This document shows positions 1 to 64,000 of a stretch of 64,000 nt of DNA, in pieces. Where the stretch lies: positions 3,720,001-3,784,000 of the forward strand of contig AP026073.1 of the NCBI GenBank assembly GCA_024349765.1, given 5' to 3'. A model generated the notes under the pieces. It was not told the origin of the DNA. It worked only from the letters and a program-made list of their open reading frames with translations, and did no database searches. Each line of letters starts with the position of its first letter. Positions within the stretch are counted from its first letter, which is position 1. The stretch comes from Streptomyces nigrescens (lineage in GTDB: Bacteria; Actinomycetota; Actinomycetes; Streptomycetales; Streptomycetaceae). The position numbers and the translations under genes were made by a program.

Positions 1-1931
1 TCCAGCAGGTTGATCGTCGCCCCCGGCAGCAGCACGTGCCCCGGGTCCTGGATTCCGTTGTGGTCGCCGTCGAACCACACGACGTTGCCGATCTGGATCG
101 GCGCGTTCGCCGCCGCGTACGCGATGTCACCGAGCCCGCCGGCCTTGCCGAACCCGCCTTGTGCCCCGCTGACGAACTGGAACCCGTTGGCGGTCGGGTT
201 GTTGCCCGGGCCCTGACCGGTCGTGATGTCGTGGTACCCGGTGCCTGAGGTCGCGACGTTTACGACCGGGTCGAACTCCGTGCTGACGACCCACTGCTGC
301 TGCGGGATATAGGCAACCGACCCCAACGCGGTCTCCTGGTGCGCGTTGGCGTAATAGTCGCCTGGGAAGTATTCGACGACATCGGCGGCCTGGCCGCCAC
401 TGTTGGCAGGGGTGGCGTGGTTGGGGCAGCTCCCGGTGCCTTCCCACTGGAATTCACCGGCGGGAGTGGCGCAGACCATGGTGATGTCACCACCGGACAT
501 GCCGCTTTCCGCGGTGTCGTTCCCCGGGCGGGGGTCCAGCCCTCCCCAACTGAGCACGTCCATGAACCGGTCGCGGAAACCCAGGATCATCGAGCCGTCG
601 CGGGCGAAGGCGAGGGAGGCCAGCTCCGGCTGCGGGTCGATGAAGACGCCGCCCGCCTTCCGGTCGTCCCAGGTGTCCAGGCCGGTGTTCCACGGGTTCC
701 AGTGGGTGGCCTTGTCGCCGGAACCGAAGACGCTGCCGCGTTGGTCCGTGAGCGGGTGGCTCAGCACCGTGCTGAACCGCTTGCCGTCGTAGGTGGAGAC
801 GAAGGCTTTCAGGTCCGCGCGCTGGTGCGTGCTCTCCGCGCTGCACACGCCGCCGACGTACAGCGTGTTGTTGTGGACCTGGAGACCGAACGGCCGCCAG
901 TCGTCGGGGCTCGCGCACCCCGGGTCCGGGATCGGGACCGTCGACCTGGGCGCCGCGGCGGTGGCTCCTGTCGCGTCGAAGCTCACCAGGCTGCGGGTCC
1001 GCAGGTTCACCGCGTACAGCGTGGCGCCGTCCGCCGACAGGGCCAGGCCACCGATGCTCTCCTTGCCCGGCGCGTCGGTGAACCCGGGATCCTTGATCAT
1101 GTTGGCGGTGTCGTGCCGCGTCACCGCGGCGTCCGGCACCTGCGCGAACAGCTCCGGCGCACCCGAGCCGCTGACCGGCACCGTATAGATCGCGCCGGCG
1201 CCCTTCGGCCCGTACGGGGCGTACCGGCGGGCGAACGCGCTCTGGAACAGCCGGCTCCGGTACTTGTCGTACGCCAACCCGAACGTCGTGCCCACCTGGG
1301 CCTGCGTGGCCAGCGTGGCCGGACACGACACATCGGTGGGACACGTGCCTCGGGTCTTGGTCCCGAACGCCACCAATGCCCGGGTGTCGGTTCCGTTGGC
1401 GCCATTCTGGACCGGTACGAAATACCGTGAGTCCGGCAGCGTGTAGTCGGCCGGATCCCACACCCCCGTCACCACGGAGGTGTTCTTTCCGTCCGACACA
1501 TCCACGAACGACGTGAAGCTGTCGAAGTGGTTCTCCGCCGTCGAGGCAGGCGCCGCCCGCAGATAGTCGCTGTACGGTGCCGGGATGCTGACGTCGACGC
1601 GGTATTGGCCGCCGCTCAGCACGGTCGACCGCGACACCACGACTTTTCCGGTGGTATCCGTGAGGCCGGTGATTTCGTGCCCAGCGGGGTCGGAGACCTT
1701 CACCTTCATGCCCCGCTGCGGCACGTCCATCGTCGCGTTGATCACGCCGGTACCGAAGAAGTCGCGCAGTACCTCAACCGTCAGCGTGCCGTCGGCGGTC
1801 GAAGCGGCGGCCGGTCCAGCCGTCGCTCCCACGGCGCCGCCTGCCAGTAAGAGAACGGATAACCCCACGCGCGCCAGCGGCTCCGCAAGCCTCCAGGCCG
1901 ACCGGCGAGGGTCTCTGCCGACTCGGTTCAT
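1..1931 (-). CDS. secreted protein with SdrD B-like domain (3' end beyond window)
   Basis: The reverse strand is open without a stop from ATG 1931 to the left edge (643 codons seen). The N-terminus is a signal peptide: arginine-rich start, hydrophobic stretch VGLSVLLLAGGAVGATAG, Ala-rich cleavage region. The middle looks like a surface or secreted beta-propeller-like protein, with repeated phrases such as GGLALSADGATLYAVN and LAFARDGSMILGFRDR. The last visible part, PIQIGNVVWFDGDHNGIQDP, is the start of an SdrD B-type Ca-binding Ig-like repeat known from adhesins. Start chosen because GGAG lies just upstream. A sortase motif or further repeats would lie outside the window. Role inferred as cell-surface or extracellular; the ligand is unknown. 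Confidence 0.8.
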   Translation of the reverse strand, partial: MNRVGRDPRRSAWRLAEPLARVGLSVLLLAGGAVGATAGPAAASTADGTLTVEVLRDFFGTGVINATMDVPQRGMKVKVSDPAGHEITGLTDTTGKVVVSRSTVLSGGQYRVDVSIPAPYSDYLRAAPASTAENHFDSFTSFVDVSDGKNTSVVTGVWDPADYTLPDSRYFVPVQNGANGTDTRALVAFGTKTRGTCPTDVSCPATLATQAQVGTTFGLAYDKYRSRLFQSAFARRYAPYGPKGAGAIYTVPVSGSGAPELFAQVPDAAVTRHDTANMIKDPGFTDAPGKESIGGLALSADGATLYAVNLRTRSLVSFDATGATAAAPRSTVPIPDPGCASPDDWRPFGLQVHNNTLYVGGVCSAESTHQRADLKAFVSTYDGKRFSTVLSHPLTDQRGSVFGSGDKATHWNPWNTGLDTWDDRKAGGVFIDPQPELASLAFARDGSMILGFRDRFMDVLSWGGLDPRPGNDTAESGMSGGDITMVCATPAGEFQWEGTGSCPNHATPANSGGQAADVVEYFPGDYYANAHQETALGSVAYIPQQQWVVSTEFDPVVNVATSGTGYHDITTGQGPGNNPTANGFQFVSGAQGGFGKAGGLGDIAYAAANAPIQIGNVVWFDGDHNGIQDPGHVLLPGATINLL

Positions 1932-2354
1932 GGCATCACACTCCACACTTCTCTTGTCGGGAAAACGCAGCACCCGCTTCTCGCTGCACGTCCACTTCGT
2001 GGCTCTAGGCTCGGACGCCGGGCGTGAACACCACGGAATAGGAAAACGGCCCACTGCTGTTGCGTGGGCCGCCTTGTGATGTTCGTTCGGGGATATTACG
2101 GGCGAGTTGTAAGCGTCGCAGGCCAGGAAAAGCGAACGCGCGTTCAGGGCCTCGGGTGGGACGGTCCTGTGTGGTGTGTTCTCGCCACTCAATCACGGTG
2201 CCCTCGCCCCCCACCGCCGACCTCACCGACCGCCATCGCGAGCAGCGCGCGATATTTTATCCACGGGCGTCCCGCCGACACCACCAGAACTCCCGGAATC
2301 CCCTTGGGATTTCGTGATAGGCCCCCAGTGTCCGGAAAATAGGCGACCGGAAGA

Positions 2355-2546
2355 ATGTGCGAGAGAGGGGATCCGGACGGTACACGCATCAGCGACAACA
2401 GTGGCAGCGGCCTGCTGCCTGAAGACCTCGTCCCCGAGTTCGAGGACAACCAGGTCGGGGCGCCGCTGCGCTGCGCGGGCAACGCTCCCACCCTGCGGCA
2501 GTCTGGCAACACCGTGAACGGGCCGCACACCGGCCAGTGCAAGTGA
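2355..2546 (+). pseudogene. C-terminal remnant of a secreted GNxV-repeat protein
   Basis: The 63-codon reading frame contains ISDNSGSGLLPEDLVPEFED followed by NQVGAPLRCAGNAP and ends NTVNGPHTGQCK. This resembles the C-terminus of Streptomyces secreted proteins built of short GN-x-V turns with paired cysteines. There is no signal peptide, no Shine-Dalgarno and no upstream part, so I read it as a leftover 3' end. The family match is from memory of the motif, not a search. It ends just before a long palindrome that could be its old terminator. Confidence 0.4.
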
Positions 2547-2553
2547 GCTGAGC

Positions 2554-2606
2554 CCAGGCCCTGTTCGGTCGATCTTGCCGGGCAAGATCGACCGAACAGG
2601 GCCTGG
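2554..2606. terminator. 53-bp perfect palindrome, probable bidirectional terminator
   Basis: Arms 2554-2579 and 2581-2606 are exact reverse complements (26 bp each) around one central G. It sits between the remnant ending at 2546 and the convergent MFS gene ending at 2727, so a two-way terminator is the simplest reading. An arm this long with almost no loop is unusual. Confidence 0.6.
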
Positions 2607-2726
2607 ACTGCGGGTTTCACCACATGGTCGTCGAGCCGGCCAGCGTCCGCACCGGCCAGGGCCGCGTCACTCACGTCCCAGAAATCGAGTCGACCCGACT
2701 GGTCACTCGGTGTTCGGCGAGAACGC

Positions 2727-4010
2727 TCAGGCTTCGCTGTGAGAGGTCACCTTGGCGGCAGGGGCCGGGGTGCTGTGTCGTGTGAACGCCCACAGCACGA
2801 GCCCGAGGCAGCTGAACGTGGCGCCCAGTGCGCATACGGCGCCCCAGCCGGCCACCGTATAGAGGGAGGTTGCGGCGATGGCGCCGGTGGCGCTGCCGAT
2901 CGAGTAGAAGACCATGTATCCGCCGATCAGCCGGCTGCCCGCGTCCGGGTGCAGCGCGTAGATCAGGGTCTGGTTGGTGACATGGACCGCCTGCACGGCG
3001 AGGTCGAGGAGGATCACCCCGACGACGAGGGCCCAGAGTGAGCTGCGGGTGAAGGCCAAGGGCAGCCACGAGGCGGCGAGGAGTGCCAGGGCGATGCCGG
3101 TGGTCCGCCGGGAGAGTCCGCGGTCGTTCAGGCGGCCTGCCACGGTTGCGGCCAGGGCGCCGGCGACACCGATCAGTCCCAGCGCCCCGATCGCACTGTG
3201 GGGCAGGAAGTACGGGGCCTCGCTGAGCGGTAGCGCGACGCTGCTCCACAGGGTGCTGAAGGCGGCGAAGATCAGCAGACCGAACAGGGCCCGGAGCCGT
3301 AGCAGTTGTTCCCGCGCGAACAGGGTGATGGTGGAGCGCAGGAGCTGTGCGTAGCGCAGGGGTGTCGGCGGAGTGGCACTGTGGCGCGGCAGCACTCGGT
3401 ACAGGACCAGGGCGAGTGCGGTGGTGAGCGAGGCCGAGGCGAGGTAGATGGAGCGCCAGCCCGCGAGATCGGCCATGAGGCCGGATGCGGTGCGGGCGAG
3501 CAGGATTCCGATGACCACTCCGCTGGTGACCAGACCGACGACCCGTCCGCGCTCGGCGGCAGGGGCCAGCGATGCGGCGAAGGCCACCAGCGTCTGCGTG
3601 ACGACCGCGAGAAGTCCCGTCGCGGCCATGCCCGCGAGCAGGATCGCCGCCGTGTGGGCGGCGGCTACCACGGTCAGTGCCATCGCCAGGAGCAGCAACT
3701 GGGCCACGATGAGCCGTCTGCGGTCGGCCACGTCGCCCAGCGGCACGAGGAAGAAGAGTCCCAGCCCGTATCCGACATGCGTGAGGGTGACCACGCTGCC
3801 GACGAGTGCCGGGCTCATGGCGAGCTCGTGGCCGATGGTGACCAGGAGCGGCTGGGAGAAGTAGACGTTGGCCACTGAGGTCCCGCAGGCGACGGCTAAC
3901 AGGACGACAACGCCACGGGACAGGACGAACGCGGAACCTTCCCCGCGTCTGGCCCTTCTGGCCCTTCTGGCCTCGGTCCGTCGTGTCACAGCCTCACGGT
4001 TGCCGGGCAT
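2727..4010 (-). CDS. MFS transporter, drug exporter type
   Basis: This 427-residue membrane protein has 12 predicted hydrophobic segments and the MFS motif A-like loop after TM2, GDVADRRRLIVAQL. It resembles DHA-family or YnfM-like exporters, so small-molecule efflux is likely; the substrate is unknown. ATG 4010 is preferred over GTG 4016 because GGAGGA sits 6 bp before it. It is divergent from an HxlR regulator at 4114 and shares an operator-like inverted repeat with it, so the regulator probably controls this exporter. Confidence 0.88.
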   Translation of the reverse strand: MPGNREAVTRRTEARRARRARRGEGSAFVLSRGVVVLLAVACGTSVANVYFSQPLLVTIGHELAMSPALVGSVVTLTHVGYGLGLFFLVPLGDVADRRRLIVAQLLLLAMALTVVAAAHTAAILLAGMAATGLLAVVTQTLVAFAASLAPAAERGRVVGLVTSGVVIGILLARTASGLMADLAGWRSIYLASASLTTALALVLYRVLPRHSATPPTPLRYAQLLRSTITLFAREQLLRLRALFGLLIFAAFSTLWSSVALPLSEAPYFLPHSAIGALGLIGVAGALAATVAGRLNDRGLSRRTTGIALALLAASWLPLAFTRSSLWALVVGVILLDLAVQAVHVTNQTLIYALHPDAGSRLIGGYMVFYSIGSATGAIAATSLYTVAGWGAVCALGATFSCLGLVLWAFTRHSTPAPAAKVTSHSEA

Positions 4011-4035
4011 GAGCACTCCTCCGCATATCCGGTTT

Positions 4036-4087
4036 CAACTTGCTACCAGCAGTGCTCGGTGACGGTAGCCTTCTTGGTAGCATGTTG
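4036..4087. promoter_or_regulatory. inverted repeat between MFS gene and HxlR regulator
   Basis: CAACTTGCTACC at 4036-4047 and GGTAGCATGTTG at 4076-4087 are reverse complements at 11 of 12 positions. Another GGTAGC occurs at 4064-4069. The placement in an 103-bp divergent gap suggests the binding site of the HxlR protein. Assignment is inferred. Confidence 0.45.
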
Positions 4088-4113
4088 CAACCGTCGTGAG
4101 AGTGAGGGACGCC

Positions 4114-4566
4114 ATGGTGACCAGGACGCGCTTCGATGACAGTGAATGCCCCGTCGCACGGTCGGTGGACGCGATCGGCGACTGGTGGTCCCTGCTGATC
4201 GTGCGGGACGCCTTCGACGGGAGCCGACGCTTCGGGGAGTTCCAGCGCAGCCTCGGCGTGGCCAAGAACATCCTCGCCGCGCGTCTGCGGACCCTGGTCG
4301 CCGGCGGTGTCCTCGAATCCGTCCCCGCCTCGGACGGCAGCGCCTACCGCGAGTACGTACTGACCCCGAAGGGCAAGGCGCTCTTCCCCGTCATCGTGGC
4401 ACTGCGGCAGTGGGGCGAACAGAACTTCTTCGCCCCCGGCGAACCGCACTCACAGCTGGTCGACCGTCAAAAGGGACACCGCCTGCGCGCACTGGAAGTA
4501 CTGTCCGAGGACGGGCGACGGCTGAACCCCGACGACACCACCGTCCACAAGATCTCCACCCAGTGA
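4114..4566 (+). CDS. HxlR family winged-helix transcriptional regulator
   Basis: The 150-residue protein has the HxlR signature: CPVARSVDAIGDWWSLLIVRD at the start, FGEFQRSLGVAKNILAARL in the recognition helix region and the wing ending in YVLTPKGKAL. HxlR proteins respond to electrophiles or small molecules through an N-terminal cysteine; Cys at about residue 11 is present. ATG 4114 has GAGGG about 5 bp upstream and is preferred to the in-frame GTG at 4096. The divergent MFS gene and the downstream VOC gene are likely targets. Confidence 0.9.
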   Translation: MVTRTRFDDSECPVARSVDAIGDWWSLLIVRDAFDGSRRFGEFQRSLGVAKNILAARLRTLVAGGVLESVPASDGSAYREYVLTPKGKALFPVIVALRQWGEQNFFAPGEPHSQLVDRQKGHRLRALEVLSEDGRRLNPDDTTVHKISTQ

Positions 4567-4682
4567 TCCGAGCCGGAGACCCGGTGCCGACACGGCGTCT
4601 GCCGACGGTGGGCGCAGCACTACGTGCTCCGTCGCAGCGGCAGATGCGGCAACCATGGCCGTACCACACCAAGGAGACCCGC

Positions 4683-5123
4683 ATGGCGATTCAGCGGATG
4701 GACAATGTCCTCATCGTCGTCGATGACCTGGACGCTGTTATTGCGTTCTTCGTCGAACTCGGCATGGAGCTGGAGGGCAAGGGGCCGCTCGAGGGGCGTT
4801 GGGCGGAGCGCATCATCGGGCTGGACGGCGTCCGGCAGGACGTCGCCATGCTGCGGGTCCCGAATGGTCACGGCCGAGTTGAGCTGGCGAAATTCCACAG
4901 ACCGAAGGCCATCACCGCCGAGCCGAAGGACGCGCCGGTGAACACGCTGGGTATTCGTCGCATCATGTTCGCCGTCGACGACATCGAGGACGTCCTTGCC
5001 CGCCTGCGCACCCACGGCGCCGAGCTCGTCGGCGAGCTGGAGCGGTACGAGGACGTCTATCGGCTGTGTTACGTCCGCGGCCCCGAGGGCATCATCGTCG
5101 GACTGGCCGAGCAGCTCGGCTGA
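4683..5123 (+). CDS. VOC family protein (glyoxalase/bleomycin-resistance fold)
   Basis: The 146-residue protein has two beta-alpha-beta-beta-beta modules: MDNVLIVVDDLDAVIAFFVE and IRRIMFAVDDIEDVLARLR, typical of the vicinal oxygen chelate superfamily. The last strand carries YVRGPEGIIVGLAEQL, where the usual metal Glu lies near GPEG. Possible roles are detoxification of an electrophile or antibiotic binding. It lies 116 bp after the HxlR gene on the same strand, AAGGAG precedes ATG 4683, and it may belong to the same stress-response module. Confidence 0.85.
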   Translation: MAIQRMDNVLIVVDDLDAVIAFFVELGMELEGKGPLEGRWAERIIGLDGVRQDVAMLRVPNGHGRVELAKFHRPKAITAEPKDAPVNTLGIRRIMFAVDDIEDVLARLRTHGAELVGELERYEDVYRLCYVRGPEGIIVGLAEQLG

Positions 5124-5217
5124 AGGCTTCTCTGCGGAACGCGGCGAGCCCGTCCGGGGGAGGCCACCGGCCGTACACACCGGTGGAGGCGGCATAGGGT
5201 CGCGATATGGGCCGGGC

Positions 5218-6315
5218 TTACTCCGAGGGTTCGCGCAGGCGCACTGCGAGGGCGGCGATGTCGTCGTCCAGGCGTCCTCGGCTGTAGTCGAGGAGGTCGC
5301 GGTGAAGAGCCGTGAGCAGTTCGTGGGGCGGCATCGGGGGCTGTCGGCGCATCCAGGCCGCCAGCGGGAAGAACTCCCCGTCGCGGGCGCGGGCCTCGGC
5401 GACCCCGTCGGTATAGAGAAGCAGCAGGTCGCCGGGGGTGAAGTCGAAGGTGTCGATGGTGTAGTGATCGCCGATCAGCTCCGCGAGGTTGAGCAGCGGC
5501 GAGGGGGAGGTGGGTTCCAGGGTGCGGAGTCCCCCGCGGTGCAGGAGCAGCGGTGGGGGGTGTCCGCAGTTGAGGATCTCGATGCGCCCGCCCCCGTGCG
5601 GGATCTCGACCAGAAGGGCGGTGGCGAAGCGCTCCATCGGTCCCTCGGGGGGAAAGGCGGCGTTGTAACGGGTGCTGCTGGCGTCCAGCCGGCGCGCGAC
5701 GCTGACCATGTCGGCCTCGCCGTAGGCCGCCTCCCGGAAGGCGTTGACGATCGCCGCGGCCGCCCCCACTGCCGGCAGGCCCTTGCCCCGCACATCGCCG
5801 ATGAGCAGCCTGACCCCGTATCGCGTGTCGACCACCTCGTAGAAGTCTCCGCCGATACGGGCTTCCGCCGCGGCCGCGAGATACAGCGACTCGATCTCGA
5901 CGCTCCCGAAGCGGCGGGGCATCGGACTCAGCACCACCTGTTGCGCGGCGTCGGCGACGAGCCGCACCTGAAAGAGGGTCCGCTCCCGCTGGAGCCGGAC
6001 ATGACTTCCGTACGCGGCCGCCACGGTGACCGCGATGATCCCCCCAGCCGTCCACCACGTCCCCAGCCCGGGGAACACGAGGCTGAGGCCGATCATCAGG
6101 AGAAGGCAGACCGTCCCCAGCAGGATGGTGGGGAGGACCGGCCACATAGCGGCGGCGAGGGCCGGCGCGGCGGGCAGGAGGCGACTGAAGGCCACGTCCG
6201 GGGGAGTGGCATATGCCAGGCTGGCGATGACGACGGTCAGGATCACCGGCGACAGCCGCACAAGCCTCCCCCGGCCTTGGCGACGACGGAGCCGCGGCCG
6301 TCCAGACTCGATCAC
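5218..6315 (-). CDS. membrane PP2C-type (SpoIIE-like) serine phosphatase
   Basis: This 365-residue protein starts with about four hydrophobic segments (residues 20-105) followed by a cytoplasmic SpoIIE/RsbU-type PP2C domain. Visible metal-binding motifs are ARIGGDFYEVVD, LLIGDVRGKG, LNCGHPPPLLL and the C-terminal GRLDDDIAALAVRL. Such enzymes dephosphorylate anti-anti-sigma factors and so adjust sigma-factor partner switching. The start is a GTG with no clear Shine-Dalgarno, so the N-terminus is uncertain. No anti-sigma or anti-anti-sigma gene is adjacent. Confidence 0.9.
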   Translation of the reverse strand: MIESGRPRLRRRQGRGRLVRLSPVILTVVIASLAYATPPDVAFSRLLPAAPALAAAMWPVLPTILLGTVCLLLMIGLSLVFPGLGTWWTAGGIIAVTVAAAYGSHVRLQRERTLFQVRLVADAAQQVVLSPMPRRFGSVEIESLYLAAAAEARIGGDFYEVVDTRYGVRLLIGDVRGKGLPAVGAAAAIVNAFREAAYGEADMVSVARRLDASSTRYNAAFPPEGPMERFATALLVEIPHGGGRIEILNCGHPPPLLLHRGGLRTLEPTSPSPLLNLAELIGDHYTIDTFDFTPGDLLLLYTDGVAEARARDGEFFPLAAWMRRQPPMPPHELLTALHRDLLDYSRGRLDDDIAALAVRLREPSE

Positions 6316-7042
6316 ATTTCACAGAATATCTACGCAAAGAGGGCATAGCGCTCTGGCGGGTCGGAGTCGGCTGACGCGGGTCGACTCGCCGTAAAATCGA
6401 ACGAAAGCTCGAAAACGTGGGCCGAAGTGCTGGCCATTGCTCTCGCCCGGCCAGCCGGAACCCATCCCTGCGCCCCCTCGCTGGCACCACGTCGGCGGCC
6501 CGGAGCAGTTCCCGGCCTCGCACGGTGATCAGATCCGCGGCCCCGGGCCCGGCACCGATGGATCACTGCCCCAGGCTCGCCATGCCGCCGCCCGGCGAAC
6601 CCCGCGTATCGAGCGATCCATCCAACGAGTGAATGCGTGGGCCGAGCCGCCCCGCCGTACCAGACCCCGCGGAGCGCCCCGGCCCCCAGGACGCCCTGGG
6701 GACGCCCTGGGCTGGCCCAGGATCGCGCTGACCGCGGTGTTCTGCGCCACCGGCGTGCTCCCCCCTGACCGGCCAGGATGGGGCGGGCCTCGCCTCACCA
6801 GCGTCTACTCCCGGCGAAGCTCACCGCGAGGCGTACGGATACCGCCCGGCTGTGATCGACGGGTACCTGGACTCCGCTTGCCCCAAAGGTGGGCGAGGCA
6901 CTTACGTTCAACCGACCAACCTTCACGCTGTCGAACCCCACCCCGGCGGCCGGCGCATCGTGTTCGCGTTCTTCCCCGGCGCGGCCGCGGTCCGCCGCCC
7001 GCACCTCACGTCGACCGGCCGTCTCGTCCACTGGAGCTGACC
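6316..7042. other. gene-free stretch upstream of the dehydratase
   Basis: 727 bp with only shadow reading frames. Translations in the six frames show no recognisable domain. The 3' part has short coding-like phrases (for example YGYRPAVIDGYLD near 6835) that could be gene debris, but I cannot assign them. The dehydratase promoter is presumably here. Confidence 0.5.
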
Positions 7043-7996
7043 TTGACCGATCACCTCGACCACAAAGACGTACTCCAAGCCGCTGAACGCATCCGTGGCA
7101 CCGTCAGGCCCCTGGCCCTGGCGCCTGTCGACCCGGGCGCCTTCGGCGAGGCGGAAGTGTGGCTCGCGCTGGAATTCATGCAGCACACCGGCTCGTTCAA
7201 GGCACGTGGGGCCGCGAACTTCACCGCCGCTCATATCGACGAGCGGACGATGCCGGAGGCCGGGGTGGTCATCGCCAGCGGCGGTAACGCCGGCCTTGCC
7301 TGCGCATGGGCCGCTGCGCGCTGCGGCGTCGAGGCGACGGTGTTCCTGCCGGAGACCGCGCCCGCGGTGAAAGTGGATCGACTGCGGGCGTACGGCGCGA
7401 CGGTCAAGCTCACCGGGACCGAGTACCACCACGCCGCCGAAGCGGCCGCCCAGCACGCCGACACGACGGGAGCGCTGCCGTCCCACGCGTACGACAACCC
7501 CCTCATCGCGGCCGGCGCGGGGACCATTCTGGAGGACATCTACAGCCGTCCCGGCGGCCCTTTCGTGGACACGATCGTGGTCGCTGTCGGTGGTGGTGGC
7601 CTCTTCGCCGGTGTCGCCGCGGCTGCCGCGCACCATGGCGTTCGGGTCGTCGCTGTGGAGCCGGAGAACTGCCGTGCCCTGAACGCTGCTGTCGCGGCCG
7701 GTGAGGTGGTGGATGTGGAGGTGTCCTCCGTGGCCGCTGATTCTCTCGGCGCCCGCCGTGCCTCCCGTATGGCGCTCCATGCCGCCGGGGCCGGTGACGT
7801 GCGTTCCGTCCTGGTGACCGACGACCAGATCGTCGCCGCCCGGCGGGCGCTGTGGGGTCACCGGCGCCTGGCGGTGGAGCATGCCGCGGCAACGGCGTTG
7901 GCTGCCCTGTCCTCCGGTGCCTACACCCCGCAGCCCGGTGAGACGGTCGCAGTGGTGCTGTGCGGAGCAAACACCGACCCCACGGACCTTGCTTGA
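7043..7996 (+). CDS. PLP-dependent serine/threonine dehydratase
   Basis: The 317-residue protein is a fold-type II PLP enzyme. TGSFKARGAANF holds the Schiff-base lysine, ASGGNAGLACAWAA binds the substrate carboxylate and VAVGGGGLFAGVAAA binds the PLP phosphate. The expected reaction is deamination of L-threonine or L-serine to 2-oxobutyrate or pyruvate. It lacks the ACT regulatory domain of biosynthetic IlvA, so a catabolic or serine/threonine racemase-like role is possible. The start is TTG 7043 with GGAG 6 bp upstream. The gene precedes an 8-bp repeat array and the peptide-methyltransferase pair. Confidence 0.88.
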   Translation: MTDHLDHKDVLQAAERIRGTVRPLALAPVDPGAFGEAEVWLALEFMQHTGSFKARGAANFTAAHIDERTMPEAGVVIASGGNAGLACAWAAARCGVEATVFLPETAPAVKVDRLRAYGATVKLTGTEYHHAAEAAAQHADTTGALPSHAYDNPLIAAGAGTILEDIYSRPGGPFVDTIVVAVGGGGLFAGVAAAAAHHGVRVVAVEPENCRALNAAVAAGEVVDVEVSSVAADSLGARRASRMALHAAGAGDVRSVLVTDDQIVAARRALWGHRRLAVEHAAATALAALSSGAYTPQPGETVAVVLCGANTDPTDLA

Positions 7997-7997
7997 A

Positions 7998-8053
7998 CTT
8001 CCGCACCTCCGCATTTCCGCACTCCCGCACCTCCGCACTTCCGCACCGCCGCA
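7998..8053. repeat. seven tandem copies of an 8-bp unit (CYTCCGCA)
   Basis: Units at 7998, 8006, 8014, 8022, 8030, 8038 and 8046 read CTTCCGCA, CCTCCGCA, TTTCCGCA, CTCCCGCA, CCTCCGCA, CTTCCGCA, CCGCCGCA. The array starts one base after the dehydratase stop codon and is non-coding on the forward strand. Slippage is the likely origin; function unknown. Confidence 0.85.
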
Positions 8054-8196
8054 GGCCCGTGGGAGTACTTCCGTGGTCCCACGGCCCCGGGGGAGCAGCC
8101 GGCACCCGAGCAGCCCGATTCGGCCGCATCAAGATTTTGCCCGCACAGCTCGGTGCGGCCGGGTAGAAAGCAAGTTCCCGACGTGAAGGAGGAGAC

Positions 8197-8310
8197 GTGC
8201 ACTTGCGGATCACGGAGGACGGGAAGCACGCGGGCCAGCCCTCGGACAAGCCGTGGACGCCGCCGCCCACGCCGCCGTCCCCGGACGGCGACCGCCCCAA
8301 GGTGGCATAG
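8197..8310 (+). CDS. 37-residue peptide, candidate RiPP precursor (imiditide type)
   Basis: A GTG at 8197 is preceded by an excellent Shine-Dalgarno (AAGGAGGAG, 8186-8194) and the frame ends at TAG 8308-8310, three bases before the methyltransferase ATG. The peptide begins VHLRITEDGKHAG, has a Pro/Thr-rich middle (PWTPPPTPPS) and ends PDGDRPKVA. It contains two Asp-Gly pairs, the dipeptide most prone to form aspartimide. No cysteines, so a lanthipeptide is excluded. Known imiditide clusters pair a short precursor with a PCMT homologue that methylates an Asp side chain to drive aspartimide formation; the coupling here fits. A mere leader peptide is the alternative. Confidence 0.6.
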   Translation: MHLRITEDGKHAGQPSDKPWTPPPTPPSPDGDRPKVA

Positions 8311-8313
8311 CCG

Positions 8314-9444
8314 ATGGCCGACTCCCAACGGGGGCACGCCGCGCTTGTCCAACAGCTGGACGAGCGCGGCCTGTTGAGCCCCGCATGGCGAGAGGTGTGG
8401 GAGCGGACGCCTCGGCACGAGTTCATTCCCGAGCGCATCTGGCGGCAATTGCCGGAGCGATGCGAGTTGATCACCTCAGAGCAGGACCGATGGGCTCTCA
8501 TCCACAGCGACGAGCCTGTGGTGACACAGCTGGATGACGGACGGGAGGGTGGCCCAGGCATCGCCACGTCGTCGAACAGCATGCCGTCCATGGTTGCCCG
8601 GATGCTCGGTCTGCTGAACGTGCATGACGGCGCCAAGGTGCTGGAGATCGGCACAGCCACGGGGCAGGTGGCCGACCTGCTCTGCGGCCGGTGCGGCGAT
8701 GGGAACGTCACCAGTGTGGAGATCGATCGGGCTCTCTCGGTCGCGGCCGCAGAGAACCTGAACCGCCGGGGCCACGCCCCCACCTTGGTGGTCGGTGATG
8801 GGGAGCACGGCCATCCCGCCGGCGCCCCGTACGACCGGATCATCGCCACCTGCGCACTGCGGCACGTCCCGTATGAACTGGTCGAGCAGCTACTCCCTGG
8901 TGGGCTTCTGGTGGCGCCCAGGGTTGGCGACTTCTGGTGCGGTGCCTTGTTCTGCCTCACGGTGGACGAGGACGGCACCGCGTCCGGACCGTTCGCGGGT
9001 ACGGCAACCTACATGCCGATGCGCGCACACCGCGGCGCCGCCGGCGCCACCCCGGACACCTCCTCGCCCAGGTCCCGGTCCGTGGCCGTCCTGCCCCAGG
9101 AGACGATCAACCCCGGATTCGCGTTGTACGCGGGCGCCCGACTCCCAGGAGTCACCCTCGTCGAAGGGCGGGAAGACGGGAACCTGCGCGTGTGGGTGAC
9201 CGACGGTCGAGGATCGGGAGCCATCGCGGACGCTGACGGTACGGTCACCGAGTTCGGGGACCGCGGCTTGTGGGCTGACGTTGAGGCGGCATGGAGCGAG
9301 TGGGACAGGCATGACCGTCCATCGGCCGGTGACATGGGGCTGACGGTCACGAAGTCCGGTGAGAGTGTCTGGCTGCGCAGGCCCGCCCAAGTGGTGGTGT
9401 CCGCCAAGCCCCCGCACTCGCCGTCGCAGAGCGGCAGCCTCTGA
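8314..9444 (+). CDS. PCMT-like SAM-dependent O-methyltransferase with C-terminal extension
   Basis: The 376-residue protein has an N-terminal helical region (TPRHEFIPERIW), a Ser-rich loop, then the PCMT class I methyltransferase core: VLEIGTATGQVADLL (SAM motif I, about residue 110), VTSVEID (motif Post I) and YDRIIATCALRHVPYELVEQ (motif II). L-isoaspartyl repair enzymes are about 210-230 residues; the extra 150 C-terminal residues match maturase-type homologues found with ATP-grasp (TIGR04188-like), FxLD or imiditide peptides. No ATP-grasp, LanB/C or YcaO gene is nearby. Translationally coupled to the 37-residue peptide, its presumed substrate. Confidence 0.82.
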   Translation: MADSQRGHAALVQQLDERGLLSPAWREVWERTPRHEFIPERIWRQLPERCELITSEQDRWALIHSDEPVVTQLDDGREGGPGIATSSNSMPSMVARMLGLLNVHDGAKVLEIGTATGQVADLLCGRCGDGNVTSVEIDRALSVAAAENLNRRGHAPTLVVGDGEHGHPAGAPYDRIIATCALRHVPYELVEQLLPGGLLVAPRVGDFWCGALFCLTVDEDGTASGPFAGTATYMPMRAHRGAAGATPDTSSPRSRSVAVLPQETINPGFALYAGARLPGVTLVEGREDGNLRVWVTDGRGSGAIADADGTVTEFGDRGLWADVEAAWSEWDRHDRPSAGDMGLTVTKSGESVWLRRPAQVVVSAKPPHSPSQSGSL

Positions 9445-9463
9445 GCCCTCAATCCCGTACGTG

Positions 9464-10288
9464 TCAGCTGCGCTTGGCCCGCCGGCGCAGAGCCGTCTCG
9501 GTTGCCTCGTCGGCAGGGAAGAAGAGCTCGACGGACAGCTCGGACAGGGTGACGTCCATGGGGGTCCCGAACGTGCCCATCATGGTGAACAATGACAGCT
9601 CCGCACCGTCGATTTCCACCTGCCAGGACAGCACCGGGTCGTCTGCGCCGTCGGGGGACAGCCGGCTCCAGCCGCGACGGTCGGGGATGTCCGGCCAGGT
9701 GGCGATCTCATCGGCCAACGCGGCGAGGACGGTGTCCTGAGTCCGCACAACGGCCCGGTCGAGCCGGCGCAGCAAGTGGGCTGACCATGGGGAGAAGTTG
9801 CGCGTACGGCGGGCCAGACCGTCGGGATGCAGTGCGGTGCGGAAGAGGTTGGTCGGCATGCCGCGTACCTCTTCCGGGATGCCGGAGATCAGCCGACGCC
9901 CGGCCTCGTTGGTGAGCCGCACATTCCACTGCCCGTCGATCGCGGCACCGGGAAACGGGTCGTGCGCGTTCAGGAGCGTCTGCAATGAGGCGCGGATCCC
10001 GGACAGCGCCGGATCGGTCAGTGGCGTCTCCGGGAAGTGGGGAGCGTAACCGGCCGCCAGCAGCCAGTCGTTCCGCTCACGCAGTGGCAGGTCGAGGTGC
10101 CTGGCAATGGCCGTGATCACCTGGGGGCTGGGCTTCGACTTGCCCAGCTCGACAAAGCTCAGATGACGAGGCGAGATCCCGATTTCGTGTGCCAGATCCA
10201 TCTGGCTGCGGCGGGCCAGGTCCCGTCGCCGACGAATCAGGTCTCCGACGGTCACAGTGGTCACAAACCACGACGGTATCCGGCGCAT
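9464..10288 (-). CDS. XRE family regulator with MmyB-type ligand domain
   Basis: The 274-residue protein has an N-terminal helix-turn-helix (RRSQMDLAHEIGISPRHLSF) and the MmyB C-terminal domain found in regulators of methylenomycin and many Streptomyces enzymes, with the typical NAHDPFPGAAIDGQWNVRLTN and a PAS-like fold. Such proteins may bind fatty acids. It is divergent from an alpha/beta hydrolase and probably controls it. Internal GTG starts at 10264 and 10255 are possible; none has a clear Shine-Dalgarno. Confidence 0.9.
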   Translation of the reverse strand: MRRIPSWFVTTVTVGDLIRRRRDLARRSQMDLAHEIGISPRHLSFVELGKSKPSPQVITAIARHLDLPLRERNDWLLAAGYAPHFPETPLTDPALSGIRASLQTLLNAHDPFPGAAIDGQWNVRLTNEAGRRLISGIPEEVRGMPTNLFRTALHPDGLARRTRNFSPWSAHLLRRLDRAVVRTQDTVLAALADEIATWPDIPDRRGWSRLSPDGADDPVLSWQVEIDGAELSLFTMMGTFGTPMDVTLSELSVELFFPADEATETALRRRAKRS

Positions 10289-10302
10289 GCGCGGGAAACG
10301 AG

Positions 10303-10315
10303 TACCTCTCAGGTA
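10303..10315. promoter_or_regulatory. candidate operator TACCT-CTC-AGGTA
   Basis: A 13-bp perfect palindrome lies in the 101-bp gap between the XRE gene and the divergent hydrolase. It is a plausible binding site for the XRE regulator; inferred from position. Confidence 0.4.
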
Positions 10316-10389
10316 TTCGCATTGCGGTCCACGGCGGCCACACGATGGCCGAGTTCCAGCAGACCTGTAGCTATGAGAGGACCTCAGTC

Positions 10390-11223
10390 ATGCCCTACTT
10401 CGACACCACCGACGGAACCCGGCTCTTCTACGCGGAGGCGGGTCCGGCCGACGGCCGCACTGTCGTGTTCGCCCATGCCTGGGCGTTCAACAGCGGGATG
10501 TGGAACTACCAGGTCCCCGCCGTCATCGCCGCCGGCATGCGCTGCGTGGTCTACGACCGGCGCGGCCACGGGCGCTCCGACGTGCCCGGACAGGGCTACC
10601 ACCTCGACCGCCTCGCCGACGACCTGGCCGACCTGCTCGCCCACCTGGAGCTGCGCGACGTCGTACTGGTCGGACACTCCATGGGCGCGGCCGAGGCGGT
10701 CCGTTGCCTGACACGTGGGGGAGACGAGCGCGTCAGGGGAGTCGTCCTGAGCGCGCCCACCACACCGTTCCTGCTCCGCACGGACGACAATCCCGAAGGC
10801 CCCGTCTCGGCGGCAGCGGTTGAGACCGCCCGCACGCTCATGCGTCGTGACATCGGGGCCTTCGTCGCGGCCACCTCCGGCACCGAGTGGTTCGGACCCG
10901 GCTACCAGGTATCGGCCGGGCTGAGCGACTGGACCAGCCGACAGTTCGTCGACACCCCTCTTCAGGTCCTGCTGTCGACGAACACGACATGCATCAATGC
11001 GGACCTGCGCACGGAACTCACCGCGATCACGGTGCCCGCCCTGGTCATCCAGGGGGATGCCGACCGCTCGGCCCCGATCGAGCAGACCGGGCGCAGGACC
11101 CATGCGCTGCTTCCCGACTCGGAGCTCGTCGTGATCGATGGCGCCGGCCACGGCCTCTACATGAGTGATCCGGACCGCTACAACAAGGAGGTGCTCGCCT
11201 TCGCGAACGCCCTGCCCCACTAG
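10390..11223 (+). CDS. alpha/beta hydrolase, non-heme chloroperoxidase-like
   Basis: This 277-residue protein has the full catalytic set: oxyanion region FAHAWAFNSGMW, nucleophile elbow GHSMGAAEA (Ser about residue 99), acid Asp in QGDADRSAP and His in GAGHGLYMSD. The YDRRGHGRSD strand is typical of the esterase/chloroperoxidase subgroup. Substrate unknown. Its regulator is probably the divergent XRE protein. ATG 10390 follows GAGAGGACC. Confidence 0.9.
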   Translation: MPYFDTTDGTRLFYAEAGPADGRTVVFAHAWAFNSGMWNYQVPAVIAAGMRCVVYDRRGHGRSDVPGQGYHLDRLADDLADLLAHLELRDVVLVGHSMGAAEAVRCLTRGGDERVRGVVLSAPTTPFLLRTDDNPEGPVSAAAVETARTLMRRDIGAFVAATSGTEWFGPGYQVSAGLSDWTSRQFVDTPLQVLLSTNTTCINADLRTELTAITVPALVIQGDADRSAPIEQTGRRTHALLPDSELVVIDGAGHGLYMSDPDRYNKEVLAFANALPH

Positions 11224-11342
11224 CCCTGTTCCGGGATGAGATCTTCTGACGCTCTCCCTCCCGCGCCCACGGCCGCGACGACGAGGACACGGTGGCCGGG
11301 TGCGGTCACGGACCAGGCATCCGAGGTGGGTTGCCCACGGCG

Positions 11343-11885
11343 TCAGCCCGCAGCCGAAGAGAGATTGGCGGCGCCGAAGGAGACCGAGAACCTCGCGCAC
11401 CAGATCACGGCGGAGCGGAACTTCGACAGGTCTGTGCCGTTCGGGACGGCATAGTTCTGGTTGCCGAGGTTGCCCTTGAGCTTCCCCAGCTCGACCGCCC
11501 CGTCGCCGAGTCCCGCCTTCACCTCGTCGGCGTCCCGGGTCGAGAGGTAGACACGTACATCGGGTCCTTCCGAGGTCTTCAGGTCCTCCAGCCGCAGTAC
11601 CTGGCCGCCGTCCGTCAGCCGCACGGTGCGGGCGGTACCGCTCGTGGCGTGCTCATGCGCGACGAAGTGCCCCTGGGCGAGGTACTGGGGTTCTGACGGC
11701 TGGGCGGTGGAGGTGTCCGGCTTCTTCATCGCGGTTGCGGAGGCGCTCGGTGGCGCCTCGTTCACGGTGGTGTTGGTGAACGCCTTCCATGGTTGGAAGA
11801 GGGCGAGCCCGAAGCCGGCGGCGAGCAGCAGGACGATGAGGGTGGGCGCGAGGGTACGACGGGACAGCCGAAAACGGTCCGGCAC
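11343..11885 (-). CDS. membrane-anchored DM13 domain protein
   Basis: The 180-residue protein has one N-terminal membrane segment (LAPTLIVLLLAAGFGLALF) and an extracellular DM13 domain: YLAQGHFVAHEHATSGTARTV, EGPDVRVYLSTRDAD and WCARFSVSFGAANL. The DM13 domain carries a conserved cysteine (here WCARF) thought to take part in electron transfer. Start set at GTG 11885, where AGGAGG stands 5 bp upstream; the longer ATG-initiated frame to 11936 lacks such a site. It stands alone and its partner is unknown. Confidence 0.88.
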   Translation of the reverse strand: MPDRFRLSRRTLAPTLIVLLLAAGFGLALFQPWKAFTNTTVNEAPPSASATAMKKPDTSTAQPSEPQYLAQGHFVAHEHATSGTARTVRLTDGGQVLRLEDLKTSEGPDVRVYLSTRDADEVKAGLGDGAVELGKLKGNLGNQNYAVPNGTDLSKFRSAVIWCARFSVSFGAANLSSAAG

Positions 11886-12256
11886 AGGGGCCTCCTGAGG
11901 TGCGGTGCGGGGCGACCCGGCGGCCACCCCCATCACGCGCCCAGGAAACCAGGGCAGGCCGCGTCGGGGGCCGCTGTGGAGTTCACCGTAAGCCTCCGGT
12001 AATCACGTCCCGTGGTGCGGACCAGAGACAGGGTGCCTTGACGGTCCGCCGGGCCGGAATCCACAGCTGGCCGCGTGGGTGACTCACGGCACGGTCCAGA
12101 GCGGTGGAGAACTCGGCCGCGATGGTGGCCATGTCACGAGAGTGAGTCCCGGTCAGCTTCATCAAGAAGACGCCGGCCCTGCAGACGTCGTCGGACCTCT
12201 TTCTCTCCGATGAATGAGCCGCGGACACCTCCGGCGCCTCACCGAGCTGGTCATCC
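11886..12256. other. gene-free stretch
   Basis: 371 bp between the DM13 gene and the end of the next reverse-strand hydrolase. Overlapping reading frames show no domain. No strong repeat or hairpin was seen. Confidence 0.4.
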
Positions 12257-13339
12257 TCACTTCGATGGCTGCCGCTCGGTCTCGCGAAACCCATCGACGT
12301 CCACGACGGCCTGAGCGAAGGCCTCAGGTGCTTCCTGAGGCACATTGTGTCCGATGCCCCGCAAAGTCCGGTGCGCATATCGACCACTGAACTTGTCGCG
12401 ATAGGACGAGCCGCCACCCGCGGGCGTGAAGGGGTCGGTCCCGCCGTCCAGGGTGATCGTGGGCACGGTGATTACAGGGCTCTCGGCGAGGCGTCGTTCG
12501 AGATCGTCATAGCGCGGATCCCCCTCGGCCAGGCTCAGCCGCCAGCGGTAGTTATGGATCACGATGCTGACATAATCCGGATTGCTGAATGATGCCGCGG
12601 TGCGATCGAACGTGGCTTCATCGAAATTCCAGGTCGGAGAATTGAATTTCCACACCAGCTTTGCCAATTCGCTCCGGTTCTGCTCGAGGCCGAGCCGTCC
12701 TCTTTCTGTGGCGAAGTAGTACTGATACCACCATGCCCATTCGAGCTTCGGCGGCAGCGGCTTCTTGTTGGCCGCACGGTTCGTGATCAGATATCCGCTC
12801 ACGGATACCAGCCCCTTTACCCGTTCCGGCCACAAGGCGGCAATGATGTCCGCGGTCCGCGATCCCCAGTCGTAACCGGCAAGAATTGCCTTGTCGATCC
12901 GCAAAGCATCCATCAATGCGATGATGTCGAGCGCGAATACCGACTGCTGGGCGTTCCGGAACGTCTTGTCCGACAGGAAACGCGTCGTGCCGTAGCCACG
13001 CAGGTACGGGACGATGACCCGGTATCCCCTGGCCGCGAGTAATGGCGCGACCCTAACGTAGCTATGGATGTCGTAGGGCCAGCCGTGCAGAAGAATGACT
13101 GCGGGGCCGCGGGCCGGGCCCGCTTCCGCGTATCCCATATTCAGGACGCCGGCCCTGACCTGCTTCAACGGGCCGAAAGACGGTTCCGTCGCCGGGTTCT
13201 TCCTTCTGCGGTCGGCCGCCGGCGAAGCCTGGTTGTGGGCGCTGGACACGGCCCTGGAACAGGCCGGTGAGAGGACAGCCGCCGAAACCGCGGCCACTCC
13301 CCGGCCGACGGCCTTCCCGAGAGTTCTCCTACTGATCAT
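12257..13339 (-). CDS. secreted alpha/beta hydrolase, epoxide hydrolase-like
   Basis: The 360-residue protein begins with a twin-arginine signal (MISRRTLGKAVGRGVAAVSA) followed by LSPACS, which may be a weak lipobox. The hydrolase domain has HGWP at the oxyanion site, nucleophile elbow AGYDWGSRTA with Asp instead of Ser, and His in GIGHNVPQEAPE. HGWP with an Asp nucleophile is characteristic of epoxide hydrolases and haloalkane dehalogenases. ATG 13339 has GGAAG 7 bp upstream; ATG 13345 is also possible. GC is lower than in neighbouring genes (for example 12580-12720), which hints at a different origin. Confidence 0.85.
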   Translation of the reverse strand: MISRRTLGKAVGRGVAAVSAAVLSPACSRAVSSAHNQASPAADRRRKNPATEPSFGPLKQVRAGVLNMGYAEAGPARGPAVILLHGWPYDIHSYVRVAPLLAARGYRVIVPYLRGYGTTRFLSDKTFRNAQQSVFALDIIALMDALRIDKAILAGYDWGSRTADIIAALWPERVKGLVSVSGYLITNRAANKKPLPPKLEWAWWYQYYFATERGRLGLEQNRSELAKLVWKFNSPTWNFDEATFDRTAASFSNPDYVSIVIHNYRWRLSLAEGDPRYDDLERRLAESPVITVPTITLDGGTDPFTPAGGGSSYRDKFSGRYAHRTLRGIGHNVPQEAPEAFAQAVVDVDGFRETERQPSK

Positions 13340-13501
13340 GTCCATACTTCCCGTGAAGCTGTGGTCAGCCCTCACTCGGGTTTCGTCGCTGTGAATGCAG
13401 GAAATCCCTACCCGGTTCGGCAGCCCACGCATCGCCGGTCACGGTAACGCCAGGCCATCGGACGAAGGCTGTGCGACCGTGTCGGTGACGGAAGCCGCCG
13501 C

Positions 13502-13760
13502 GAGCTGGCGCTGGAGCCCAAACCGGTAGCCCAGTTCTACGCCGGGACCATGGGGGCGCTGGGATTGCTGGGCATTCGGACGCGCATATACCCGCAGCCC
13601 AACGAGGTGGACTCGGCGATCCCGTCAGCGGGCGACTACCGGCACGCCTCCTACGACCCGATGCCGTGCGACTGTTCTGGGGCCAACTGCTTCAGGCGTA
13701 CCGGGTGTTCGGGGAGTTCGGACCCATTTCGTCGGCAAGGACAGCCCCGTCCAACCCATG
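13502..13760 (+). pseudogene. frameshifted DUF5996 family fragment
   Basis: One frame reads ELALEPKPVAQFYAGTMGAL, then GIRTRIYPQPNEVDSAIP and DYRHASYDP, matching the DUF5996 family pattern of PxSVxxFYxxTMxxL and SYDP. After about 13675 the match moves to another frame (LFWGQLLQAYRVFGEF) and then to a third (THFVGKDSPVQP). At least two frameshifts and a missing 5' end show that the gene is dead. Family recognition is from memory of the conserved pattern. Confidence 0.6.
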
Positions 13761-14008
13761 CTATGACGCCGCAGTTGATCCAACTTGTCATGCCCAGAAA
13801 CGCAACCGGCGCCACTGACATACCAGTGCCCCAGAGCCGCCACTCGACGCCAAGGCCAACCGCCTTACCCGCGCCGTCGGGGCGGAACGCTCCCACGCCG
13901 ACTCACGCGCCCACTCACTCACGCGCCAGTCACGTCCGGCCCCGGCGGGAACCTCGGTCCAGGACGGCTGTGCCCAACCAACGACGAATCTCCCACTCAG
14001 GACACCAG

Positions 14009-14926
14009 CTATCCCTCCCGCGCCCACGGCCGCAGCTTCTCCGGGTTGCGGACCGCCCAGATCCGGGTGACGCGCCCGGCGGAGACGTCGAACGAGGCCA
14101 CGGTCACGACGACGCCGGCACGCCGGGCCACCAGGCCCGGCACGCCGTTGACCGATCGCTCCAGGAGTTCGAGCCCGGGAGTCTTGTCGGCAATGGCGAC
14201 CATGTACCGGGCGATGCGCGCGCCGCCCTCGACCGGGTGCAGGACGGTGCCGACCATGCCGCCACCGTCGGCGGTCATCACGGCGGCCGGGTTGAGGAGA
14301 CCGACGAGGGCTGCGATGTCCTTGTTCTCCCAGGCCTCTTTGACGTGCCTCACCACGTCTGCCTGGCCGGTCGCCGTCACCGGAACGCTCGCGGCGCCCA
14401 CCCGCCGCCGGGCGGAGGCCGCCAGCTGTTTGCAGGCCGCAGGGGTCCGGTCGAGGACGTCGGCGATCTCGGCGAACGGGTAACGGAAGACGTCGTGCAG
14501 GACGAACGCCACCCGCTCGGCGGGCGTCATCGACTCCAGGACGACGAGGAAGGCCATGGCCACCGACTCGTCCCGGACGATCTGGTCGGCGGGGTCCGGA
14601 GGGCCGGCGGGGTTGGCGCCGCCCGCGGGGTCCCACTCGGTGCGGTCGGGCAGCGGCTCGGGCAGCCACGCGCCGACATAGCGTTCACGGCGGGCCCGCG
14701 CCGAGCCGAGCAGGTCCAGGCAGATCCGGCTGGTCACCGTCGTCAGCCAGGCGCCGGGGGACAAGATCTCCTCCTGCCGGCTGCGCGGCAACCCGTACCA
14801 GCGTGTGTAGGCATCCTGTACGGCGTCCTCGGCCTCGGTCACCGAACCGAGCAACCGGTAAGCGACATTGATCAGTTGGCGTCGCTCGCCGATTACCTCG
14901 TCTGCGCTGGTCCCGACAGTCCCCAT
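14009..14926 (-). CDS. ECF41-type RNA polymerase sigma factor (SigJ-like)
   Basis: The 305-residue protein has region 2 (LINVAYRLLGSVTEAEDAVQ), region 4 (MTPAERVAFVLHDVFRYPFA) and a C-terminal SnoaL-like domain (ADGGGMVGTVLHPVEGGARI), the ECF41 layout. In this group the fused domain replaces a separate anti-sigma factor. ECF41 factors usually activate an adjacent redox or membrane gene; the divergent 126-residue membrane protein gene at 15028 is the likely target. Confidence 0.93.
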   Translation of the reverse strand: MGTVGTSADEVIGERRQLINVAYRLLGSVTEAEDAVQDAYTRWYGLPRSRQEEILSPGAWLTTVTSRICLDLLGSARARRERYVGAWLPEPLPDRTEWDPAGGANPAGPPDPADQIVRDESVAMAFLVVLESMTPAERVAFVLHDVFRYPFAEIADVLDRTPAACKQLAASARRRVGAASVPVTATGQADVVRHVKEAWENKDIAALVGLLNPAAVMTADGGGMVGTVLHPVEGGARIARYMVAIADKTPGLELLERSVNGVPGLVARRAGVVVTVASFDVSAGRVTRIWAVRNPEKLRPWAREG

Positions 14927-15027
14927 GCTTCCGGCCGCCCCCTCGCCTTACCTTTCGCAGGCCCGCGTCGTCGGGTTGGTGAGACCTTACCGATCTACTG
15001 CCCGAGGGCGGAAAAGGGGACCGTGAC

Positions 15028-15408
15028 ATGGCCACTCAGGTGACGGCGACGGCGGCGGCGAACGCACAGCGCGGCTCCTCGTTCCTGCGGATCGCGATCG
15101 CCCTGCAGACCCTGACCATCTTCGTTCAGGCGGTCTCCGCCGGCCTGTTGCTGACCTCGTCCTACGGCGAGACGCTGCACAGTGTCGGAGCCCGTGTGAT
15201 GTACGGGGCGTCGATGCTGTACGTGCTCGCGGCGGTCCTGGCGTGGAAGCCGGGCGGCGGCTCGCCCCGGCCTGTCTGGCATGCCTCCGGTTTCCTCGCC
15301 CTCGCCTCGGTCCAGGTCGTGCTCGGCATCGCGCACGTCCCGTCGGTCCATCTCCCCCTGGGCGTCTTGATGTTCGGCCTGAGCGTGCTGTCGCTGGCCC
15401 GGCGCTGA
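15028..15408 (+). CDS. four-helix membrane protein, probable ECF41 target
   Basis: This 126-residue protein has about four hydrophobic segments (IAIALQTLTIFVQAVSAGLL, YGASMLYVLAAVLAW, HASGFLALASVQVVLGIA, PLGVLMFGLSVLSL). No named family is certain; the layout resembles small DoxX- or cytochrome b561-like proteins. Two His residues fall in membrane segments. It is divergent from the ECF41 sigma gene across a 101-bp gap. AAAAGGGGA precedes ATG 15028. Confidence 0.75.
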   Translation: MATQVTATAAANAQRGSSFLRIAIALQTLTIFVQAVSAGLLLTSSYGETLHSVGARVMYGASMLYVLAAVLAWKPGGGSPRPVWHASGFLALASVQVVLGIAHVPSVHLPLGVLMFGLSVLSLARR

Positions 15409-15806
15409 GGGGGCGGGGTGGGTCATCTTCCATGAGCACGCAGGAGACATCCATGGCCGCGGGCCACGGCTGTGAGCGGGGCGCGGGGGTCGCCGTCCGC
15501 GGTGGCCTCGCGCAGCTGCTCGTTCAGCTGGAGGGAGGGAACAGGTTTCCTCGTGCTCGCCGCAGGCCGCCGAGTCCGTTAGATGACCATTCTTGGTGAT
15601 GCCGGGCCTGGCTCAGGCGAATTCTGCGATGCGCATGGAGATTCGCAGGTCAGCGCTGACATCGCGATAGTGTCCGATTAGTCTGAGCCGTAACCAATTT
15701 GGCAGTTTCTTGTCTTTTGCGATGTCTGGGCCGTCCCTGATGGTGAGACCTGCACCGGTGGCGACATGCCAACGGTGGAGGCCGCAAGAGACAGGAAGCC
15801 CTGCAC
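15409..15806. other. gene-free stretch
   Basis: 398 bp with no recognisable reading frame. The final 150 bp are less GC-rich (15660-15800) and probably contain the promoter of the following gene. Confidence 0.4.
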
Positions 15807-16253
15807 ATGGCTCCGATCCCTGTTAAGCCAGGCATCTACAAGATCCACGCCCACATCATCGGCCCGACCTCCCTGGTAACAGCCACCGAGTACGCCACGA
15901 AGAACGGCGCCCCGGTCATCACCGACCGGCTGAACCCCCTGCCCATCGAGCAGGAATGGACCATCGAACCCACTGAGCCCGTGCCAGGGGCTCCGTATGT
16001 GATCCACCTCGCCTATCACGAGGGAGCTGGACTCGTGACCCCCGAGGACAGGCTCTGGGTCAACAGCGTTCCGCGCGACGAATGGGCACAGTTCACGTTC
16101 GAGAGGGTGATCGGCGGGGTCAAGATCCTTTCGGGTAACGGTCTCGCCCTGCGCTCCGGTCACCGCGGCGCACAGATCGAACTCGTCAAGCCCGCGCCCG
16201 AGTTCCAAGAGACGTGGACCCTGGAATTCGTGAGGCCACTCGACGAGGAGTAG
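15807..16253 (+). CDS. small beta-trefoil-like protein, possible I66-type protease inhibitor
   Basis: The 148-residue protein has no signal peptide. Three similar beta-rich blocks are visible: PGIYKIHAHIIGPTSLV ending EWTIEPTE, APYVIHLAYHEGAGLV ending WAQFTFERV, and VKILSGNGLALRSGHRGAQI ending WTLEFV. The spaced Trp-x-x-x/F-x-V pattern resembles I66 serine proteinase inhibitors (cospin/cnispin fold) or ricin-type trefoils. The QxW motif of sugar-binding ricin domains is not clear. Function is therefore a family-level guess. AGGAAG lies 9-10 bp before ATG. Confidence 0.55.
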   Translation: MAPIPVKPGIYKIHAHIIGPTSLVTATEYATKNGAPVITDRLNPLPIEQEWTIEPTEPVPGAPYVIHLAYHEGAGLVTPEDRLWVNSVPRDEWAQFTFERVIGGVKILSGNGLALRSGHRGAQIELVKPAPEFQETWTLEFVRPLDEE

Positions 16254-16431
16254 CCAGCAGCCCATGGGGCGACCCGGAACGGGCAGTCGGGTCGCTCCAC
16301 CCCTGGGGCGTCTGATCAGCAGCGACACGGGCGGGTGCATCCAGTGAAAGCAGCGCCGCTGTGGCCGCACTGTTGCCGGCTGTGTGCGCCTTCTACTGGA
16401 GGCCGGGCCGGCCGGCTGCCGGCCGGTCACG

Positions 16432-17079
16432 TCACGTCAGCGAGTTGAGCGCAGGCACGATGTCGGACGGTTCGGCTCGCACGGTGTAGTCGGTCGACAC
16501 GAATGCCCACCGGATGACGCCGGTCCGGTCGATGACGTAGGTGGCGGGCAGCGGCAGCGTGCGGGCATTGCTGCTGTTGACGCGCTGCAGGTCGAAGCCG
16601 AGTTGGTCGTAGAGGTCGCCGAGTTCCTCCGAGAGGTCGAAGGCGATGCCGAACGCCTTGGCCACCTCGGAGCCGTCATCGCTCAGGACCTCGAAGGCGA
16701 GCTGCTCCTTCTCGATGAGGGAAAGCGACTCGTCGGGGATCTGGGGTGAGATGGCCACCAGTCGTGCACCACAGGCAGTCATTGCATCGTGGTGCTGCTG
16801 CAGCGCGCGGAGGGCGAGGTTGCAGTACGGGCACCACGCGCCGCGGTAGAAGGTCAGCACCACAGGCCCGTCCGCAAGCAGGCTGTCCAGCGTGACCTCC
16901 CTCCCTGTGGCTGAGGGGAGCGTGAACCGCGGAGCCTGGGCGCCCACGCCAACTGCACGTCCCGCCATGCCGGTTGCGGCGAGTTCTCGCGCGCCACGAT
17001 CCATGATCTCCAGCGCGTCCGCGGAAAGCTTGTGGTGCTTGGTCTCGAACAGCTCCTGAAGCTCATCACGAAGGCTCAT
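16432..17079 (-). CDS. AhpC/TSA family peroxiredoxin
   Basis: The 215-residue protein has the thioredoxin-fold peroxiredoxin core: VVLTFYRGAWCPYCNLALRA with a CPYC site (about residue 82-85), ARLVAISPQIPDE and PLPATYVIDRTGVIRW. A peroxide-reducing role is expected, although CPYC is closer to PrxQ/thioredoxin-like than to classical AhpC. Start ATG 17079 is supported by the family N-terminus (SLRDELQELFE). It is divergent from a TetR regulator with two matching operator-like sites in the gap, so induction by that regulator's ligand is likely. Confidence 0.9.
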   Translation of the reverse strand: MSLRDELQELFETKHHKLSADALEIMDRGARELAATGMAGRAVGVGAQAPRFTLPSATGREVTLDSLLADGPVVLTFYRGAWCPYCNLALRALQQHHDAMTACGARLVAISPQIPDESLSLIEKEQLAFEVLSDDGSEVAKAFGIAFDLSEELGDLYDQLGFDLQRVNSSNARTLPLPATYVIDRTGVIRWAFVSTDYTVRAEPSDIVPALNSLT

Positions 17080-17107
17080 GTCCAGGATCCTCTCTCCGGA
17101 AAAACCC

Positions 17108-17192
17108 GGAACGCTCGTTCCAGGATGGGGCGTTGACCACAATGATCGGGTAGTGGCGTCCGCGTCAAGGGCTATCCTGAAACGAACATTCC
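17108..17192. promoter_or_regulatory. two copies of a TetR operator, GGAACG-CT-CGTTCC type
   Basis: GGAACGCTCGTTCC at 17108-17121 is a perfect palindrome near the peroxiredoxin start. GAAACGAACATTCC at 17179-17192 is an imperfect second copy near the tetR start. One site per divergent gene suggests that the TetR protein represses both. Confidence 0.6.
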
Positions 17193-17213
17193 AGGACCGG
17201 AGAGCAGTAACGC

Positions 17214-17822
17214 ATGCCCGACATCAAGCACTTCGACCCCGACAACGCACTCGAACGCGCCGAGCGACTCTTCTGGCAGCACGGCGCCGCCAAGGCATCG
17301 ATCCAGGCGGTCACCGTCGCGACGGGCCTCAACCGCTCAAGCCTCTACGCCACGTTCGGCGGGAAACGAGAGCTCTACCTGGCCGCCCTGCGTCGCTACG
17401 TCCACCACCGCGCGCGGCCGGCGCAAAGGTGGCTTACGGAGGACGGCCGTGGGCTGCCGGCCATCCGGGAGTTCTTCAGCGCACTGATCACGGCGCGCTG
17501 CTCGGGCGAGCACGCGGGCTGGGGCTGCATGCTCGTCAACGCTCACACTGACGCCGACCACACCGATCCAGAGATTCGCACCCTGCTCGACGAGCACCAT
17601 CGGCAACTGCGGGACGCCATGCACGGCGCCCTCCAAATCGCCCGCGAGCAGGGGCAGTTGGCCCCGGGAGTCTCAGTCGAGGCCGCTGCCGAGGGCCTGG
17701 TTCTCCTCGCTTATGGGGTGAACGTCCGCTCCCGCAATGGGGCCGACGCCGACTCGCTGCTCAGCACCGTCACCGCCACCCTTGGGCTGCTCGGCGCGCA
17801 GCATGCGGCTGAGAGGGACTAA
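17214..17822 (+). CDS. TetR family transcriptional regulator
   Basis: The 202-residue protein has an N-terminal helix-turn-helix (ASIQAVTVATGLNRSSLYAT followed by FGGKRELYLAAL) and a C-terminal ligand domain with WGCMLVNAHTD, as in the AcuR/YxaF-like or TetR_C_16/19 groups that respond to electrophiles. Cys residues at GWGCML and ARCSGEH could sense redox state; this is inference. Divergent from the peroxiredoxin gene. GGAGAG lies 10 bp before ATG 17214. Confidence 0.9.
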   Translation: MPDIKHFDPDNALERAERLFWQHGAAKASIQAVTVATGLNRSSLYATFGGKRELYLAALRRYVHHRARPAQRWLTEDGRGLPAIREFFSALITARCSGEHAGWGCMLVNAHTDADHTDPEIRTLLDEHHRQLRDAMHGALQIAREQGQLAPGVSVEAAAEGLVLLAYGVNVRSRNGADADSLLSTVTATLGLLGAQHAAERD

Positions 17823-17942
17823 CAGCGTGGGGCCGTTCGCTGCCATTCCCCGTCCGGGACTGCTCGTTGGACAGTTTGCGAGGACGGCAGTCGGCCCACG
17901 GCGGCTGATTACGGCTCTGCCGCGGCGATATACCGTGTGGCC

Positions 17943-18479
17943 ATGTCGGCGTTCACACAACAGCTCCCCGCACTGATCGGTGTGGTAATTGGAGCCCTGG
18001 GATCGTACTTGGCCAGCACGCGCGGCGACCAAGCCCGCTTCCGTCGTGAGCAGGCGGCCCGTTGGGAAGAGCGACGACTGACGGCCTACGCCGACTACGC
18101 CAGGTCGCTGAAGAAAAGTGTCACCCTGGCATACCGGATCGCGGCACACCTGGGCAACGACCCTCACCCGCACCCCCTGTCACCCGAGGAAGCGGCGCCT
18201 CACCTGGCCGATGCCACTGATGCCCGGGACCCCGCCGGGGAGGCACTGTTGATGCTCGGCACCCCGGATGTGGTGCAGAAAGCCCGCGAATGGGTCGTCG
18301 TGGTGATGGAGATGGAAGGGTTCCTGCGCGACCGGACTCATAGCCCGGAATCCTGGTCCACCATGCTTCAGCGCCAACGCACGGCCCGTGAGGGGTACTA
18401 CGCCGCCGTCCGCCGTGACCTGGCGCTCCCACCTGGCCATTCCGGGGACTGGCGACTTGCCCGGCCCCAGACTCCCTGA
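17943..18479 (+). CDS. single-pass membrane protein of unknown function
   Basis: The 178-residue protein has one N-terminal membrane helix (LPALIGVVIGALGSYLAS) followed by a charged helical domain (RFRREQAARWEERRLTAYAD, then EWVVVVMEMEGFLRD). Proteins with this layout are widespread in Streptomyces without a known role. Start may be GTG 17937 or ATG 17943; neither has a clear Shine-Dalgarno, so leaderless translation is possible. Confidence 0.75.
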   Translation: MSAFTQQLPALIGVVIGALGSYLASTRGDQARFRREQAARWEERRLTAYADYARSLKKSVTLAYRIAAHLGNDPHPHPLSPEEAAPHLADATDARDPAGEALLMLGTPDVVQKAREWVVVVMEMEGFLRDRTHSPESWSTMLQRQRTAREGYYAAVRRDLALPPGHSGDWRLARPQTP

Positions 18480-18783
18480 GTACCCACGGCCATGGCGGCC
18501 CGTGGCCGTCGAGCTCGGGGCGTCAAGCCTGAGCGTTTTCGGCCTTCGCCGCCGAATGGTGCGCCGTGCTCAGCAGCACCCCCACTTCACCCCACATGAA
18601 CGTCCCGGCGTGGCCGGTCGATCAGGAATCGAGAAGCGCGGGACAACAAGCCGCTTCTAGCCTGCTCGTCATGGACATCACGATTCACACGAGCTCCCTG
18701 CCGCACGACACTGGGGTGTCTGTCTTGGCAGGCCCCAGGGGCTCGTGAGCGTCGATGGAAGAGGAAAGAAGGGGGATTGCTCC
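18480..18783. other. gene-free stretch upstream of AraC-like gene
   Basis: 304 bp with no supported gene. It presumably contains the promoter of the AraC-type regulator and DUF1801 pair. Confidence 0.4.
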
Positions 18784-19227
18784 ATGTGTCTGCCCGAGTG
18801 GCGACGTGCACGCGTGGAGGCGCAGCGTCTGACCGATTTTGCGCGGCTGCGCCGCGTCCGCGACCGAATCGACAGGGAGTACGCGCAGCCGCTGAATGTG
18901 GAGGCGCTCGCCGTCGAGGTGAACATGTCGGCCGGGCACCTCAGCCGGCAGTTCCGGGCCGCCTACGGCCAGTCGCCGTACGCGTACCTGATGACGTGTC
19001 GCATCGAGCGGGCCACGGCGCTGCTGCGGCGCGGCGACCTCAGCGTCACCGAGGTCTGCTGCGCGGTCGGCTCCGCGTCGCCGGGTACGTTCAGCACCCG
19101 CTTCACCGAGTTGGTCGGCATGGCGCCCGGGGCGTTCCGGCGCCTCGCGGTGGAAGCGACGGCCGACCGTGCCGATGCCACAGGCTCGCTGCCCCTCGCG
19201 CCGTCCGCGGCGTGTGCACCGTCCTGA
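18784..19227 (+). CDS. short AraC family regulator
   Basis: The 147-residue protein is little more than the AraC DNA-binding domain: RRVRDRIDREYAQPLNVEAL, VNMSAGHLSRQFRAAYGQSP, then the second helix-turn-helix SVTEVCCAVGSASPGTFSTR. It lacks a classical effector domain. ATG 18784 follows AAGGGGG with 8-10 bp spacing. A DUF1801 gene follows 62 bp later; AraC plus DUF1801 or VOC is a common actinobacterial arrangement. Confidence 0.88.
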   Translation: MCLPEWRRARVEAQRLTDFARLRRVRDRIDREYAQPLNVEALAVEVNMSAGHLSRQFRAAYGQSPYAYLMTCRIERATALLRRGDLSVTEVCCAVGSASPGTFSTRFTELVGMAPGAFRRLAVEATADRADATGSLPLAPSAACAPS

Positions 19228-19289
19228 CTCCCGGCTCCGAACTCCCGCCCAACCTGCCTCATCATCCCCAAAACGAGAGGAAATCTGCC

Positions 19290-19772
19290 ATGCAGCACAC
19301 CAAGTCGCCTGCCGAGAACTCCGGCACGGCCGCCGAGCAGTACAACGGATTCACCGCCGAGGAGCGGGCCGCGATGAAGGAGCACGCGCAGGAGCAGAAG
19401 AAGACGGCGGCGCGGCGCGGTTCGCGGGCGCAGAAGGAGGCGGCAGCGGAGCGGGATGTGCTCGCCAAGATCGCGGAGATGCCGGAGGCGGACCGGGCCC
19501 TCGCCGAACGCATCCACGCCATCGTCAAGGCTGCCGCCCCGGACCTCACGCCCAAGCTCTGGTACGGGATGCCCGCCTACGCCAGGGACGGCAAGGTCAT
19601 CTGCCACTTCCAGAGCGCGCAGAAGTTCAAGTCCAGGTACGCCACGCTCGGATTCAGCGACCAGGCGGCGCTCGACGACGGCACCATGTGGCCGGCCGCG
19701 TACGCCCTGAAGGAGCTGACCGCGGCCGACGAACAGCGCATCAGCACGCTCGTCAAGAAGGCGGTCGGCTGA
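19290..19772 (+). CDS. DUF1801 (YdhG/iron chaperone-like) protein
   Basis: The 160-residue protein has a charged N-terminal helix (EEQ/KKTAARRGSRAQKE) and a DUF1801 domain with LTPKLWYGMPAYARDGKVIC and YATLGFSDQAALDDGTMWP. The family resembles frataxin-like iron chaperones in fold; the biochemical role is unproven. GAGAGGA stands before ATG 19290. Probably cotranscribed with the AraC-type gene. Confidence 0.88.
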   Translation: MQHTKSPAENSGTAAEQYNGFTAEERAAMKEHAQEQKKTAARRGSRAQKEAAAERDVLAKIAEMPEADRALAERIHAIVKAAAPDLTPKLWYGMPAYARDGKVICHFQSAQKFKSRYATLGFSDQAALDDGTMWPAAYALKELTAADEQRISTLVKKAVG

Positions 19773-20015
19773 GGCCAGTCGGGGCAAATCTCCCCCCGGG
19801 ATGCGTGACCGTCTCGTTCACCCGGCTCGTCGCCGGCCGCACCCACGAACGCTCTTCCTCAACCGATTGCCAAGCTCCGGCCCGTACCAGCTGGATCCCG
19901 CCATTCGACGGGCGAGTTCGACGTAGGCGGCGACATCCTTGACCGTATGGCCAGGCAGTCTGTGCAGGGTGACCACGGTAGAGGTGGTGTGTGGTGAGTG
20001 AGGGGATGAGCAGAC

Positions 20016-20681
20016 GTGGATGTGTATGAGGCCGTGGCCAGTCGCCGGGCCGTGCGGGCCTTCAGCGATGAGCCGGTGTCCATGGAGATACTCGAAGGAG
20101 TGCTGGCTGCGGCGGCGCGGGCTCCGTCGAGTGGCAACCTCCAGCCGTGGCATGTGTATGTCGTGACCGGCGGGCCCTTGGCTGAACTGAAGAGGCGCGC
20201 GACAGCCCGGGCACTGGCCGGAGACCCGGGGGATGAGCGGGAGTATCCGATGTACCCGGCCGAACTGACCGCGCCCTATCGGGACCGCTTCTCCGCTGCG
20301 GCCGCCCAGCGGTACAAGGCGCTGGGAATCGAGCGCGACGACCCTGACAGGCCCATGAAGATCGCCGCCTTGAACTCGGCGGCGTTCGGGGCGCCGGTCG
20401 TACTGTTCTGCTACCTCGACCGGACGATGGGACCCGGGCAGTGGGCGGACGCGGGGATGTACCTGCAGACGGTCATGCTGTTGCTGCGGGCGGAAGGGTT
20501 GCACAGCTGCCCCCAGGTGATGTGGACGGTGTATCGCAAGACCGTCAGCGACATCGTCGGAGCTGATGACGGGCTCGTGCTGTTCTGCGGTGTCTCCGTG
20601 GGATTCGAGAAGGAAGGCGCGCCACGGCTGCGTACCGGCCGGGCGGACATGGCAGAAACAGTGAGCTTCATCGGACGGTGA
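20016..20681 (+). CDS. nitroreductase family protein (FMN)
   Basis: The 221-residue protein has the nitroreductase start YEAVASRRAVRAFSDEPV, the flavin-contact region RAPSSGNLQPWHVYVVTG and C-terminal QTVMLLLRAEGLHSCPQVMW. It is expected to be an NAD(P)H- and FMN-dependent reductase of nitro compounds or quinones. Start is GTG 20016 with GAGGGGA upstream. It stands alone. Confidence 0.92.
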   Translation: MDVYEAVASRRAVRAFSDEPVSMEILEGVLAAAARAPSSGNLQPWHVYVVTGGPLAELKRRATARALAGDPGDEREYPMYPAELTAPYRDRFSAAAAQRYKALGIERDDPDRPMKIAALNSAAFGAPVVLFCYLDRTMGPGQWADAGMYLQTVMLLLRAEGLHSCPQVMWTVYRKTVSDIVGADDGLVLFCGVSVGFEKEGAPRLRTGRADMAETVSFIGR

Positions 20682-20821
20682 GGGGCAGAGCCCGGGCCGC
20701 CGGGTTCCGGTAGCCCGGGCCGTGGCTGCACGGGCGGTACCGACCGGGCCTACTCGACGGATTCGTCGCCGAGACAGGACTCATCCCGGCCCCGCCGTGA
20801 CGTCGCCACGCGCCGAGATCC

Positions 20822-21475
20822 TCAGCAGGTGTGATCGCGGACCATGGCTGCGACACCTGGGATCAGGGCGAACGCTGCGCGCATGTGCGTGGCGAGTGCC
20901 TCGCGGTCCTGGGTGGTGGCGTGCGGCACCGACCAGTTCTCCAGGGCGCGGTGCCAGGCAGCCACGAAGAGGTCGAGGAGGAGCCGGAGCCGCGCGCGGT
21001 CGGCCGCGGGGGTGCCGAGGCGGTCCCCGACGGTGTTGACGATGGCGGCGGAGACCTCTGCGCAGTGGCGGAGGCTGTGTGCAGCCAGGGTGGGGGTGCG
21101 GTCGGCGAGGGCGCGGCTGACCAGGAAGCGGTGCTCCCAGCCGTCGGCCATGGTCTCGACGGCGGTGAAGAGGGCGTTCTCGAAGGCGGTGAGCAGGTCG
21201 TCGGCAGGCAACTGTGCGTCGACGAGCACTTCTTGGTAGGCGGCCCACAGCTCCTTCTCAGGGGCGAGGGCGAGGTCTTCCTTGGAGGCAAAGGCGCGGA
21301 AGAAGGTGCGCTTGGAGACTTCGACGGCATCGACGATCTCGTCGAGTGTGACCGCCGCGAATCCCCTTTGGGAGAAGAGTTCCAGGGCGGTGTCGACCAG
21401 GGCCTGACGGGTGCGCAGCTTCTTGCGCTCGCGCAGTGACTGCGGCGGGTTCGTTGGCTTGGATGCCTGCTCCAT
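20822..21475 (-). CDS. TetR family transcriptional regulator
   Basis: The 217-residue protein has [20 protein letters not shown], helix-turn-helix [24 protein letters not shown], and an all-helical ligand domain. It is divergent from a zinc-free quinone oxidoreductase-like gene across 105 bp that contain a perfect palindrome, so autoregulation and repression of the oxidoreductase are likely. Confidence 0.92.
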
Positions 21476-21515
21476 GCGCGTAGCCTATCAACCGCTTTTG
21501 CCACTTGCACGCTTA

Positions 21516-21530
21516 TGCCACTGAGTGGCA
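21516..21530. promoter_or_regulatory. TetR operator candidate TGCCACT-G-AGTGGCA
   Basis: A 15-bp perfect palindrome sits in the tetR/oxidoreductase gap; a half-site TGCCACT also occurs at 21499-21505. It overlaps an in-frame ATG at 21515, which argues that translation starts later, at GTG 21581. Confidence 0.6.
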
Positions 21531-21580
21531 CTATCCCCTCGTCGTCGATCTTGCTCGCCGTGACCTGGGAGGCAACTGCC

Positions 21581-22516
21581 GTGCGCGCACTGACCATTGA
21601 CCATTCGGCATCGGGACACCTCGCACTCGGGGAGGTGCCCGAACCGCAGCCGGCGGCGCATCAGGCGCTGGTACGGGTGCACTCGTTCTCCCTCAACCAC
21701 GGAGAAGCCGCGCACGCCATACCCGGGGGCGAAGCGGGCACGGTGCCTGGCTGGGACGCGGCAGGTGTGGTCCTACGGGCCGCGGCAGACGGGTCGGGAC
21801 CCGCGGCCGGAACCCCCGTAGTCACCCTCGGCGCCAACGGAGCCTGGGCCGAGCTCCGGGCCGTCGACACGGACTGGATCGGCGCCGTGCCAGAGGGCAC
21901 CGACCTCGGCGCGGTCAGCGCGCTGCCGGTGGCGGCGGGCTCGGCGCTGCGTGGGCTACGTCGCCTGGGGCCAATCCTTGGCCGCCGGGTGCTGGTGACC
22001 GGCGCCGGGGGTGGTGTGGGAAGGTTCGCCGTGCAACTCGCGGCCCGTGGTGGGGCGCACGTCATCGCGGCGACCAGCGATCCATCCAAGGCAGACGTGC
22101 TGCGCGCTCTGGGGGCGGACGAGGTGGTGACCGGTCCGGAGGGACTGGCGTCCATCGAGCCGGTCCATGGGGTGATCGAGCTCGTCGGCGGGTCCGAACT
22201 GGTCGCCGCCTACGACACGTTGGCGCCGCACGGCACGCTGGTGGCGATGGGACACGCCTCCGGGGCGGGCGAGCACTTCGAGTTCGGCACCCTCTTCGGA
22301 AACGAGGGACGGCACAACCGCACGATCGCCACCTACTTCCTGCTGGACGACGCGGCAGGGATCGGCACCGACCTGTCCTGGCTCGCCTCCCTCGTGGCAC
22401 GCGGGGAGCTCGACCCGCAGGTCGGCTGGCGCGGCGACTGGTCACGGGCGGCAGAGGCGACCGAGGCACTCATCGCGCGACGCGTGCGAGGAAAGGCCGT
22501 ACTTGACGTGTCCTGA
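21581..22516 (+). CDS. zinc-binding-dehydrogenase superfamily quinone oxidoreductase
   Basis: The 311-residue MDR protein has a GroES-like N-terminal half ([27 protein letters not shown]) and a Rossmann half with [20 protein letters not shown]. It lacks the zinc-ligand cysteines of alcohol dehydrogenase, so an NADPH quinone or enone reductase role is likely. GTG 21581 has GGGAGG 9 bp upstream. Controlled by the divergent TetR protein, by inference from the operator. Confidence 0.9.
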
Positions 22517-22611
22517 ACGCCGCGGAGGCAGGAACACCAGCCCCCAACGCCGGTCTTCCCGCCAGCCGTGGCCGGCCCCTGTCGGAGCCCGACGGCCCGC
22601 GCTCGATGCGG

Positions 22612-23244
22612 TCAACATCCCGCTGAGGGGCCGGCGTCCCACCAGGCGAGGGCCTCTCTGAGCCGGGCCGCTGTGGTGAAGAGGTGACCGTGCATGCCGG
22701 TTGCCTCGGCGGCCTGGATGTTTTCCTGTCGGTCGTCGACGAAGAGGATGCGATCCGGCTCCTCGTGCAGGGCGTTCAGGCACCACCGGTAGGCATCCGG
22801 CTCAGGCTTGGCGTGGCCGATACGGCACGAGAAGGCGCGGACCGGGAAGTGCCGGAGCCAGGGATGGTGCGTTTCGTAGTGGGCGGCCAGCTCCTCGGGG
22901 ATGTTGGACAGGAGCGCGATCCGGCGGCCGGATGCGGCGAGTTCCTCCACGAAGGCGACCATGGCGTCGTCGACCGCGCTCCAGCTGGCGATATCGGCCT
23001 CGATGAGGTCCGTGATCCGGCGACTGCCGAAGCGGGTGTCGAGAGCGTCGGCCACCCGTTGCCAGTAGCCGGGGCCGGTCACCTCTCCGCGGTCGTAGGG
23101 CGGGCGCAGCGCCCAGTACGCCTCCCAGAAGGCCGGGGCGTCGACATCCGCCGTTCGGGCCAGCCGGTCCCTGCCTTCCGCGGACTGGTGGCGGGCGATG
23201 ACACCGAACAGGTCGAAGAGCAGGGTGGGCGTGGTGCCGGTCAT
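22612..23244 (-). CDS. HAD superfamily hydrolase
   Basis: The 210-residue protein has HAD motif I TLLFDLFGVI (Asp nucleophile; the usual second Asp is replaced by Phe), motif II ALLSNIPEE, Lys in IGHAKPEPDAY and acidic motif IV ILFVDDRQEN. Substitution at the second motif I position argues for a non-phosphatase or unusual substrate. It is 4 bp downstream of the DeoR gene and cotranscribed; together with the divergent MFS gene this suggests uptake and handling of a sugar or phosphosugar. Confidence 0.88.
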   Translation of the reverse strand: MTGTTPTLLFDLFGVIARHQSAEGRDRLARTADVDAPAFWEAYWALRPPYDRGEVTGPGYWQRVADALDTRFGSRRITDLIEADIASWSAVDDAMVAFVEELAASGRRIALLSNIPEELAAHYETHHPWLRHFPVRAFSCRIGHAKPEPDAYRWCLNALHEEPDRILFVDDRQENIQAAEATGMHGHLFTTAARLREALAWWDAGPSAGC

Positions 23245-23248
23245 GCGG

Positions 23249-24007
23249 TCACACCTTCCGTACGGTCACGCCCGCGGCGGCCAGTGCGTCGGCTTCGTCG
23301 CCCGGGGCGGCCTCGTCGGTGACGACCGCGTGCAGGGCGGATGCGGGGGCGACGAAGGCGAGGGCGGTGCGGGTGAGTTTGGCGGACTCCGCGACGGCGA
23401 GGACGCGGCGGGCCGAGGCGATCGCGGCGCGTTTGACGGCGGCGTCCTCCAGGTCGTAGGCGGTCAGGCCGTCCGTCGCGGTCAGGCCGCAGCAGCCGAT
23501 GACGGCGGTGTCGAACCGCAGGGCCGCCAGGGACGCCTCGGTCAGGGGGCCGGTCAGCGCCAGCTCGCCCGGCCGGGGCCGGCCGCCGGGCACCAGCAGT
23601 GTCAGCTGCGGGGTTCCCGTCAGGGTGTTGACCGCGTGCAGGGACAGCGGCATCACGGTCAGGCGGCGGTGTGCCAGTGCGCGGGCGACTTCCAGGCAGG
23701 TGGTACCGCTGTCGAGAACGACGGACTCCCCATCGGCGATCAGCCCGGCGACCTCGGCGGCGATCCGCCGCTTGGCCTCCACACCCTCCTGCGCCCGCAG
23801 CGCGAAGGGCGGTTCCTCGCCGCGCAGCACCAGGCTTCTGGCCCCACCCCGGTAGCGCTCCAGAACTCCCTGGTCGGCCAGAACCTCCAGGTCGCGGCGG
23901 ATGGTCATCTCCGAGGCGCCGGTGAGCCCGGCCAGTTCCGCGACGCCCATCCGGCCCGCTTCCCGCACGGCTTCGGTGATCTGCCTCAGTCGGTCTGTAC
24001 TTCCCAT
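23249..24007 (-). CDS. DeoR family transcriptional regulator
   Basis: The 252-residue protein has the DeoR helix-turn-helix (MGVAELAGLTGASEMTIRRD, LEVLADQGVLERYRGGA) and the sugar-phosphate isomerase-like effector domain (VVLDSGTTCLEVARAL; FDTAVIGCCGLTATDGLT). Effectors of this family are usually phosphorylated sugars. A 19-bp perfect palindrome lies 42 bp upstream and overlaps the start region of the divergent MFS gene. Confidence 0.93.
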   Translation of the reverse strand: MGSTDRLRQITEAVREAGRMGVAELAGLTGASEMTIRRDLEVLADQGVLERYRGGARSLVLRGEEPPFALRAQEGVEAKRRIAAEVAGLIADGESVVLDSGTTCLEVARALAHRRLTVMPLSLHAVNTLTGTPQLTLLVPGGRPRPGELALTGPLTEASLAALRFDTAVIGCCGLTATDGLTAYDLEDAAVKRAAIASARRVLAVAESAKLTRTALAFVAPASALHAVVTDEAAPGDEADALAAAGVTVRKV

Positions 24008-24048
24008 GTGTCAATTTGAACACGTCGCGTGTGGGTAGATCAATCTTT

Positions 24049-24067
24049 CGAACATGAATCATGTTCG
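24049..24067. promoter_or_regulatory. DeoR operator candidate, 19-bp perfect palindrome
   Basis: CGAACATGA (24049-24057) and TCATGTTCG (24059-24067) flank one central A. The site includes the first ATG of the longest MFS reading frame, so binding would block transcription start or the true start is further down. Confidence 0.65.
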
Positions 24068-24081
24068 CTATGTTCGTATCC

Positions 24082-25281
24082 ATGGAGAGAACGCTGCGGC
24101 GTGGCCGGCTGGCCACCACTGCCTACTTCGTCCTGAACGGCTTCCTCATGGGGATGTGGATCGTCCACATACCCGCCGTCGAGCACCGCGCGGGCATCAC
24201 CCACGCCGTGCTCGGCTGGCTCCTGCTGCTGCTCGGTGCCGGAGCCTTCGCCGGCATGCAGATCGTCGGCCCGCTCACCGACCGGTTCGGCGCCCGCCGC
24301 GTCGTACCGGTCAGCGCGGCACTGTGCAGCACCGCCGTGGTCCTGCCTGGCCTGGCCACCGGCGTCTGGCCGCTAGGGGCGGCGCTGCTGCTGCTCGGCT
24401 TCGGCAACGGTTGCCTGGACGTCAGCATGAACGCCCATGCCGTCCAAGTGGAACGCGGCTACCGACGGCCGGTCATGTCGGCTTTCCATGCCATGTTCTC
24501 CATCGGTGGCGTCCTGTCCGCGCTGGTCGGTGCGCGCACGCTCAGCTGGGGCGTGGGGCCACCGGCAACCCTCGGCGCGGTGGCCGTCTTCGGCCTCGCC
24601 GTATCCGTGCTGGCCGCGCCCGCGCTGCTGCCACCCGAGCGTGCCCGTGCCGCTGAGGCCCCCGCGTCCGAGATGCGGCCGCGACGGCCCCGCATTCGCC
24701 GAACTCCCCGGCGCATCTGGGCACTCGCCGCTCTCGCGCTGATGCTCATGCTCTGCGAAGGGGTGGCCAACGACTGGAGCGTGCTCCAGCTGCGGGACGT
24801 CCTGGACGCGCCCGCCGCCACCGCCGCCCTCGCCTACGGAGCTTTCGCCACCGCCATGACCGTCGGCCGCCTGCTCACCGACCGGGTGGCCGAGCGGTTC
24901 GGCCCCACGGCCGTCCTCCGCTATGGAGCATCCGTCGCCGCACTCGGCCTGATGGTGTCGGCACTGTCCTCGTGGATTCCCCTGGCGCTGATCGGTTGGA
25001 CCCTGTTCGGGGCCGGGCTGTCCGGCTGCATCCCCCAACTCTTCAGTGCCGCGGGCCACGCCGACCAGGACGCCGCCGGGGCCAATGTCTCCCGCGTCGC
25101 CGGCCTCGGCTACCTCGGCATGCTCGCCGGGCCTGCCGTCATCGGACCCCTGACCCGCTTCGTCCCGCTCAACCTCACGTTCTTCCTGCCCGTGGCGTTC
25201 TGCGTCATCGCCGCCTGCACGGCCGGCATCCTGCGCTCACGCAACAGCGCTCCCAGCCGCCTGGAGGCCGAGCCCGTATGA
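24082..25281 (+). CDS. MFS transporter, YbjJ-like
   Basis: The 399-residue protein has about 12 membrane segments, motif A (GPLTDRFGARRVVPVSAAL) and a second cytoplasmic motif (LLTDRVAERFGPTAVLRYGA). GNGCLDVSMNAHAVQVE matches the YbjJ/FucP-like branch, which often accompanies DeoR regulators. Starts at 24061, 24070 and 24082 are in frame; none has a Shine-Dalgarno and the first lies in the operator, so 24082 is chosen tentatively. Likely an uptake or export step for the compound handled by the DeoR-HAD operon. Confidence 0.88.
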   Translation: MERTLRRGRLATTAYFVLNGFLMGMWIVHIPAVEHRAGITHAVLGWLLLLLGAGAFAGMQIVGPLTDRFGARRVVPVSAALCSTAVVLPGLATGVWPLGAALLLLGFGNGCLDVSMNAHAVQVERGYRRPVMSAFHAMFSIGGVLSALVGARTLSWGVGPPATLGAVAVFGLAVSVLAAPALLPPERARAAEAPASEMRPRRPRIRRTPRRIWALAALALMLMLCEGVANDWSVLQLRDVLDAPAATAALAYGAFATAMTVGRLLTDRVAERFGPTAVLRYGASVAALGLMVSALSSWIPLALIGWTLFGAGLSGCIPQLFSAAGHADQDAAGANVSRVAGLGYLGMLAGPAVIGPLTRFVPLNLTFFLPVAFCVIAACTAGILRSRNSAPSRLEAEPV

Positions 25282-25549
25282 CCGGGACGTGCCAGCCCCG
25301 GCCGCTCCGTGGTCAAGTGAATCTTTGAGTCATTGCCCCGATCCAGGGGATGCGGACCTGTCAGGCCCCTCCGTTGTCGCGCGCTCCGGGCGAGCGCCGC
25401 GGCCCCTCGACTGGCGCACGGCCGTTTGAGAGTTTCCGTTATGTCCGGAATATTCGTAGAGGGTATGCACGCCTTCCCGTGGCTACGTTCTGTAGCGCCA
25501 TGCCCCACCACTGTGATCCCCCCGGTGTCCGTCCAGGAGGAGTTCCCGC

Positions 25550-25999
25550 ATGACCACAACCCGGGTGTGCCCTGACTCGCCGCCCGTCGTGGAACTCCCC
25601 GTCCCCCCGCCGCGTACGTCGCGGGCGATCCAGGGAAACCTCCTGGCGGCGTTCACCAGCGGCGGCGACACCAACGACTTCGACCACGCGAACGACACCA
25701 GGGGTGGCGTGCCCCCTGCGCGGCGCACATCCGCCGAACGGATCCCCGCGCGGCAGGGGAGAGACGGCCGGCCCGAGCGCGGAAAGCCACCGCATCCTGC
25801 GCGGCATCCCCTACCGAGGGAACTCGACCACGGCCCGAAGGGCGACGTCACCAACATGGCGCAGTCCCTCACCACCAAGGGCATGGCATACGCCGTCACC
25901 CCTCCCGCACCACGCTCCGTCACCTCGCCGCGGGCGATCCACCGCCCAGAACCTGACGGGCCCTTCCATCCGGTTCATCCGGCATTCCCCCACCTCTGA
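25550..25999 (+). pseudogene. decayed DyP-type peroxidase gene
   Basis: ATG 25550 has a strong AGGAGGAG 8 bp upstream, and the first codons include RTSRAIQGNLLAAF, the DyP N-terminal pattern (x-IQGNIL-x-x-F). Then follow NDFDHANDTRG and, in a shifted frame from about 25705, ACPLRGAHPPNG and AESHRILRGIPYRG, which match the DyP core CPxGAHIRRxNPRD...HRIxRRGIPYG. The catalytic middle and the heme-ligand region are missing. I infer deletions plus at least one frameshift. The remaining frame to 25999 could still be translated. It precedes an H2O2-producing oxidase. Confidence 0.5.
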
Positions 26000-26014
26000 C
26001 ATAGGAAGCGACGC

Positions 26015-28111
26015 ATGGACAGCAGCACCTTCACGGTCCCCCCGTCCAGCAACGGCCACGGCCCCGAACCCGAACCTCCCTCGGAACTCCACCGGCAGCT
26101 CGCCCGTGCCCTGCTGCTGATCGGCCCGAACGACGAAGACCTCAAACTGCGCTATCTCAAGACGCTGATCGACAACGGTCTGCCCCCGACCACCGCCGCC
26201 GAGCGCAAGCGTGTCCTGATCGTCGGCGCCGGCATCGCCGGTCTGGTCGCCGGTCACCTGCTGAAAAACGCCGGCCACGAGGTGACCATCCTGGAGGCCA
26301 ACGCCAACCGGGTGGGTGGCAGGCTGAAGACCTTCCGTACGGAGGACCCGAAGAAGCCCGCCTTCTGGGACGAGAAGCAGTACGCCGAGGCCGGGGCGAT
26401 GCGGGTTCCGGACTTCCACCCGCTCACCCTGGCCCTCATCGACAAACTCGGCCTGACCCGACGGCTGTTCTACAACGTCGACATCGAACCGGGCACCGGC
26501 GACGAGAAGGTGCCCGTCCCCCCGGTTGTCTACCGCTCCTTCAAGAACGACGAGAAGTGGCAGTACGGCAACGAGAGCCCCGACTTCAAGGCCCCGAACA
26601 AGGCCAACCGCACCTGGATCCGCACCAACCGCGTCCAGGTCCGCAGGAGGGACTACGCCCTCAATCCACGCCCCGTCAACGAGGGCTTCAACCTCTCCGG
26701 CAGCGAGGCCTGCGCGCAGGTGTCCCAACTGGTCAACCAGGCTCTGGAACCGGTCCGGGACTACTACTCCGTGCTCAAGAGCAACGGCGAGCGCGAGAAC
26801 AAACCCTTCGAGGAGTGGCTGGACGGCTGGGCCAGGGTCATCCGGGACTTCGACGGCTACTCGATGGGCCGCTTCCTGCGGGAGTACGCGGGCTTCAGCG
26901 ACGAGGCGATCGAGGCCATCGGCACCATCGAGAACATGACCTCCCGCCTCCACCTGGCCTTCTTCCACACCTTCCTGGGACGCAGCGACATCAACCCCAA
27001 CGCCACCTACTGGGAGATCGACGGCGGCAGCTGGAAGCTCCCCTACCGGCTCGCGGACGGCCTCAAGAGCAACATCCAGATGGGCCAGCGGATGACCCGC
27101 CTGGAATACCTGGACCCCTGGAGCGACGGCGCCACCAGCCGGCTCACCCGGTCGTCCGGGCACCGGGTGGAGATCGACACGGTGAGCGAGCAGGACCCCC
27201 AGGCCCCGCCGCGGACCTGGGAAGGCGACCTGGCCATCGTCACCGTCCCCTTCTCCAGCCTCCGGTTCACCCAGGTGAACCCGCCCTTCTCGTACAAGAA
27301 GCGCCGCGCCATCATCGAGACCCACTACGACCAGGCCACCAAGGTACTGCTCGAATTCTCCCGCCGCTGGTGGGAGTTCACCGAGGAGGACTGGAAACGG
27401 GAGCTCGGCGAAGACCTGTACCGGTGGTACCAGCAGCAGGGCGAGGACGAGGCCGAGGCCGCACGGGCCATGCCGGAGCACCTGCGCAACGCCCCGCACG
27501 GGCCGCTCGGCCTGCTCAGCGGGGTGGCGGACACCGAGATCAACGAGGCACAGCTGAAGCACTACCGCAACTGGTCGCTGCAGCAGGCGCCGGTCCGGGA
27601 AGCCAGTCATGTCTTCGGTGGCGGCTCCACCACCGACAACCCCAACCGCTTCATGTACTACCCCTCCCATCCCGTCCCCGGCAGCGAGGGCGGCGTGGTC
27701 CTGGCCAGTTACAGCTGGTCGGACGACGCGGCGCGCTGGGACTCCATGGACGACGACGAGCGCTACATCTACGCCCTGCGCAACCTCCAGACCCTCCATG
27801 GCCGCCGCATCGAGGCGTTCTACACCTTCCACGGCCGGACCCAGAGCTGGCTGCGCGATCCGTACGCCTTCGGTGAGGCCGCCGTCTACACCCCGCACCA
27901 GATGACCAGCTTCCATCTGGACGCGATGCTGCCGGAGGGCCCGATCCACTTCGCCGGCGAGCACATCTCCCTCAAGCACGCCTGGATCGAGGGCGCGGTG
28001 GAGACCGCCGTGGCCGCCGCCCTCGCGGTCCACGAGACGCCGCGGCCGGCCGACCTCGCCGCCATGGAACCCGCAGCAGCCGACCGTCCGCAGGAGGTTG
28101 TGACGTCATGA
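26015..28111 (+). CDS. L-glutamate oxidase (FAD flavoenzyme)
   Basis: The 698-residue protein closely follows the Streptomyces L-glutamate oxidase (LGOX) precursor pattern in order and length (about 700 residues). The FAD motif [17 protein letters not shown] is at residues 68-84. [18 protein letters not shown] (from residue 308) keeps R311 and H318, equivalent to R305 and H312 that set glutamate specificity. Other shared blocks are [20 protein letters not shown] and [19 protein letters not shown]. Reaction: L-Glu + O2 + H2O to 2-oxoglutarate, NH3 and H2O2. Known LGOX is secreted and proteolysed to subunits; no signal peptide is seen here. AGGAAG precedes ATG; ATGA overlap with the next gene. 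Confidence 0.93.
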
Positions 28112-29967
28112 CGAGAACCAAGACCGGCGCGTGGAACGTGGGCCGCTACCTCGCCACCCGCCTCCAACAGCTCGGCGTCACCCACCTGTTCGGGGTGCCC
28201 GGCGACCACCTCGGCCCGTTCCTGTCGATCATGCAGGAGACCACCGACGTGCAGTGGGTCGGCACCCCCACCGAGGTGGGAGCCGGCTACGCCGCCGACG
28301 CCTACGCCCGGGCCAAGGCCGCCGACGCCGACCTGGACAAGGGCGAGGTGGCCATCGGCGCCGTCGCCGTCACCTACAGCGTGGGTTCCTTCAACCTCCT
28401 CAACCCCATCGGCGGCGCCTACGTCGAAAACGTTCCGCTGGTCGCCATCAACGCGGCCCCGTCCTACGAGCAGTGGCTCAACTACCAGGCGATCGGCCTG
28501 CTCACCTCCCACATGAGCCAGCGCCGCGAGAGCAACCTGGACGTCTACCGCCAGGTCACCGTCGACGCCCAGGTGATCTCCAACGCCGCGCTGGCTCCCG
28601 TCCAGATCGACACCGCGCTCACCGCGTGCCTGTCCGAGAGCCGGCCGGTCTACCTGGAGATCATGGACGATGTCTGGAAGGCGCCCTGTCCCGAACCGAA
28701 GGGCACGATCGAACGCCGGGAGCGCCCGTACACCGCCCGGAACGACGAGATGTGCCAGGTGGCGGTCAAGGCCACCGTGGAAATGATCGACCGGCACCGC
28801 AATCCCATCCTGTGGGCCGGTGAGGAGATCGCACGCCAGCGGCTGGAAGGAAAGTTCACCGCACTGGTGGAGAGCACCGGGATCCCGTTCTGCACCACCA
28901 TCGGCGCCAAGTCCGTCGTCTCCGAGAACACCCCGGGCTTCTCCGGCGTCTACAACGGCAAGGCCAGCGATCCCAAGGTGCGTGAGACCTTCAAGGCACA
29001 TGGCTGCCGGATCGGGCTGGGCACCTGGTCGACGTCGAAGAACCTCGGCGGCGAGCAGGCGCTCGGCGACGACTGGGCGGTCGCCGTGCGCGACGGCGTC
29101 AGCGTCGGCGCCAGGTACTTCCCCAGTGTCCAGCTCCCGCACTTCATCGAGGAGCTGGGCAGGGCCCTGAGGGAACGCTACGGTGACCGCGGTCTGGCCG
29201 CCGACGCCTTCACATACGCCCATGGCCAGGGCCTGGACGTACCGGCGAGCACGGACGCCTACCTGTCCGGCCTCAGCTCCTCGGACCAGTCGGCGGACCT
29301 GCCGGTGACCTACGACAGCTTCTTCGAGCACATCAGCGCGTTCCTCCAGGAGCAGACCACCGGCTCGGGCACCGGCGCCACCACCCCCTACACCGTGATC
29401 TCGGACGCCGCGTTCGCCCTGATCGGCTCGATGAACCTGCGCATGCCCGAACGTGCCTCGTACATCGCGCAGAACAGCTGGCTGTCCATCGGCTACTCGG
29501 TCGGTGCCACCACCGGGATCGCCCTCGCCAGGAAGCGGCGGAACAAGCGCCCGCTGGTGTTCGTCGGCGACGGATCGTTCCAGGAGACCTGCCAGGAACT
29601 CGCCACCCATGTCCGGCAGTTGCTCAACCCCGTGATCTTCGTGCTGGACAACGAGGGCTTCTACGGCATCGAGCAGATGCTGGTCAATCCCTGCTATTTC
29701 AAGGGCCGGACGTCCGACGGTGCAGACTTCTACAACGTCCTCCACCCCTGGAACTACGACCGCCTGGCCGAGGTGTTCGGATCCGAGAAGACCCCGATGA
29801 CCGGCGAGCAGATCCACAGTCACGGGCAGCTGTCTGCCCTGTTGGACCGCATCGCCAACCCGGAGGACACCATCAACACCGGACCAACCCTGGCCCAGAT
29901 CAGGCTCGCCCGCCATGACTACCCGAAGGCCATGACATACAAGATCAAGGAGAAGTGCCCCGACTGA
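28108..29967 (+). CDS. ThDP-dependent alpha-keto acid decarboxylase
   Basis: The 619-residue protein has the pyruvate decarboxylase layout: N-terminal PYR domain with catalytic Glu in [16 protein letters not shown] (E56), central domain, and C-terminal ThDP domain with [14 protein letters not shown] and [16 protein letters not shown]. It lacks the acetohydroxyacid synthase signature. AGGAGG precedes the ATG, which overlaps the glutamate oxidase stop (ATGA), so the proteins are co-produced. The natural substrate may be 2-oxoglutarate made by the oxidase (giving succinic semialdehyde) or another keto acid; this is inferred from linkage. Family length is usually 550-610 residues. Confidence 0.9.
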
Positions 29968-29973
29968 GGGTGG

Positions 29974-30037
29974 AGGGCGGGGACCATACCCCTGGTGCCG
30001 GTCGCGCCACGTGTGCCGGCCGAGTGGTCCCCGCCCT
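29974..30037 (+). terminator. long inverted repeat after the oxidase-decarboxylase operon
   Basis: AGGGCGGGGACCA (29974-29986) and TGGTCCCCGCCCT (30025-30037) are exact complements, 8 bp after the decarboxylase stop. The 38-nt interior can fold further. Consistent with a factor-independent terminator without a U-tract, as is common in Streptomyces. Confidence 0.65.
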
Positions 30038-30196
30038 ACGGCAAGACGACGTCGCTGGGTGATCAAACCCCCCGTCTCCAGCGGGAGTTGGCGGGCCCTC
30101 GCGACTACTGACTGGTAGCACCATCAAGTGCCATAACTCAATGCCTCCGACCCTCTACGCTGTGTGGTGAGCGGCGTCGCGCCACGGGGGGCTTTG

Positions 30197-30922
30197 ATGG
30201 CACAAGGTGACCAAAACTCCACCAATGCCGGGACCGGAACCACTCCTGACTCATCGTCATCGGATGAGCGTGAAAAACACCGGCGCGCGCTCATACTTGC
30301 CTGCATTCCTGCCGGCGCGGCCGTTATCGTGGCGATTGTCGCTGGTATTTTTGGGTTGGCAACGAGTGATGGCAAAACGGAGACGCCGCCTGGCCCGGGC
30401 CCGGTAAGCCCTCCGGTTCCTGCTACGTCTCCACCATCACCCTCCAGCTCAGGACGGACTACGCCGACCACTTCGCCACCAACGTCAGGCTCCCCAACGA
30501 AATCCCCCAAGCCCAATTCGCCCGTTGCGAAACGGTGGGAGGGCAAAGCCGATCTGCCACTGGAGCGGGACGGCGTATCGGATCTCGGGCTGGATGTCGA
30601 TAAGCCTCATCCTTCGCTGGTAAGCGTTGGGGCCGATCTGAATACGGGCTGGTTCGCCTCCGAAGCGATCGTTGTCAACAGCGGTCGAGTGGTCGAAGTC
30701 GCGGGGACCGCGGATACCGTCGACAGGGACACCTGCGTTGCGCAGCTGCCGACGTCAGCTCGGGAGGAAGAATGGGTTGATGCCTGGCGAGGGAACCAAC
30801 CTATCGGCACATTTTGCTTTGCTTCAACCGAAGGGGCGGTCGGCGTATTTTCCATCGATTCCATGGGTCCGCATCCGGCTTATCCTCAGTACGTCAGGAT
30901 CAAGGTTGTGGTGTGGGAGTGA
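30197..30922 (+). CDS. membrane-anchored extracytoplasmic protein of unknown function
   Basis: The 241-residue protein has a short polar N-terminus, one membrane helix (RRALILACIPAGAAVIVAIV, about residues 30-56), a Pro/Ser/Thr linker and an extracytoplasmic beta-rich domain (WEGKADLPLERDGVSDLGLD ... YVRIKVVVWE). One Cys pair (DTCVAQL, TFCFAS) could form a disulfide. The layout resembles Streptomyces sensor-like proteins with a C-terminal jelly-roll; no family assigned. GC is lower than in neighbours. Confidence 0.75.
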   Translation: MAQGDQNSTNAGTGTTPDSSSSDEREKHRRALILACIPAGAAVIVAIVAGIFGLATSDGKTETPPGPGPVSPPVPATSPPSPSSSGRTTPTTSPPTSGSPTKSPKPNSPVAKRWEGKADLPLERDGVSDLGLDVDKPHPSLVSVGADLNTGWFASEAIVVNSGRVVEVAGTADTVDRDTCVAQLPTSAREEEWVDAWRGNQPIGTFCFASTEGAVGVFSIDSMGPHPAYPQYVRIKVVVWE

Positions 30923-31042
30923 TGCGGGAATCAACTGAGCCGCCAGGCCAGACTTGCCACTCGGAAGGTGGGGGACATCCCGGCCGGGGCGGGTTCTCCT
31001 ACACTTAACGCACCAACAGACCGAGCGACAAGGGTTGTTCCG

Positions 31043-31867
31043 ATGGCCGATAGCACCACGAGGGTTGATCAGTCGAAGCCGAGCATCGCCCGCGTCTACG
31101 ACTACTTGCTCGGCGGCAAGGACAACTACGCCGTCGACCGTGAGATCGGTGACTTCTTCATCAAGGATCTGCCCGGTTCGGTGGCGATCGCATCCAGCAA
31201 TCGCCAGGCCCTGATTCGCGCCGTGGCCGCCATGGCGCGCGACGGCATCCGCCAGTTCGTCGACATGGGCAGCGGCCTGCCCACCGCCGACAACGTGCAT
31301 CAGGTCGCCCGGCGGCACCATGCCGATGCGCGCGTCGCCTACGTCGACAACGATCCGATCGTGCTCGCCCACGGCCGTGCCCTGTTGGCCACCGACGACC
31401 GCACCACGGTGATCCAGGCGGACCTGCGTGAGCCGGAAGAGATCTACAACAACCCCGACGTGGCGAACCTGATCAACTTCGACGAGCCGGTGGGTGTCAT
31501 CTTCAGCGCCATCCTGCATCATCTCAACGATGCCGAGCGGCCCGCCGATCTCGTGCGCTGGTGGACGGACCGGGTGCCATCGGACAGCCAGGTCTATGTC
31601 TCTCATTTCCGCTCCGGCGAGAACGAGGAAACCCGGCTCGCGGAGCAGAAGCTGCAGGGAAGTTTCGGCCGGGGCCGCTGGCGCACCGACGAGGAGATCA
31701 CCGGCCTGCTCGGCGACCTGGACTTGCTCGAACCGGGTCTGGTGAACTGCTCGCTGTGGCGGCCGGACCCTGTGCCCGGCGAAGGCATCGCCGACATCAG
31801 CGCAATCAAGCGCGATCTGACGGTGTGGGAGCAGCTGATTTCCAGTGCCCTGGCCCGTAAGCCGTAA
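31043..31867 (+). CDS. DUF574 family SAM-dependent methyltransferase
   Basis: The 274-residue protein has the DUF574 signature: PSIARVYDYLLGGKDNYAVD near the start, FVDMGSGLPTADNVHQVA as SAM motif I, VAYVDNDPIVLAHGRALL and SHFRSGENEET. Members are numerous in Streptomyces; methyl acceptor unknown. ATG 31043 is chosen by the family N-terminus. A short hairpin follows the stop. Confidence 0.93.
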   Translation: MADSTTRVDQSKPSIARVYDYLLGGKDNYAVDREIGDFFIKDLPGSVAIASSNRQALIRAVAAMARDGIRQFVDMGSGLPTADNVHQVARRHHADARVAYVDNDPIVLAHGRALLATDDRTTVIQADLREPEEIYNNPDVANLINFDEPVGVIFSAILHHLNDAERPADLVRWWTDRVPSDSQVYVSHFRSGENEETRLAEQKLQGSFGRGRWRTDEEITGLLGDLDLLEPGLVNCSLWRPDPVPGEGIADISAIKRDLTVWEQLISSALARKP

Positions 31868-31894
31868 TCGCCCCGCCGGCGTTGCTGGGGCGAT
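31867..31894 (+). terminator. hairpin after the DUF574 gene
   Basis: ATCGCCCC (31867-31874) pairs with GGGGCGAT (31887-31894); the stem begins at the stop codon. Confidence 0.5.
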
Positions 31895-32106
31895 GGGGGC
31901 CGTCCTCTCGGTCCCGGGACGTCACACGTTGACCAGAGTGGGGCCATGCCGGCTCTGACCGATGCGGCCGAACCGCACTCGCCCACCACACAAGGGGAGC
32001 GGGAGCCACTGCTCTGCTTCCCGGCGTGCGGCGACCTCGCGCAGAAGGCGGGAGGTCCAGATTTCCCCGGCCAGGGCTGAATCCTTTCGCGTACACCGTG
32101 CCTCTT

Positions 32107-32238
32107 ATGCCTGTACCGACGAACGTCGGGCAGGACCTGGAGGTTGGTGTGATCCTCGGTATCGGTGTCGCCGCTGGAGTGGTGCTGCTCTGCACCTGCG
32201 TGCTCGTCATGAAGCGTAAGCGGGGTGAACGTGGCTGA
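32107..32238 (+). CDS. 43-residue single-pass membrane peptide
   Basis: The short frame encodes MPVPTNVGQDLEVG, then one hydrophobic helix (VILGIGVAAGVVLLCTCVLV) and a basic tail MKRKRGERG. The positive C-terminal end implies N-out, C-in topology. It overlaps the ECF sigma gene by 14 bp in another frame, a sign of translational coupling. The two adjacent cysteines (CTC) in the membrane helix are notable. Possible role: membrane tether or sensor for the sigma factor; inferred from position only. Confidence 0.6.
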   Translation: MPVPTNVGQDLEVGVILGIGVAAGVVLLCTCVLVMKRKRGERG

Positions 32239-32803
32239 CTCGGCCTGGCCCGGCGAACAGTTGGTCATCGCCGCCCAGCGTGGTGATGTGGCTTCGATCG
32301 CCGCATTGGTGTCGGGCTCGCATCCGCATGTGCGGCGCTTCGCCCACTCGCTCTGTGCGACCCCGGAGGACGCCGAAGACGCGGCGCAGGAAGCCTTGAT
32401 CATCCTGTACCGCAAGATCGGCATGCTGCGGGCCTCCGGGGCGCTGGCCTCGTGGATGTTCCGCATCGTCCGCAACGAGTGTCTTCGGCGTGCACGGGCC
32501 ATGGTGCGCGACCAGTCACCGCTTTCGGACACTGCCGTGGACTCGGCCGAGGACGAGGCACTGCGACGCCTGGACGCGGAGAGGGTGGCGGCAGCGGTCG
32601 CCGCACTGCCACCCGATCAGCGGCGGGTGCTGGTCATGCGAGACATCCAAGGCCATAGCGGACGGACGGTCGCCGATGCACTGGGCCTCAGTTCGGCGGC
32701 CATGAAATCGCGTCTGCACCGGGCCCGCGCAGCGGTTCAACACGCGCTCCGTGCCCCATCGGAATCAGCTCCCGGAGGAACCCATGCCTGGAACGAAGAC
32801 TGA
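32225..32803 (+). CDS. ECF RNA polymerase sigma factor
   Basis: The 192-residue protein has region 2 (HVRRFAHSLCATPEDAEDAA QEAL, WMFRIVRNECLRRA) and region 4 (LPPDQRRVLVMRDIQGHSGR, GLSSAAMKSRLHRARAAV). It overlaps the 43-residue membrane peptide upstream (14 bp) and the Cys-containing membrane protein downstream (20 bp), so all three are co-expressed. No classical zinc anti-sigma (H-x3-C-x2-C) gene is adjacent. Confidence 0.92.
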   Translation: MNVADSAWPGEQLVIAAQRGDVASIAALVSGSHPHVRRFAHSLCATPEDAEDAAQEALIILYRKIGMLRASGALASWMFRIVRNECLRRARAMVRDQSPLSDTAVDSAEDEALRRLDAERVAAAVAALPPDQRRVLVMRDIQGHSGRTVADALGLSSAAMKSRLHRARAAVQHALRAPSESAPGGTHAWNED

Positions 32804-33089
32804 CGGCCGTGACTTCGCGAGCGCCTCCCTGGCACGGCATCTGGTGCGCGGCGCGGTGGGATTCGGGACGTTGGCCGGTTCAGTGGCGCTCCTACCGGTC
32901 GTCGGGCCGGTCAGCCTGGTGCTCCTGCCGGCAGGTCTGCTCGCGTTGCGCGGGTGCCCGATGTGCTGGACGGTCGGGTTGCTGCAAACCCTTTCGAGGG
33001 GCCGGCTGCAACGCTCCTGCGAGAACGGCCGGTGCCACCTGAACGTCGCAGGCGGCGGGCAGCAGCACAGCGAATCGGTCGCCTCCTAG
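32784..33089 (+). CDS. 101-residue Cys-containing membrane protein linked to the ECF sigma
   Basis: The protein has a polar start, a hydrophobic hairpin (GAVGFGTLAGSVALLPVVGP and VSLVLLPAGLLAL) and then RGCPMCWTVGLLQTL with a CPMC motif, followed by SCENGRCHLNV with two more cysteines. The CxxC plus CxxxxC arrangement suggests metal binding or redox sensing. GGAGGA stands before ATG 32784, inside the sigma gene. It may be the anti-sigma or the signal receiver for the sigma factor; this is inference. I know similar proteins exist in Streptomyces but no function. Confidence 0.75.
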   Translation: MPGTKTDGRDFASASLARHLVRGAVGFGTLAGSVALLPVVGPVSLVLLPAGLLALRGCPMCWTVGLLQTLSRGRLQRSCENGRCHLNVAGGGQQHSESVAS

Positions 33090-33362
33090 TTCGTCCCGTG
33101 AAGTCGAGCAGCCCCGGTGAGGCGGTGGGCGTTGGTGACCGGGTTGCCAGGTGAGACCGTGTCCTGTGTGGTGAGCAAGTGCATCGGCGTCCGCCGGCTA
33201 CCGCACCCGGCTGGCGAGCCTGGGCGAGCTGGTGCGGTACGGACCCGTCCTGTGTCGCTGGGGCCTGTGGCAGGCCAGCATGTTCGGCGCTTCGCGCTCC
33301 GTGCGACGTGAACGACCAGGGGGCGGCCGCGGTCGTGATCCGGCCCCGCGCTCGGAGTCTGT

Positions 33363-33971
33363 TCACGGGCGGCGCCCCATCAGGCGGAGCAGGCGGTCCT
33401 GCGGGGAGTCGGGGCCGGACGGCGGACTGGGGACGGGCTCCCCGTAGTACAGATCGCTCCTTGTCTGTGCGAGCGGGCTCTCCTCCACGCCCGCATAGAT
33501 CCAGTCGACGTTTCCCATGACCCAGTCGACGAGATGGCCGTCGAGCTGATCGTCGGCGCCTATCGCGCGCGACAGGTCCCAGGTGTGGGTCAGCGTGTCC
33601 GTGATCATCAGCCCGAGCAGTTGCCGGGCCGTGAGGGGAGCGAAGGGGTAGTCGACCGTCCGGTCGAGTGCGCCCGGAACCCGGAACTCGGTGAGCATCG
33701 CGGCCGAGGCGCGCTCGTAGTCGGCCAACGGGTGGTCGCCGAGAGGATCCTGATCCAGCTGTGTGAGGAACCCGTCGGCCGAGCCGCCGTGCATCAACGC
33801 GGTGTAGATGAGGTTGCCCTGGACCAGGTGGCCGACGAGCTGCCGGACGTCCCACTTCTCGCACGGCGTGCCGTCCGTCCACTGGTCGGATCGGACGAGC
33901 CGGATCCGTGCCGCGCAGTCGGCGTAGGCGGTGGTGAGGAGGGTGAAGAGTTCGTTGTCGGTTTCGCGCAT
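33363..33971 (-). CDS. TIGR03086 / maleylpyruvate isomerase-like DinB-fold protein
   Basis: The 202-residue protein has the four-helix metal-binding layout: DVRQLVGHLVQGNLIYTALM, FAPLTARQLLGLMITDTLTH and THTWDLSRAIG, with metal ligands expected at GHLV and THTWD. The family includes mycothiol-dependent isomerases and many uncharacterised proteins. Start at ATG 33971 lacks a good Shine-Dalgarno. Confidence 0.88.
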   Translation of the reverse strand: MRETDNELFTLLTTAYADCAARIRLVRSDQWTDGTPCEKWDVRQLVGHLVQGNLIYTALMHGGSADGFLTQLDQDPLGDHPLADYERASAAMLTEFRVPGALDRTVDYPFAPLTARQLLGLMITDTLTHTWDLSRAIGADDQLDGHLVDWVMGNVDWIYAGVEESPLAQTRSDLYYGEPVPSPPSGPDSPQDRLLRLMGRRP

Positions 33972-34407
33972 GAAGGGAAGTCTGCTGCTCTGCGGGGCAG
34001 TTGGTCCGGCGGGATTCAGTCGCCGTGTTGGCAGGCGTCGGCCCCCGGCTCCGTTGATTTCGCGGACAGGTACTCGTTCCGCCACCCGGACGGCCTGGCG
34101 ACACCGGGCTGCCCGGACCAGCGGCAGAACGGCGCATCCCGTCACAACTGGGCGAAGGTACTCGTGTGGCGCACCGGTGCCACACGTTCGGCTCTGCGCG
34201 CCGGCTGGTGCGAACCGACACGCAGCGCTGCACTGTCTCGACGGGCCCAACGGCATCCGCTCCCACGCCGGTCCGGGGAGCGGATGCCTGCTCATGCCCA
34301 TGCTGCACTCGCTTCGCCTCACCCACGTCGCCCACCGCCCCCTTGTCGAGCCGGAAGGAGCACCGGGCTGTGGTCGTTCTCCGGCGGGGGCGGCAGTCCG
34401 ACGACGG
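33972..34407. other. gene-free stretch
   Basis: 436 bp between two reverse-strand genes. Frames are shadow-like; I recognise no domain, repeat or hairpin. Confidence 0.4.
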
Positions 34408-35097
34408 TTACCAGGGCACGGTCTGGTCCTGGTAGTTGAGGAACTGCAGACCCGGTTCGCCGCTGTGGCGGTCGATCGTGTCCACGACGCCAGGGATGGA
34501 CTGGTCGATGGTCAACGGCGCGTCGGGGCCACCGAGTTGGGTGCGGACGTGGCCGGGGCAGATGAGCAGCAGCGTGTGCGCGGCATCGGCGTAACGGACG
34601 GCGTAGCTGCGCATCAGCTGGTTGAGGGCGGACTTGCTGGCGCGGTAGACGTCCTGACCGCCGTTGGTGTTGAGGCTGAGGCTGCCTTGGCGCGAGGACA
34701 TGATGCCGATGGTCCCGGTCGGCGCCACCAGGGAGCGGAGGGACTCGACCACGCGCATCGGACTGAGTGCATTGGTGACCATGACGTCGACGAACATCTC
34801 CGTCGGGACCTCGCCGACGGGAATGTTGCCCCGTGCGATGGCGGCGTTGACGAACAGCAGGTCCAGGGTGCGGTCCGCCAGGCGTTCGCGTAAGGCGGCG
34901 ATCTGCTCCGGCTCCGTCATGTCCAGCGACTCGACGGTGACGCGACCCTCGGAAGCCTCGGCCAGGTCGTGAAGGCCGGTGCGCCGATCGCCCCGGACCG
35001 TCCCGATGACGTCCCAGCCGCGGTGGGCGTACTCGGTGGCCAGGGCGAGCCCGAGGGCCCGGGAAGCCCCGACGATGAGGGCGGTCCCGGTGCTCAT
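34408..35097 (-). CDS. short-chain dehydrogenase/reductase
   Basis: The 229-residue protein has the SDR cofactor motif ALIVGASRALGLALATEY (a variant of TGxxxGxG), LLFVNAAIARGN, catalytic Ser region GIMSSRQGS and Tyr-x-x-x-Lys in VYRASKSALNQL. It is probably an NADPH-dependent carbonyl reductase. Its ATG overlaps the stop of the NmrA-like gene (ATGA, 35094-35097), so they are translationally coupled under the divergent LysR regulator. Confidence 0.9.
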   Translation of the reverse strand: MSTGTALIVGASRALGLALATEYAHRGWDVIGTVRGDRRTGLHDLAEASEGRVTVESLDMTEPEQIAALRERLADRTLDLLFVNAAIARGNIPVGEVPTEMFVDVMVTNALSPMRVVESLRSLVAPTGTIGIMSSRQGSLSLNTNGGQDVYRASKSALNQLMRSYAVRYADAAHTLLLICPGHVRTQLGGPDAPLTIDQSIPGVVDTIDRHSGEPGLQFLNYQDQTVPW

Positions 35098-35990
35098 GCC
35101 TGGACCGCCGGCTTGAGGACCTGCTCGCACCACTCGCGGAAGGGCGTTGGGCTTGCGGTCTGCGGGGTGCGCCGCACCCCGCCGTCGAGGCCGTCGGCCT
35201 TGGCCCGCATCATGTCGAGGTAGCCCTGCACGAGCGCGTCCGCCATGCCTCGTCCCGCGAGTGCCTTGCGGAAGTCGTCGAACGTCTGCCGTTCGTAGCG
35301 GATCGGCCGGCCGAGCACGTCGGACATGATGCGCGCCAGGTCGTTCGGCGAAAGGTCCTCGGGGCCCAGCACCGGGACCTCGCCGGTCCCCGTCCATGAG
35401 CGGTCGAGCAGCAGGTCGGCGGCGGCCGCGGCGATGTCCCGGGTGGCGACCACCGGCCCCTTGTGGTCGGCGGCGTCGGTGCCGGTGAACACGCCGTCGT
35501 CGCGGATCGAAGCCACCTGCCACAGCAGGTTGTCGATGAAGGTCGGGTTGGCGAGCGCCCGGTAGGCCACGCCTGAATCCGCGATGAGGTCGTCCATGGC
35601 CAGCGACGCCGTCACGTGCCCGGCGCGGTCGGCGACGGGGGTGCCCCGGCCGAGGGCCGAGACGCCGACGACGTGTCCGACTCCATGGGTCGTGAACGCC
35701 TTCGCGGCAGCGCGGCTGAATTCGGAGTACATGGCGGCCAGGCTCGGCGCCTGTGGGTTTGGGGGAACCAGCCAAAAGACGGCGTCCGCACCGGTGAAGG
35801 CCCGGTCGACGACCTCCGCGTCGTCGTGCGAGCCGGTGACGACGTCGACCCGGGCGCGGACCGCATCGGGGAGTTTCCCGGGGTCACGCACGATGACGCG
35901 CAGCTCTTCGCCGCGCGTGCGGGTCTCGTTGAGGAGGATCTCCAGGAGCCGGCCGCCGATCTGGCCGGTGGGAGTGGTGATGACGATCAT
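35094..35990 (-). CDS. NmrA-like NAD(P)H-binding protein / SDR a5
   Basis: The 298-residue protein begins MIVITTPTGQIGGRLLEILL, an NAD(P)-binding GxxGxxG-type motif, and has VVTGSHDDAEVVDRAFTGAD and VSALGRGTPV. NmrA/QorB-like proteins act as quinone reductases or redox sensors. A C-terminal region (FREWCEQVLKPAVQA) closes the fold. First gene of a two-gene operon with an SDR; divergent from a LysR gene. Confidence 0.9.
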   Translation of the reverse strand: MIVITTPTGQIGGRLLEILLNETRTRGEELRVIVRDPGKLPDAVRARVDVVTGSHDDAEVVDRAFTGADAVFWLVPPNPQAPSLAAMYSEFSRAAAKAFTTHGVGHVVGVSALGRGTPVADRAGHVTASLAMDDLIADSGVAYRALANPTFIDNLLWQVASIRDDGVFTGTDAADHKGPVVATRDIAAAAADLLLDRSWTGTGEVPVLGPEDLSPNDLARIMSDVLGRPIRYERQTFDDFRKALAGRGMADALVQGYLDMMRAKADGLDGGVRRTPQTASPTPFREWCEQVLKPAVQA

Positions 35991-36058
35991 GCTTTGAGTC
36001 TCGGGTCGGCCGTTCGCGGCGTCCAATACCCTTTACCGACGATTGATACCTTCAGGGC

Positions 36059-36868
36059 ATGGATCTCGATATGCGCAAGCTCCGCTACTTCGCCGCGCTG
36101 GCCGAACACCGGCACTTCGGCCGTGCAGCGGAACAGCTCTACATCGCCCAGCCGGTGCTCAGCCGCCAAATCAAGGCATTGGAGCAGGAGTTGGGGTGCA
36201 CGCTGCTCTTACGGACCACCCGCAGCGTGGAGCTGACCGCCGCCGGCAAACAGCTCTACGAGGAGGCGCAGCAGATCCTCCCGTCGGTCGCCGCGGCGGT
36301 CCGCCGTGTCCACGACGTCGATCAAGGAATCCAACGGCTCGCGATCGCCTTCTCGCCGGGGCTGCACGTATCGGAGGCGATCCGGGCGTTCACCTCGCGC
36401 CACGCGGACGTCGAGATCGACGTCATCCCGTCACGCTGGTGGGAGCAGGATCGGCCGCTCCGGGACGGCCGAGCCCAAGTCGGCTACATGCGGCGGCAGT
36501 TCGACGAATCGGGCCTGCGCATCATTCCCATCGGCCACGATCCCAGGGTCGCCTGCATGCCCGTGACGCACCCCCTGGCGAGTCGCCCGGAGCTCACCTC
36601 CGCAGACCTCGACGGCGAGCGGATGCTCGACGTACCGAACCGGCGGACATCGTCGCTTGAAGAAAAGTTCGAGCTCATCGCCTCCGGGCACGGCATCGCC
36701 CTCATCCCGCTGAGCGTCGCGCGGTCCTACTCCCGCCCCGACCTCATCCACCTCCCCGTCACAGACGCCCCAGCGATCGAGACCTGCCTGGCCGTTTCCG
36801 TGGACCGGCGCGAGAGGCTACTGCGCGACTTCCTGGAGATCGCCACCGTGACACTGCGAGATGCCTGA
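36059..36868 (+). CDS. LysR family transcriptional regulator
   Basis: The 269-residue protein has the LysR winged helix (LRYFAALAEHRHFGRAAEQL, IAQPVLSRQIKALEQELG) and a shortened periplasmic-binding-like effector domain (RLAIAFSPGLHVSEAIRAF; IIPIGHDPRVACMPVTHPL). It is divergent from the NmrA-SDR operon across 68 bp and is the likely regulator of it. Confidence 0.93.
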   Translation: MDLDMRKLRYFAALAEHRHFGRAAEQLYIAQPVLSRQIKALEQELGCTLLLRTTRSVELTAAGKQLYEEAQQILPSVAAAVRRVHDVDQGIQRLAIAFSPGLHVSEAIRAFTSRHADVEIDVIPSRWWEQDRPLRDGRAQVGYMRRQFDESGLRIIPIGHDPRVACMPVTHPLASRPELTSADLDGERMLDVPNRRTSSLEEKFELIASGHGIALIPLSVARSYSRPDLIHLPVTDAPAIETCLAVSVDRRERLLRDFLEIATVTLRDA

Positions 36869-37017
36869 GCGGCGCGCGCTCCACGGTCTGCGCGAGCCTG
36901 CGAGCATCCTTGGCGACCAACCCCAAGTGCACGGCGTCTCGTCCCGACCCAACACATGACCCCACACATGGATCCGGACCGCCACGGCCCCGACGTGCCG
37001 TTCCAGGCGCGTGATCG

Positions 37018-37077
37018 ATCGGGAGGGGAAGAATCGGGAGGGGAAGAATCGGGAGAGAAAGAATCGGGAGGGAAAGA
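37018..37077. repeat. four tandem copies of a 15-bp unit (ATCGGGAGGGGAAGA)
   Basis: Copies start at 37018, 37033, 37048 and 37063; the first two are identical and the others differ at 1-2 bases. The array lies right before IS21 debris. Reading through it gives Arg/Glu/Lys/Asn repeats on the plus strand, which I regard as not expressed. Confidence 0.85.
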
Positions 37078-37079
37078 AC

Positions 37080-37205
37080 GGCGTCGCCATCGCCTCCACC
37101 GAGTCGTTCGGCGGATGGACGGAGACCTCCACTGCCCCTCGTCTTTGCGCGCCATCGTCGACCGGCTCACCTTCAACGGCACCATCATCGAGACGGCATC
37201 GGCTC
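37080..37205 (+). pseudogene. IS21-type IstB C-terminal remnant
   Basis: One frame reads GVAIASTESFGGWTETS and PRLC, and a shifted frame from 37151 reads AIVDRLTFNGTIIETAS. Together they match the C-terminus of IstB helper ATPases of IS21 elements (VxxASxxxFxxW...PRLxAAIVDRLTFNxxIIETGTxSYRL). A frameshift near 37148 separates the halves. No istA or IS ends remain. Confidence 0.6.
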
Positions 37206-37279
37206 CTCTCACCTGGTCAGCACTCGGGCACGAGCTGAGGGGCCGGAAAGGCCGACAGCCCCTCGACGGACGCGTCCTG

Positions 37280-37387
37280 TCACACCTTGCGCTGGGTGCG
37301 CCGGTACAGCGGGCCCACCAGCTCGAACACCTCGGTGAGCCGGTCGGTCAGCTCTTCTGACGCCAGGTCACTCGTTGTCTCATTCAC
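37280..37387 (-). pseudogene. truncated MarR family regulator (N-terminal 35 residues)
   Basis: GTG 37387 starts VNETTSDLASEELTDRLTEV then FELVGPLYRRTQRKV and a stop. LVGPLYRRxQRKV is the dimerisation-helix start of a MarR subgroup, which normally continues for another 120 residues with the winged helix. The DNA-binding part is absent, replaced by sequence next to IS21 debris. Two intact palindromes in front of it are probably its former operators. Confidence 0.55.
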
Positions 37388-37396
37388 GCCACCATG

Positions 37397-37446
37397 ATGA
37401 CACCTTAGTTGCCATTCCATCTGAAGAATGACACCTTGGTTGTCAT
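37397..37446. promoter_or_regulatory. twin 19-bp palindromic operators before the hydrolase
   Basis: ATGACACCTTAGTTGCCAT (37397-37415) and ATGACACCTTGGTTGTCAT (37428-37446) are near-identical imperfect palindromes 31 bp apart, about three helical turns. The second covers the hydrolase ATG at 37445. Confidence 0.65.
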
Positions 37447-38221
37447 GGATGATCTGTTCTGGCTCGACGCCGGCGCCGGCCAACCCCTCGTCCTGCTGCA
37501 CGGCGGCTTCCTGGACCACCGCATGTGGGACGACCAGATACCGGCCCTCGCCGCGCGGTACCGCGTCATCGCGCCCGATGCCCGCGGCCACGGCCGGTCC
37601 GCCAACGCCAGCCAACCGTTCCGGCACACCGATGACCTCGCCGCGCTGCTACGGCATCTGGATACCGGCCCCGCGATCCTGGTGGGCGTCTCCATGGGAG
37701 GGAGCATCGCGGTCGACACCGCGCTGGAGTACCCGGAACTGGTCCGTGCCGCGGTCGTCATCGGCGTCGGGACCAGTGAGCCGTACTTCACCGACCCCTG
37801 GACCACCCGAACCTGGACCGCCTGGCAATCGGCGATGGCCGCCGGTGACCTGAACACCGCCGTCGAGGCATTCACCCGCTTCGCCCCGGGCCCGCACCGC
37901 ACCCTCGACGATCTCGACCCCGAGGTCGTCGGCCGCCTTCGTGAGATGACCCGCAGCACGCTGTCCAAGCACACCCCCGACGAACCCGACCTGCGCATCC
38001 CCGTCCATGACACCTGGAACCGTGCCGCCAAGATCGACGTTCCCGTGCTGGCCATCAACGGTGCCCTGGACTCACCCGACCACCTCGGCATGGCCGAACG
38101 CCTCATCCGCACCGTCGCCGACGGCCACGCGATCTCGATCGATGGGACCGCCCACTACCCCAACATGGAACGCCCGGAAATGTTCAACAAGGCCCTCGAA
38201 GGCTTCCTGCGTACCTTGTGA
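37445..38221 (+). CDS. alpha/beta hydrolase
   Basis: The 258-residue protein has LVLLHGGFLDHRMWDDQIPA (oxyanion), ARGHGRS, nucleophile elbow ILVGVSMGGSIAV, acid Asp in INGALDSPDH and His in GTAHYPNMERP. Likely an esterase or lactonase; substrate unknown. The start codon lies inside the second operator, so the transcript is leaderless or nearly so. With the MarR gene truncated, constitutive expression is plausible. Confidence 0.9.
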   Translation: MDDLFWLDAGAGQPLVLLHGGFLDHRMWDDQIPALAARYRVIAPDARGHGRSANASQPFRHTDDLAALLRHLDTGPAILVGVSMGGSIAVDTALEYPELVRAAVVIGVGTSEPYFTDPWTTRTWTAWQSAMAAGDLNTAVEAFTRFAPGPHRTLDDLDPEVVGRLREMTRSTLSKHTPDEPDLRIPVHDTWNRAAKIDVPVLAINGALDSPDHLGMAERLIRTVADGHAISIDGTAHYPNMERPEMFNKALEGFLRTL

Positions 38222-38227
38222 GCGTAC

Positions 38228-38932
38228 TCAGTTGGCTATGCCGACGGGGTGGACCTGGATCTTGTCGTCGTACGGGCCGGCCAGCTTCAGCGCCTCCGCG
38301 GGCCACTTCAGGGACACGCTGTGGGTCTCGTTCGGCGGCGTCACGATGATGTTGGTCGGGGACGCGAGGCTGTCGCCACTGAAGTCGACCTTGTAGGAGA
38401 TGCTGAAGGTGGCGGTGTCACCGGGCTTCAGGTTGGTGATGCGGGGCTGCTCACCGCCACGGTGGACAGGGGCGGACGTGCCATCGTTGTCCTTCAAGTC
38501 GACGCCCGCGAAGCCTGTCGCCGAGCAGGCCTTCGCGCCCTTGTTGGTCATCTGAACGGTGACCTCACCCACCTTCTGGTCGGGTGAGCTGTCCACGGCC
38601 TTCGTGGTCAGGTCGTTCGTGCGGCAGAACTTACTCTTCCCGCCACCCTTCGCCGCTCCGTTCCCGGAGCCGGCACGGGACGAGGTGCCTTGGCCGGAGC
38701 CCGACTTGGCGTTGTCCGGCTGGGCCTTGGTGCCCGGCGCTCCGGCCGAGGAACCCGCGCCACCGGGCTGGGCGGAGCCCGCACCGCCGGCCTCGGCGGC
38801 CACGCTCGGCTCCGACTGGTCCGCGGGCTCGGAGGCGGCGGGGTCCGAGCCGGAGCAGGCGGTCAGAGAGAACGCGGCGGCTGCGGTCAGGGCCGCGGCG
38901 TCGGGTGCTCGAACCCTCAGCGGGCGGGTCAC
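38228..38932 (-). CDS. DUF4232 lipoprotein
   Basis: The 234-residue protein has a lipoprotein signal ending FSLTACSGSD, a long Gly/Ser/Ala-rich spacer (residues 30-95) and a DUF4232 domain with FCRTNDL, VTVQMTNKGAKACSATGFAG and PGDTATFSISYKV. The domain has two conserved cysteines that probably form a disulfide. Surface-exposed; function unknown. Start is a GTG. Confidence 0.9.
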   Translation of the reverse strand: MTRPLRVRAPDAAALTAAAAFSLTACSGSDPAASEPADQSEPSVAAEAGGAGSAQPGGAGSSAGAPGTKAQPDNAKSGSGQGTSSRAGSGNGAAKGGGKSKFCRTNDLTTKAVDSSPDQKVGEVTVQMTNKGAKACSATGFAGVDLKDNDGTSAPVHRGGEQPRITNLKPGDTATFSISYKVDFSGDSLASPTNIIVTPPNETHSVSLKWPAEALKLAGPYDDKIQVHPVGIAN

Positions 38933-39175
38933 GGCGGGCGCGCACGAGGGGGTTGATCTTGTCGCTCAGCTCACCCACTGCTTCCGCCGTGTCCCACCAC
39001 CGCTTCATGCGTGGCGCTGTCCCAGCAGGTCGGCGGGGGGCCCGGCTCACGAACGGTCCAATCGCCCGCGGCTGGTGGCCACCGAGGGTGACTGGCCGCC
39101 AGTCTCGGTGAGGCAAGCCGGGCAGGGCGGCCCATCCCGGGCCGCCCTCGCCAACCCACACAGGAGGAGATCCTC

Positions 39176-39511
39176 GTGAACATCCGACGCAGCGTCGTCC
39201 TGGCGGCCGCCGGCGCGGCAGTGGCAGGAGGGCTGGGCATCGCCCCGAGCGCCACCGCTATGCAAGCGACGCCGGCGACGAGCCACAGCACGCGGGAAAC
39301 GAGTACCAAGCACGTGAAGGCGGACTGTGTGTTCTGGCACGATTCCCGGACGCAGGGTGTCGCCTGTGGGGGAGGGCCGTACCAAGCCTGGGCCAAATGC
39401 GACAACGGCAAGTACGTGTTCGGGAAGGCCGTGAGCAACTACTCCTGGTCTTACGCGTATTGCTCATCCGTCGGAGCTTACCGCCGCACGGGTGACGTGA
39501 ACTTTCTGTGA
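39176..39511 (+). CDS. small secreted protein with conserved cysteines
   Basis: The 111-residue protein has a signal peptide (NIRRSVVLAAAGAAVAGGLG, cleavage near SATA) and a mature part of about 80 residues: VKADCVFWHDSRTQGVACGG, YQAWAKCDNGKYVFGKAV and WSYAYCSSVG. Four cysteines suggest two disulfides. A perfect AGGAGGAGA precedes GTG 39176. Similar short secreted proteins are common in Streptomyces; role (inhibitor, toxin, matrix) unknown. Confidence 0.85.
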   Translation: MNIRRSVVLAAAGAAVAGGLGIAPSATAMQATPATSHSTRETSTKHVKADCVFWHDSRTQGVACGGGPYQAWAKCDNGKYVFGKAVSNYSWSYAYCSSVGAYRRTGDVNFL

Positions 39512-39606
39512 GTGAACGAAAGTAGAACGCCGCGGTGACCGCTTGCCTTGTCCGGCACGCGCCCGTGGTGCCAGCCTCTGGAACAACAAGGGCAAGGGGG
39601 CGGCGG

Positions 39607-39635
39607 AGGGCGGCTCGTGCATGACGAGCCGCCCT
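39607..39635. terminator. 12-bp perfect stem hairpin
   Basis: AGGGCGGCTCGT and ACGAGCCGCCCT pair around loop GCATG, 95 bp after the secreted-protein stop and before the convergent tetR end. Confidence 0.7.
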
Positions 39636-39810
39636 TCGGCATGCAGTGCCGCCGTACCTGCTGGCGGTGATCCGGGGGCCGCGCGCATCGCCGGCCGGCC
39701 GGTGTCCTCGGCAAGGGGTCCCGGGGCCGTTCAGGCGTGGGGGAGAGGTGCCGTACCAAGCGACATGGGCCCGACCCTGGTCACCGGCCAGGCACTGGTG
39801 GGCCTGCGGA

Positions 39811-40443
39811 CTACTCGTCGGCGGATGGCTCGGGCTTCGCCTGGAGCTCGTCGAGCCGCAGAAACGCCAGCGCCCGGCGCATCAGATCCACGAGTTCTTC
39901 GGGCTCGTCCTGCCAGGCCCAGTACTCCATGGTGACGGTGAACGCATCCAGCACCGCGGTGGTCAGCAGACGCACTTCGAGACTGTCGACCGGGGCGTCC
40001 GCGCGGGACGCCAGCGCGGGCGCGAGCCGTTCCTGCATCTCCCGCCCCGCCGCGAGCCAGCGCATCTTCAGGACGGGGACACTCCCCAAGACCCGGACCA
40101 GCCGACGGGCCCGCGCGGCGTCCTCCAGGCGCCGCTCGGCCATCGCCGTCCCGAAGGACGCCTCGATGGCGGCGCTGAGCGGTTCATCGACCGGATGTTC
40201 CGCGAGGACATCCACGAGCTGGCCGACGCTGGAGGCGAAGAGGGGGGTGAGGGCGTCCTCCTTCGTCGAGCAGTAGCGGTAGAAGGTGCGCAGGGAGATG
40301 CCCGCGGCCGAGGCGATGTCCTCGACCGTCGTCGTGTCATAGCCGCGCTCGGCGAACAGGGCCGCGGCGGCCTCCGCGATCTCCAGCCGAGTCTGAAGGC
40401 GCCGATGTTCCGTCAGGGACGGACGGCCGCGCGCTGCCGCCAT
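39811..40443 (-). CDS. TetR family transcriptional regulator
   Basis: The 210-residue protein has RLQTRLEIAEAAAALFAERG, helix-turn-helix DTTTVEDIASAAGISLRTFY and a helical C-terminal domain ending in LDELQAKPEPSADE. ATG 40443 has GAGGAG 7 bp upstream. It is divergent from an SDR gene across a 355-bp gap that contains two kinds of tandem repeats and a palindrome. Confidence 0.92.
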   Translation of the reverse strand: MAAARGRPSLTEHRRLQTRLEIAEAAAALFAERGYDTTTVEDIASAAGISLRTFYRYCSTKEDALTPLFASSVGQLVDVLAEHPVDEPLSAAIEASFGTAMAERRLEDAARARRLVRVLGSVPVLKMRWLAAGREMQERLAPALASRADAPVDSLEVRLLTTAVLDAFTVTMEYWAWQDEPEELVDLMRRALAFLRLDELQAKPEPSADE

Positions 40444-40482
40444 TGTGTGCTCCTCGCCGTGCTTCACCGGACCTCGGCCTTC

Positions 40483-40497
40483 ATTCTCACAGAGAAT
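40483..40497. promoter_or_regulatory. operator candidate ATTCTC-ACA-GAGAAT
   Basis: A 15-bp perfect palindrome lies 39 bp before the tetR start; an adjacent inverted pair TTGGC/GCCAA (about 40499-40515) may be a second site. Confidence 0.5.
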
Positions 40498-40527
40498 TAT
40501 TGGCACGCTGCGCCAAAAATGCGTATG

Positions 40528-40593
40528 TTGATCAGCGACTGATCAGCAACTGATCGGCAGTCGATCAGCAGCCGATCGATCAATGATCGATTC
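40528..40593. repeat. six 11-bp phased repeats around GATC
   Basis: Units beginning at 40528, 40539, 40550, 40561, 40572 and 40583 follow NTGATCAGCAN with drift in the last two. The 11-bp period places every GATC on the same face of the helix. Located between tetR and the divergent SDR gene. Confidence 0.75.
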
Positions 40594-40623
40594 GTCCGCT
40601 ATGCCTGCGCTGTCGCGCTATCC

Positions 40624-40677
40624 CTGCGTGCGTGCGTGCGTGCCTGCGTGCGTGCGTGCCTGCGTCCTGCGTGCGGG
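40624..40677. repeat. TGCG microsatellite with 16-bp higher order
   Basis: CTGCGTGCGTGCGTGC-type blocks repeat at 40624, 40644, 40660 and 40667. Non-coding simple repeat. Confidence 0.8.
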
Positions 40678-40798
40678 TGGGGCCGCGCGGCGAACGGCGA
40701 TTGCCGATCGGTGATGGCAGACCGGCGGCGTACGGCCACCGGCCGACGCGCGGTGATCAGTGACCGGTGAACGTACGGCGTCAGCGAAGGAGCCCACC

Positions 40799-41575
40799 AT
40801 GCCCCGCACATACCTCATCACCGGAGCCGCCTCCGGCATCGGCAAGGCCACCGCCATCCGACTCAAGGAGCAGGGGAACACGGTCATCGGTGCTGACCTC
40901 AAGGACTCCGACATCGTCGCGGACCTCGCCACCCAGGATGGCAGGGCCCATCTGATCGAGCGGGCAAGCGAGTTGAGCGGCGGACGGCTCGACGCCGTCA
41001 TCGCGGGCGCCGGCCTCGCCGGTTTCGAACCGCGCGCCGTCAGCGTCAACTACTTCGGCGCGGTCGCCACCTTGGAAGGGCTGCGCCCCTTGCTGGCCGC
41101 CGGTACGGACCCGCGCGCGGTCGTCATCGCCTCGGTCGCCTCCATCCACCCTCACGACACGGCCATCGCCGACGCGGCGCTCGCCGGTGACGAGGATGCG
41201 GCCCTGGCCGCCGCCCAGGCAGCGGTCGACCGGGGAGAGGGCTATGCGATCTACGGCTCGACCAAGGCCGCCATCGCCCGGTGGATACGCCGCACCGCCG
41301 TGGCCGCAGACTGGGCCGGCGCCGGGATCCCCCTCAACGCCATCGCCCCCGGCACGGTCATCACCCCCATGACCGAACCCATGCTGGCCAGCCCCGATGT
41401 GCGCAAGATCGTCGACGAGACCGTCCCCATGCCGCTCCATGGCCACGCCCAGCCGGACCAGATCGCTCCCCTCCTGACCTGGCTCACCTCGCCGGAGAAC
41501 GAACTGGTCACCGGCCAGGTCATCTTCATCGACGGCGGCGCCGACGCCGTACTGCGCGGCGACGGCACATGGTGA
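40799..41575 (+). CDS. short-chain dehydrogenase/reductase
   Basis: The 258-residue protein has TYLITGAASGIGKATAIRLK (TGxxxGIG), DAVIAGAGLAGF, VVIASVASIHPHD with catalytic Ser, and Tyr-x-x-x-Lys in YAIYGSTKAAIARWIRR. It resembles 3-alpha-hydroxysteroid dehydrogenase/carbonyl reductase-type SDRs. AAGGAG lies 7 bp before ATG 40799. Likely controlled by the divergent TetR protein. Confidence 0.93.
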   Translation: MPRTYLITGAASGIGKATAIRLKEQGNTVIGADLKDSDIVADLATQDGRAHLIERASELSGGRLDAVIAGAGLAGFEPRAVSVNYFGAVATLEGLRPLLAAGTDPRAVVIASVASIHPHDTAIADAALAGDEDAALAAAQAAVDRGEGYAIYGSTKAAIARWIRRTAVAADWAGAGIPLNAIAPGTVITPMTEPMLASPDVRKIVDETVPMPLHGHAQPDQIAPLLTWLTSPENELVTGQVIFIDGGADAVLRGDGTW

Positions 41576-41607
41576 GTCGTCCAGGGAAACGGCCGATCAG
41601 AGCCGAC

Positions 41608-41698
41608 TCACAGTCCTCGCAACCCACAGTCCTCACAACCACAGTCCTCACAACCACAGTCCTCGCAACCACAGACCTTGCAAACTCAGTCCACGAAA
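41608..41698. repeat. six tandem copies of a 15-bp unit (CCACAGTCCTCACAA)
   Basis: Copies begin at 41608, 41624, 41639, 41654, 41669 and 41684; the two central ones are identical, the outer ones degenerate. It fills the gap between the SDR and SRPBCC genes. Confidence 0.85.
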
Positions 41699-41745
41699 CG
41701 CGCAGTCCTCAGTCATCGGAAATCGCAGTCACCGGAGGCCCCTCC

Positions 41746-42183
41746 GTGCACACGCTCACCCGTACCGCCGTCGTCACCGCCGCCCCCGATGCCGTCTGGC
41801 AGATCATCGGCACGTTCGGCGGCCTTGCCGACTGGCACCCTCTGCTGCCGCCGTCGGTGATCGAGGACGATGCCGATCCCGAGACGCCCGGGGCGGTACA
41901 GGCGTTCTCCGTCAACGGCCAAGTAGTCATCCGGGAACGGCTCCTGGAGAAGGACGACTCGCGCCGGATGCTCCGGTACACCATCCATGAATCCGCCGTC
42001 CCCGTCTTCGACTACGTCTCCACGCTGTCCGTGCACCCGCACGAGACGGGCGCCGAGATCCGCTGGGCCGCGACGTACGAGGCCGCCGACGAGCTCGTCC
42101 CCGAGGTCGAGAAACACTTCGGCGACACCATCTACGCCACCGGCCTGGATGCCCTCAAAGAACGCTTCGCCCGGCCCGCTTAG
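41746..42183 (+). CDS. SRPBCC family protein
   Basis: The 145-residue protein has the START/Bet v1-like pattern of SRPBCC proteins: VTAAPDAVWQIIGTFGGLAD near the start, WHPLLPPSVIEDD, and a C-terminal helix EKHFGDTIYATGLDALKER. It probably binds a hydrophobic ligand. GTG 41746 with GGAGG 7 bp upstream. It follows the SDR gene across the 15-bp repeat array. Confidence 0.9.
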   Translation: MHTLTRTAVVTAAPDAVWQIIGTFGGLADWHPLLPPSVIEDDADPETPGAVQAFSVNGQVVIRERLLEKDDSRRMLRYTIHESAVPVFDYVSTLSVHPHETGAEIRWAATYEAADELVPEVEKHFGDTIYATGLDALKERFARPA

Positions 42184-42288
42184 GTGCGCTGTCCCGGCAC
42201 GTTGGTGACAGGCGACATGCCTTGGCACGCGGCGGGGGTCGGAGAGGCTCTGGATGGTTTTCCGAGCCCGATTTGGGACCATGGCCAT

Positions 42289-42888
42289 GTGAACGGGAAT
42301 CCGGTTTTCGGCGGGGCCGAGCCGGTAGATGCGCTCGAGGTGGCGCCGACGGCCCGGACGGCGGTGGCGTGGCTGCCGCCGCGGAAGCTGTGGCCGGTGA
42401 TTCAGGACATCCGCTGGGAGCACGATCCGCAGGTACGGCGGTGGCCGCCGCATGTGAATCTGCTATTCGGCTTCGTGCCGGAGGAAGCGTTCGCGCGGGC
42501 CGTGCCGCTGCTCTCCGCCGGGGCGGCGCAGAGCACGGCGTTCACGGCGCGTCTGGCCGGAGTGCGGTATTTCCGGCACCGGCACTACGCGACGTTGTGG
42601 CTCGATCCGGCTGCGGCGGATCCGGCGCCGTGGGCCCGTCTCCACCGGGAGCTGGGGTTGCGGTTCCCACTGTGCCACGGGCGCGCCGGCCGCTTCACCC
42701 CGCATTTGTCCCTCGGTCGCACCCAGGACCCGAAGCGCTTGGCTGGCGAATGTGCTGCCCGGCTCGGCGTGCTGTCGGCGGCGGTCGAGGAGGTGGTTGT
42801 GCTCTCCCGACGCGGCGAGGGGCCCATGCGGCCTCGGGCCGTGATCGCACTGGGCACGGGCGAGGTCCGCCGACCGCAGGATTGCTGA
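42289..42888 (+). CDS. 2'-5' RNA ligase family (2H phosphoesterase)
   Basis: The protein has the two His motifs of 2H phosphoesterases: [16 protein letters not shown] and [13 protein letters not shown] (H-x-S form). Members act on cyclic phosphodiester or 2'-5' bonds in RNA or nucleotides. The frame is open back to 42184, and ATG 42217 is a possible earlier start; GTG 42289 gives 199 residues and fits the conserved part, but no Shine-Dalgarno is decisive. Confidence 0.85.
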
Positions 42889-42907
42889 GGTGCTCAGTCG
42901 CAAAAGG

Positions 42908-42972
42908 ATCAGTCACAACCATCAGTCACAACGATCAGTCACAATGATCAGTCACAACGATCAGTCACAACG
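42908..42972. repeat. five tandem copies of a 13-bp unit (ATCAGTCACAACG)
   Basis: Copies at 42908, 42921, 42934, 42947 and 42960, nearly identical, with a degenerate copy from 42893. Starts just after the 2H phosphoesterase gene. Confidence 0.9.
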
Positions 42973-43554
42973 ATCTGTCCCGTGTCACCGATCCTTGAGT
43001 GTGCGCCGTCGAAGTTCATGGGAAGGGAGGGGGTGAGGACCCAGCGGCGCGCAACGCGAAGCCTTGGAGGTTCCCTGTTGCGGGTATTGCCGCTGGTCGC
43101 CCGCAAGGGGTGCTTGACCTGGCCGACTGGCCGACTGGCCGATGGGCGGACCTGGCCGACCGGGCTGTCGACCTACGAAGATTCCCACCGGAGCCGACGG
43201 CCGATTGCGCCCTGGTGTCGTTCCTCGGCGTGCCATGCGAACAGTATCGAGGCGCTGGTCACCCCCGGGTTACAGTCGAAATGAGCTTCCCGGGAGTGAC
43301 CCGCCAGGAGCCGGCGGACCTCGTCGAGACAGCGCAGCGGCCTGCGCCCGTCCGGGGCACCCGGGCTCGTCCGGGGCCGCCGTGGATCACGGAAATGAGG
43401 CTGGAGGTGACTGTCTGCGCCGGCTGTCAGCAGGAAGAGACCGGTGTGGGCTTGCCCTGTTCGTCGAACGCGGAGGTCAGCCGCGAAGCCTCGATCGGCA
43501 CCTGTGCCCGGGGCGCCGACTGTCGTCGAGTCACATCCCTCTGCAGGAGATCCC
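42973..43554. other. gene-free stretch upstream of TPR gene
   Basis: 582 bp without a recognisable gene. It contains a small CTGGCCGAC-like tandem run around 43119-43165. Promoter of the TPR protein presumably lies here. Confidence 0.45.
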
Positions 43555-45228
43555 ATGGACTACTTCGACCTCGGGACCGTCACCCGGACCGTATCGACAC
43601 CTTCGCCGGAAGCCCAGCGCTGGTTCGACCGTGGCCTCGCATGGAGCTACGCCTTCAACCACGAAGCAGCCGTCACCTGCTTCGAAGCGGCGGCGGCAGC
43701 GGATCCCGGCTGCGCCATGGCGTACTGGGGCATTGCGTTCGCCCTGGGCCCCAACTACAACAAGCCCTGGGAGTTCTTCGACGACGCCGATCTGCAGCGC
43801 TCGGTGGAACAGGCGCACACCGCCGTCGAACAGGCCCACACAGTGTGCGACGGGGCCACCCCGACCGAGCGCGCGCTCATTGAGGCACTGCGCGAGCGCT
43901 ACCCGGACTCGCACCCCGCGACGGACTGTTCCGTCTGGAACGAGCCCTATGCCGAGGCCATGCGCGCCGTATACGAACTCGCTCCTGACGACCTGGACGT
44001 CGCCACCCTCTACGCGGACGCGTTGATGAACCTCACCCCGTGGCAGCTGTGGGACCTGCGCACGGGCGAGCCCGCAGTCGGCGCGCGCACGCTGGAGGCG
44101 AAGGCCGTCCTCGACCGTGCGTTGCTGACCGAGACCGGCATCGACCATCCGGGCGTACTGCACATGTACATCCACCTGATGGAGATGTCGCCGACGCCGG
44201 AGAAGGCTCTGTCGATCGCCGACCGACTGCGGGGACTGGTCCCGGACGCGGGCCACCTGCACCACATGCCCTCACATCTGGACGTACTGTGTGGGGACTA
44301 CCGACGGGTCGTGTCGGGCAACAGCGAGGCGATCAGGGCCGACGAGAAGTACCTGCGCCGAGCCGGCGCGATGAATTTCTACACGCTGTACCGCTCGCAC
44401 AACTACCACTTCAAGATCTACGGCGCGATGTTCCTCGGCCAGTCCAGGACAGCACTGGAGACGGCCGCGCAACTGGAGGCGGCCATCCCCGAGGAACTGC
44501 TGCGCGTGGAGAGCCCACCCATGGCCGACTGGCTGGAGGGCTTCCTCGCCATGCGGGTCCATGTGCTGATCCGCTTCGGACGATGGGCAGACATCCTCGC
44601 GCTGCCGATGCCCTCCGACCCGAAGCTGTACTGCGTCACCACGGCGATGCTGCACTACGCGCGCGCAGTGGCGTACTCCGCCAGGGGGGCGACCGCCGAG
44701 GCCGAGGCCGAACGAGCGCTGTTCCGCCAGGCGGCCGGACGGGTTCCCGAGACGCGGATGCTGTTCAACAACACCTGCCGGGACATCCTGGCGATCGCCT
44801 CCGCCATGCTCGACGGCGAGCTCGAATACCGCAGGGGCGCGTACGACTTGGCGTTTTCCTCCCTGGAGCGCTCCATCGAGCTCGACGACAACCTGCCCTA
44901 TGACGAACCGTGGGGCTGGATGCAGCCGACCCGCCACGCCTATGGGGCGCTCCTGTTGGAACAGGGCCGGGTCGAAGAGGCCGAGGCCGTCTACCGGGCG
45001 GACCTCGGACTCGACAGCACCCTGCCCCGGTCCTCGCAGCATCCAGGAAACGTCTGGGCTCTGCACGGCTTTCACGAATGCCTGGTGCGGCTCGGCAGGA
45101 CGGGAGAGGCCCGCATCGTCGCCCAGCAACTCACCATGGCCACCGCACTCGCGGACGTCCCCGTCGAGGCGTCGTGCTTCTGCCGCCTCGACACCACGGA
45201 CACGAACAGCGGCTGCTGCTCCGACTGA
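43555..45228 (+). CDS. TPR repeat protein, 557 residues
   Basis: A soluble protein built of helical repeats: AQRWFDRGLAWSYAFNHEAA then FEAAAAADPGCAMAYWGIAF at the start, further TPR-like pairs (YADALMNLTPWQLWDLRTGE; MYIHLMEMSPTPEKALSIAD; GALLLEQGRVEEAEAVYRAD) and the conserved HHMPSHL motif. The tail is Cys-rich (SCFCRLD, SGCCSD). Proteins of this family occur in many bacteria with unknown function. AGGAGA precedes ATG 43555. Confidence 0.85.
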   Translation: MDYFDLGTVTRTVSTPSPEAQRWFDRGLAWSYAFNHEAAVTCFEAAAAADPGCAMAYWGIAFALGPNYNKPWEFFDDADLQRSVEQAHTAVEQAHTVCDGATPTERALIEALRERYPDSHPATDCSVWNEPYAEAMRAVYELAPDDLDVATLYADALMNLTPWQLWDLRTGEPAVGARTLEAKAVLDRALLTETGIDHPGVLHMYIHLMEMSPTPEKALSIADRLRGLVPDAGHLHHMPSHLDVLCGDYRRVVSGNSEAIRADEKYLRRAGAMNFYTLYRSHNYHFKIYGAMFLGQSRTALETAAQLEAAIPEELLRVESPPMADWLEGFLAMRVHVLIRFGRWADILALPMPSDPKLYCVTTAMLHYARAVAYSARGATAEAEAERALFRQAAGRVPETRMLFNNTCRDILAIASAMLDGELEYRRGAYDLAFSSLERSIELDDNLPYDEPWGWMQPTRHAYGALLLEQGRVEEAEAVYRADLGLDSTLPRSSQHPGNVWALHGFHECLVRLGRTGEARIVAQQLTMATALADVPVEASCFCRLDTTDTNSGCCSD

Positions 45229-45512
45229 ACCCGGTGTACGTCCCGGGCGGCCGCGCCTACGCCTGCCATCCGGCACCAAGCCCGGTCGCCTTCCGCTCCG
45301 TTCAAGAACCGGTGGTTTCATCGACGTGGCGGTGCGACGGGGGCGGTGGTGACGGATCCTTCGACGAGCAGCGGGAACAGTCGGGTAAACCACGGCTACG
45401 GCTACGGCTACGGTTACGGCGTCCCGTGGACGCGCAGCGGGGTGGTGGTCCCGGTCGCGGTAGCCGGCGAGCAGTGGGCGGCATGCCGTGAGACTGCCTC
45501 ACGTTGGTGCGG

Positions 45513-46499
45513 CTATCGATTCTGCAGTAGCGCTTCCCCCAAGGGCCTGAGGGTGTGGTGAACGCTACCGCCGGTGCGTTGAGAAGAGATGAGTCCCGCG
45601 TCGCGCAGTATCGCGGTGTGGTGGGTAGCAGTGGCCGCAGAGATCTTCAGCCGGCGAGCAAGCTTCGTTGTGGTGCAGCCACCAGCGGCGATTGCCTCAA
45701 GAGCCGCCGCGCGCGTGGTGCCCAGCAGAGCCGCACACGCACCCTTCGCATCGTCCCGTACATCGTTGTCCTTTCCGGTGCCGGCGCCCTGCCACGTCAG
45801 GCTGCGCTGGACGGGGTAGAGCAGGACCGGCGGAAGCTGCGGGTCACGGAGCATCATGGGGCCGTGCGAGCAGAAGAACGAGGGGATCAGCCGCAGCCCC
45901 CGCCCACCCAGATGAACCTCCCGATCCACGTAGTGCGAGCGGACTTCCAGCACGGGATGCTTCCAGCGCACGTTCGGATGCAAGCCGTCCAGCAGGCCTC
46001 GCGTGCCGCCACTCTGTACGGCTATGGTCCGTAGCCGGCGGTCGACCTCCAAGTGGGTGCGAATCTGGGATTCGTAGGGGCGGATGGCCGCGGTGTAATA
46101 GTCGCGCACCGCGTCTGCGATGCGGGGCAGCTGCCGTGGCGTCAGCTCCCGTATCCATAAGGGGGCGTGGTACAGCCGCGTGAAGCGACCGAGGTCGGCC
46201 TCGAAGCGGTCGCGCGGGGTGGTCGCCAGGCTCTGCAGGCCTTCCTCCAGGCCAAGGGCTGAGGCGGCAGGGGTGAGGAAGTCGGGGCTGTAGCCATGGG
46301 GCGGTGCCAGGGCGAGCAAAGCTCGAGCCGGACGGTTCAGCTGGGACAGCGTCTGCCTTCGCCACCGAGCAAAGCCCGGTACGGGGCTGTTACTTCGCAG
46401 GAGAAATTGACTGAGCAACGCCTCCCACAGTGGATCAGGGCGCTCAGCAACGTGCGTCCTGGCAAGGTCCTCCACAGTGAAGTGAATACGCACAGTCAT
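45513..46499 (-). CDS. ArsR-type winged-helix regulator with DUF5937 domain
   Basis: The 328-residue protein starts MTVRIHFTVEDLARTHVAE, the DUF5937 pattern, has a long middle domain and a C-terminal ArsR helix-turn-helix (CTTTKLARRLKISAATATHH, ILRDAGLISSQRTGGSVHHT). AAGGAAAG precedes ATG 46499. Target genes unknown. A CGGCTA microsatellite (45397-45421) lies in the gap after its 3' end. Confidence 0.9.
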   Translation of the reverse strand: MTVRIHFTVEDLARTHVAERPDPLWEALLSQFLLRSNSPVPGFARWRRQTLSQLNRPARALLALAPPHGYSPDFLTPAASALGLEEGLQSLATTPRDRFEADLGRFTRLYHAPLWIRELTPRQLPRIADAVRDYYTAAIRPYESQIRTHLEVDRRLRTIAVQSGGTRGLLDGLHPNVRWKHPVLEVRSHYVDREVHLGGRGLRLIPSFFCSHGPMMLRDPQLPPVLLYPVQRSLTWQGAGTGKDNDVRDDAKGACAALLGTTRAAALEAIAAGGCTTTKLARRLKISAATATHHTAILRDAGLISSQRTGGSVHHTLRPLGEALLQNR

Positions 46500-46885
46500 C
46501 CGCAACTTTCCTTTCCTCCCCGGCGCCTCAACACCGGTGCCCATGCCCGCCGGGCGCACACGAACCGTGGCCGCCTCAGACATTTTCTGTGAGCCGGTCG
46601 CGGACGTCGCGTTCGAGTGCCTGGCCGGAGCGGCGGTGAACACCGCGCCTGAGTCTCTTCTGCGTGAGCTCGGCGAAACCACCGCTCCACCAGGTTCAGC
46701 CAGGACGAGCTGGTGGGCGTGAAGCGAAGGGAGGGAACTGTTCACCTTGCCAGGCGACGGGCCGCCTCGATCCTCGACGCGGGTGCCGTCCCGCTCTCTG
46801 CCTGCCGAGGCGGCGCCCAACCGCATGTCCCGCGACCGGTTCGACGCGGTGCTCGGCCGTGCCCTGGCCGGTGTGTCGGGCTGAC
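46500..46885. other. gene-free stretch, possible gene debris
   Basis: 386 bp. A coding-like tail, NRMSRDRFDAVLGRALAGVS plus stop, reads forward to about 46883, but no start or family is visible. May be the end of a lost gene. Confidence 0.3.
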
Positions 46886-47164
46886 CTATGCGGCGTCGGC
46901 GAGGATCTCTTCCACGAGGGGGGAGCGGGGGTGGAAGACGTCGAGGAGGCCGATGGTGCGGAGGGCGGGGGCGAGTTCCCGCATCTGTGCGACGAGGGCC
47001 TCGTGCTCGGGGGTGCCCTCGACGAGTTCGTCGAGGCGGATGGCGTTGGCGACGAAGGCGGCCACCGATCCCTTGCGGACGGTGCGGCCGTTGATCGCGG
47101 TCGAGTCGATCCCCTCGGGCAGGACGTCCTCGGGGCGGACGGCCGGCTGGTGCTGCTGCGACAT
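46886..47164 (-). CDS. 92-residue protein of unknown function, paired with MarR
   Basis: The protein reads MSQQHQPAVRPEDVLPEG, INGRTVRKGSVAAFVANAIR and TIGLLDVFHPRSPLVEEIL. TAGGAGAA is 7 bp before ATG 47164. It is divergent from a MarR gene, which suggests regulation by it. I do not recognise the family; no membrane helix or Cys motif is present. Confidence 0.75.
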   Translation of the reverse strand: MSQQHQPAVRPEDVLPEGIDSTAINGRTVRKGSVAAFVANAIRLDELVEGTPEHEALVAQMRELAPALRTIGLLDVFHPRSPLVEEILADAA

Positions 47165-47186
47165 GGCAGTTCTCCTAACGTGTGGG

Positions 47187-47198
47187 AAGCACGTGCTT
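47187..47198. promoter_or_regulatory. MarR operator candidate AAGCACGTGCTT
   Basis: A 12-bp perfect palindrome in the gap between the 92-residue gene and marR; a related TTTTTTGCACGTAT occurs at 47233-47245. Confidence 0.5.
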
Positions 47199-47254
47199 TC
47201 TGCACGCTTATGACGGTAGCAGGACTCCGTGTTTTTTGCACGTATCATCGAGGG

Positions 47255-47728
47255 GTGAGCAAAACGACCCGTGACAGCACCTCCGCCGCACGCGTGGCCG
47301 CCGCCATCGGTGCGCTGACCATGCGAGCCACCCGTGCCGGGCTCTACAGCCGGCTGACCTCTGGAGTGGCGGGCGTGGACGCCACGACCTACCCGGTGCT
47401 GTCCGGGCTGGACCGCGTGGGGCCCGTCACCGCCACCAGGCTCGCCGAGGCGATCGGCATGGATCGCACCGTCACCACCCGCTACGCGACCCGACTGCAG
47501 GAGGCGGGGCTGATCGCCCGCCGCCCCGACCCCTCCGACGCCCGCGCCACCCAGCTCGTCCTCACCGCCGACGGTGAGCGGACGGTCGCGGCGCTGCGCG
47601 CGGGGATGGAATCCTTCCTGGCCGAGGAGCTGGCGACCTGGCCGCCGGGCGAGGCCGCCGCCTTCGCCGACCGCCTGGAACGGCTGACGGAAGCCCTTGC
47701 GCACCCGGATGCGGGCCGTACGGCCTGA
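47255..47728 (+). CDS. MarR family transcriptional regulator
   Basis: The 157-residue protein has the MarR winged helix: VLSGLDRVGPVTATRLAEAI, GMDRTVTTRYATRLQEAGLI and RRPDPSDARATQLVLTADGE. Start GTG 47255. Divergent from the 92-residue protein gene; convergent with the PI-PLC gene across a terminator. Confidence 0.93.
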   Translation: MSKTTRDSTSAARVAAAIGALTMRATRAGLYSRLTSGVAGVDATTYPVLSGLDRVGPVTATRLAEAIGMDRTVTTRYATRLQEAGLIARRPDPSDARATQLVLTADGERTVAALRAGMESFLAEELATWPPGEAAAFADRLERLTEALAHPDAGRTA

Positions 47729-47767
47729 CGCGGGAGCACCGACGGTTCCCGCCGGCCGCTCCCGCGT
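47728..47767. terminator. bidirectional hairpin between marR and PI-PLC genes
   Basis: ACGCGGGAGC (47728-47737) pairs with GCTCCCGCGT (47758-47767) between two convergent genes. Confidence 0.65.
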
Positions 47768-47793
47768 GCTCGTGAGGTCGCCGGCTCCGGGGC

Positions 47794-48672
47794 TCAGGGC
47801 AGCTTCTCCTTCGCCACGTCGGGACGGAAGAGGGCTTCGAGGTAGTCCGTCCACTGTGGGTTGGGATATCCGTAGCTGCCACGGTCCGACGCGGTCCCGG
47901 CCGGCCAGACCTGGGGGTCGTGCACGGCGCCGCTGGTGTCGACGAGCACCGTGTTCGTCCCCGCGGACAGGAACGCTTCGTAGGGCGACGTGGGGGTGAG
48001 GCCGCCCGTGCCGGGCGCACCGTACGGAGCCGTGCGGCCCGGCAGGAGTGCCTTGAGGCGTCTCATGGCGTCTTCGCGGGCGGCGGGCAGCTCTGCCGCG
48101 TCCGCGGTGACACGGACGCCGAGGATGACGACCTCGGAGGGGTGACCGGTGATCCAACGGGCGAGGGATGCGGCCTCGCCCGTGCCGGACGGGCCGTCGA
48201 AGAACGCGCCGCCCAGCGGACCGCCGTGGTAGGTGTACCACTGGCCGTCCTGATAGCACAGTCGCAGGTCTATGTAGCGTGCTCCCGCGTCGAGTTGGTC
48301 GACGATCGGGCGGCTCTGGGTATGGGCCATGCTCGCGGCCAGGCCCGGCCAGACACGAGAGACGTCGTAGGTGTCGCCACTTCGGCAGAGCCCGGAGCCG
48401 TCGTGGATGCTCCAACTGCCGGCGTCGTGGCTGCCGGGCATGGCGATGCGGTTCAGCGGCCGTGTGCCGATCTGCGGGCGTAGCTGCTCCATCCAGTGGG
48501 CGAGGTCGACGGCCTCGGCCTGGCGCGTGGGCGTCGGCAACGTATCGCTGACTGTCGATGCCTGCGCACCGGCAGGGGGTGCGGCGGGGGCGTGGGCGCC
48601 GGCCGTGGCCGCCATCGCGCCGGCCAGCAGGGCCGGGAGGAGCAAGGTGCGGCTGCGCCGTGAACGTCGCAT
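47794..48672 (-). CDS. secreted phosphatidylinositol-specific phospholipase C-like protein
   Basis: The 292-residue protein has a signal peptide (RRSRTLLLPALLAGAMAATA) and a PI-PLC X domain: NRIAMPGSHDAGSW with the first catalytic His, YIDLRLCYQDGQWYTYHGG with the second His, and HPSEVVILGVRVTAD. Expected to cleave phosphatidylinositol or related glycerophosphodiesters outside the cell. No calcium-dependent Y domain is present, as is normal for bacterial enzymes. Confidence 0.9.
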   Translation of the reverse strand: MRRSRRSRTLLLPALLAGAMAATAGAHAPAAPPAGAQASTVSDTLPTPTRQAEAVDLAHWMEQLRPQIGTRPLNRIAMPGSHDAGSWSIHDGSGLCRSGDTYDVSRVWPGLAASMAHTQSRPIVDQLDAGARYIDLRLCYQDGQWYTYHGGPLGGAFFDGPSGTGEAASLARWITGHPSEVVILGVRVTADAAELPAAREDAMRRLKALLPGRTAPYGAPGTGGLTPTSPYEAFLSAGTNTVLVDTSGAVHDPQVWPAGTASDRGSYGYPNPQWTDYLEALFRPDVAKEKLP

Positions 48673-49058
48673 GCGTGGGGGCTCCCTCTTGTCCTCGGGG
48701 ATGCTCCGGTGGACCGAAGCACGAAACCGACAAGGACGCCATGGGCATGCGCCGTTGGTGCGGGCCTCGGCGGTGGAAGTCGGCCAGAGAGGAAACCGGG
48801 TGCGCTGATCGAGGCTGGCGCGCATCGACTCGCGGTAGGGGCGGGCTCTCGCGTGGCCGGCACCTGGAACCCCCGTCGTGGCGGAGCCGGAACCCCGCGC
48901 ACGGCGGTACCGCATCCGGAGGTCTGTCTCGGGCACGTGGCCGGAATCACAGGGCGGGCGGCCGGGCGGGCGGAATGCCGTCGCCGGGGGTGAGGGTTGA
49001 CGCCTGCGATGCATTGAGTGCATGTGCACATACCGCCTGGTACCCAGAAGGAGTCCCC
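48673..49058. other. divergent promoter gap
   Basis: 386 bp between the PI-PLC and Old Yellow Enzyme genes. No supported gene; presumably holds both promoters. Confidence 0.4.
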
Positions 49059-50186
49059 GTGACCGACACCGCGTCCGCCGCCTCCCGCGCGGCCGAGATC
49101 CTGTCCCGGCCCGTCACGCTGAACGGCCTGACCGTCCCGAACCGCATCGCGATGGCGCCGATGACGCGCATGTTCTCCCCGGACGGCGTCCCCGGTGACG
49201 ATGTGCGGTCGTACTACGCCCGCCGCGCCGCCGCGGGTGTGGGGCTGATCGTCACCGAGGGGACCTACGTCGGCCACGAGTCGGCGGGACAGAGCGATCG
49301 GGTGCCGCGGTTCCATGGGGAGCAGCAGCTGGCGGGCTGGAGGAAGGTCGTCGAAGCCGTGCATGAGGCGGGTGGCACGATCGTGCCGCAGTTGTGGCAC
49401 ATCGGCATGGTCCGGAATCAGGGCGAGCCGCCCTTCGCCGACGCTCCGGCCGTCGGTCCGTCCGGCCTGGTCACCGCGGGCGCCGAGCCCACCGGCAGGG
49501 CGATGACCCAGCAGGATCTGGACGACGTCGTCGCCGCGTTTGCGCAGGCCGCCGCGGACGCCGAGCGCATCGGCTTCGACGGCGTGGAGATCCACGGCGC
49601 CCACGGCTACCTCGTCGACCAGTTCCTCTGGGCGGGCACGAATCGCCGTACGGACGCGTACGGCGGCGACCCGGTGGCCCGTACCAAGTTCGCCGCGGAG
49701 ATCGTCGCCGCGGTCCGCGAGCGGGTGTCCGCCGAGTTCCCGGTCATCTTCCGCTACTCGCAGTGGAAGCAGCAGGACTACACCGCCCGCCTCGCCGAGA
49801 CCCCCGAGGAGCTGGAAGCGATCCTGACCCCGCTGGCCGCGGCCGGCGTCGACGCCTTCCACGCCTCCACCCGTCGCTACTGGCTCCCGGAGTTCGACGG
49901 CTCGGACCTGAACCTGGCGGGCTGGAGCAAGAAGCTCACCGGACGGCCCACCATCACCGTCGGCTCGGTCGGCCTCGACGGTGACTTCCTCCGCTCCTTC
50001 GCGGGACAGGGCGCCCCGGTCCGGGGCATCGACAACCTCCTCGACCGGCTGGAGCGCGACGAGTTCGACATGGTCGCCGTCGGCCGCGCCCTCCTCCAGG
50101 ACCCGGAGTGGGCGGCGAAGGTGCTGGACAACCGGTTCGAGGCGCTGAAGCCCTACGACGCGGCGGCGCTGAAGACGCTGCACTAG
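49059..50186 (+). CDS. Old Yellow Enzyme family flavin oxidoreductase
   Basis: The 375-residue TIM-barrel protein has PNRIAMAPMTRMFSPDG, VPQLWHIGMVRNQ, the substrate-binding pair in VEIHGAHGYLVDQFLW, RTDAYGGDPVARTKFA and DMVAVGRALLQDPEW. FMN-dependent ene reductase using NAD(P)H on activated alkenes. GTG 49059 follows AAGGAG by 6 bp. Confidence 0.93.
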   Translation: MTDTASAASRAAEILSRPVTLNGLTVPNRIAMAPMTRMFSPDGVPGDDVRSYYARRAAAGVGLIVTEGTYVGHESAGQSDRVPRFHGEQQLAGWRKVVEAVHEAGGTIVPQLWHIGMVRNQGEPPFADAPAVGPSGLVTAGAEPTGRAMTQQDLDDVVAAFAQAAADAERIGFDGVEIHGAHGYLVDQFLWAGTNRRTDAYGGDPVARTKFAAEIVAAVRERVSAEFPVIFRYSQWKQQDYTARLAETPEELEAILTPLAAAGVDAFHASTRRYWLPEFDGSDLNLAGWSKKLTGRPTITVGSVGLDGDFLRSFAGQGAPVRGIDNLLDRLERDEFDMVAVGRALLQDPEWAAKVLDNRFEALKPYDAAALKTLH

Positions 50187-50254
50187 CAGGTCCCGTCCGG
50201 TGGTACGCGCCGGTGGCGGGCGTTCGGGCTCGTCGCCGGTCCGTTCAGAGGACG

Positions 50255-50290
50255 GGTGAGCCACGCGGCGATCTCGCAGCGTGGCTCACC
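50255..50290. terminator. 12-bp perfect stem hairpin between convergent genes
   Basis: GGTGAGCCACGC (50255-50266) pairs with GCGTGGCTCACC (50279-50290). Confidence 0.75.
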
Positions 50291-50324
50291 GCTGTAGCGA
50301 TGTGGTGTGCGGGTGCCGACGGTG

Positions 50325-51323
50325 TCAGGGGGTCCGCGTCTGCCTCATGAGGGCCGCGGCATCCGCGGCGATGTCTGCCACGATGCGGCCCGCCGGGGCG
50401 ACGTCATGGACGAGCCCGGCGCTCTGGCCCGCGTAGAGGGCGAGAGCCTCCACGTCACCCGACATGCCGGGCATGGGGACCATGTCGTCGTAACGCGACC
50501 AGGCCCGTCCGTCGGCGCTCCGGGCCACCACGGCGCCTTCGCCGGGGCGGTTCGGCGCGGCCGGACGGTCCGCGGCCTCCCAGGCACGGAGCGTGGAGTT
50601 GCGCAGCGCACGATGCGGGGCGTCGGGCCAGCCGCCGTCGAAGCACCGCGTGTGCACCGCGTCCTGCGGCGCCGCCTGGATCACGGCTTGACGGTAGACC
50701 TCGTGCGTGGCCGCCTCGGATGCCGTCAGGAATCGGGTGCCCAGCCATCCGGCCTGGGCCCCGAGGGCCAGTGCGGCGGCGAGGCCTCGTCCGTCGGCGA
50801 TGCCGCCGGCTGCGATGACGGGCACCGGGTGCACGGCGTCCACGACCGCGGGTACGAGCGCCATCGTGGTGACCTCCCCGCGGATGTGGCCGCCCGCTTC
50901 ACACCCTTGGGCCACGATCACGTCGACGCCCGCGGCGACGGCGCGTTCGGCCTCGGCGACGGAACCGACCGTGTGGAGGTGCAGGGCACCGGCCGAGTGA
51001 ATGCGTTCGGCGACGGCCGAGGGATCTCCCCAGAACGTCGAGATGACCGGCACGCTTTCCGCCAGGCAGGCGTCGAGAAGCTCGTCGACCGGGAAGTCGA
51101 GAACCAGGTTCGCCGCGAAGGGCCTTGGTGTCATGCGTCGAACCTGCCGGATCCGGCGCACCGCCTCCTCGGCGGTGACCCAGGTCAGAGCAAGGGTGCC
51201 GAGCCCTCCCGCGTTGGCCACCGCAGCCACCAGCTCTGTGGTGACCGCGGATCCGATGGGTGCCTGTACTACAGGCACCTCGATGCCCAGTTGCCGGCAC
51301 AGAGGTGTGGTTAACGTCGTCAT
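50325..51323 (-). CDS. nitronate monooxygenase family protein
   Basis: The 332-residue FMN TIM-barrel protein has PVVQAPIGSAVTTELVAAVA, VDVIVAQGCEAGGHIRG with the catalytic His, PVIAAGGIADGRGLAAALAL and LGTRFLTASEAATHEVY. Oxidises alkyl nitronates or propionate 3-nitronate. GAGGA precedes ATG 51323. It lies convergent to the ene reductase. Confidence 0.92.
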   Translation of the reverse strand: MTTLTTPLCRQLGIEVPVVQAPIGSAVTTELVAAVANAGGLGTLALTWVTAEEAVRRIRQVRRMTPRPFAANLVLDFPVDELLDACLAESVPVISTFWGDPSAVAERIHSAGALHLHTVGSVAEAERAVAAGVDVIVAQGCEAGGHIRGEVTTMALVPAVVDAVHPVPVIAAGGIADGRGLAAALALGAQAGWLGTRFLTASEAATHEVYRQAVIQAAPQDAVHTRCFDGGWPDAPHRALRNSTLRAWEAADRPAAPNRPGEGAVVARSADGRAWSRYDDMVPMPGMSGDVEALALYAGQSAGLVHDVAPAGRIVADIAADAAALMRQTRTP

Positions 51324-51365
51324 GCTGTCCTCTTCATGCGGTGCGTTTCGGTTTCCGAATGGTGG

Positions 51366-51503
51366 GCGACCGATCATCCCTCGGTCCGCAATGCCTGGGT
51401 AGCCGGCGGCTGCCGCCAGTACCTCGTCGAGCACGCCGCCCGCCTGGGCATCGACATGGAGAAAGCCGGAACCCTCAACTGCTACCGGTGTCCGGGTGGG
51501 TAA
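51366..51503 (+). pseudogene. IS5-type transposase fragment
   Basis: The forward frame reads ATDHPSVRNAWVAGGCRQYL and VEHAARLGIDMEKAG before a stop. This matches the DDE core of IS5-family transposases (HPSVRKxWxDGGYR...VEHAAxLGIDMExV), with the catalytic DGG degraded to AGG. Both ends of the gene and of the element are missing. Confidence 0.55.
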
Positions 51504-51509
51504 GCCGGT

Positions 51510-52238
51510 TCATGCGGCTCCGAGGAACCCCGGGTCGGCGCCGTCGAACTGAAGGCACGCGTCGCGACTCAGGCCCAGGAGTTCCGCCATGGGCACCGCA
51601 CGACGGCTGGTCGCTGACAGATCCCGGCGAGCCTCGGCCGACCACAACGGCGGGAAGAAAGACAGTCCCTGCCGGCCGTTCAGCACGGTGACTTCGTCGC
51701 GCCAGTCGTTCCAGCGCAGGCCCTTGTAGAACTCCTGATGCCCTCCGGAGAGAATCCAGGACAGCCATGCCGAGTGGCCGGCGCCCAGGGCCTCCCAGCC
51801 AAGGGCGTCGGGGGCGAAGTAGAGGATTTCTCCCGGCGCGCCGGGTCGACCGGCCTCACCGGGATCGCTCCCGTTGAGGGCGAAGACCCCGCCCAGCACA
51901 TCGTGCGCAACCACAAGACCTGCACCCGGCCGCCATGCCGGATCGAATGTCGAAGGCATCGCGTTGATCTCGGCCAGGCTGGGCAGTCCTTCGGCGTCGG
52001 CACCACTCGGGCTTCCGAAGACCCGGAGCCATCCGTCGTCCACGAGCAGGCCACCGCAATTCAGTACGATGCCGCCCAGATTTGACCGGGCAGAGACCTG
52101 TAGTTGCAGCAGAGAGGAACGGCCTGTCTCGACATCGCCGGGCAGCACCTCAACTGGTACGTCGCTGCCGGACAGCTCCTCAAGGAGGAGCGGCCAGGCG
52201 GGATCCCCGACGTTGATCAGCTCATTGATCTCGCGCAT
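51510..52238 (-). CDS. DUF2625 family protein
   Basis: The 242-residue protein has the DUF2625 pattern: REINELINVGDPAWPLLLEE, LQLQVSARSNLGGIVLNCGG, DDGWLRVFGSPS and GEILYFAPDALGWEALGAGH. The family resembles SMI1/KNR4-like domains and has no proven function. Standing alone; start ATG 52238. Confidence 0.88.
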   Translation of the reverse strand: MREINELINVGDPAWPLLLEELSGSDVPVEVLPGDVETGRSSLLQLQVSARSNLGGIVLNCGGLLVDDGWLRVFGSPSGADAEGLPSLAEINAMPSTFDPAWRPGAGLVVAHDVLGGVFALNGSDPGEAGRPGAPGEILYFAPDALGWEALGAGHSAWLSWILSGGHQEFYKGLRWNDWRDEVTVLNGRQGLSFFPPLWSAEARRDLSATSRRAVPMAELLGLSRDACLQFDGADPGFLGAA

Positions 52239-52416
52239 CCCAGCATCGTCGCACCAGCACCCGGAGTTCCAGCGCGCCGGGTCAGGGGGCATGACATGAC
52301 GCGGCAGGGGACCATCGCGACAGAGCACATGACCGGGTCGGCAAGAGCGAGGAAAAGTCGGCATTCCGTGACTGTTCGTCCTGGCTACGCGGTCATCGTG
52401 GCCAGGACGATGCGCG

Positions 52417-53727
52417 TCAGCGCAGGAACCCTTCGTAGTTGCGCTGCTGGAGCTGACTCTCGATCTGTTTCACGGTGTCCAATCCGACGCTCACGATGAT
52501 GAGGATGCTCGTGCCGCCGAACGGGAAATTGCTGCCGTTGAACAGCACCAGTGCCGCTGTGGGCACAAGGGCGATCAGCCCCAGGTAGAGCGCTCCTGGC
52601 CAGGTGATGCGGTTGAGCACGTAGCTCAGGTAGTCAGCCGTGGGCCGGCCGGCCCGGATGCCGGGGATGAACCCGCCATGCTTCTTCATGTTGTCGGCAA
52701 TTTCTTTGGGGGTGAAGGAGATGGCGACGTAGAAGAACGCGAAGAAAACGATCAGCAGGAAGTAAAGTATGAGATGGATCGGTTGGTCGCCTCTGGCGAC
52801 ATTGGTGGCGATCCACTGGGACCATTCCGATGCCGAGTTACCGCCGAAATCGATCAGACTGGGGATGGAGAGCACTGATGAGGCGAAGATGACGGGAATG
52901 ACACCCGCCTGGTTCACCTTCAGCGGGATGTAGGTCGAAGTGCCGCCGTAGGAACGGCGGCCGATCATTCGTTTTGCGTACTGGACCGGGATCCGGCGCT
53001 GCGCCTGCTCGACGAAGACCACGAGGCAAACCATGCAGAGGCCGACCGCGATCACGATGGCGAACTCGCCCCAGCCGCCCAGGATTTTACCCGACTTCTT
53101 GATCCCCCACAGGTTGGCCGGGAAGCTGGCGGCGAGTGAGGTGAACATCAGGATTGACATGCCGTTGCCGATGCCGCGGTCGGTGATCAGCTCTCCGATC
53201 CACATCACCACGGCGGTGCCGGCGGTCATGGTGATGACCATGACGGAGGTCTGGAAGATCGAGGTGTCCGGGACGATCTGGGCGCGGACCGGGCAGGTGG
53301 GGAAGAGCCCACCGCTTTGGGCTTTGGCCACCAGGGCGGCGCCCTGCAGCACCGCGAGGCCCAGCGTCAGGTACCGGGTGTACTGGGTGATCTTCGCGGT
53401 GCCCGCCTGGCCCTCCTTCTTCAGCGCCTCCAGACGGGGAATGACCACCGTCAGCAGTTGAAGGATGATGCTGGCCGTGATGTACGGCGTGATCCCCAGG
53501 GCGAAGATGGTGAGCTCCAGTAGCGCACCACCGCTGAACGTGTTGATCAGGCCGAAGAGGCCGCCGTTTCCGTCACCGTGCTCGATGCACCGTGTAACGC
53601 TTCGATAATCCACCCCAGGGACCGGAACGTTCTGCCCCAACCGATAGAGAAGCAAGATTCCCAACGTGAAGAGTATCTTTTTGCGAAGGTCGGGCGTTTT
53701 GAAGACCCTGACGAATACGGTAGGCAC
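52417..53727 (-). CDS. secY: SecY preprotein translocase channel, second copy outside the ribosomal operon
   Basis: The 436-residue protein is full-length SecY: FKTPDLRKKILFTLGILLLY, plug region GLFGLINTFSGGALLELTIF, ITPYITASIILQLLTVVIP, FVEQAQRRIPVQYAKRMIG, YGGTSTYIPLKVNQAG, GGFIPGIRAGRPTADYLSY and the C-terminus QIESQLQQRNYEGFLR. All ten membrane segments and the cytoplasmic loops that bind SecA and ribosomes are kept. Streptomyces normally has secY between rplO and adk; here neighbours are DUF2625 and a SigE-type operon, so this is probably an extra copy. GTG start, AAGGA about 10 bp upstream. Confidence 0.92.
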   Translation of the reverse strand: MPTVFVRVFKTPDLRKKILFTLGILLLYRLGQNVPVPGVDYRSVTRCIEHGDGNGGLFGLINTFSGGALLELTIFALGITPYITASIILQLLTVVIPRLEALKKEGQAGTAKITQYTRYLTLGLAVLQGAALVAKAQSGGLFPTCPVRAQIVPDTSIFQTSVMVITMTAGTAVVMWIGELITDRGIGNGMSILMFTSLAASFPANLWGIKKSGKILGGWGEFAIVIAVGLCMVCLVVFVEQAQRRIPVQYAKRMIGRRSYGGTSTYIPLKVNQAGVIPVIFASSVLSIPSLIDFGGNSASEWSQWIATNVARGDQPIHLILYFLLIVFFAFFYVAISFTPKEIADNMKKHGGFIPGIRAGRPTADYLSYVLNRITWPGALYLGLIALVPTAALVLFNGSNFPFGGTSILIIVSVGLDTVKQIESQLQQRNYEGFLR

Positions 53728-53741
53728 TTTTCAAATCGTCC

Positions 53742-53942
53742 TTAGTCTCGCAAGTTGATAGGCAATTGCACTGATTCCCGGCCGTCCTTGCCCACCGCGT
53801 CGCTGCCACTCGGTGGTCGGACCACCCGTTGATGACGGCTAGCCGGGGTGCGGTCATTCGGTGTCGGAAGCGATCGGTCACGTAAGGCGCATGGGAAAAA
53901 ATTCGGGTCGAGCAGGGTTGTCTGCGCGGGCTGATCACCCAT
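53742..53942 (-). CDS. possible 66-codon leader ORF before secY
   Basis: An ATG at 53942 opens a frame (MGDQPAQTTLLDPNFFPCAL ... VQLPINLRD) that ends 14 bp before the secY start, its stop TAA leading directly into the AAGGA ribosome site. No family is known. It may be an upstream gene or simply an untranslated leader. Confidence 0.3.
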   Translation of the reverse strand: MGDQPAQTTLLDPNFFPCALRDRSLPTPNDRTPASRHQRVVRPPSGSDAVGKDGRESVQLPINLRD

Positions 53943-54594
53943 GACTTCTGCCGCTCTGGACGCGCCGAAATATCCCCGTTACAGACAGCTATCGTGACTG
54001 GCCAGGAGCAGGTTGCTCAGTGCAGTCAGGACTGACGTGCAGTCGTGGAGCTCACGGCGCTGGGCGCGCCTTTGGTAGCGCCGTCGCATGGCGATCTGTC
54101 GGTCGCGCCTTCGTCAGCGGGACCATCTCAGTGGCTGGCTGCCTGTGAGTTGAACGGCTCCGCGCGATCGCGGTGGGGCCAACAGGCACCGTGGCAGCGT
54201 CGCTGTTGCTGATGTGCAGATTCTGGTGATCGTGTTCCGTCAGATAGTTGCTGCCGTAGGTCCCAGCATGTGGATGTCGACGGCAAGTTGGTGCGGGGAG
54301 TGACCTGCCCGCTCAGCCCGGGTGGCCTGGTCACGGCGTGGGCAACCGAAGCGACGGGTACGCGGGTATCACCGATGCGGCTCGTGGATCTGCGGAGAGT
54401 ACTTACGGCACTTCCGCGTACTGACGGCACTCCCGCTCCCTCTCCTCCATCCCGGGCGCGCGCTGTCAGTTTGGCGTCAGGCTGCTCCGCCAGCGGGTCG
54501 ATGCCCGCCGCGCCAAGATCCCCGGCGCCTTGGTCCCGGTATTCCTGCCACAAGCATCCGCTCCTCAACTGTCATGGCCCGAACCCTGGCAGCG
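53943..54594. other. gene-free stretch upstream of secY
   Basis: 652 bp without a recognisable gene on either strand. GC is a little lower near 54000-54260. It separates the SigE operon from secY and may contain the secY promoter. Confidence 0.4.
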
Positions 54595-54990
54595 CTACTT
54601 GGTCGTTGAGGTGTGGGTCGGGATCGGGGTTGGCGCTGTCGTGCAGGTGCGGGTGGGGATCGGGACCGGCACGGTCGTTGAGGTGTGGGTCGGAATCGGG
54701 ACCGGCACGGTCGTGCAGGTGCGGGTCGGGAGGGGAACCGGCGAGGTCGTGGAGGTGGGTTGGTGATGAGGAACGGTGGGCCCGCCTTGAGCGGAAGCGC
54801 TCGGCAGGACTTCCAGACCGACGCCGAGCCCGGCGATCGTCAGCGCCGAGCCGGTGGCCATCCAGACCGTCCGAGCACGTCGACGGGCACGGACGCCCGC
54901 TTGCAGCCGCTGCCGGTGCTGGTCCTCAAAGGGGGTGTTTGCCTGGGTGTCGCGCATCATCCGCGCGAGTTCGTGTTCGAAGTCTTCCAT
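54595..54990 (-). CDS. membrane protein with Pro/Thr repeat tail, partner of SigE-type factor
   Basis: The 131-residue protein begins MEDFEHELARMMRDTQANTP, has a basic stretch (RHRQRLQAGVRARRRART region), one membrane helix (WMATGSALTIAGLGVGLEVL) and a tail of four 12-residue repeats alternating PTRTCTTVPVPI and PTHTSTTVPVPI. SigE-type sigma genes are usually followed by such a membrane protein, thought to act as anti-sigma. The gene overlaps the sigma gene end by the GTGA/ATGA region; AAAGGAG precedes ATG 54990. Confidence 0.78.
   Translation of the reverse strand: MEDFEHELARMMRDTQANTPFEDQHRQRLQAGVRARRRARTVWMATGSALTIAGLGVGLEVLPSASAQGGPTVPHHQPTSTTSPVPLPTRTCTTVPVPIPTHTSTTVPVPIPTRTCTTAPTPIPTHTSTTK
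54603..54746. repeat. four 36-bp in-frame repeats in the anti-sigma-like gene
   Basis: Units at 54603, 54639, 54675 and 54711 alternate two forms (72-bp higher order). They encode the PTRTCTT/PTHTSTT repeats at the extracytoplasmic C-terminus; a stop follows right after the last partial unit. Confidence 0.85.
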
Positions 54991-55001
54991 GATGTCTCCT
55001 T

Positions 55002-55508
55002 TCACTGCACCGGCTCGATGGCGTCACCGAGGAACTGCCGCAACCGCGTTACGCCCCGTGACGTGAGGGACCTGGCGGTGCCCACCGGACACCCCAGCGC
55101 CTCGGCGACCTGCACCTCGGACAGGTCCTGGTAGTAGCGCAGCACCACCGCGGCGCGCTGCCGCACCGGCAGCATTGCCAGCGCGGCCTCCAACCGTGTC
55201 CGTTCCTCCACGGCAGCGGCCACATCGCCGACCTCGGGAAGCTCCGGCAACCGTTCCACCGGACGCTCGCCCCACCAGCGACGTCGCGCCGAGCGAGCCG
55301 CCGCACGTGCCAGCACCCGGCGCACATACGCCTCCGGCGCCTGCTCGGCCACCCTCGGCCACGCAAACCACAGCTTGACCAGCGCCTCCTGTAGCAGGTC
55401 CTCGGCCCGATGCCGATCTCCACCGGTGAGCAGATGCGCCAGGTGAAGCAGTGCCGACCAACGAGCCGTGACGAACCGGTCGAACGCATCGGCCCGCAAC
55501 TGCCTCAT
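55002..55508 (-). CDS. SigE-type ECF sigma factor (ECF SigE family)
   Basis: The 168-residue protein has FVTARWSALLHLAHLLTGGD, region 2 HRAEDLLQEALVKLWFAWPR, and region 4 ALAMLPVRQRAAVVLRYYQD plus EVQVAEALGCPVGTARSLTS. This is the SigE family widely duplicated in Streptomyces. The C-terminal VTRLRQFLGD is typical. First gene of the operon with the repeat-tailed membrane protein. Confidence 0.93.
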   Translation of the reverse strand: MRQLRADAFDRFVTARWSALLHLAHLLTGGDRHRAEDLLQEALVKLWFAWPRVAEQAPEAYVRRVLARAAARSARRRWWGERPVERLPELPEVGDVAAAVEERTRLEAALAMLPVRQRAAVVLRYYQDLSEVQVAEALGCPVGTARSLTSRGVTRLRQFLGDAIEPVQ

Positions 55509-55975
55509 CAACGCTGTCCCTCGCCTCGATCACTTGCCTACACCCCTACAAAGGCACTGACCCACGTCCCGCTATGCAGTCCCCGGACGTGAGCTGCCTC
55601 ACACGGCCACCTCGGTCCCGTGCTCAAGCTCGCACGCCGAGGCGCACATCCCATGCGCGTCCACTCTCATCTCCCGCCGCCTGTCCCGACCTCACCGGCA
55701 GACGCCCCAGCTACGGGGGCCGGCCAATTCGGAAGCGCCGCCGGGCCGTTGGTGCCTGTCCGGCAGCGACGCACCAGGAACCCGGCCATTGCCGCTGAAC
55801 GATCGTGCGTGTCTGCGGGGGCCTTGTTCGTGCTGCACACGGGGACCCAGGGGAACATTCGTCCAATCCACCGGCTCGTACCGGCGGAGATCCTGGGCCC
55901 ATGACTGTTTCTGACGGCGATCCATACGCGAGGCGCTCCACGCCGTACGGGTCGGCCGAGAAAAGGAGGGGTGCC
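55509..55975. other. divergent promoter gap
   Basis: 467 bp between the SigE-type gene and the FAD monooxygenase; no supported gene or strong repeat. Confidence 0.4.
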
Positions 55976-57241
55976 ATGCGGATTCTCGTCTCCGGCGCCG
56001 GCGTCGCCGGTCCGGTGCTGGCCTACTGGCTCACCAGGCACGGCTTCTCCGTCACCGTCGTCGAGCGCGCGCCGGCTCTGCGCAGGACTGGCGGTCACGC
56101 GGTCGACCTGTTTCGGCCGGCCATGAACATCTCGGAGAAGATGGGCGTGCTCCCGCGTATCGAGGAGCGGGCCACCGGCACACACCGAATGACCGTCTAC
56201 CGGGAGGGCTCACGGCGTCCCGTCCGGGCGGACCTCTCCAAGATTTTCAGCGCCACCTCCGACCGGCACGTCGAGATCATGCGCGACGACCTGAGCGAGA
56301 TCTACCACGACGCCGCACACGACGACGTCGAGTACGTCTTCGGCGACTCGATCACCGCGATCTCGCCCGACGGCGAGGTGCGGTTCGAAAACGCCGCGCC
56401 GCGCCGCTTCGACCTGGTCGTCGGGGCGGACGGGCTGCACTCCAACGTGCGTCGCCTCGTCTTCGGCGAGGACTCCCGCCTCAACGCCTTCATCGGGGCC
56501 TACTTCGGGGTGCTGACCCTGCCCAACAGCTCCGACCTCGACGGCGAGCTCCTCATGCACGTCGGCGTCGGCCGCACTGCCGGCATGTACGGCGCGCGGC
56601 ACCTCGGCGAGGCGCGGGCGTTGTTCCTGTTCCGCAGCGAGCGCGAGATCGACTACCACCACCGTGACGGGCCCCGGCACAAGGAGCTGCTGCGCGGTGC
56701 CTTCGCCGGCATGCACGCCCGGGTGGACCGCTGGCTGGACGAGCTCGACCGCACCCCGGCGTTCTACTTCGACTCGATCACCCAGCTCCGCATGGACACC
56801 TGGTCGCGGGGGAGGGTGACGCTCGTCGGCGACGCGGGCTACTGCCCCGGTCCGGCCGTCGGCGGCAGCACCAGCCTGGCCGTCGTCGGCGCGTACGTCC
56901 TCGCCGGAGAGCTGGCACGGGCGGGCGGCGACCACGAGCGCGCCTTCCCCGCCTATGAGCGGGTGATGGCGGAGCACGTACGCGGCAGCCGCGCGGTCGC
57001 GCTGAGCGCGGCGAAGACCCTGATCCCCACGTCCCGCCTCGGCGTGTGGGGACTGGCCCAGGGCGCCCGCCTGATCTCCGCCCTGCCCGCGGGCCCCAGC
57101 CGCGCCCTCGTTCGCCTCACCACCAAGAGCGCACGTCTCCACAACTCCGTGACCATCGACGACTACCCGCCGTCGCCTGGCACATCAGGAGGTCGGGGCG
57201 GCCTCGCGGCCGACCACGGAGGCGGCCTCGGGGTGGAGTGA
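55976..57241 (+). CDS. FAD-dependent aromatic monooxygenase (PHBH fold)
   Basis: The 421-residue protein has the dinucleotide motif RILVSGAGVAGPVLAYWL, ERAPALRRTGGHAVDLF, the DG motif FDLVVGADGLHSNVRRL and the FAD GD motif VTLVGDAGYCPGPAVGGS. This is the pattern of TetX/PHBH-type hydroxylases acting on aromatic or polyketide substrates. A perfect AAAAGGAGG lies before ATG 55976. No polyketide or shikimate gene is next to it, so the substrate is unknown. Confidence 0.93.
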   Translation: MRILVSGAGVAGPVLAYWLTRHGFSVTVVERAPALRRTGGHAVDLFRPAMNISEKMGVLPRIEERATGTHRMTVYREGSRRPVRADLSKIFSATSDRHVEIMRDDLSEIYHDAAHDDVEYVFGDSITAISPDGEVRFENAAPRRFDLVVGADGLHSNVRRLVFGEDSRLNAFIGAYFGVLTLPNSSDLDGELLMHVGVGRTAGMYGARHLGEARALFLFRSEREIDYHHRDGPRHKELLRGAFAGMHARVDRWLDELDRTPAFYFDSITQLRMDTWSRGRVTLVGDAGYCPGPAVGGSTSLAVVGAYVLAGELARAGGDHERAFPAYERVMAEHVRGSRAVALSAAKTLIPTSRLGVWGLAQGARLISALPAGPSRALVRLTTKSARLHNSVTIDDYPPSPGTSGGRGGLAADHGGGLGVE

Positions 57242-57305
57242 GGAGTGCATGTCCTGTGAAGTAGCCGATTGCCAGCCACCCCAGGCGACTGCTTCCAGTT
57301 CGACG

Positions 57306-57944
57306 TCATCCGAGCAGGACATGCCCGGCAACCCGGGGACCTGAGTCCAGATGAGCCGCGATGCGCGCGATCGTTCGGGCATTGTCCTCGAATAGATGTG
57401 CCTGCATGCCCGCTGCTTGGGCGGCCTCGACGTTGGCTGCGACGTCGTCGATGAAGAGACAGCTTTCCGGCTGCGCCTCCAGGCTGGCGCATGCGGCCTC
57501 GAAGGCGCGTGGGTCCGGCTTCTCGATGCCGATCTCGTGCGAGTAGACGATCTGCTCGACCAGTTCGTCGAAGTGGTACAGCGCCGTCTCCCTCTCCCGG
57601 GCACCGACGAAGCTGTTGCTCAGGATGCCCAGCCTGCAGTTTCCCCGTAGCCCTCGGACATAAGCGATGAGTTCCTCGTTCGGCGTCCCCAGGTATTCCG
57701 TCCAGAGATCAGCCATGAAGGCTCCGACCTGGGGCGCGTCGAGCCCCAAGCGTGCTGCCACCTGCTCGTGCACCTCTCGTTCGCTGATGCTCCCGACGCG
57801 TCCGGCTTGCCACACGTCGCGCATCCGCTCATGCACTGTGCCCGGCGGCAGCTCCAGCCGCTCCTCCCACCGTTGCACCCACCCTGTTTCCGGCGTGATC
57901 TCCAGCACGCCACCGATATCGAGAATGACGCAGGTCGCGGTCAC
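57306..57944 (-). CDS. HAD superfamily hydrolase
   Basis: The 212-residue protein has motif I TCVILDIGGVLEI (Asp nucleophile; second Asp replaced by Gly), motif II GILSNSFVGA, Lys in GIEKPDPRAFEAA and acidic motif CLFIDDVAANVEAA. YihX- or haloacid dehalogenase-like; substrate unknown. Start GTG 57944 with GGGGGAG 6 bp upstream is preferred to the longer frame. Confidence 0.88.
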   Translation of the reverse strand: MTATCVILDIGGVLEITPETGWVQRWEERLELPPGTVHERMRDVWQAGRVGSISEREVHEQVAARLGLDAPQVGAFMADLWTEYLGTPNEELIAYVRGLRGNCRLGILSNSFVGARERETALYHFDELVEQIVYSHEIGIEKPDPRAFEAACASLEAQPESCLFIDDVAANVEAAQAAGMQAHLFEDNARTIARIAAHLDSGPRVAGHVLLG

Positions 57945-58486
57945 GAAAACTCCCCCTCTTCGTCCTGCCTGGCCGGCGAGCGCACACCGCCGGCCGCTCG
58001 GTGATCCGTGGCGACACTGTTGTCCTTCCCCCTGGGGCAAGGTCAAGTGATCTTGGGGCCGTGTGACGGCCCTGTCGTGAGCTGTCGACGCGACTCGGTC
58101 GCATCAGCAGGTGTCTTCAAGACTCGTGACGATTCGAGGAGTTCTGGTCCGGATGCTGATGTCATCACTGGTCGACGAAGGCGGAACATGACGCCCAACA
58201 CGATCCCGCGGTGCTCCGGCGACCGACATCATCCGGTCAGGCGGGCCAGAGCGAGCTGTCGCTGGAATATGTCACCGGAGTCGATCACCCACTGGTACCG
58301 GCGCCGCGCCTCGGCCACGTACCGGCGGCCCTTGGCGTCGCCGCCCAGCATCATCGCCCCCATCGCGGCCGTACGCCGACCTAGGCCTAGGGAACCTACG
58401 ACCGCTCGAAGCTGGCGCAGATGTGCTTGGCTGTGAAATCGATCGTCGCCTGTGGTCGCCCATCCGAGGGGCGGGACGGTGTCGGC
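57945..58486. other. gene-free stretch, possible gene debris
   Basis: 542 bp. Reverse strand 58360-58235 contains a coding-like run (LGGDAKGRRYVAEARRRYQW then VIDSGDIFQRQL) ending in a stop, without a known family or clear start; CTAGGCCTAG palindrome at about 58381-58390. Confidence 0.35.
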
Positions 58487-59218
58487 CTACCCCCACGTCC
58501 AACCTGACTCCCGCAGGGCGCTGGCGCGTTGCACGAGTGCGTCGATCCGGGTGGCGGCTTCGGTCGGTTCCCAGTAGTGATGGGATGCGGTCGTCTGGTG
58601 GGGATGCTTGCGGTAAAGGACGCTCGGCTCTGCTATGAACTCACCGGGTGCCACGGCCTCCGCGGCCAGGAGCAGAGCCACTGTCTCGGCTCCGGACAGT
58701 GCCTGCCAGCCGCCGAGCGCCATCACCAGGGGACGGTGTGCGGCGAATGTGGTCGCCTGAACGGACAGACGCTGCTCCAGCACCTCGTGATAGAAGCGGG
58801 CGGGCTCCACGGGGCCACCCGGAGGGTCGCACGGACCTGGTGCCGTGCTCCCGTCCTTGTGGAGGTCGATGCATGCGGACACGCACCACGGCACGCGTTC
58901 CAGGGTCTCGATGTCCCGCTCCAGCGCACCCGGCAGTAGTACGTCATCTGCGTCCAACGTCCGGATCAGGTCTCCCGTGGAGCGCGCAAGGGCATGGGTA
59001 CGTGTCACCGCGATGCGCGCCCGCATCCCTGTCCTGTAGGTGATCCTCGGGTCACTGGGCAGGCTGTTCGCAGGGATACCCGAGGTGCCGTCCTCTTGCA
59101 CGCACCACTCCCATTGCCAGTCATCCGGAAGCTTTTGTTCGCGCAGGGACTCGTAGGTGTCACCGATGAAGTGGTGGCCGCCGTCGTGTACGGCGGTGAT
59201 GACGCTGATGGTTCGCAT
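58487..59218 (-). CDS. family 2 glycosyltransferase
   Basis: The 243-residue GT-A protein begins MRTISVITAVHDGGHHFIGD and has EDGTSGI, GDLIRTLDADDVLLPGAL with the DxD metal site and a C-terminal tryptophan-rich end. It resembles small cytosolic glycosyltransferases that use nucleotide sugars. No membrane helix, and no polysaccharide genes nearby, so the acceptor is unknown. Confidence 0.9.
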   Translation of the reverse strand: MRTISVITAVHDGGHHFIGDTYESLREQKLPDDWQWEWCVQEDGTSGIPANSLPSDPRITYRTGMRARIAVTRTHALARSTGDLIRTLDADDVLLPGALERDIETLERVPWCVSACIDLHKDGSTAPGPCDPPGGPVEPARFYHEVLEQRLSVQATTFAAHRPLVMALGGWQALSGAETVALLLAAEAVAPGEFIAEPSVLYRKHPHQTTASHHYWEPTEAATRIDALVQRASALRESGWTWG

Positions 59219-59891
59219 GCCATGAGTCCTGTCGGAGAGGAATGAGCCCGTCCGTGATCATGACATGAACTCATGGCCATGGCCTCACACTTGGTGCCTT
59301 GCGAGCCGCCCGCACCGCGGCCCGCCCGCCCCTGTCACGCTGGGAGCCTGAGGTCCCGCCCAAGGGCCACCTCGACCAAGGGCGGCGATCGTTGCCCTTC
59401 GTCGAGACTGCAGCCGTCAGCGCCACTACATAGGCAACCGCCGCTCCGACGAGGTCCTCTGCCTCCTCGAAGCCGGCCATGCCCACGGAGCTGAAGCCCG
59501 CCGCTTCTTCGACGAACTCGCCGTCGTCGCGTATCTCCTGGCCGACTACGGCCGGCGCTCCGGAGAACCCCGACCTGCCCCACCGCGGGCGGTTCCTCGT
59601 CCTGTCCTGCTCATGAAGCGCAGCCTCCCGGCAGGAACTCAAGGCAAGGGCGGGGCGCTTGGTGGTGATCACGCCACCGCCCGCAGCGCCTGTTGCTGAC
59701 CGGACGAGTCCGACGTATCGAAGGTGCCGAGGGCCATAACGAACGCTTCTGGATGCCAGAAGATCAAGATCTTGGACTTATGGCGGATACCCCGCCACCC
59801 TCGAATTCATCGAGATGCCGCCAAACCCCTCGCTGGTGGCAGCCCCGGCACCCTGACGCCCCCAAGGGCCAACGCACTGGAGTCGACGAAC
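59219..59891. other. gene-free stretch with a coding-like fragment
   Basis: 673 bp. A forward frame at about 59424-59570 reads HYIGNRRSDEVLCLLEAGHA, then RRFFDELAVVAYLLADYGRR, which looks like a real protein segment, but it has no start, is short and I do not know the family. Probably gene debris. Confidence 0.35.
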
Positions 59892-60413
59892 ATGCGCATC
59901 AGAATCGTCCACGGAATTGCCCTGCTCTCCACCGGCCTCCTCGCCGGCGCGTTCGGCTACGGCGCGGCCAATCTCGTCCCCACCTTCCATGCCGTACCGC
60001 TCGGCATGCGACTGTCGTTCCATGCCGAACTGATGAAGATGAACGGCATCACCATGCAGGCGGCGATGGGCACGGCGTTCCTCAGTTCCCTGACCCTCGC
60101 CGTCCTGGCAGGCGGCCGCTTCCGTCTGACCGCGGGTGCGGCAAGTCTGCTGACCCTCGCTTCCTTCCTGATAACCCGGTTCGGCAATGTGCCGATCAAC
60201 GGACAGATCAAGCGATGGGCGGTTACCTCAGCCCCGGCCGAGCACGCGGAGATCCTGGGGCGCTGGGAGTTGTTCAACACCATGCGCACGCTCACCGCGC
60301 TCGCAGCCTTCGGCCTGCTGATCGTCCTGGCCGTCCGCGGGCTGCGTACGGTCACCTGCCCCGCACATGATCGGGCGGAAAGCCCGGCACTCCCCTCTGA
60401 AACTGTTGCCTGA
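59892..60413 (+). CDS. DUF1772 family membrane protein
   Basis: The 173-residue protein has four hydrophobic segments (IVHGIALLSTGLLAGAFGYG; MQAAMGTAFLSSLTLAVLAG; LTAGAASLLTLASFLITRFG; MRTLTALAAFGLLIVLAV) and the DUF1772 feature RFGNVPINGQIKRWAV. The family includes anthrone oxygenase-like proteins, although many members are uncharacterised. Start ATG 59892 has GGAG about 10 bp upstream. Confidence 0.88.
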   Translation: MRIRIVHGIALLSTGLLAGAFGYGAANLVPTFHAVPLGMRLSFHAELMKMNGITMQAAMGTAFLSSLTLAVLAGGRFRLTAGAASLLTLASFLITRFGNVPINGQIKRWAVTSAPAEHAEILGRWELFNTMRTLTALAAFGLLIVLAVRGLRTVTCPAHDRAESPALPSETVA

Positions 60414-60439
60414 GCCGGTCGGCTTCGTCCTCCAAGCAC

Positions 60440-60795
60440 GGTGCGGTTGGCCGAAGCTGGCCTGTGGGATGGGGAGTTGGAGTCGGCTCACGGCCGTGTG
60501 GCGGGCCGGTTCTCTCGGGTGGATCTGCGGTGCGGATGCGGGACTACGTGTGAGGCCTGCTGGCTCCGGTGGAGCGGAAGAACCGCCGACAGCTGGCCGA
60601 GTATGCAGGTCACCGCGGACCGGCCGGCTTCCAACATCTGCTGAACGGTGCCTCCTGAACGCTGACGCAGTCCGGGACAACCTGCAGCAGTACGTGGCCG
60701 AGCGGTTCGGCACCCCGGACGGGGGTCCCATCGTCGACGACGCCGGTTTCCTGAGGAAGGGCACCGTCTCTGCCGGCGTGCAGCGGCAGTACTAG
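60440..60795 (+). pseudogene. IS701 family transposase N-terminal remnant
   Basis: Three frames in turn read ELESAHGRVAGRFSRVDLR, then RGLLAPVERKNRRQLAEYAG and GPAGFQHLLNGA, then NADAVRDNLQQYVAERF and VDDAGFLRKGTVSAGVQRQY before TAG. These are consecutive blocks of an IS701-type transposase N-terminal domain. Frameshifts occur near 60545 and 60655 and the catalytic remainder is absent. No terminal inverted repeats were found. Confidence 0.7.
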
Positions 60796-61838
60796 ACACC
60801 GCCGTCCGGGCCTGCCGCCCGGGCCATGCGGCGGAAGGCGGCCCGGTAGGTGCTCGGGCGGTGGCCGGTGTGGCGGGCGAAGAGGGCGGCGAAGGTACCG
60901 GGGTCCTGGTAGCCGACGGCCGCGGCGACGGCGGCGACAGTGCGGTCGGTGGTCTCCAGAAGATGGCGGGCGCGGCGGACGCGGGAGGCCTGTAGGTGGG
61001 CCAGCGGGCTGCGTCCGGTCTCTTCGGCGAAGCGGCGCAGCAGTGTGCGGGTGCTGACCCGGAAGGCGTCCGCGAGCGCGGCGAGGTCGTACCGCTCGGC
61101 GAGGTTCTGGTCGAGCCGCCGCATGACCTGCTGGGAGAACTCCCGGCCGGGCTGGGGGAGGAGCCGCGGGTCGACGTACGGGGTCTGGGAGGTCCGCGCG
61201 TCGTCGACGAGCGCCAACCGTGCGGTGGTGCGGGCGACCCGGGCTCCGTTGTGTCGGCGGATCAGGTCCAGCGCGAAGTCGTACATGGCGCTGAAGGCGG
61301 CCGTGGTCGTCACCCCCGTGTCGGTGACGACCAGGTGCTCGGGTCGCACGTCGGCGGTCGGGCAGCGCCTGGTCAGTTCGTCGGCGTGCAGCCAGGAGGT
61401 GGTGGCCCGGCGCCGGTCGAGGAGCCCGGCCTCGGCGAGCAGGAACGCGCCGACGCAGAGGGAGACGACGGCGGTGCCGGCGGCGGCCTGCGCGCGGATC
61501 GCCGCGATCTCGGGGGCGAGCCGGGCGAGCCGGGCGTCGAGGTCCGTGTCCGGGCGCAGTTCGAAGCCCGGGACCACGAGGACGTCGACCTCGCGCAAGG
61601 GACGCACCTCCAGGCTCGCGCCGCCCGAGGCGATGACCCGGCGGCGGGGCGAGACGACCGACACCCGGTAGCGGGGCGCGTCCGGTCCGGCGACATGCCC
61701 GGCCATCGTCAACAGGTCGGGGACGCCGAACACTTCGGACGCGAAGCAGTCCGGGTACGCCAGGACCCCGACCCGCAGCGCACCCGGTCCGGCGTCCGGA
61801 CCCGCACCGTCCTCCGCCTGGCGTGCCGCCTCTGCCAT
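60792..61838 (-). CDS. GlxA family AraC-type transcriptional regulator
   Basis: The 348-residue protein has an N-terminal DJ-1/PfpI-like domain (LRVGVLAYPDCFASEVFGVP; VVSLCVGAFLLAEAGLLD with the Cys of the elbow) and a C-terminal AraC domain (YDLAALADAFRVSTRTLLRR; LLETTDRTVAAVAAAVGYQD). The regulator is divergent from a dienelactone hydrolase family gene and probably controls it. Stop overlaps the IS701 remnant end by 4 bp. Confidence 0.93.
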   Translation of the reverse strand: MAEAARQAEDGAGPDAGPGALRVGVLAYPDCFASEVFGVPDLLTMAGHVAGPDAPRYRVSVVSPRRRVIASGGASLEVRPLREVDVLVVPGFELRPDTDLDARLARLAPEIAAIRAQAAAGTAVVSLCVGAFLLAEAGLLDRRRATTSWLHADELTRRCPTADVRPEHLVVTDTGVTTTAAFSAMYDFALDLIRRHNGARVARTTARLALVDDARTSQTPYVDPRLLPQPGREFSQQVMRRLDQNLAERYDLAALADAFRVSTRTLLRRFAEETGRSPLAHLQASRVRRARHLLETTDRTVAAVAAAVGYQDPGTFAALFARHTGHRPSTYRAAFRRMARAAGPDGGV

Positions 61839-61978
61839 CGCTCCCGAACCCCCTGGTGTCCCCGGCCCCCGGTCGCCGACGGCGTACCGCTCGCCTCCCT
61901 CACGTGTGGCGAGATTACCCCTGGCCTTGGCGATCCCGCCCCTCACCCGGGGGCCGGCCCCGGGGCGAGGGTGGCCCC

Positions 61979-62809
61979 ATGAGCGACGACGATCCGATCA
62001 CCGACTTCACCCGCCGGAGCATGGCCGTGGAGGGGGTGGAGAAGACGGTGTACGTGGCCGGGGCCGGGCCCGCGGTCGTGGTGCTGCCCGAGATGCCGGG
62101 CATCAGTCCCGACGTCCTGCGGCTCGCGCGCTGGGTGCGGGACGCGGGCTTCACCGTCCATGTGCCCTCCCTGTTCGGGACGGACGGCGCCTTCCCCACG
62201 GTCGAGGGCGGCCGGGAGGTCGTCCGCCGCGCTTGTGTCAGCGCGGAGTTCCGCGCCTTCGCCGGGGGCGGCACCAGCCCGGTGACGGTCTGGCTGCGCG
62301 GCCTGGCGCGCCAGGCCCACACCGCGTGCGGTGGGCCGGGGGTGGGTGCGATCGGCCTGTGCTTCACCGGCAACTTCGCCCTCACCATGGCCCTGGAGCC
62401 AGCGGTGATCGCGTCGGTGGTCAACCATCCGTCGCTGCCGCTCGACGACCCCGGGGGACTCGAACTCGACGCGGCGGACGCGCGCGCGGTGCGGGACCGG
62501 CTCGACCGCGACGGACTCACCGTCCTCGCCTACCGCTTCGAGGGCGACCGCTGGTGCACGGGGCAGCGTTTCGCCGCCTACCGGGCGCTGCTCGGCGACG
62601 CCTTCGACGGGCGCGTCCTCCCGGACAGCGCCGCCAACCCGGCCCCGCCGCCCTTCTTCGCCGACCTGGTCGGCACGCCGCACAGTGTCGTCACCGCTCA
62701 CCTTGTCGACGAGGCCGGCCACCCCACGGTCCGCGCCCGCGACGAGATCCTCGCCTTCCTCACTGACCGCCTGAACCCGCATGGGAACCGACCGCTGCCC
62801 GCCACCTGA
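61979..62809 (+). CDS. dienelactone hydrolase family protein
   Basis: The 276-residue protein has the dienelactone hydrolase pattern: AVVVLPEMPGISPDVLRLAR, VPSLFGTDGAFPT and nucleophile elbow GVGAIGLCFTGNFALTM with Cys instead of Ser; the His is in LVDEAGHPTVRARDEI. Likely hydrolyses lactones or esters. ATG 61979; divergent from the GlxA-type regulator. Confidence 0.9.
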   Translation: MSDDDPITDFTRRSMAVEGVEKTVYVAGAGPAVVVLPEMPGISPDVLRLARWVRDAGFTVHVPSLFGTDGAFPTVEGGREVVRRACVSAEFRAFAGGGTSPVTVWLRGLARQAHTACGGPGVGAIGLCFTGNFALTMALEPAVIASVVNHPSLPLDDPGGLELDAADARAVRDRLDRDGLTVLAYRFEGDRWCTGQRFAAYRALLGDAFDGRVLPDSAANPAPPPFFADLVGTPHSVVTAHLVDEAGHPTVRARDEILAFLTDRLNPHGNRPLPAT

Positions 62810-62822
62810 CCGGGCCCAGAGG

Positions 62823-63335
62823 CTATGCCTGTCCCCGTGCCCGGAGCCGCTTCGCGTACGACCAGGTCACCGCGGTCATCAGGGCAGGGATGGCGATCAG
62901 CGGGGCAAAAGCGCAGGCCCACACGGTGTATGCGGTATCGCTGGTCATGTACGTCCGGCTCTCGACGGTGAAAGCGACCCCGAGTTGCCACAGTGCCACC
63001 AGGACCAGGAGGCCCGAGGCGGTCCACGACAGGGTGGCGAGGGCCCGGGGGCGCAGTGGCTGCCACCGGTCGCTGACGAGCAACAGCGGGAACAGCGCGG
63101 CCAGTTCGGCGAGGACGGAGAGGCCGACGACGTAGGCGATGCCCCAGCCCGGGATGGCGAAGACGTCGCGCAGCACCTGCTCGCTGTAGCCCACGTAGAC
63201 ACCGGATGCCATGGCGATGCGCCACAGACCGGACGGGAGCGCGCACAGCGCGATGGCGTGGGCGGCGCGACGAGCCCAGGCAGGTGCGGGTGCGACGGAG
63301 GAGGGGTGGGCATTCGCTGTCGTCATGCCGTCCAT
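62823..63335 (-). CDS. four-helix membrane protein of unknown function
   Basis: The 170-residue protein has about four membrane segments (AAHAIALCALPSGLWRIAMA; GWGIAYVVGLSVLAELAALF; LATLSWTASGLLVLVALWQL; AYTVWACAFAPLIAIPALMT). Widespread in actinobacteria, function unknown. Start may be ATG 63335 or ATG 63326. Convergent with the dienelactone hydrolase gene, 13 bp apart. Confidence 0.8.
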   Translation of the reverse strand: MDGMTTANAHPSSVAPAPAWARRAAHAIALCALPSGLWRIAMASGVYVGYSEQVLRDVFAIPGWGIAYVVGLSVLAELAALFPLLLVSDRWQPLRPRALATLSWTASGLLVLVALWQLGVAFTVESRTYMTSDTAYTVWACAFAPLIAIPALMTAVTWSYAKRLRARGQA

Positions 63336-63857
63336 GCTGGTCCTGGACATGGCAACGGTGCGTCCTCCGCTACGACGGACCTCCTCCGTCGCTCGGGGGA
63401 GGGCGGCACCCCGGGGGAGGACCTCAGGAGGACCAAGCGCCTAGCAGGCCGGGCTGCCCCAGCTCCAGATCTCCACGGCGATCGAGGGGATGGTGACCAA
63501 CCCGGTGACCGGTGAACGTTCCCGGTCACGACACCGGACGAGTAGTTCCGAAGTACCCAGTGGTCGAAGGGGGTTGAGAGCAACGAGGCGTGCGTCGGCG
63601 TCGCCGGTCCGCCCCGGCCGGCCACCGACCGCCCGTGAACGCCCCTGCCCGACGACACCGGCTGGCTTCGAGCGGTACGCCACGACCCCGGCCGAAGGCG
63701 CCGCAGGCGTGGTTCGCTTCGGAGTCACACGGCATCACCTCGGGAAGGAAGACCCGGTGGGCCGGCGGCACCGCTGCCGGCCCACCGGCTTCGACTACCG
63801 CGCTCAACTCGCCGTGCCGCACGGTCGGTTCGGGGCGTCACCGGCCGGTGCGGCAGG
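63336..63857. other. gene-free stretch with a small hairpin
   Basis: 522 bp without a supported gene. CGACGGA (63373-63379) pairs with TCCGTCG (63385-63391) over a CCTCC loop. A reverse frame ends in VTIPSIAVEIWSWGSPAC near 63441, which looks peptide-like but has no ribosome site. Confidence 0.4.
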
Positions 63858-64000
63858 TCAGTTCCGCGCGCCGGCGATCAGCGTGCGGAACCAGCCGAGT
63901 GTGGCGTCGAGCGTCGCATCCAGCGGCGTCGGACGGAGGCCGAAGGACCGCTCGAATGCCGAGGAGTCCACGATCTGCGCCTCGGTGTGCTGGTAGAACA
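63858..64000 (-). CDS. NAD-dependent epimerase/dehydratase C-terminus (5' end beyond window)
   Basis: The reverse strand from the right edge reads FYQHTEAQIVDSSAFERSFG, then LRPTPLDATLDATLGWFRTL and a stop at 63858-63860. QHTEPxxVDxxxFERxFGxxPTPLxxxxxxTLxWxR is the usual C-terminal pattern of extended SDR epimerases. Only 47 codons are visible. Confidence 0.65.
   Translation of the reverse strand, partial: FYQHTEAQIVDSSAFERSFGLRPTPLDATLDATLGWFRTLIAGARN

Follow-up and report, generated by a model that had tools for sequence, protein, structure and literature searches.

Two closely spaced genes on the plus strand of the window (the whole stretch of Streptomyces nigrescens DNA analyzed here, 64,000 nucleotides long) are best explained as a type I pamtide, or imiditide, cassette. 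One encodes a short precursor peptide and the other a peptide/protein L-aspartyl O-methyltransferase (PAMT), which would methylate an aspartate of the linear peptide, most likely Asp30, and so lead through an aspartimide to isoaspartate or aspartate. We put the probability of this reading at about 0.86. The reaction, the target residue, and the action on a linear peptide are what we infer by analogy with SpaA/SpaM and NmaA/NmaM, the characterized precursor–enzyme pairs on which the proposed chemistry is based (PMC10787088, PMC13001092); species of +14 and −18 Da were obtained with the SpaA/SpaM pair (PMC10787088).

Type I pamtides, of which 1414 have been reported, most often from Streptomyces and Actinomadura (PMC13001092), have published precursors of about 45 amino acids that are rich in Gly, Pro, and Asp, carry a conserved Asp near Pro or Gly, and belong to two-gene clusters (PMC10787088). 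The first-pass annotation of the window had foreseen a new imiditide-like peptide. The kind was well chosen, the conserved pair fitting the type I pamtides, and the novelty is limited: the pair is at most an addition to a known class, and the 1414 reported members may include its clade.

The Gene Pair and Its Surroundings

The pair comprises the following features:

8186..8194, plus strand: ribosome-binding site AAGGAGGAG of the peptide gene, as read in the sequence; a similar site precedes the GTG in L040, L051, and L052
8197..8310, plus strand: precursor peptide gene, 37 amino acids, MHLRITEDGKHAGQPSDKPWTPPPTPPSPDGDRPKVA; GTG start, TAG stop at 8308-8310; homologues lie before 64 of 68 clade enzymes
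8221..8229, plus strand: codons of G9-K10-H11 (GKH motif), invariant in the 12-row alignment A1 and common to other type I and graspetide precursors
8278..8289, plus strand: codons of S28-P29-D30-G31; P29 and D30 are invariant and G31 nearly so in A1; Asp30 is the predicted methylation/aspartimide site
8314..9444, plus strand: PAMT of 376 amino acids, with a PCMT core (Pfam match to residues 87-202) and a C-terminal domain

The TAG of the peptide gene is followed by CCG and then by the ATG of the enzyme, a gap of 3 bp. Counted from the sequence, the 37-residue product has 9 Pro, 4 Asp, and 3 Gly, with two Asp-Gly pairs and no Cys. The 37-residue frame with its ribosome site, the 3-bp junction, the two Asp-Gly pairs, and the lack of Cys had all been described in the first-pass annotation, and each was found in its place. 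The three nearest peptide-bearing relatives (L040, whose enzyme frame is itself short at 287 amino acids, L051, and L052) keep the ribosome site and the GTG, with 3 or 4 nt from the peptide stop to the start of the enzyme.

The 37-codon frame is a real gene, under purifying selection in frame. Its pN/pS is 0.21 among 24 distinct homologues of a longer subtype, a set without the window, L013, L036, L038, and L040 (which have other spacing or a broken left end), and 0.38 among 21 distinct sequences of the shorter subtype, the window peptide being one of the 21; three of these rows are out of register at the left end. The other two plus frames give 1.5-2.7 in the longer subtype and 1.5-2.0 in the shorter. 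One minus frame has values of 0.35 and 0.51, respectively, which we take for the usual shadow of the coding frame. A chance frame is ruled out by these ratios, by the conservation of the peptide before the clade enzymes, and by the recurrence of the junction in the nearest relatives.

The upstream neighbor of the pair encodes, on the same strand, a PLP-dependent threonine/serine dehydratase. Downstream lies a convergent gene for an XRE regulator that carries the MLTR ligand-binding domain (XRE-MLTR_LBD), divergent from an alpha/beta hydrolase gene. The families recognized among the window frames scanned (the first ~15 kb) are PALP, SpoIIE, glyoxalase (VOC), MFS, XRE, hydrolases, and DM13; no ATP-grasp, lanthipeptide, YcaO, radical-SAM, or lasso enzyme was found among these frames. 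The stretch from the dehydratase gene to the peptide gene contains an imperfect tandem repeat at 8000-8053 (8-base unit TCCGCACC, 6.8 copies), after which comes an inverted repeat, seen by eye, of CCGTGGGA and TCCCACGG at 8057-8064 and 8077-8084.

Conservation of the Pair

The comparison covered 176 loci with an oriented methyltransferase, corresponding to 150 distinct proteins; 68 distinct sequences, close kin included, fall by score in the clade of the window enzyme. Directly upstream of 64 of these 68 lies a homologue of the peptide (..GKHxGxPSDKPWTPP..PSPDG.. or close), and in the 64 pairs the two genes either overlap by 4 nt (38/64) or are at most 10 nt apart. Conservation of the peptide frame in relatives had been proposed as a check when the pair was first noted, and the frame is clearly conserved. 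The flanks examined for the 68 clade enzymes, with an upstream part of median length 5 kb that was shorter than 1.2 kb in four, yielded no ATP-grasp match; graspetide ligases start about 1 kb upstream. The earlier remark that ATP-grasp and Lan enzymes are absent here holds among the window frames scanned, and for ATP-grasp in the clade flanks as well.

A profile built from 12 hand-chosen peptides (alignment A1) was searched against 295 genomes of the genus and gave 39 matches in 34 genomes. Thirty-six of the 39 stand directly before a PAMT (28 by comparison with the enzyme positions, 8 in a separate analysis). The remaining three are an orphan peptide remnant, MGKHNGPPADKPWTPPPTPASPDGGHP..., with no PAMT match in the 5 kb examined (L211; genome G167, contig C322, ~10.6 kb), and two weak, near-threshold matches without an enzyme.

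The four clade enzymes without a peptide are L011 and L050, which are one locus, L063, and L077. The first of these loci, the nearest relative found among the genome contigs searched (71% identity), lacks the peptide and has an enzyme frame without a normal end, and L063 and L077 retain frame-shifted peptide remnants. The cassette decays in some lineages, as these loci, the short enzyme of L040, and the orphan remnant attest. These cases weigh against our reading of the pair, as does the absence of a protease or exporter from the recurring clade neighbors (judged by eye and by Pfam).

Some genomes carry clade cassettes two or three times, at distant places (L143-L145 in G210 and L146-L148 in G347); further multi-copy sets are L149-L150 (G066) and L014/L021/L031. 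Some of the copies share blocks about 2.5-5 kb upstream, and the regulator gene between differs. Loci of the S. anulatus group such as L020 (2382-3129) encode, ahead of the peptide, two Cys-containing proteins of ~132 and 75 amino acids (CEACW...CRACAEGGC); the gene for the 75-residue protein overlaps the peptide gene by 4 bases, and a Pfam search with the 132-residue protein of one member gave no match. Such Cys proteins were not seen in the window. A tRNA gene is present in 7 of 35 loci scanned, five of which have the same tRNA-Ser beside a deaminase gene taken by eye for tadA, and none was found in the window. Mobility via tRNA genes was set aside, since 7/35 is too few and too regional to argue for tRNA-linked integration.

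The Methyltransferase

A methyltransferase of 376 residues with a PCMT core had been recognized in the first reading of the sequence, and this description is upheld; the C-terminal extension, given then as 150 residues, comes to about 170 by the border of the Pfam match (residues 87-202). The enzyme scores best against TIGR04188, the family of graspetide methyltransferases, which it matches over positions 1-362 of 363 with 279 bits, below the cut-off of 380. The match to TIGR04364 (FxLD system methyltransferases), 100 bits, likewise stays below the cut-off of 320. With more than 300 residues, a C-terminal extension of more than 100, and a match along nearly all of TIGR04188, the enzyme has the build of a RiPP-linked PAMT. 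The nearest solved structures by sequence are protein-isoaspartate methyltransferases, and the sequence-profile match to one of them, 1DL5 (Thermotoga PIMT), is confined to the enzyme core and its edge (profile positions 67-239).

The window enzyme contains the motif LEIGTATG, presumably the SAM motif. Its WXXXGXP motif is inexact (W330, D334, P336); among the 25 rows of the clade, Tyr takes the place of the W in 20, the G is kept in 22, and the P in all 25. A DEDG loop at residues 218-221 recalls the acidic DEDGD loop reported for NmaM; because similar DG loops also occur in graspetide enzymes, we draw no argument from this likeness.

Proposed Mechanism and Target Residue

We propose that the precursor and the PAMT are made from the closely spaced gene pair, the spacing suggesting a single transcript, and that the PAMT would bind the unmodified, linear 37-residue peptide. 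It would then transfer a methyl group from SAM to the side chain of one Asp, of which Asp30 in PPSPDG is the likeliest. Attack by the Gly31 backbone amide would expel methanol and form an aspartimide (−18 Da) that could open in water to isoAsp or Asp.

Asp30 is the likely site because its Pro-Asp pair is kept throughout, in contrast to the first DG pair, which varies at its Asp. In A1, Asp30 and P29 are invariant in all 12 hand-chosen aligned precursors, and G31 nearly so. The 64 clade peptides retain Pro-Asp, mostly after Ser and in some after Pro, Thr, or Asn, and many relatives have Ala, Gly, or Ser where the first DG pair has its Asp.

The imiditide reading of the first-pass annotation is supported at the level of sequence comparison, since the pair fits the type I pamtides, the peptide frame is conserved, and the flanks contain no ATP-grasp match. 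Linking aspartimidylated RiPPs to a biological function has been called the bigger challenge (PMC13001092). The clade is a compact, conserved test pair with dozens of natural precursor variants; it offers two Asp-Gly pairs as candidate sites, with conservation favoring one of them, and its sister loci offer a neighboring regulator open to assay. Beyond this use, it extends the known class.

Regulators near Sister Cassettes

XRE-type regulators of several unrelated groups are encoded, on either strand, 0.5-3 kb upstream of many sister cassettes (L012-L043, L143-L161); for group N12, at first counted among them, the single member examined has no Pfam match. When any ORF matching a local HTH profile is counted, an XRE regulator lies within 3 kb upstream in 29 of 50 clade loci and within the same distance downstream in 8 of 47, counts that include close kin. 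The contrast persists after thinning at 90% enzyme identity (22/37 upstream versus 7/36 downstream) and at 80% (11/19 versus 3/19, p 0.017). Of 50 clade loci, 25 have a match to Pfam HTH_31 in the nearest upstream ORF of at least 180 amino acids, and in two more this ORF is a GntR gene; the nearest downstream ORF of that size matches the commonest such model there (HTH_3) in 3 of 47. In other pamtide clades the nearest upstream ORF of at least 180 amino acids is XRE in 12 of 28 loci (28/31 had such an ORF), and in graspetide loci it is XRE in 6 of 20, one of the 20 (L203) having no ATP-grasp gene in place. DUF5753 matches number 10 to 29 per genome in 13 genomes, a background that served solely to gauge the frequency of such regulators.

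Group 13 graspetides are reported to occur with DUF397/DUF5753 XRE pairs (PMC13097080, PMC8939145), and XRE-DUF397 pairs are described as pleiotropic regulators in S. coelicolor (PMC10364602). Among the entries listed in searches of the open-access literature, none describes XRE genes next to type I pamtides, and the word "regulator" is absent from the main text of PMC10787088.

One explanation that draws on these neighbors casts the peptide, whether or not it is modified, as a regulatory partner inside the cell (e.g., of an XRE-type regulator) and not as a secreted natural product, with the PAMT switching its state. Such a role is compatible with the chemistry proposed above and differs from our reading in what the peptide is for. 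The upstream excess of XRE genes, which thinning at 80% leaves in place, points this way, as do the upstream XRE gene of L040, a near relative of the window, the recurrence of the cassette within some genomes, and the recurring clade neighbors, among which no protease or exporter was seen (by eye and by Pfam). The window itself speaks against it: together with L156-L159, two of which have a GntR gene instead, it is among the 21 of 50 loci without an upstream XRE, and its XRE-MLTR_LBD gene is downstream, convergent, and beside the divergent hydrolase gene, its own locus adding nothing to the XRE case. Graspetide loci, moreover, show the same trend more weakly (6/20), and regulators beside RiPP clusters often merely control transcription. 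We consider a regulatory partner unlikely.

A broader form of the same thought, which we judge distinctly unlikely, is that type I pamtides might be intracellular switch peptides and not secreted products. In many Streptomyces cassettes, XRE regulator (of several unrelated groups), peptide, and PAMT would then form a repeated module in which the Asp, aspartimide, or isoAsp state of the peptide tunes the regulator, and the KH pair would be a docking site for the enzyme, inherited from ancestors shared with graspetide precursors. If this were true, the window pair would be a member that lost, or never had, an adjacent regulator.

The junctions described above, with a 4-nt overlap or a gap of at most 10 nt in 64 pairs, would also suit a translated leader, that is, a small frame that couples or regulates translation of the methyltransferase while the enzyme repairs or modifies other proteins. 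A pure coupling leader, however, does not need the selection on amino acids seen here or the invariant GKH, PW, and SPD of A1, and peptide and enzyme go together in 36 of the 39 profile matches; we hold this explanation to be very improbable.

Enzyme Phylogeny and Precursor Families

The preferred reading, a type I pamtide cassette, can also be set against the relationships of the enzymes. Thinning at 80% identity reduced 128 enzymes to 85, and in the tree built from these, with a midpoint root for drawing only, the window enzyme falls in a starred set of 25 rows, none of which has an ATP-grasp neighbor. A wider split, with support of 90 and not starred, divides the 53 rows of the window's side, 51 of them without ATP-grasp, from 32 rows of which 26 have it. 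L130 and L180 are pamtide-side enzymes with an ATP-grasp neighbor; neither of these two placements is starred. Other precursor families also occur on the pamtide side, among them NKHKGDPAPIKPWTPPPPPPPDG, GNKHGGGGSDEGGNTNDG, KHRSPIGDDGHQPNRPVPPPPPP, and GGHSGRPDPAESDGHKPDKP.

GKH, PW, and SPD are invariant in the 12 rows of A1. KH occurs in 13 of 15 precursor families, which were hand-chosen (14 pamtide-like and one graspetide) and may share ancestry; shuffles gave a mean of 1.8, and none of 20,000 was as high. Graspetide precursors have a GKHG block between leader and core, where we take the border of the two to lie, and some also have an SPDG block. The comparison of pamtide with graspetide precursor profiles is weak (probability 4.8%, p 0.008), so common descent of the two kinds of precursor is not claimed as shown.

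The genome that contains the window has three TIGR04187 ATP-grasp matches, two of them over the cut-off, at 3.34, 4.71, and 6.76 Mb; the window itself lies at 3.72-3.78 Mb. A graspetide cluster with a TIGR04188 enzyme of 482 bits is found at ~6.761-6.763 Mb (L001/L205, contig C1). There the match to the precursor family stops at position 43 of 72 and the ATP-grasp match begins at position 49 of 312, and the end of the precursor and the start of the ligase look interrupted. The same genome has a second type-I-like pair (L003 1303-2661 / L182, contig C2, ~593.6 kb), with a peptide ending in AKHRSPIGDDGHQPHRPVPPPPPPPPAPDQK directly before a PAMT that scores 258 bits against TIGR04188; this peptide is kept in L044, L045, and L046.

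Least credible is a split graspetide cluster, in which the peptide would become a PAMT substrate only after cross-linking by an ATP-grasp enzyme encoded elsewhere. In its favor, the PAMT is closest to graspetide enzymes, with TIGR04188 as its best family, its own genome has the three TIGR04187 matches, none of them in the window, and graspetide precursors share the GKHG block and some of them the SPDG block. Against it, the conserved peptide core has few Thr or Ser and no Asp-rich tail to cross-link (A1, by eye), the flanks examined for the 68 clade enzymes are free of ATP-grasp matches, the enzyme clade stands apart from the graspetide side of the tree, and the precursor profiles compare weakly (4.8%).

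Comparison with Known Systems

The FxLD system methyltransferases (TIGR04364) share the PCMT core with the window enzyme, but membership was rejected on the score (100 bits against a cut-off of 320), and no lanthipeptide-type enzyme occurs among the neighbors scanned. Type II pamtides, or cysimiditides, resemble the pair in being two-gene clusters with a PAMT; they differ in their CxxCxGxG (zinc-ribbon) motif, which the window precursor lacks, and this class was set aside for a precursor with 0 Cys.

The likeness to Group 13 graspetides with a PAMT (TIGR04186, TIGR04187, TIGR04188) goes further, the enzyme belonging to the same family over its length and the GKHG block, with the SPDG block of some graspetide precursors, recurring in the peptide. 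Unlike those systems, the pair has no ATP-grasp neighbor that we could find, its TIGR04188 score is under the cut-off (279 versus 380), and its precursor has neither the PWG...VEMG leader nor a Thr-/Asp-rich core. Graspetide membership was rejected on the TIGR04188 score, on the absence of an ATP-grasp gene beside the PAMT, and on the side of the tree.

From the type I pamtides, exemplified by SpaA-SpaM of Streptomyces sparsogenes and NmaA-NmaM of Nonomuraea maritima, the pair departs in some details: the window precursor, likened to theirs by published description, has 37 residues against about 45 and 3 Gly in 37 against 17.3% Gly in the published set, and the WXXXGXP motif, unlike that of RiPP-linked PAMTs, is inexact. 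What it shares with them is the layout as a whole: an actinobacterial two-gene cluster that pairs a short, Pro- and Asp-rich precursor, free of Cys and with a conserved Asp, with a RiPP-type PAMT that has a C-terminal domain and is the sole RiPP enzyme seen nearby.
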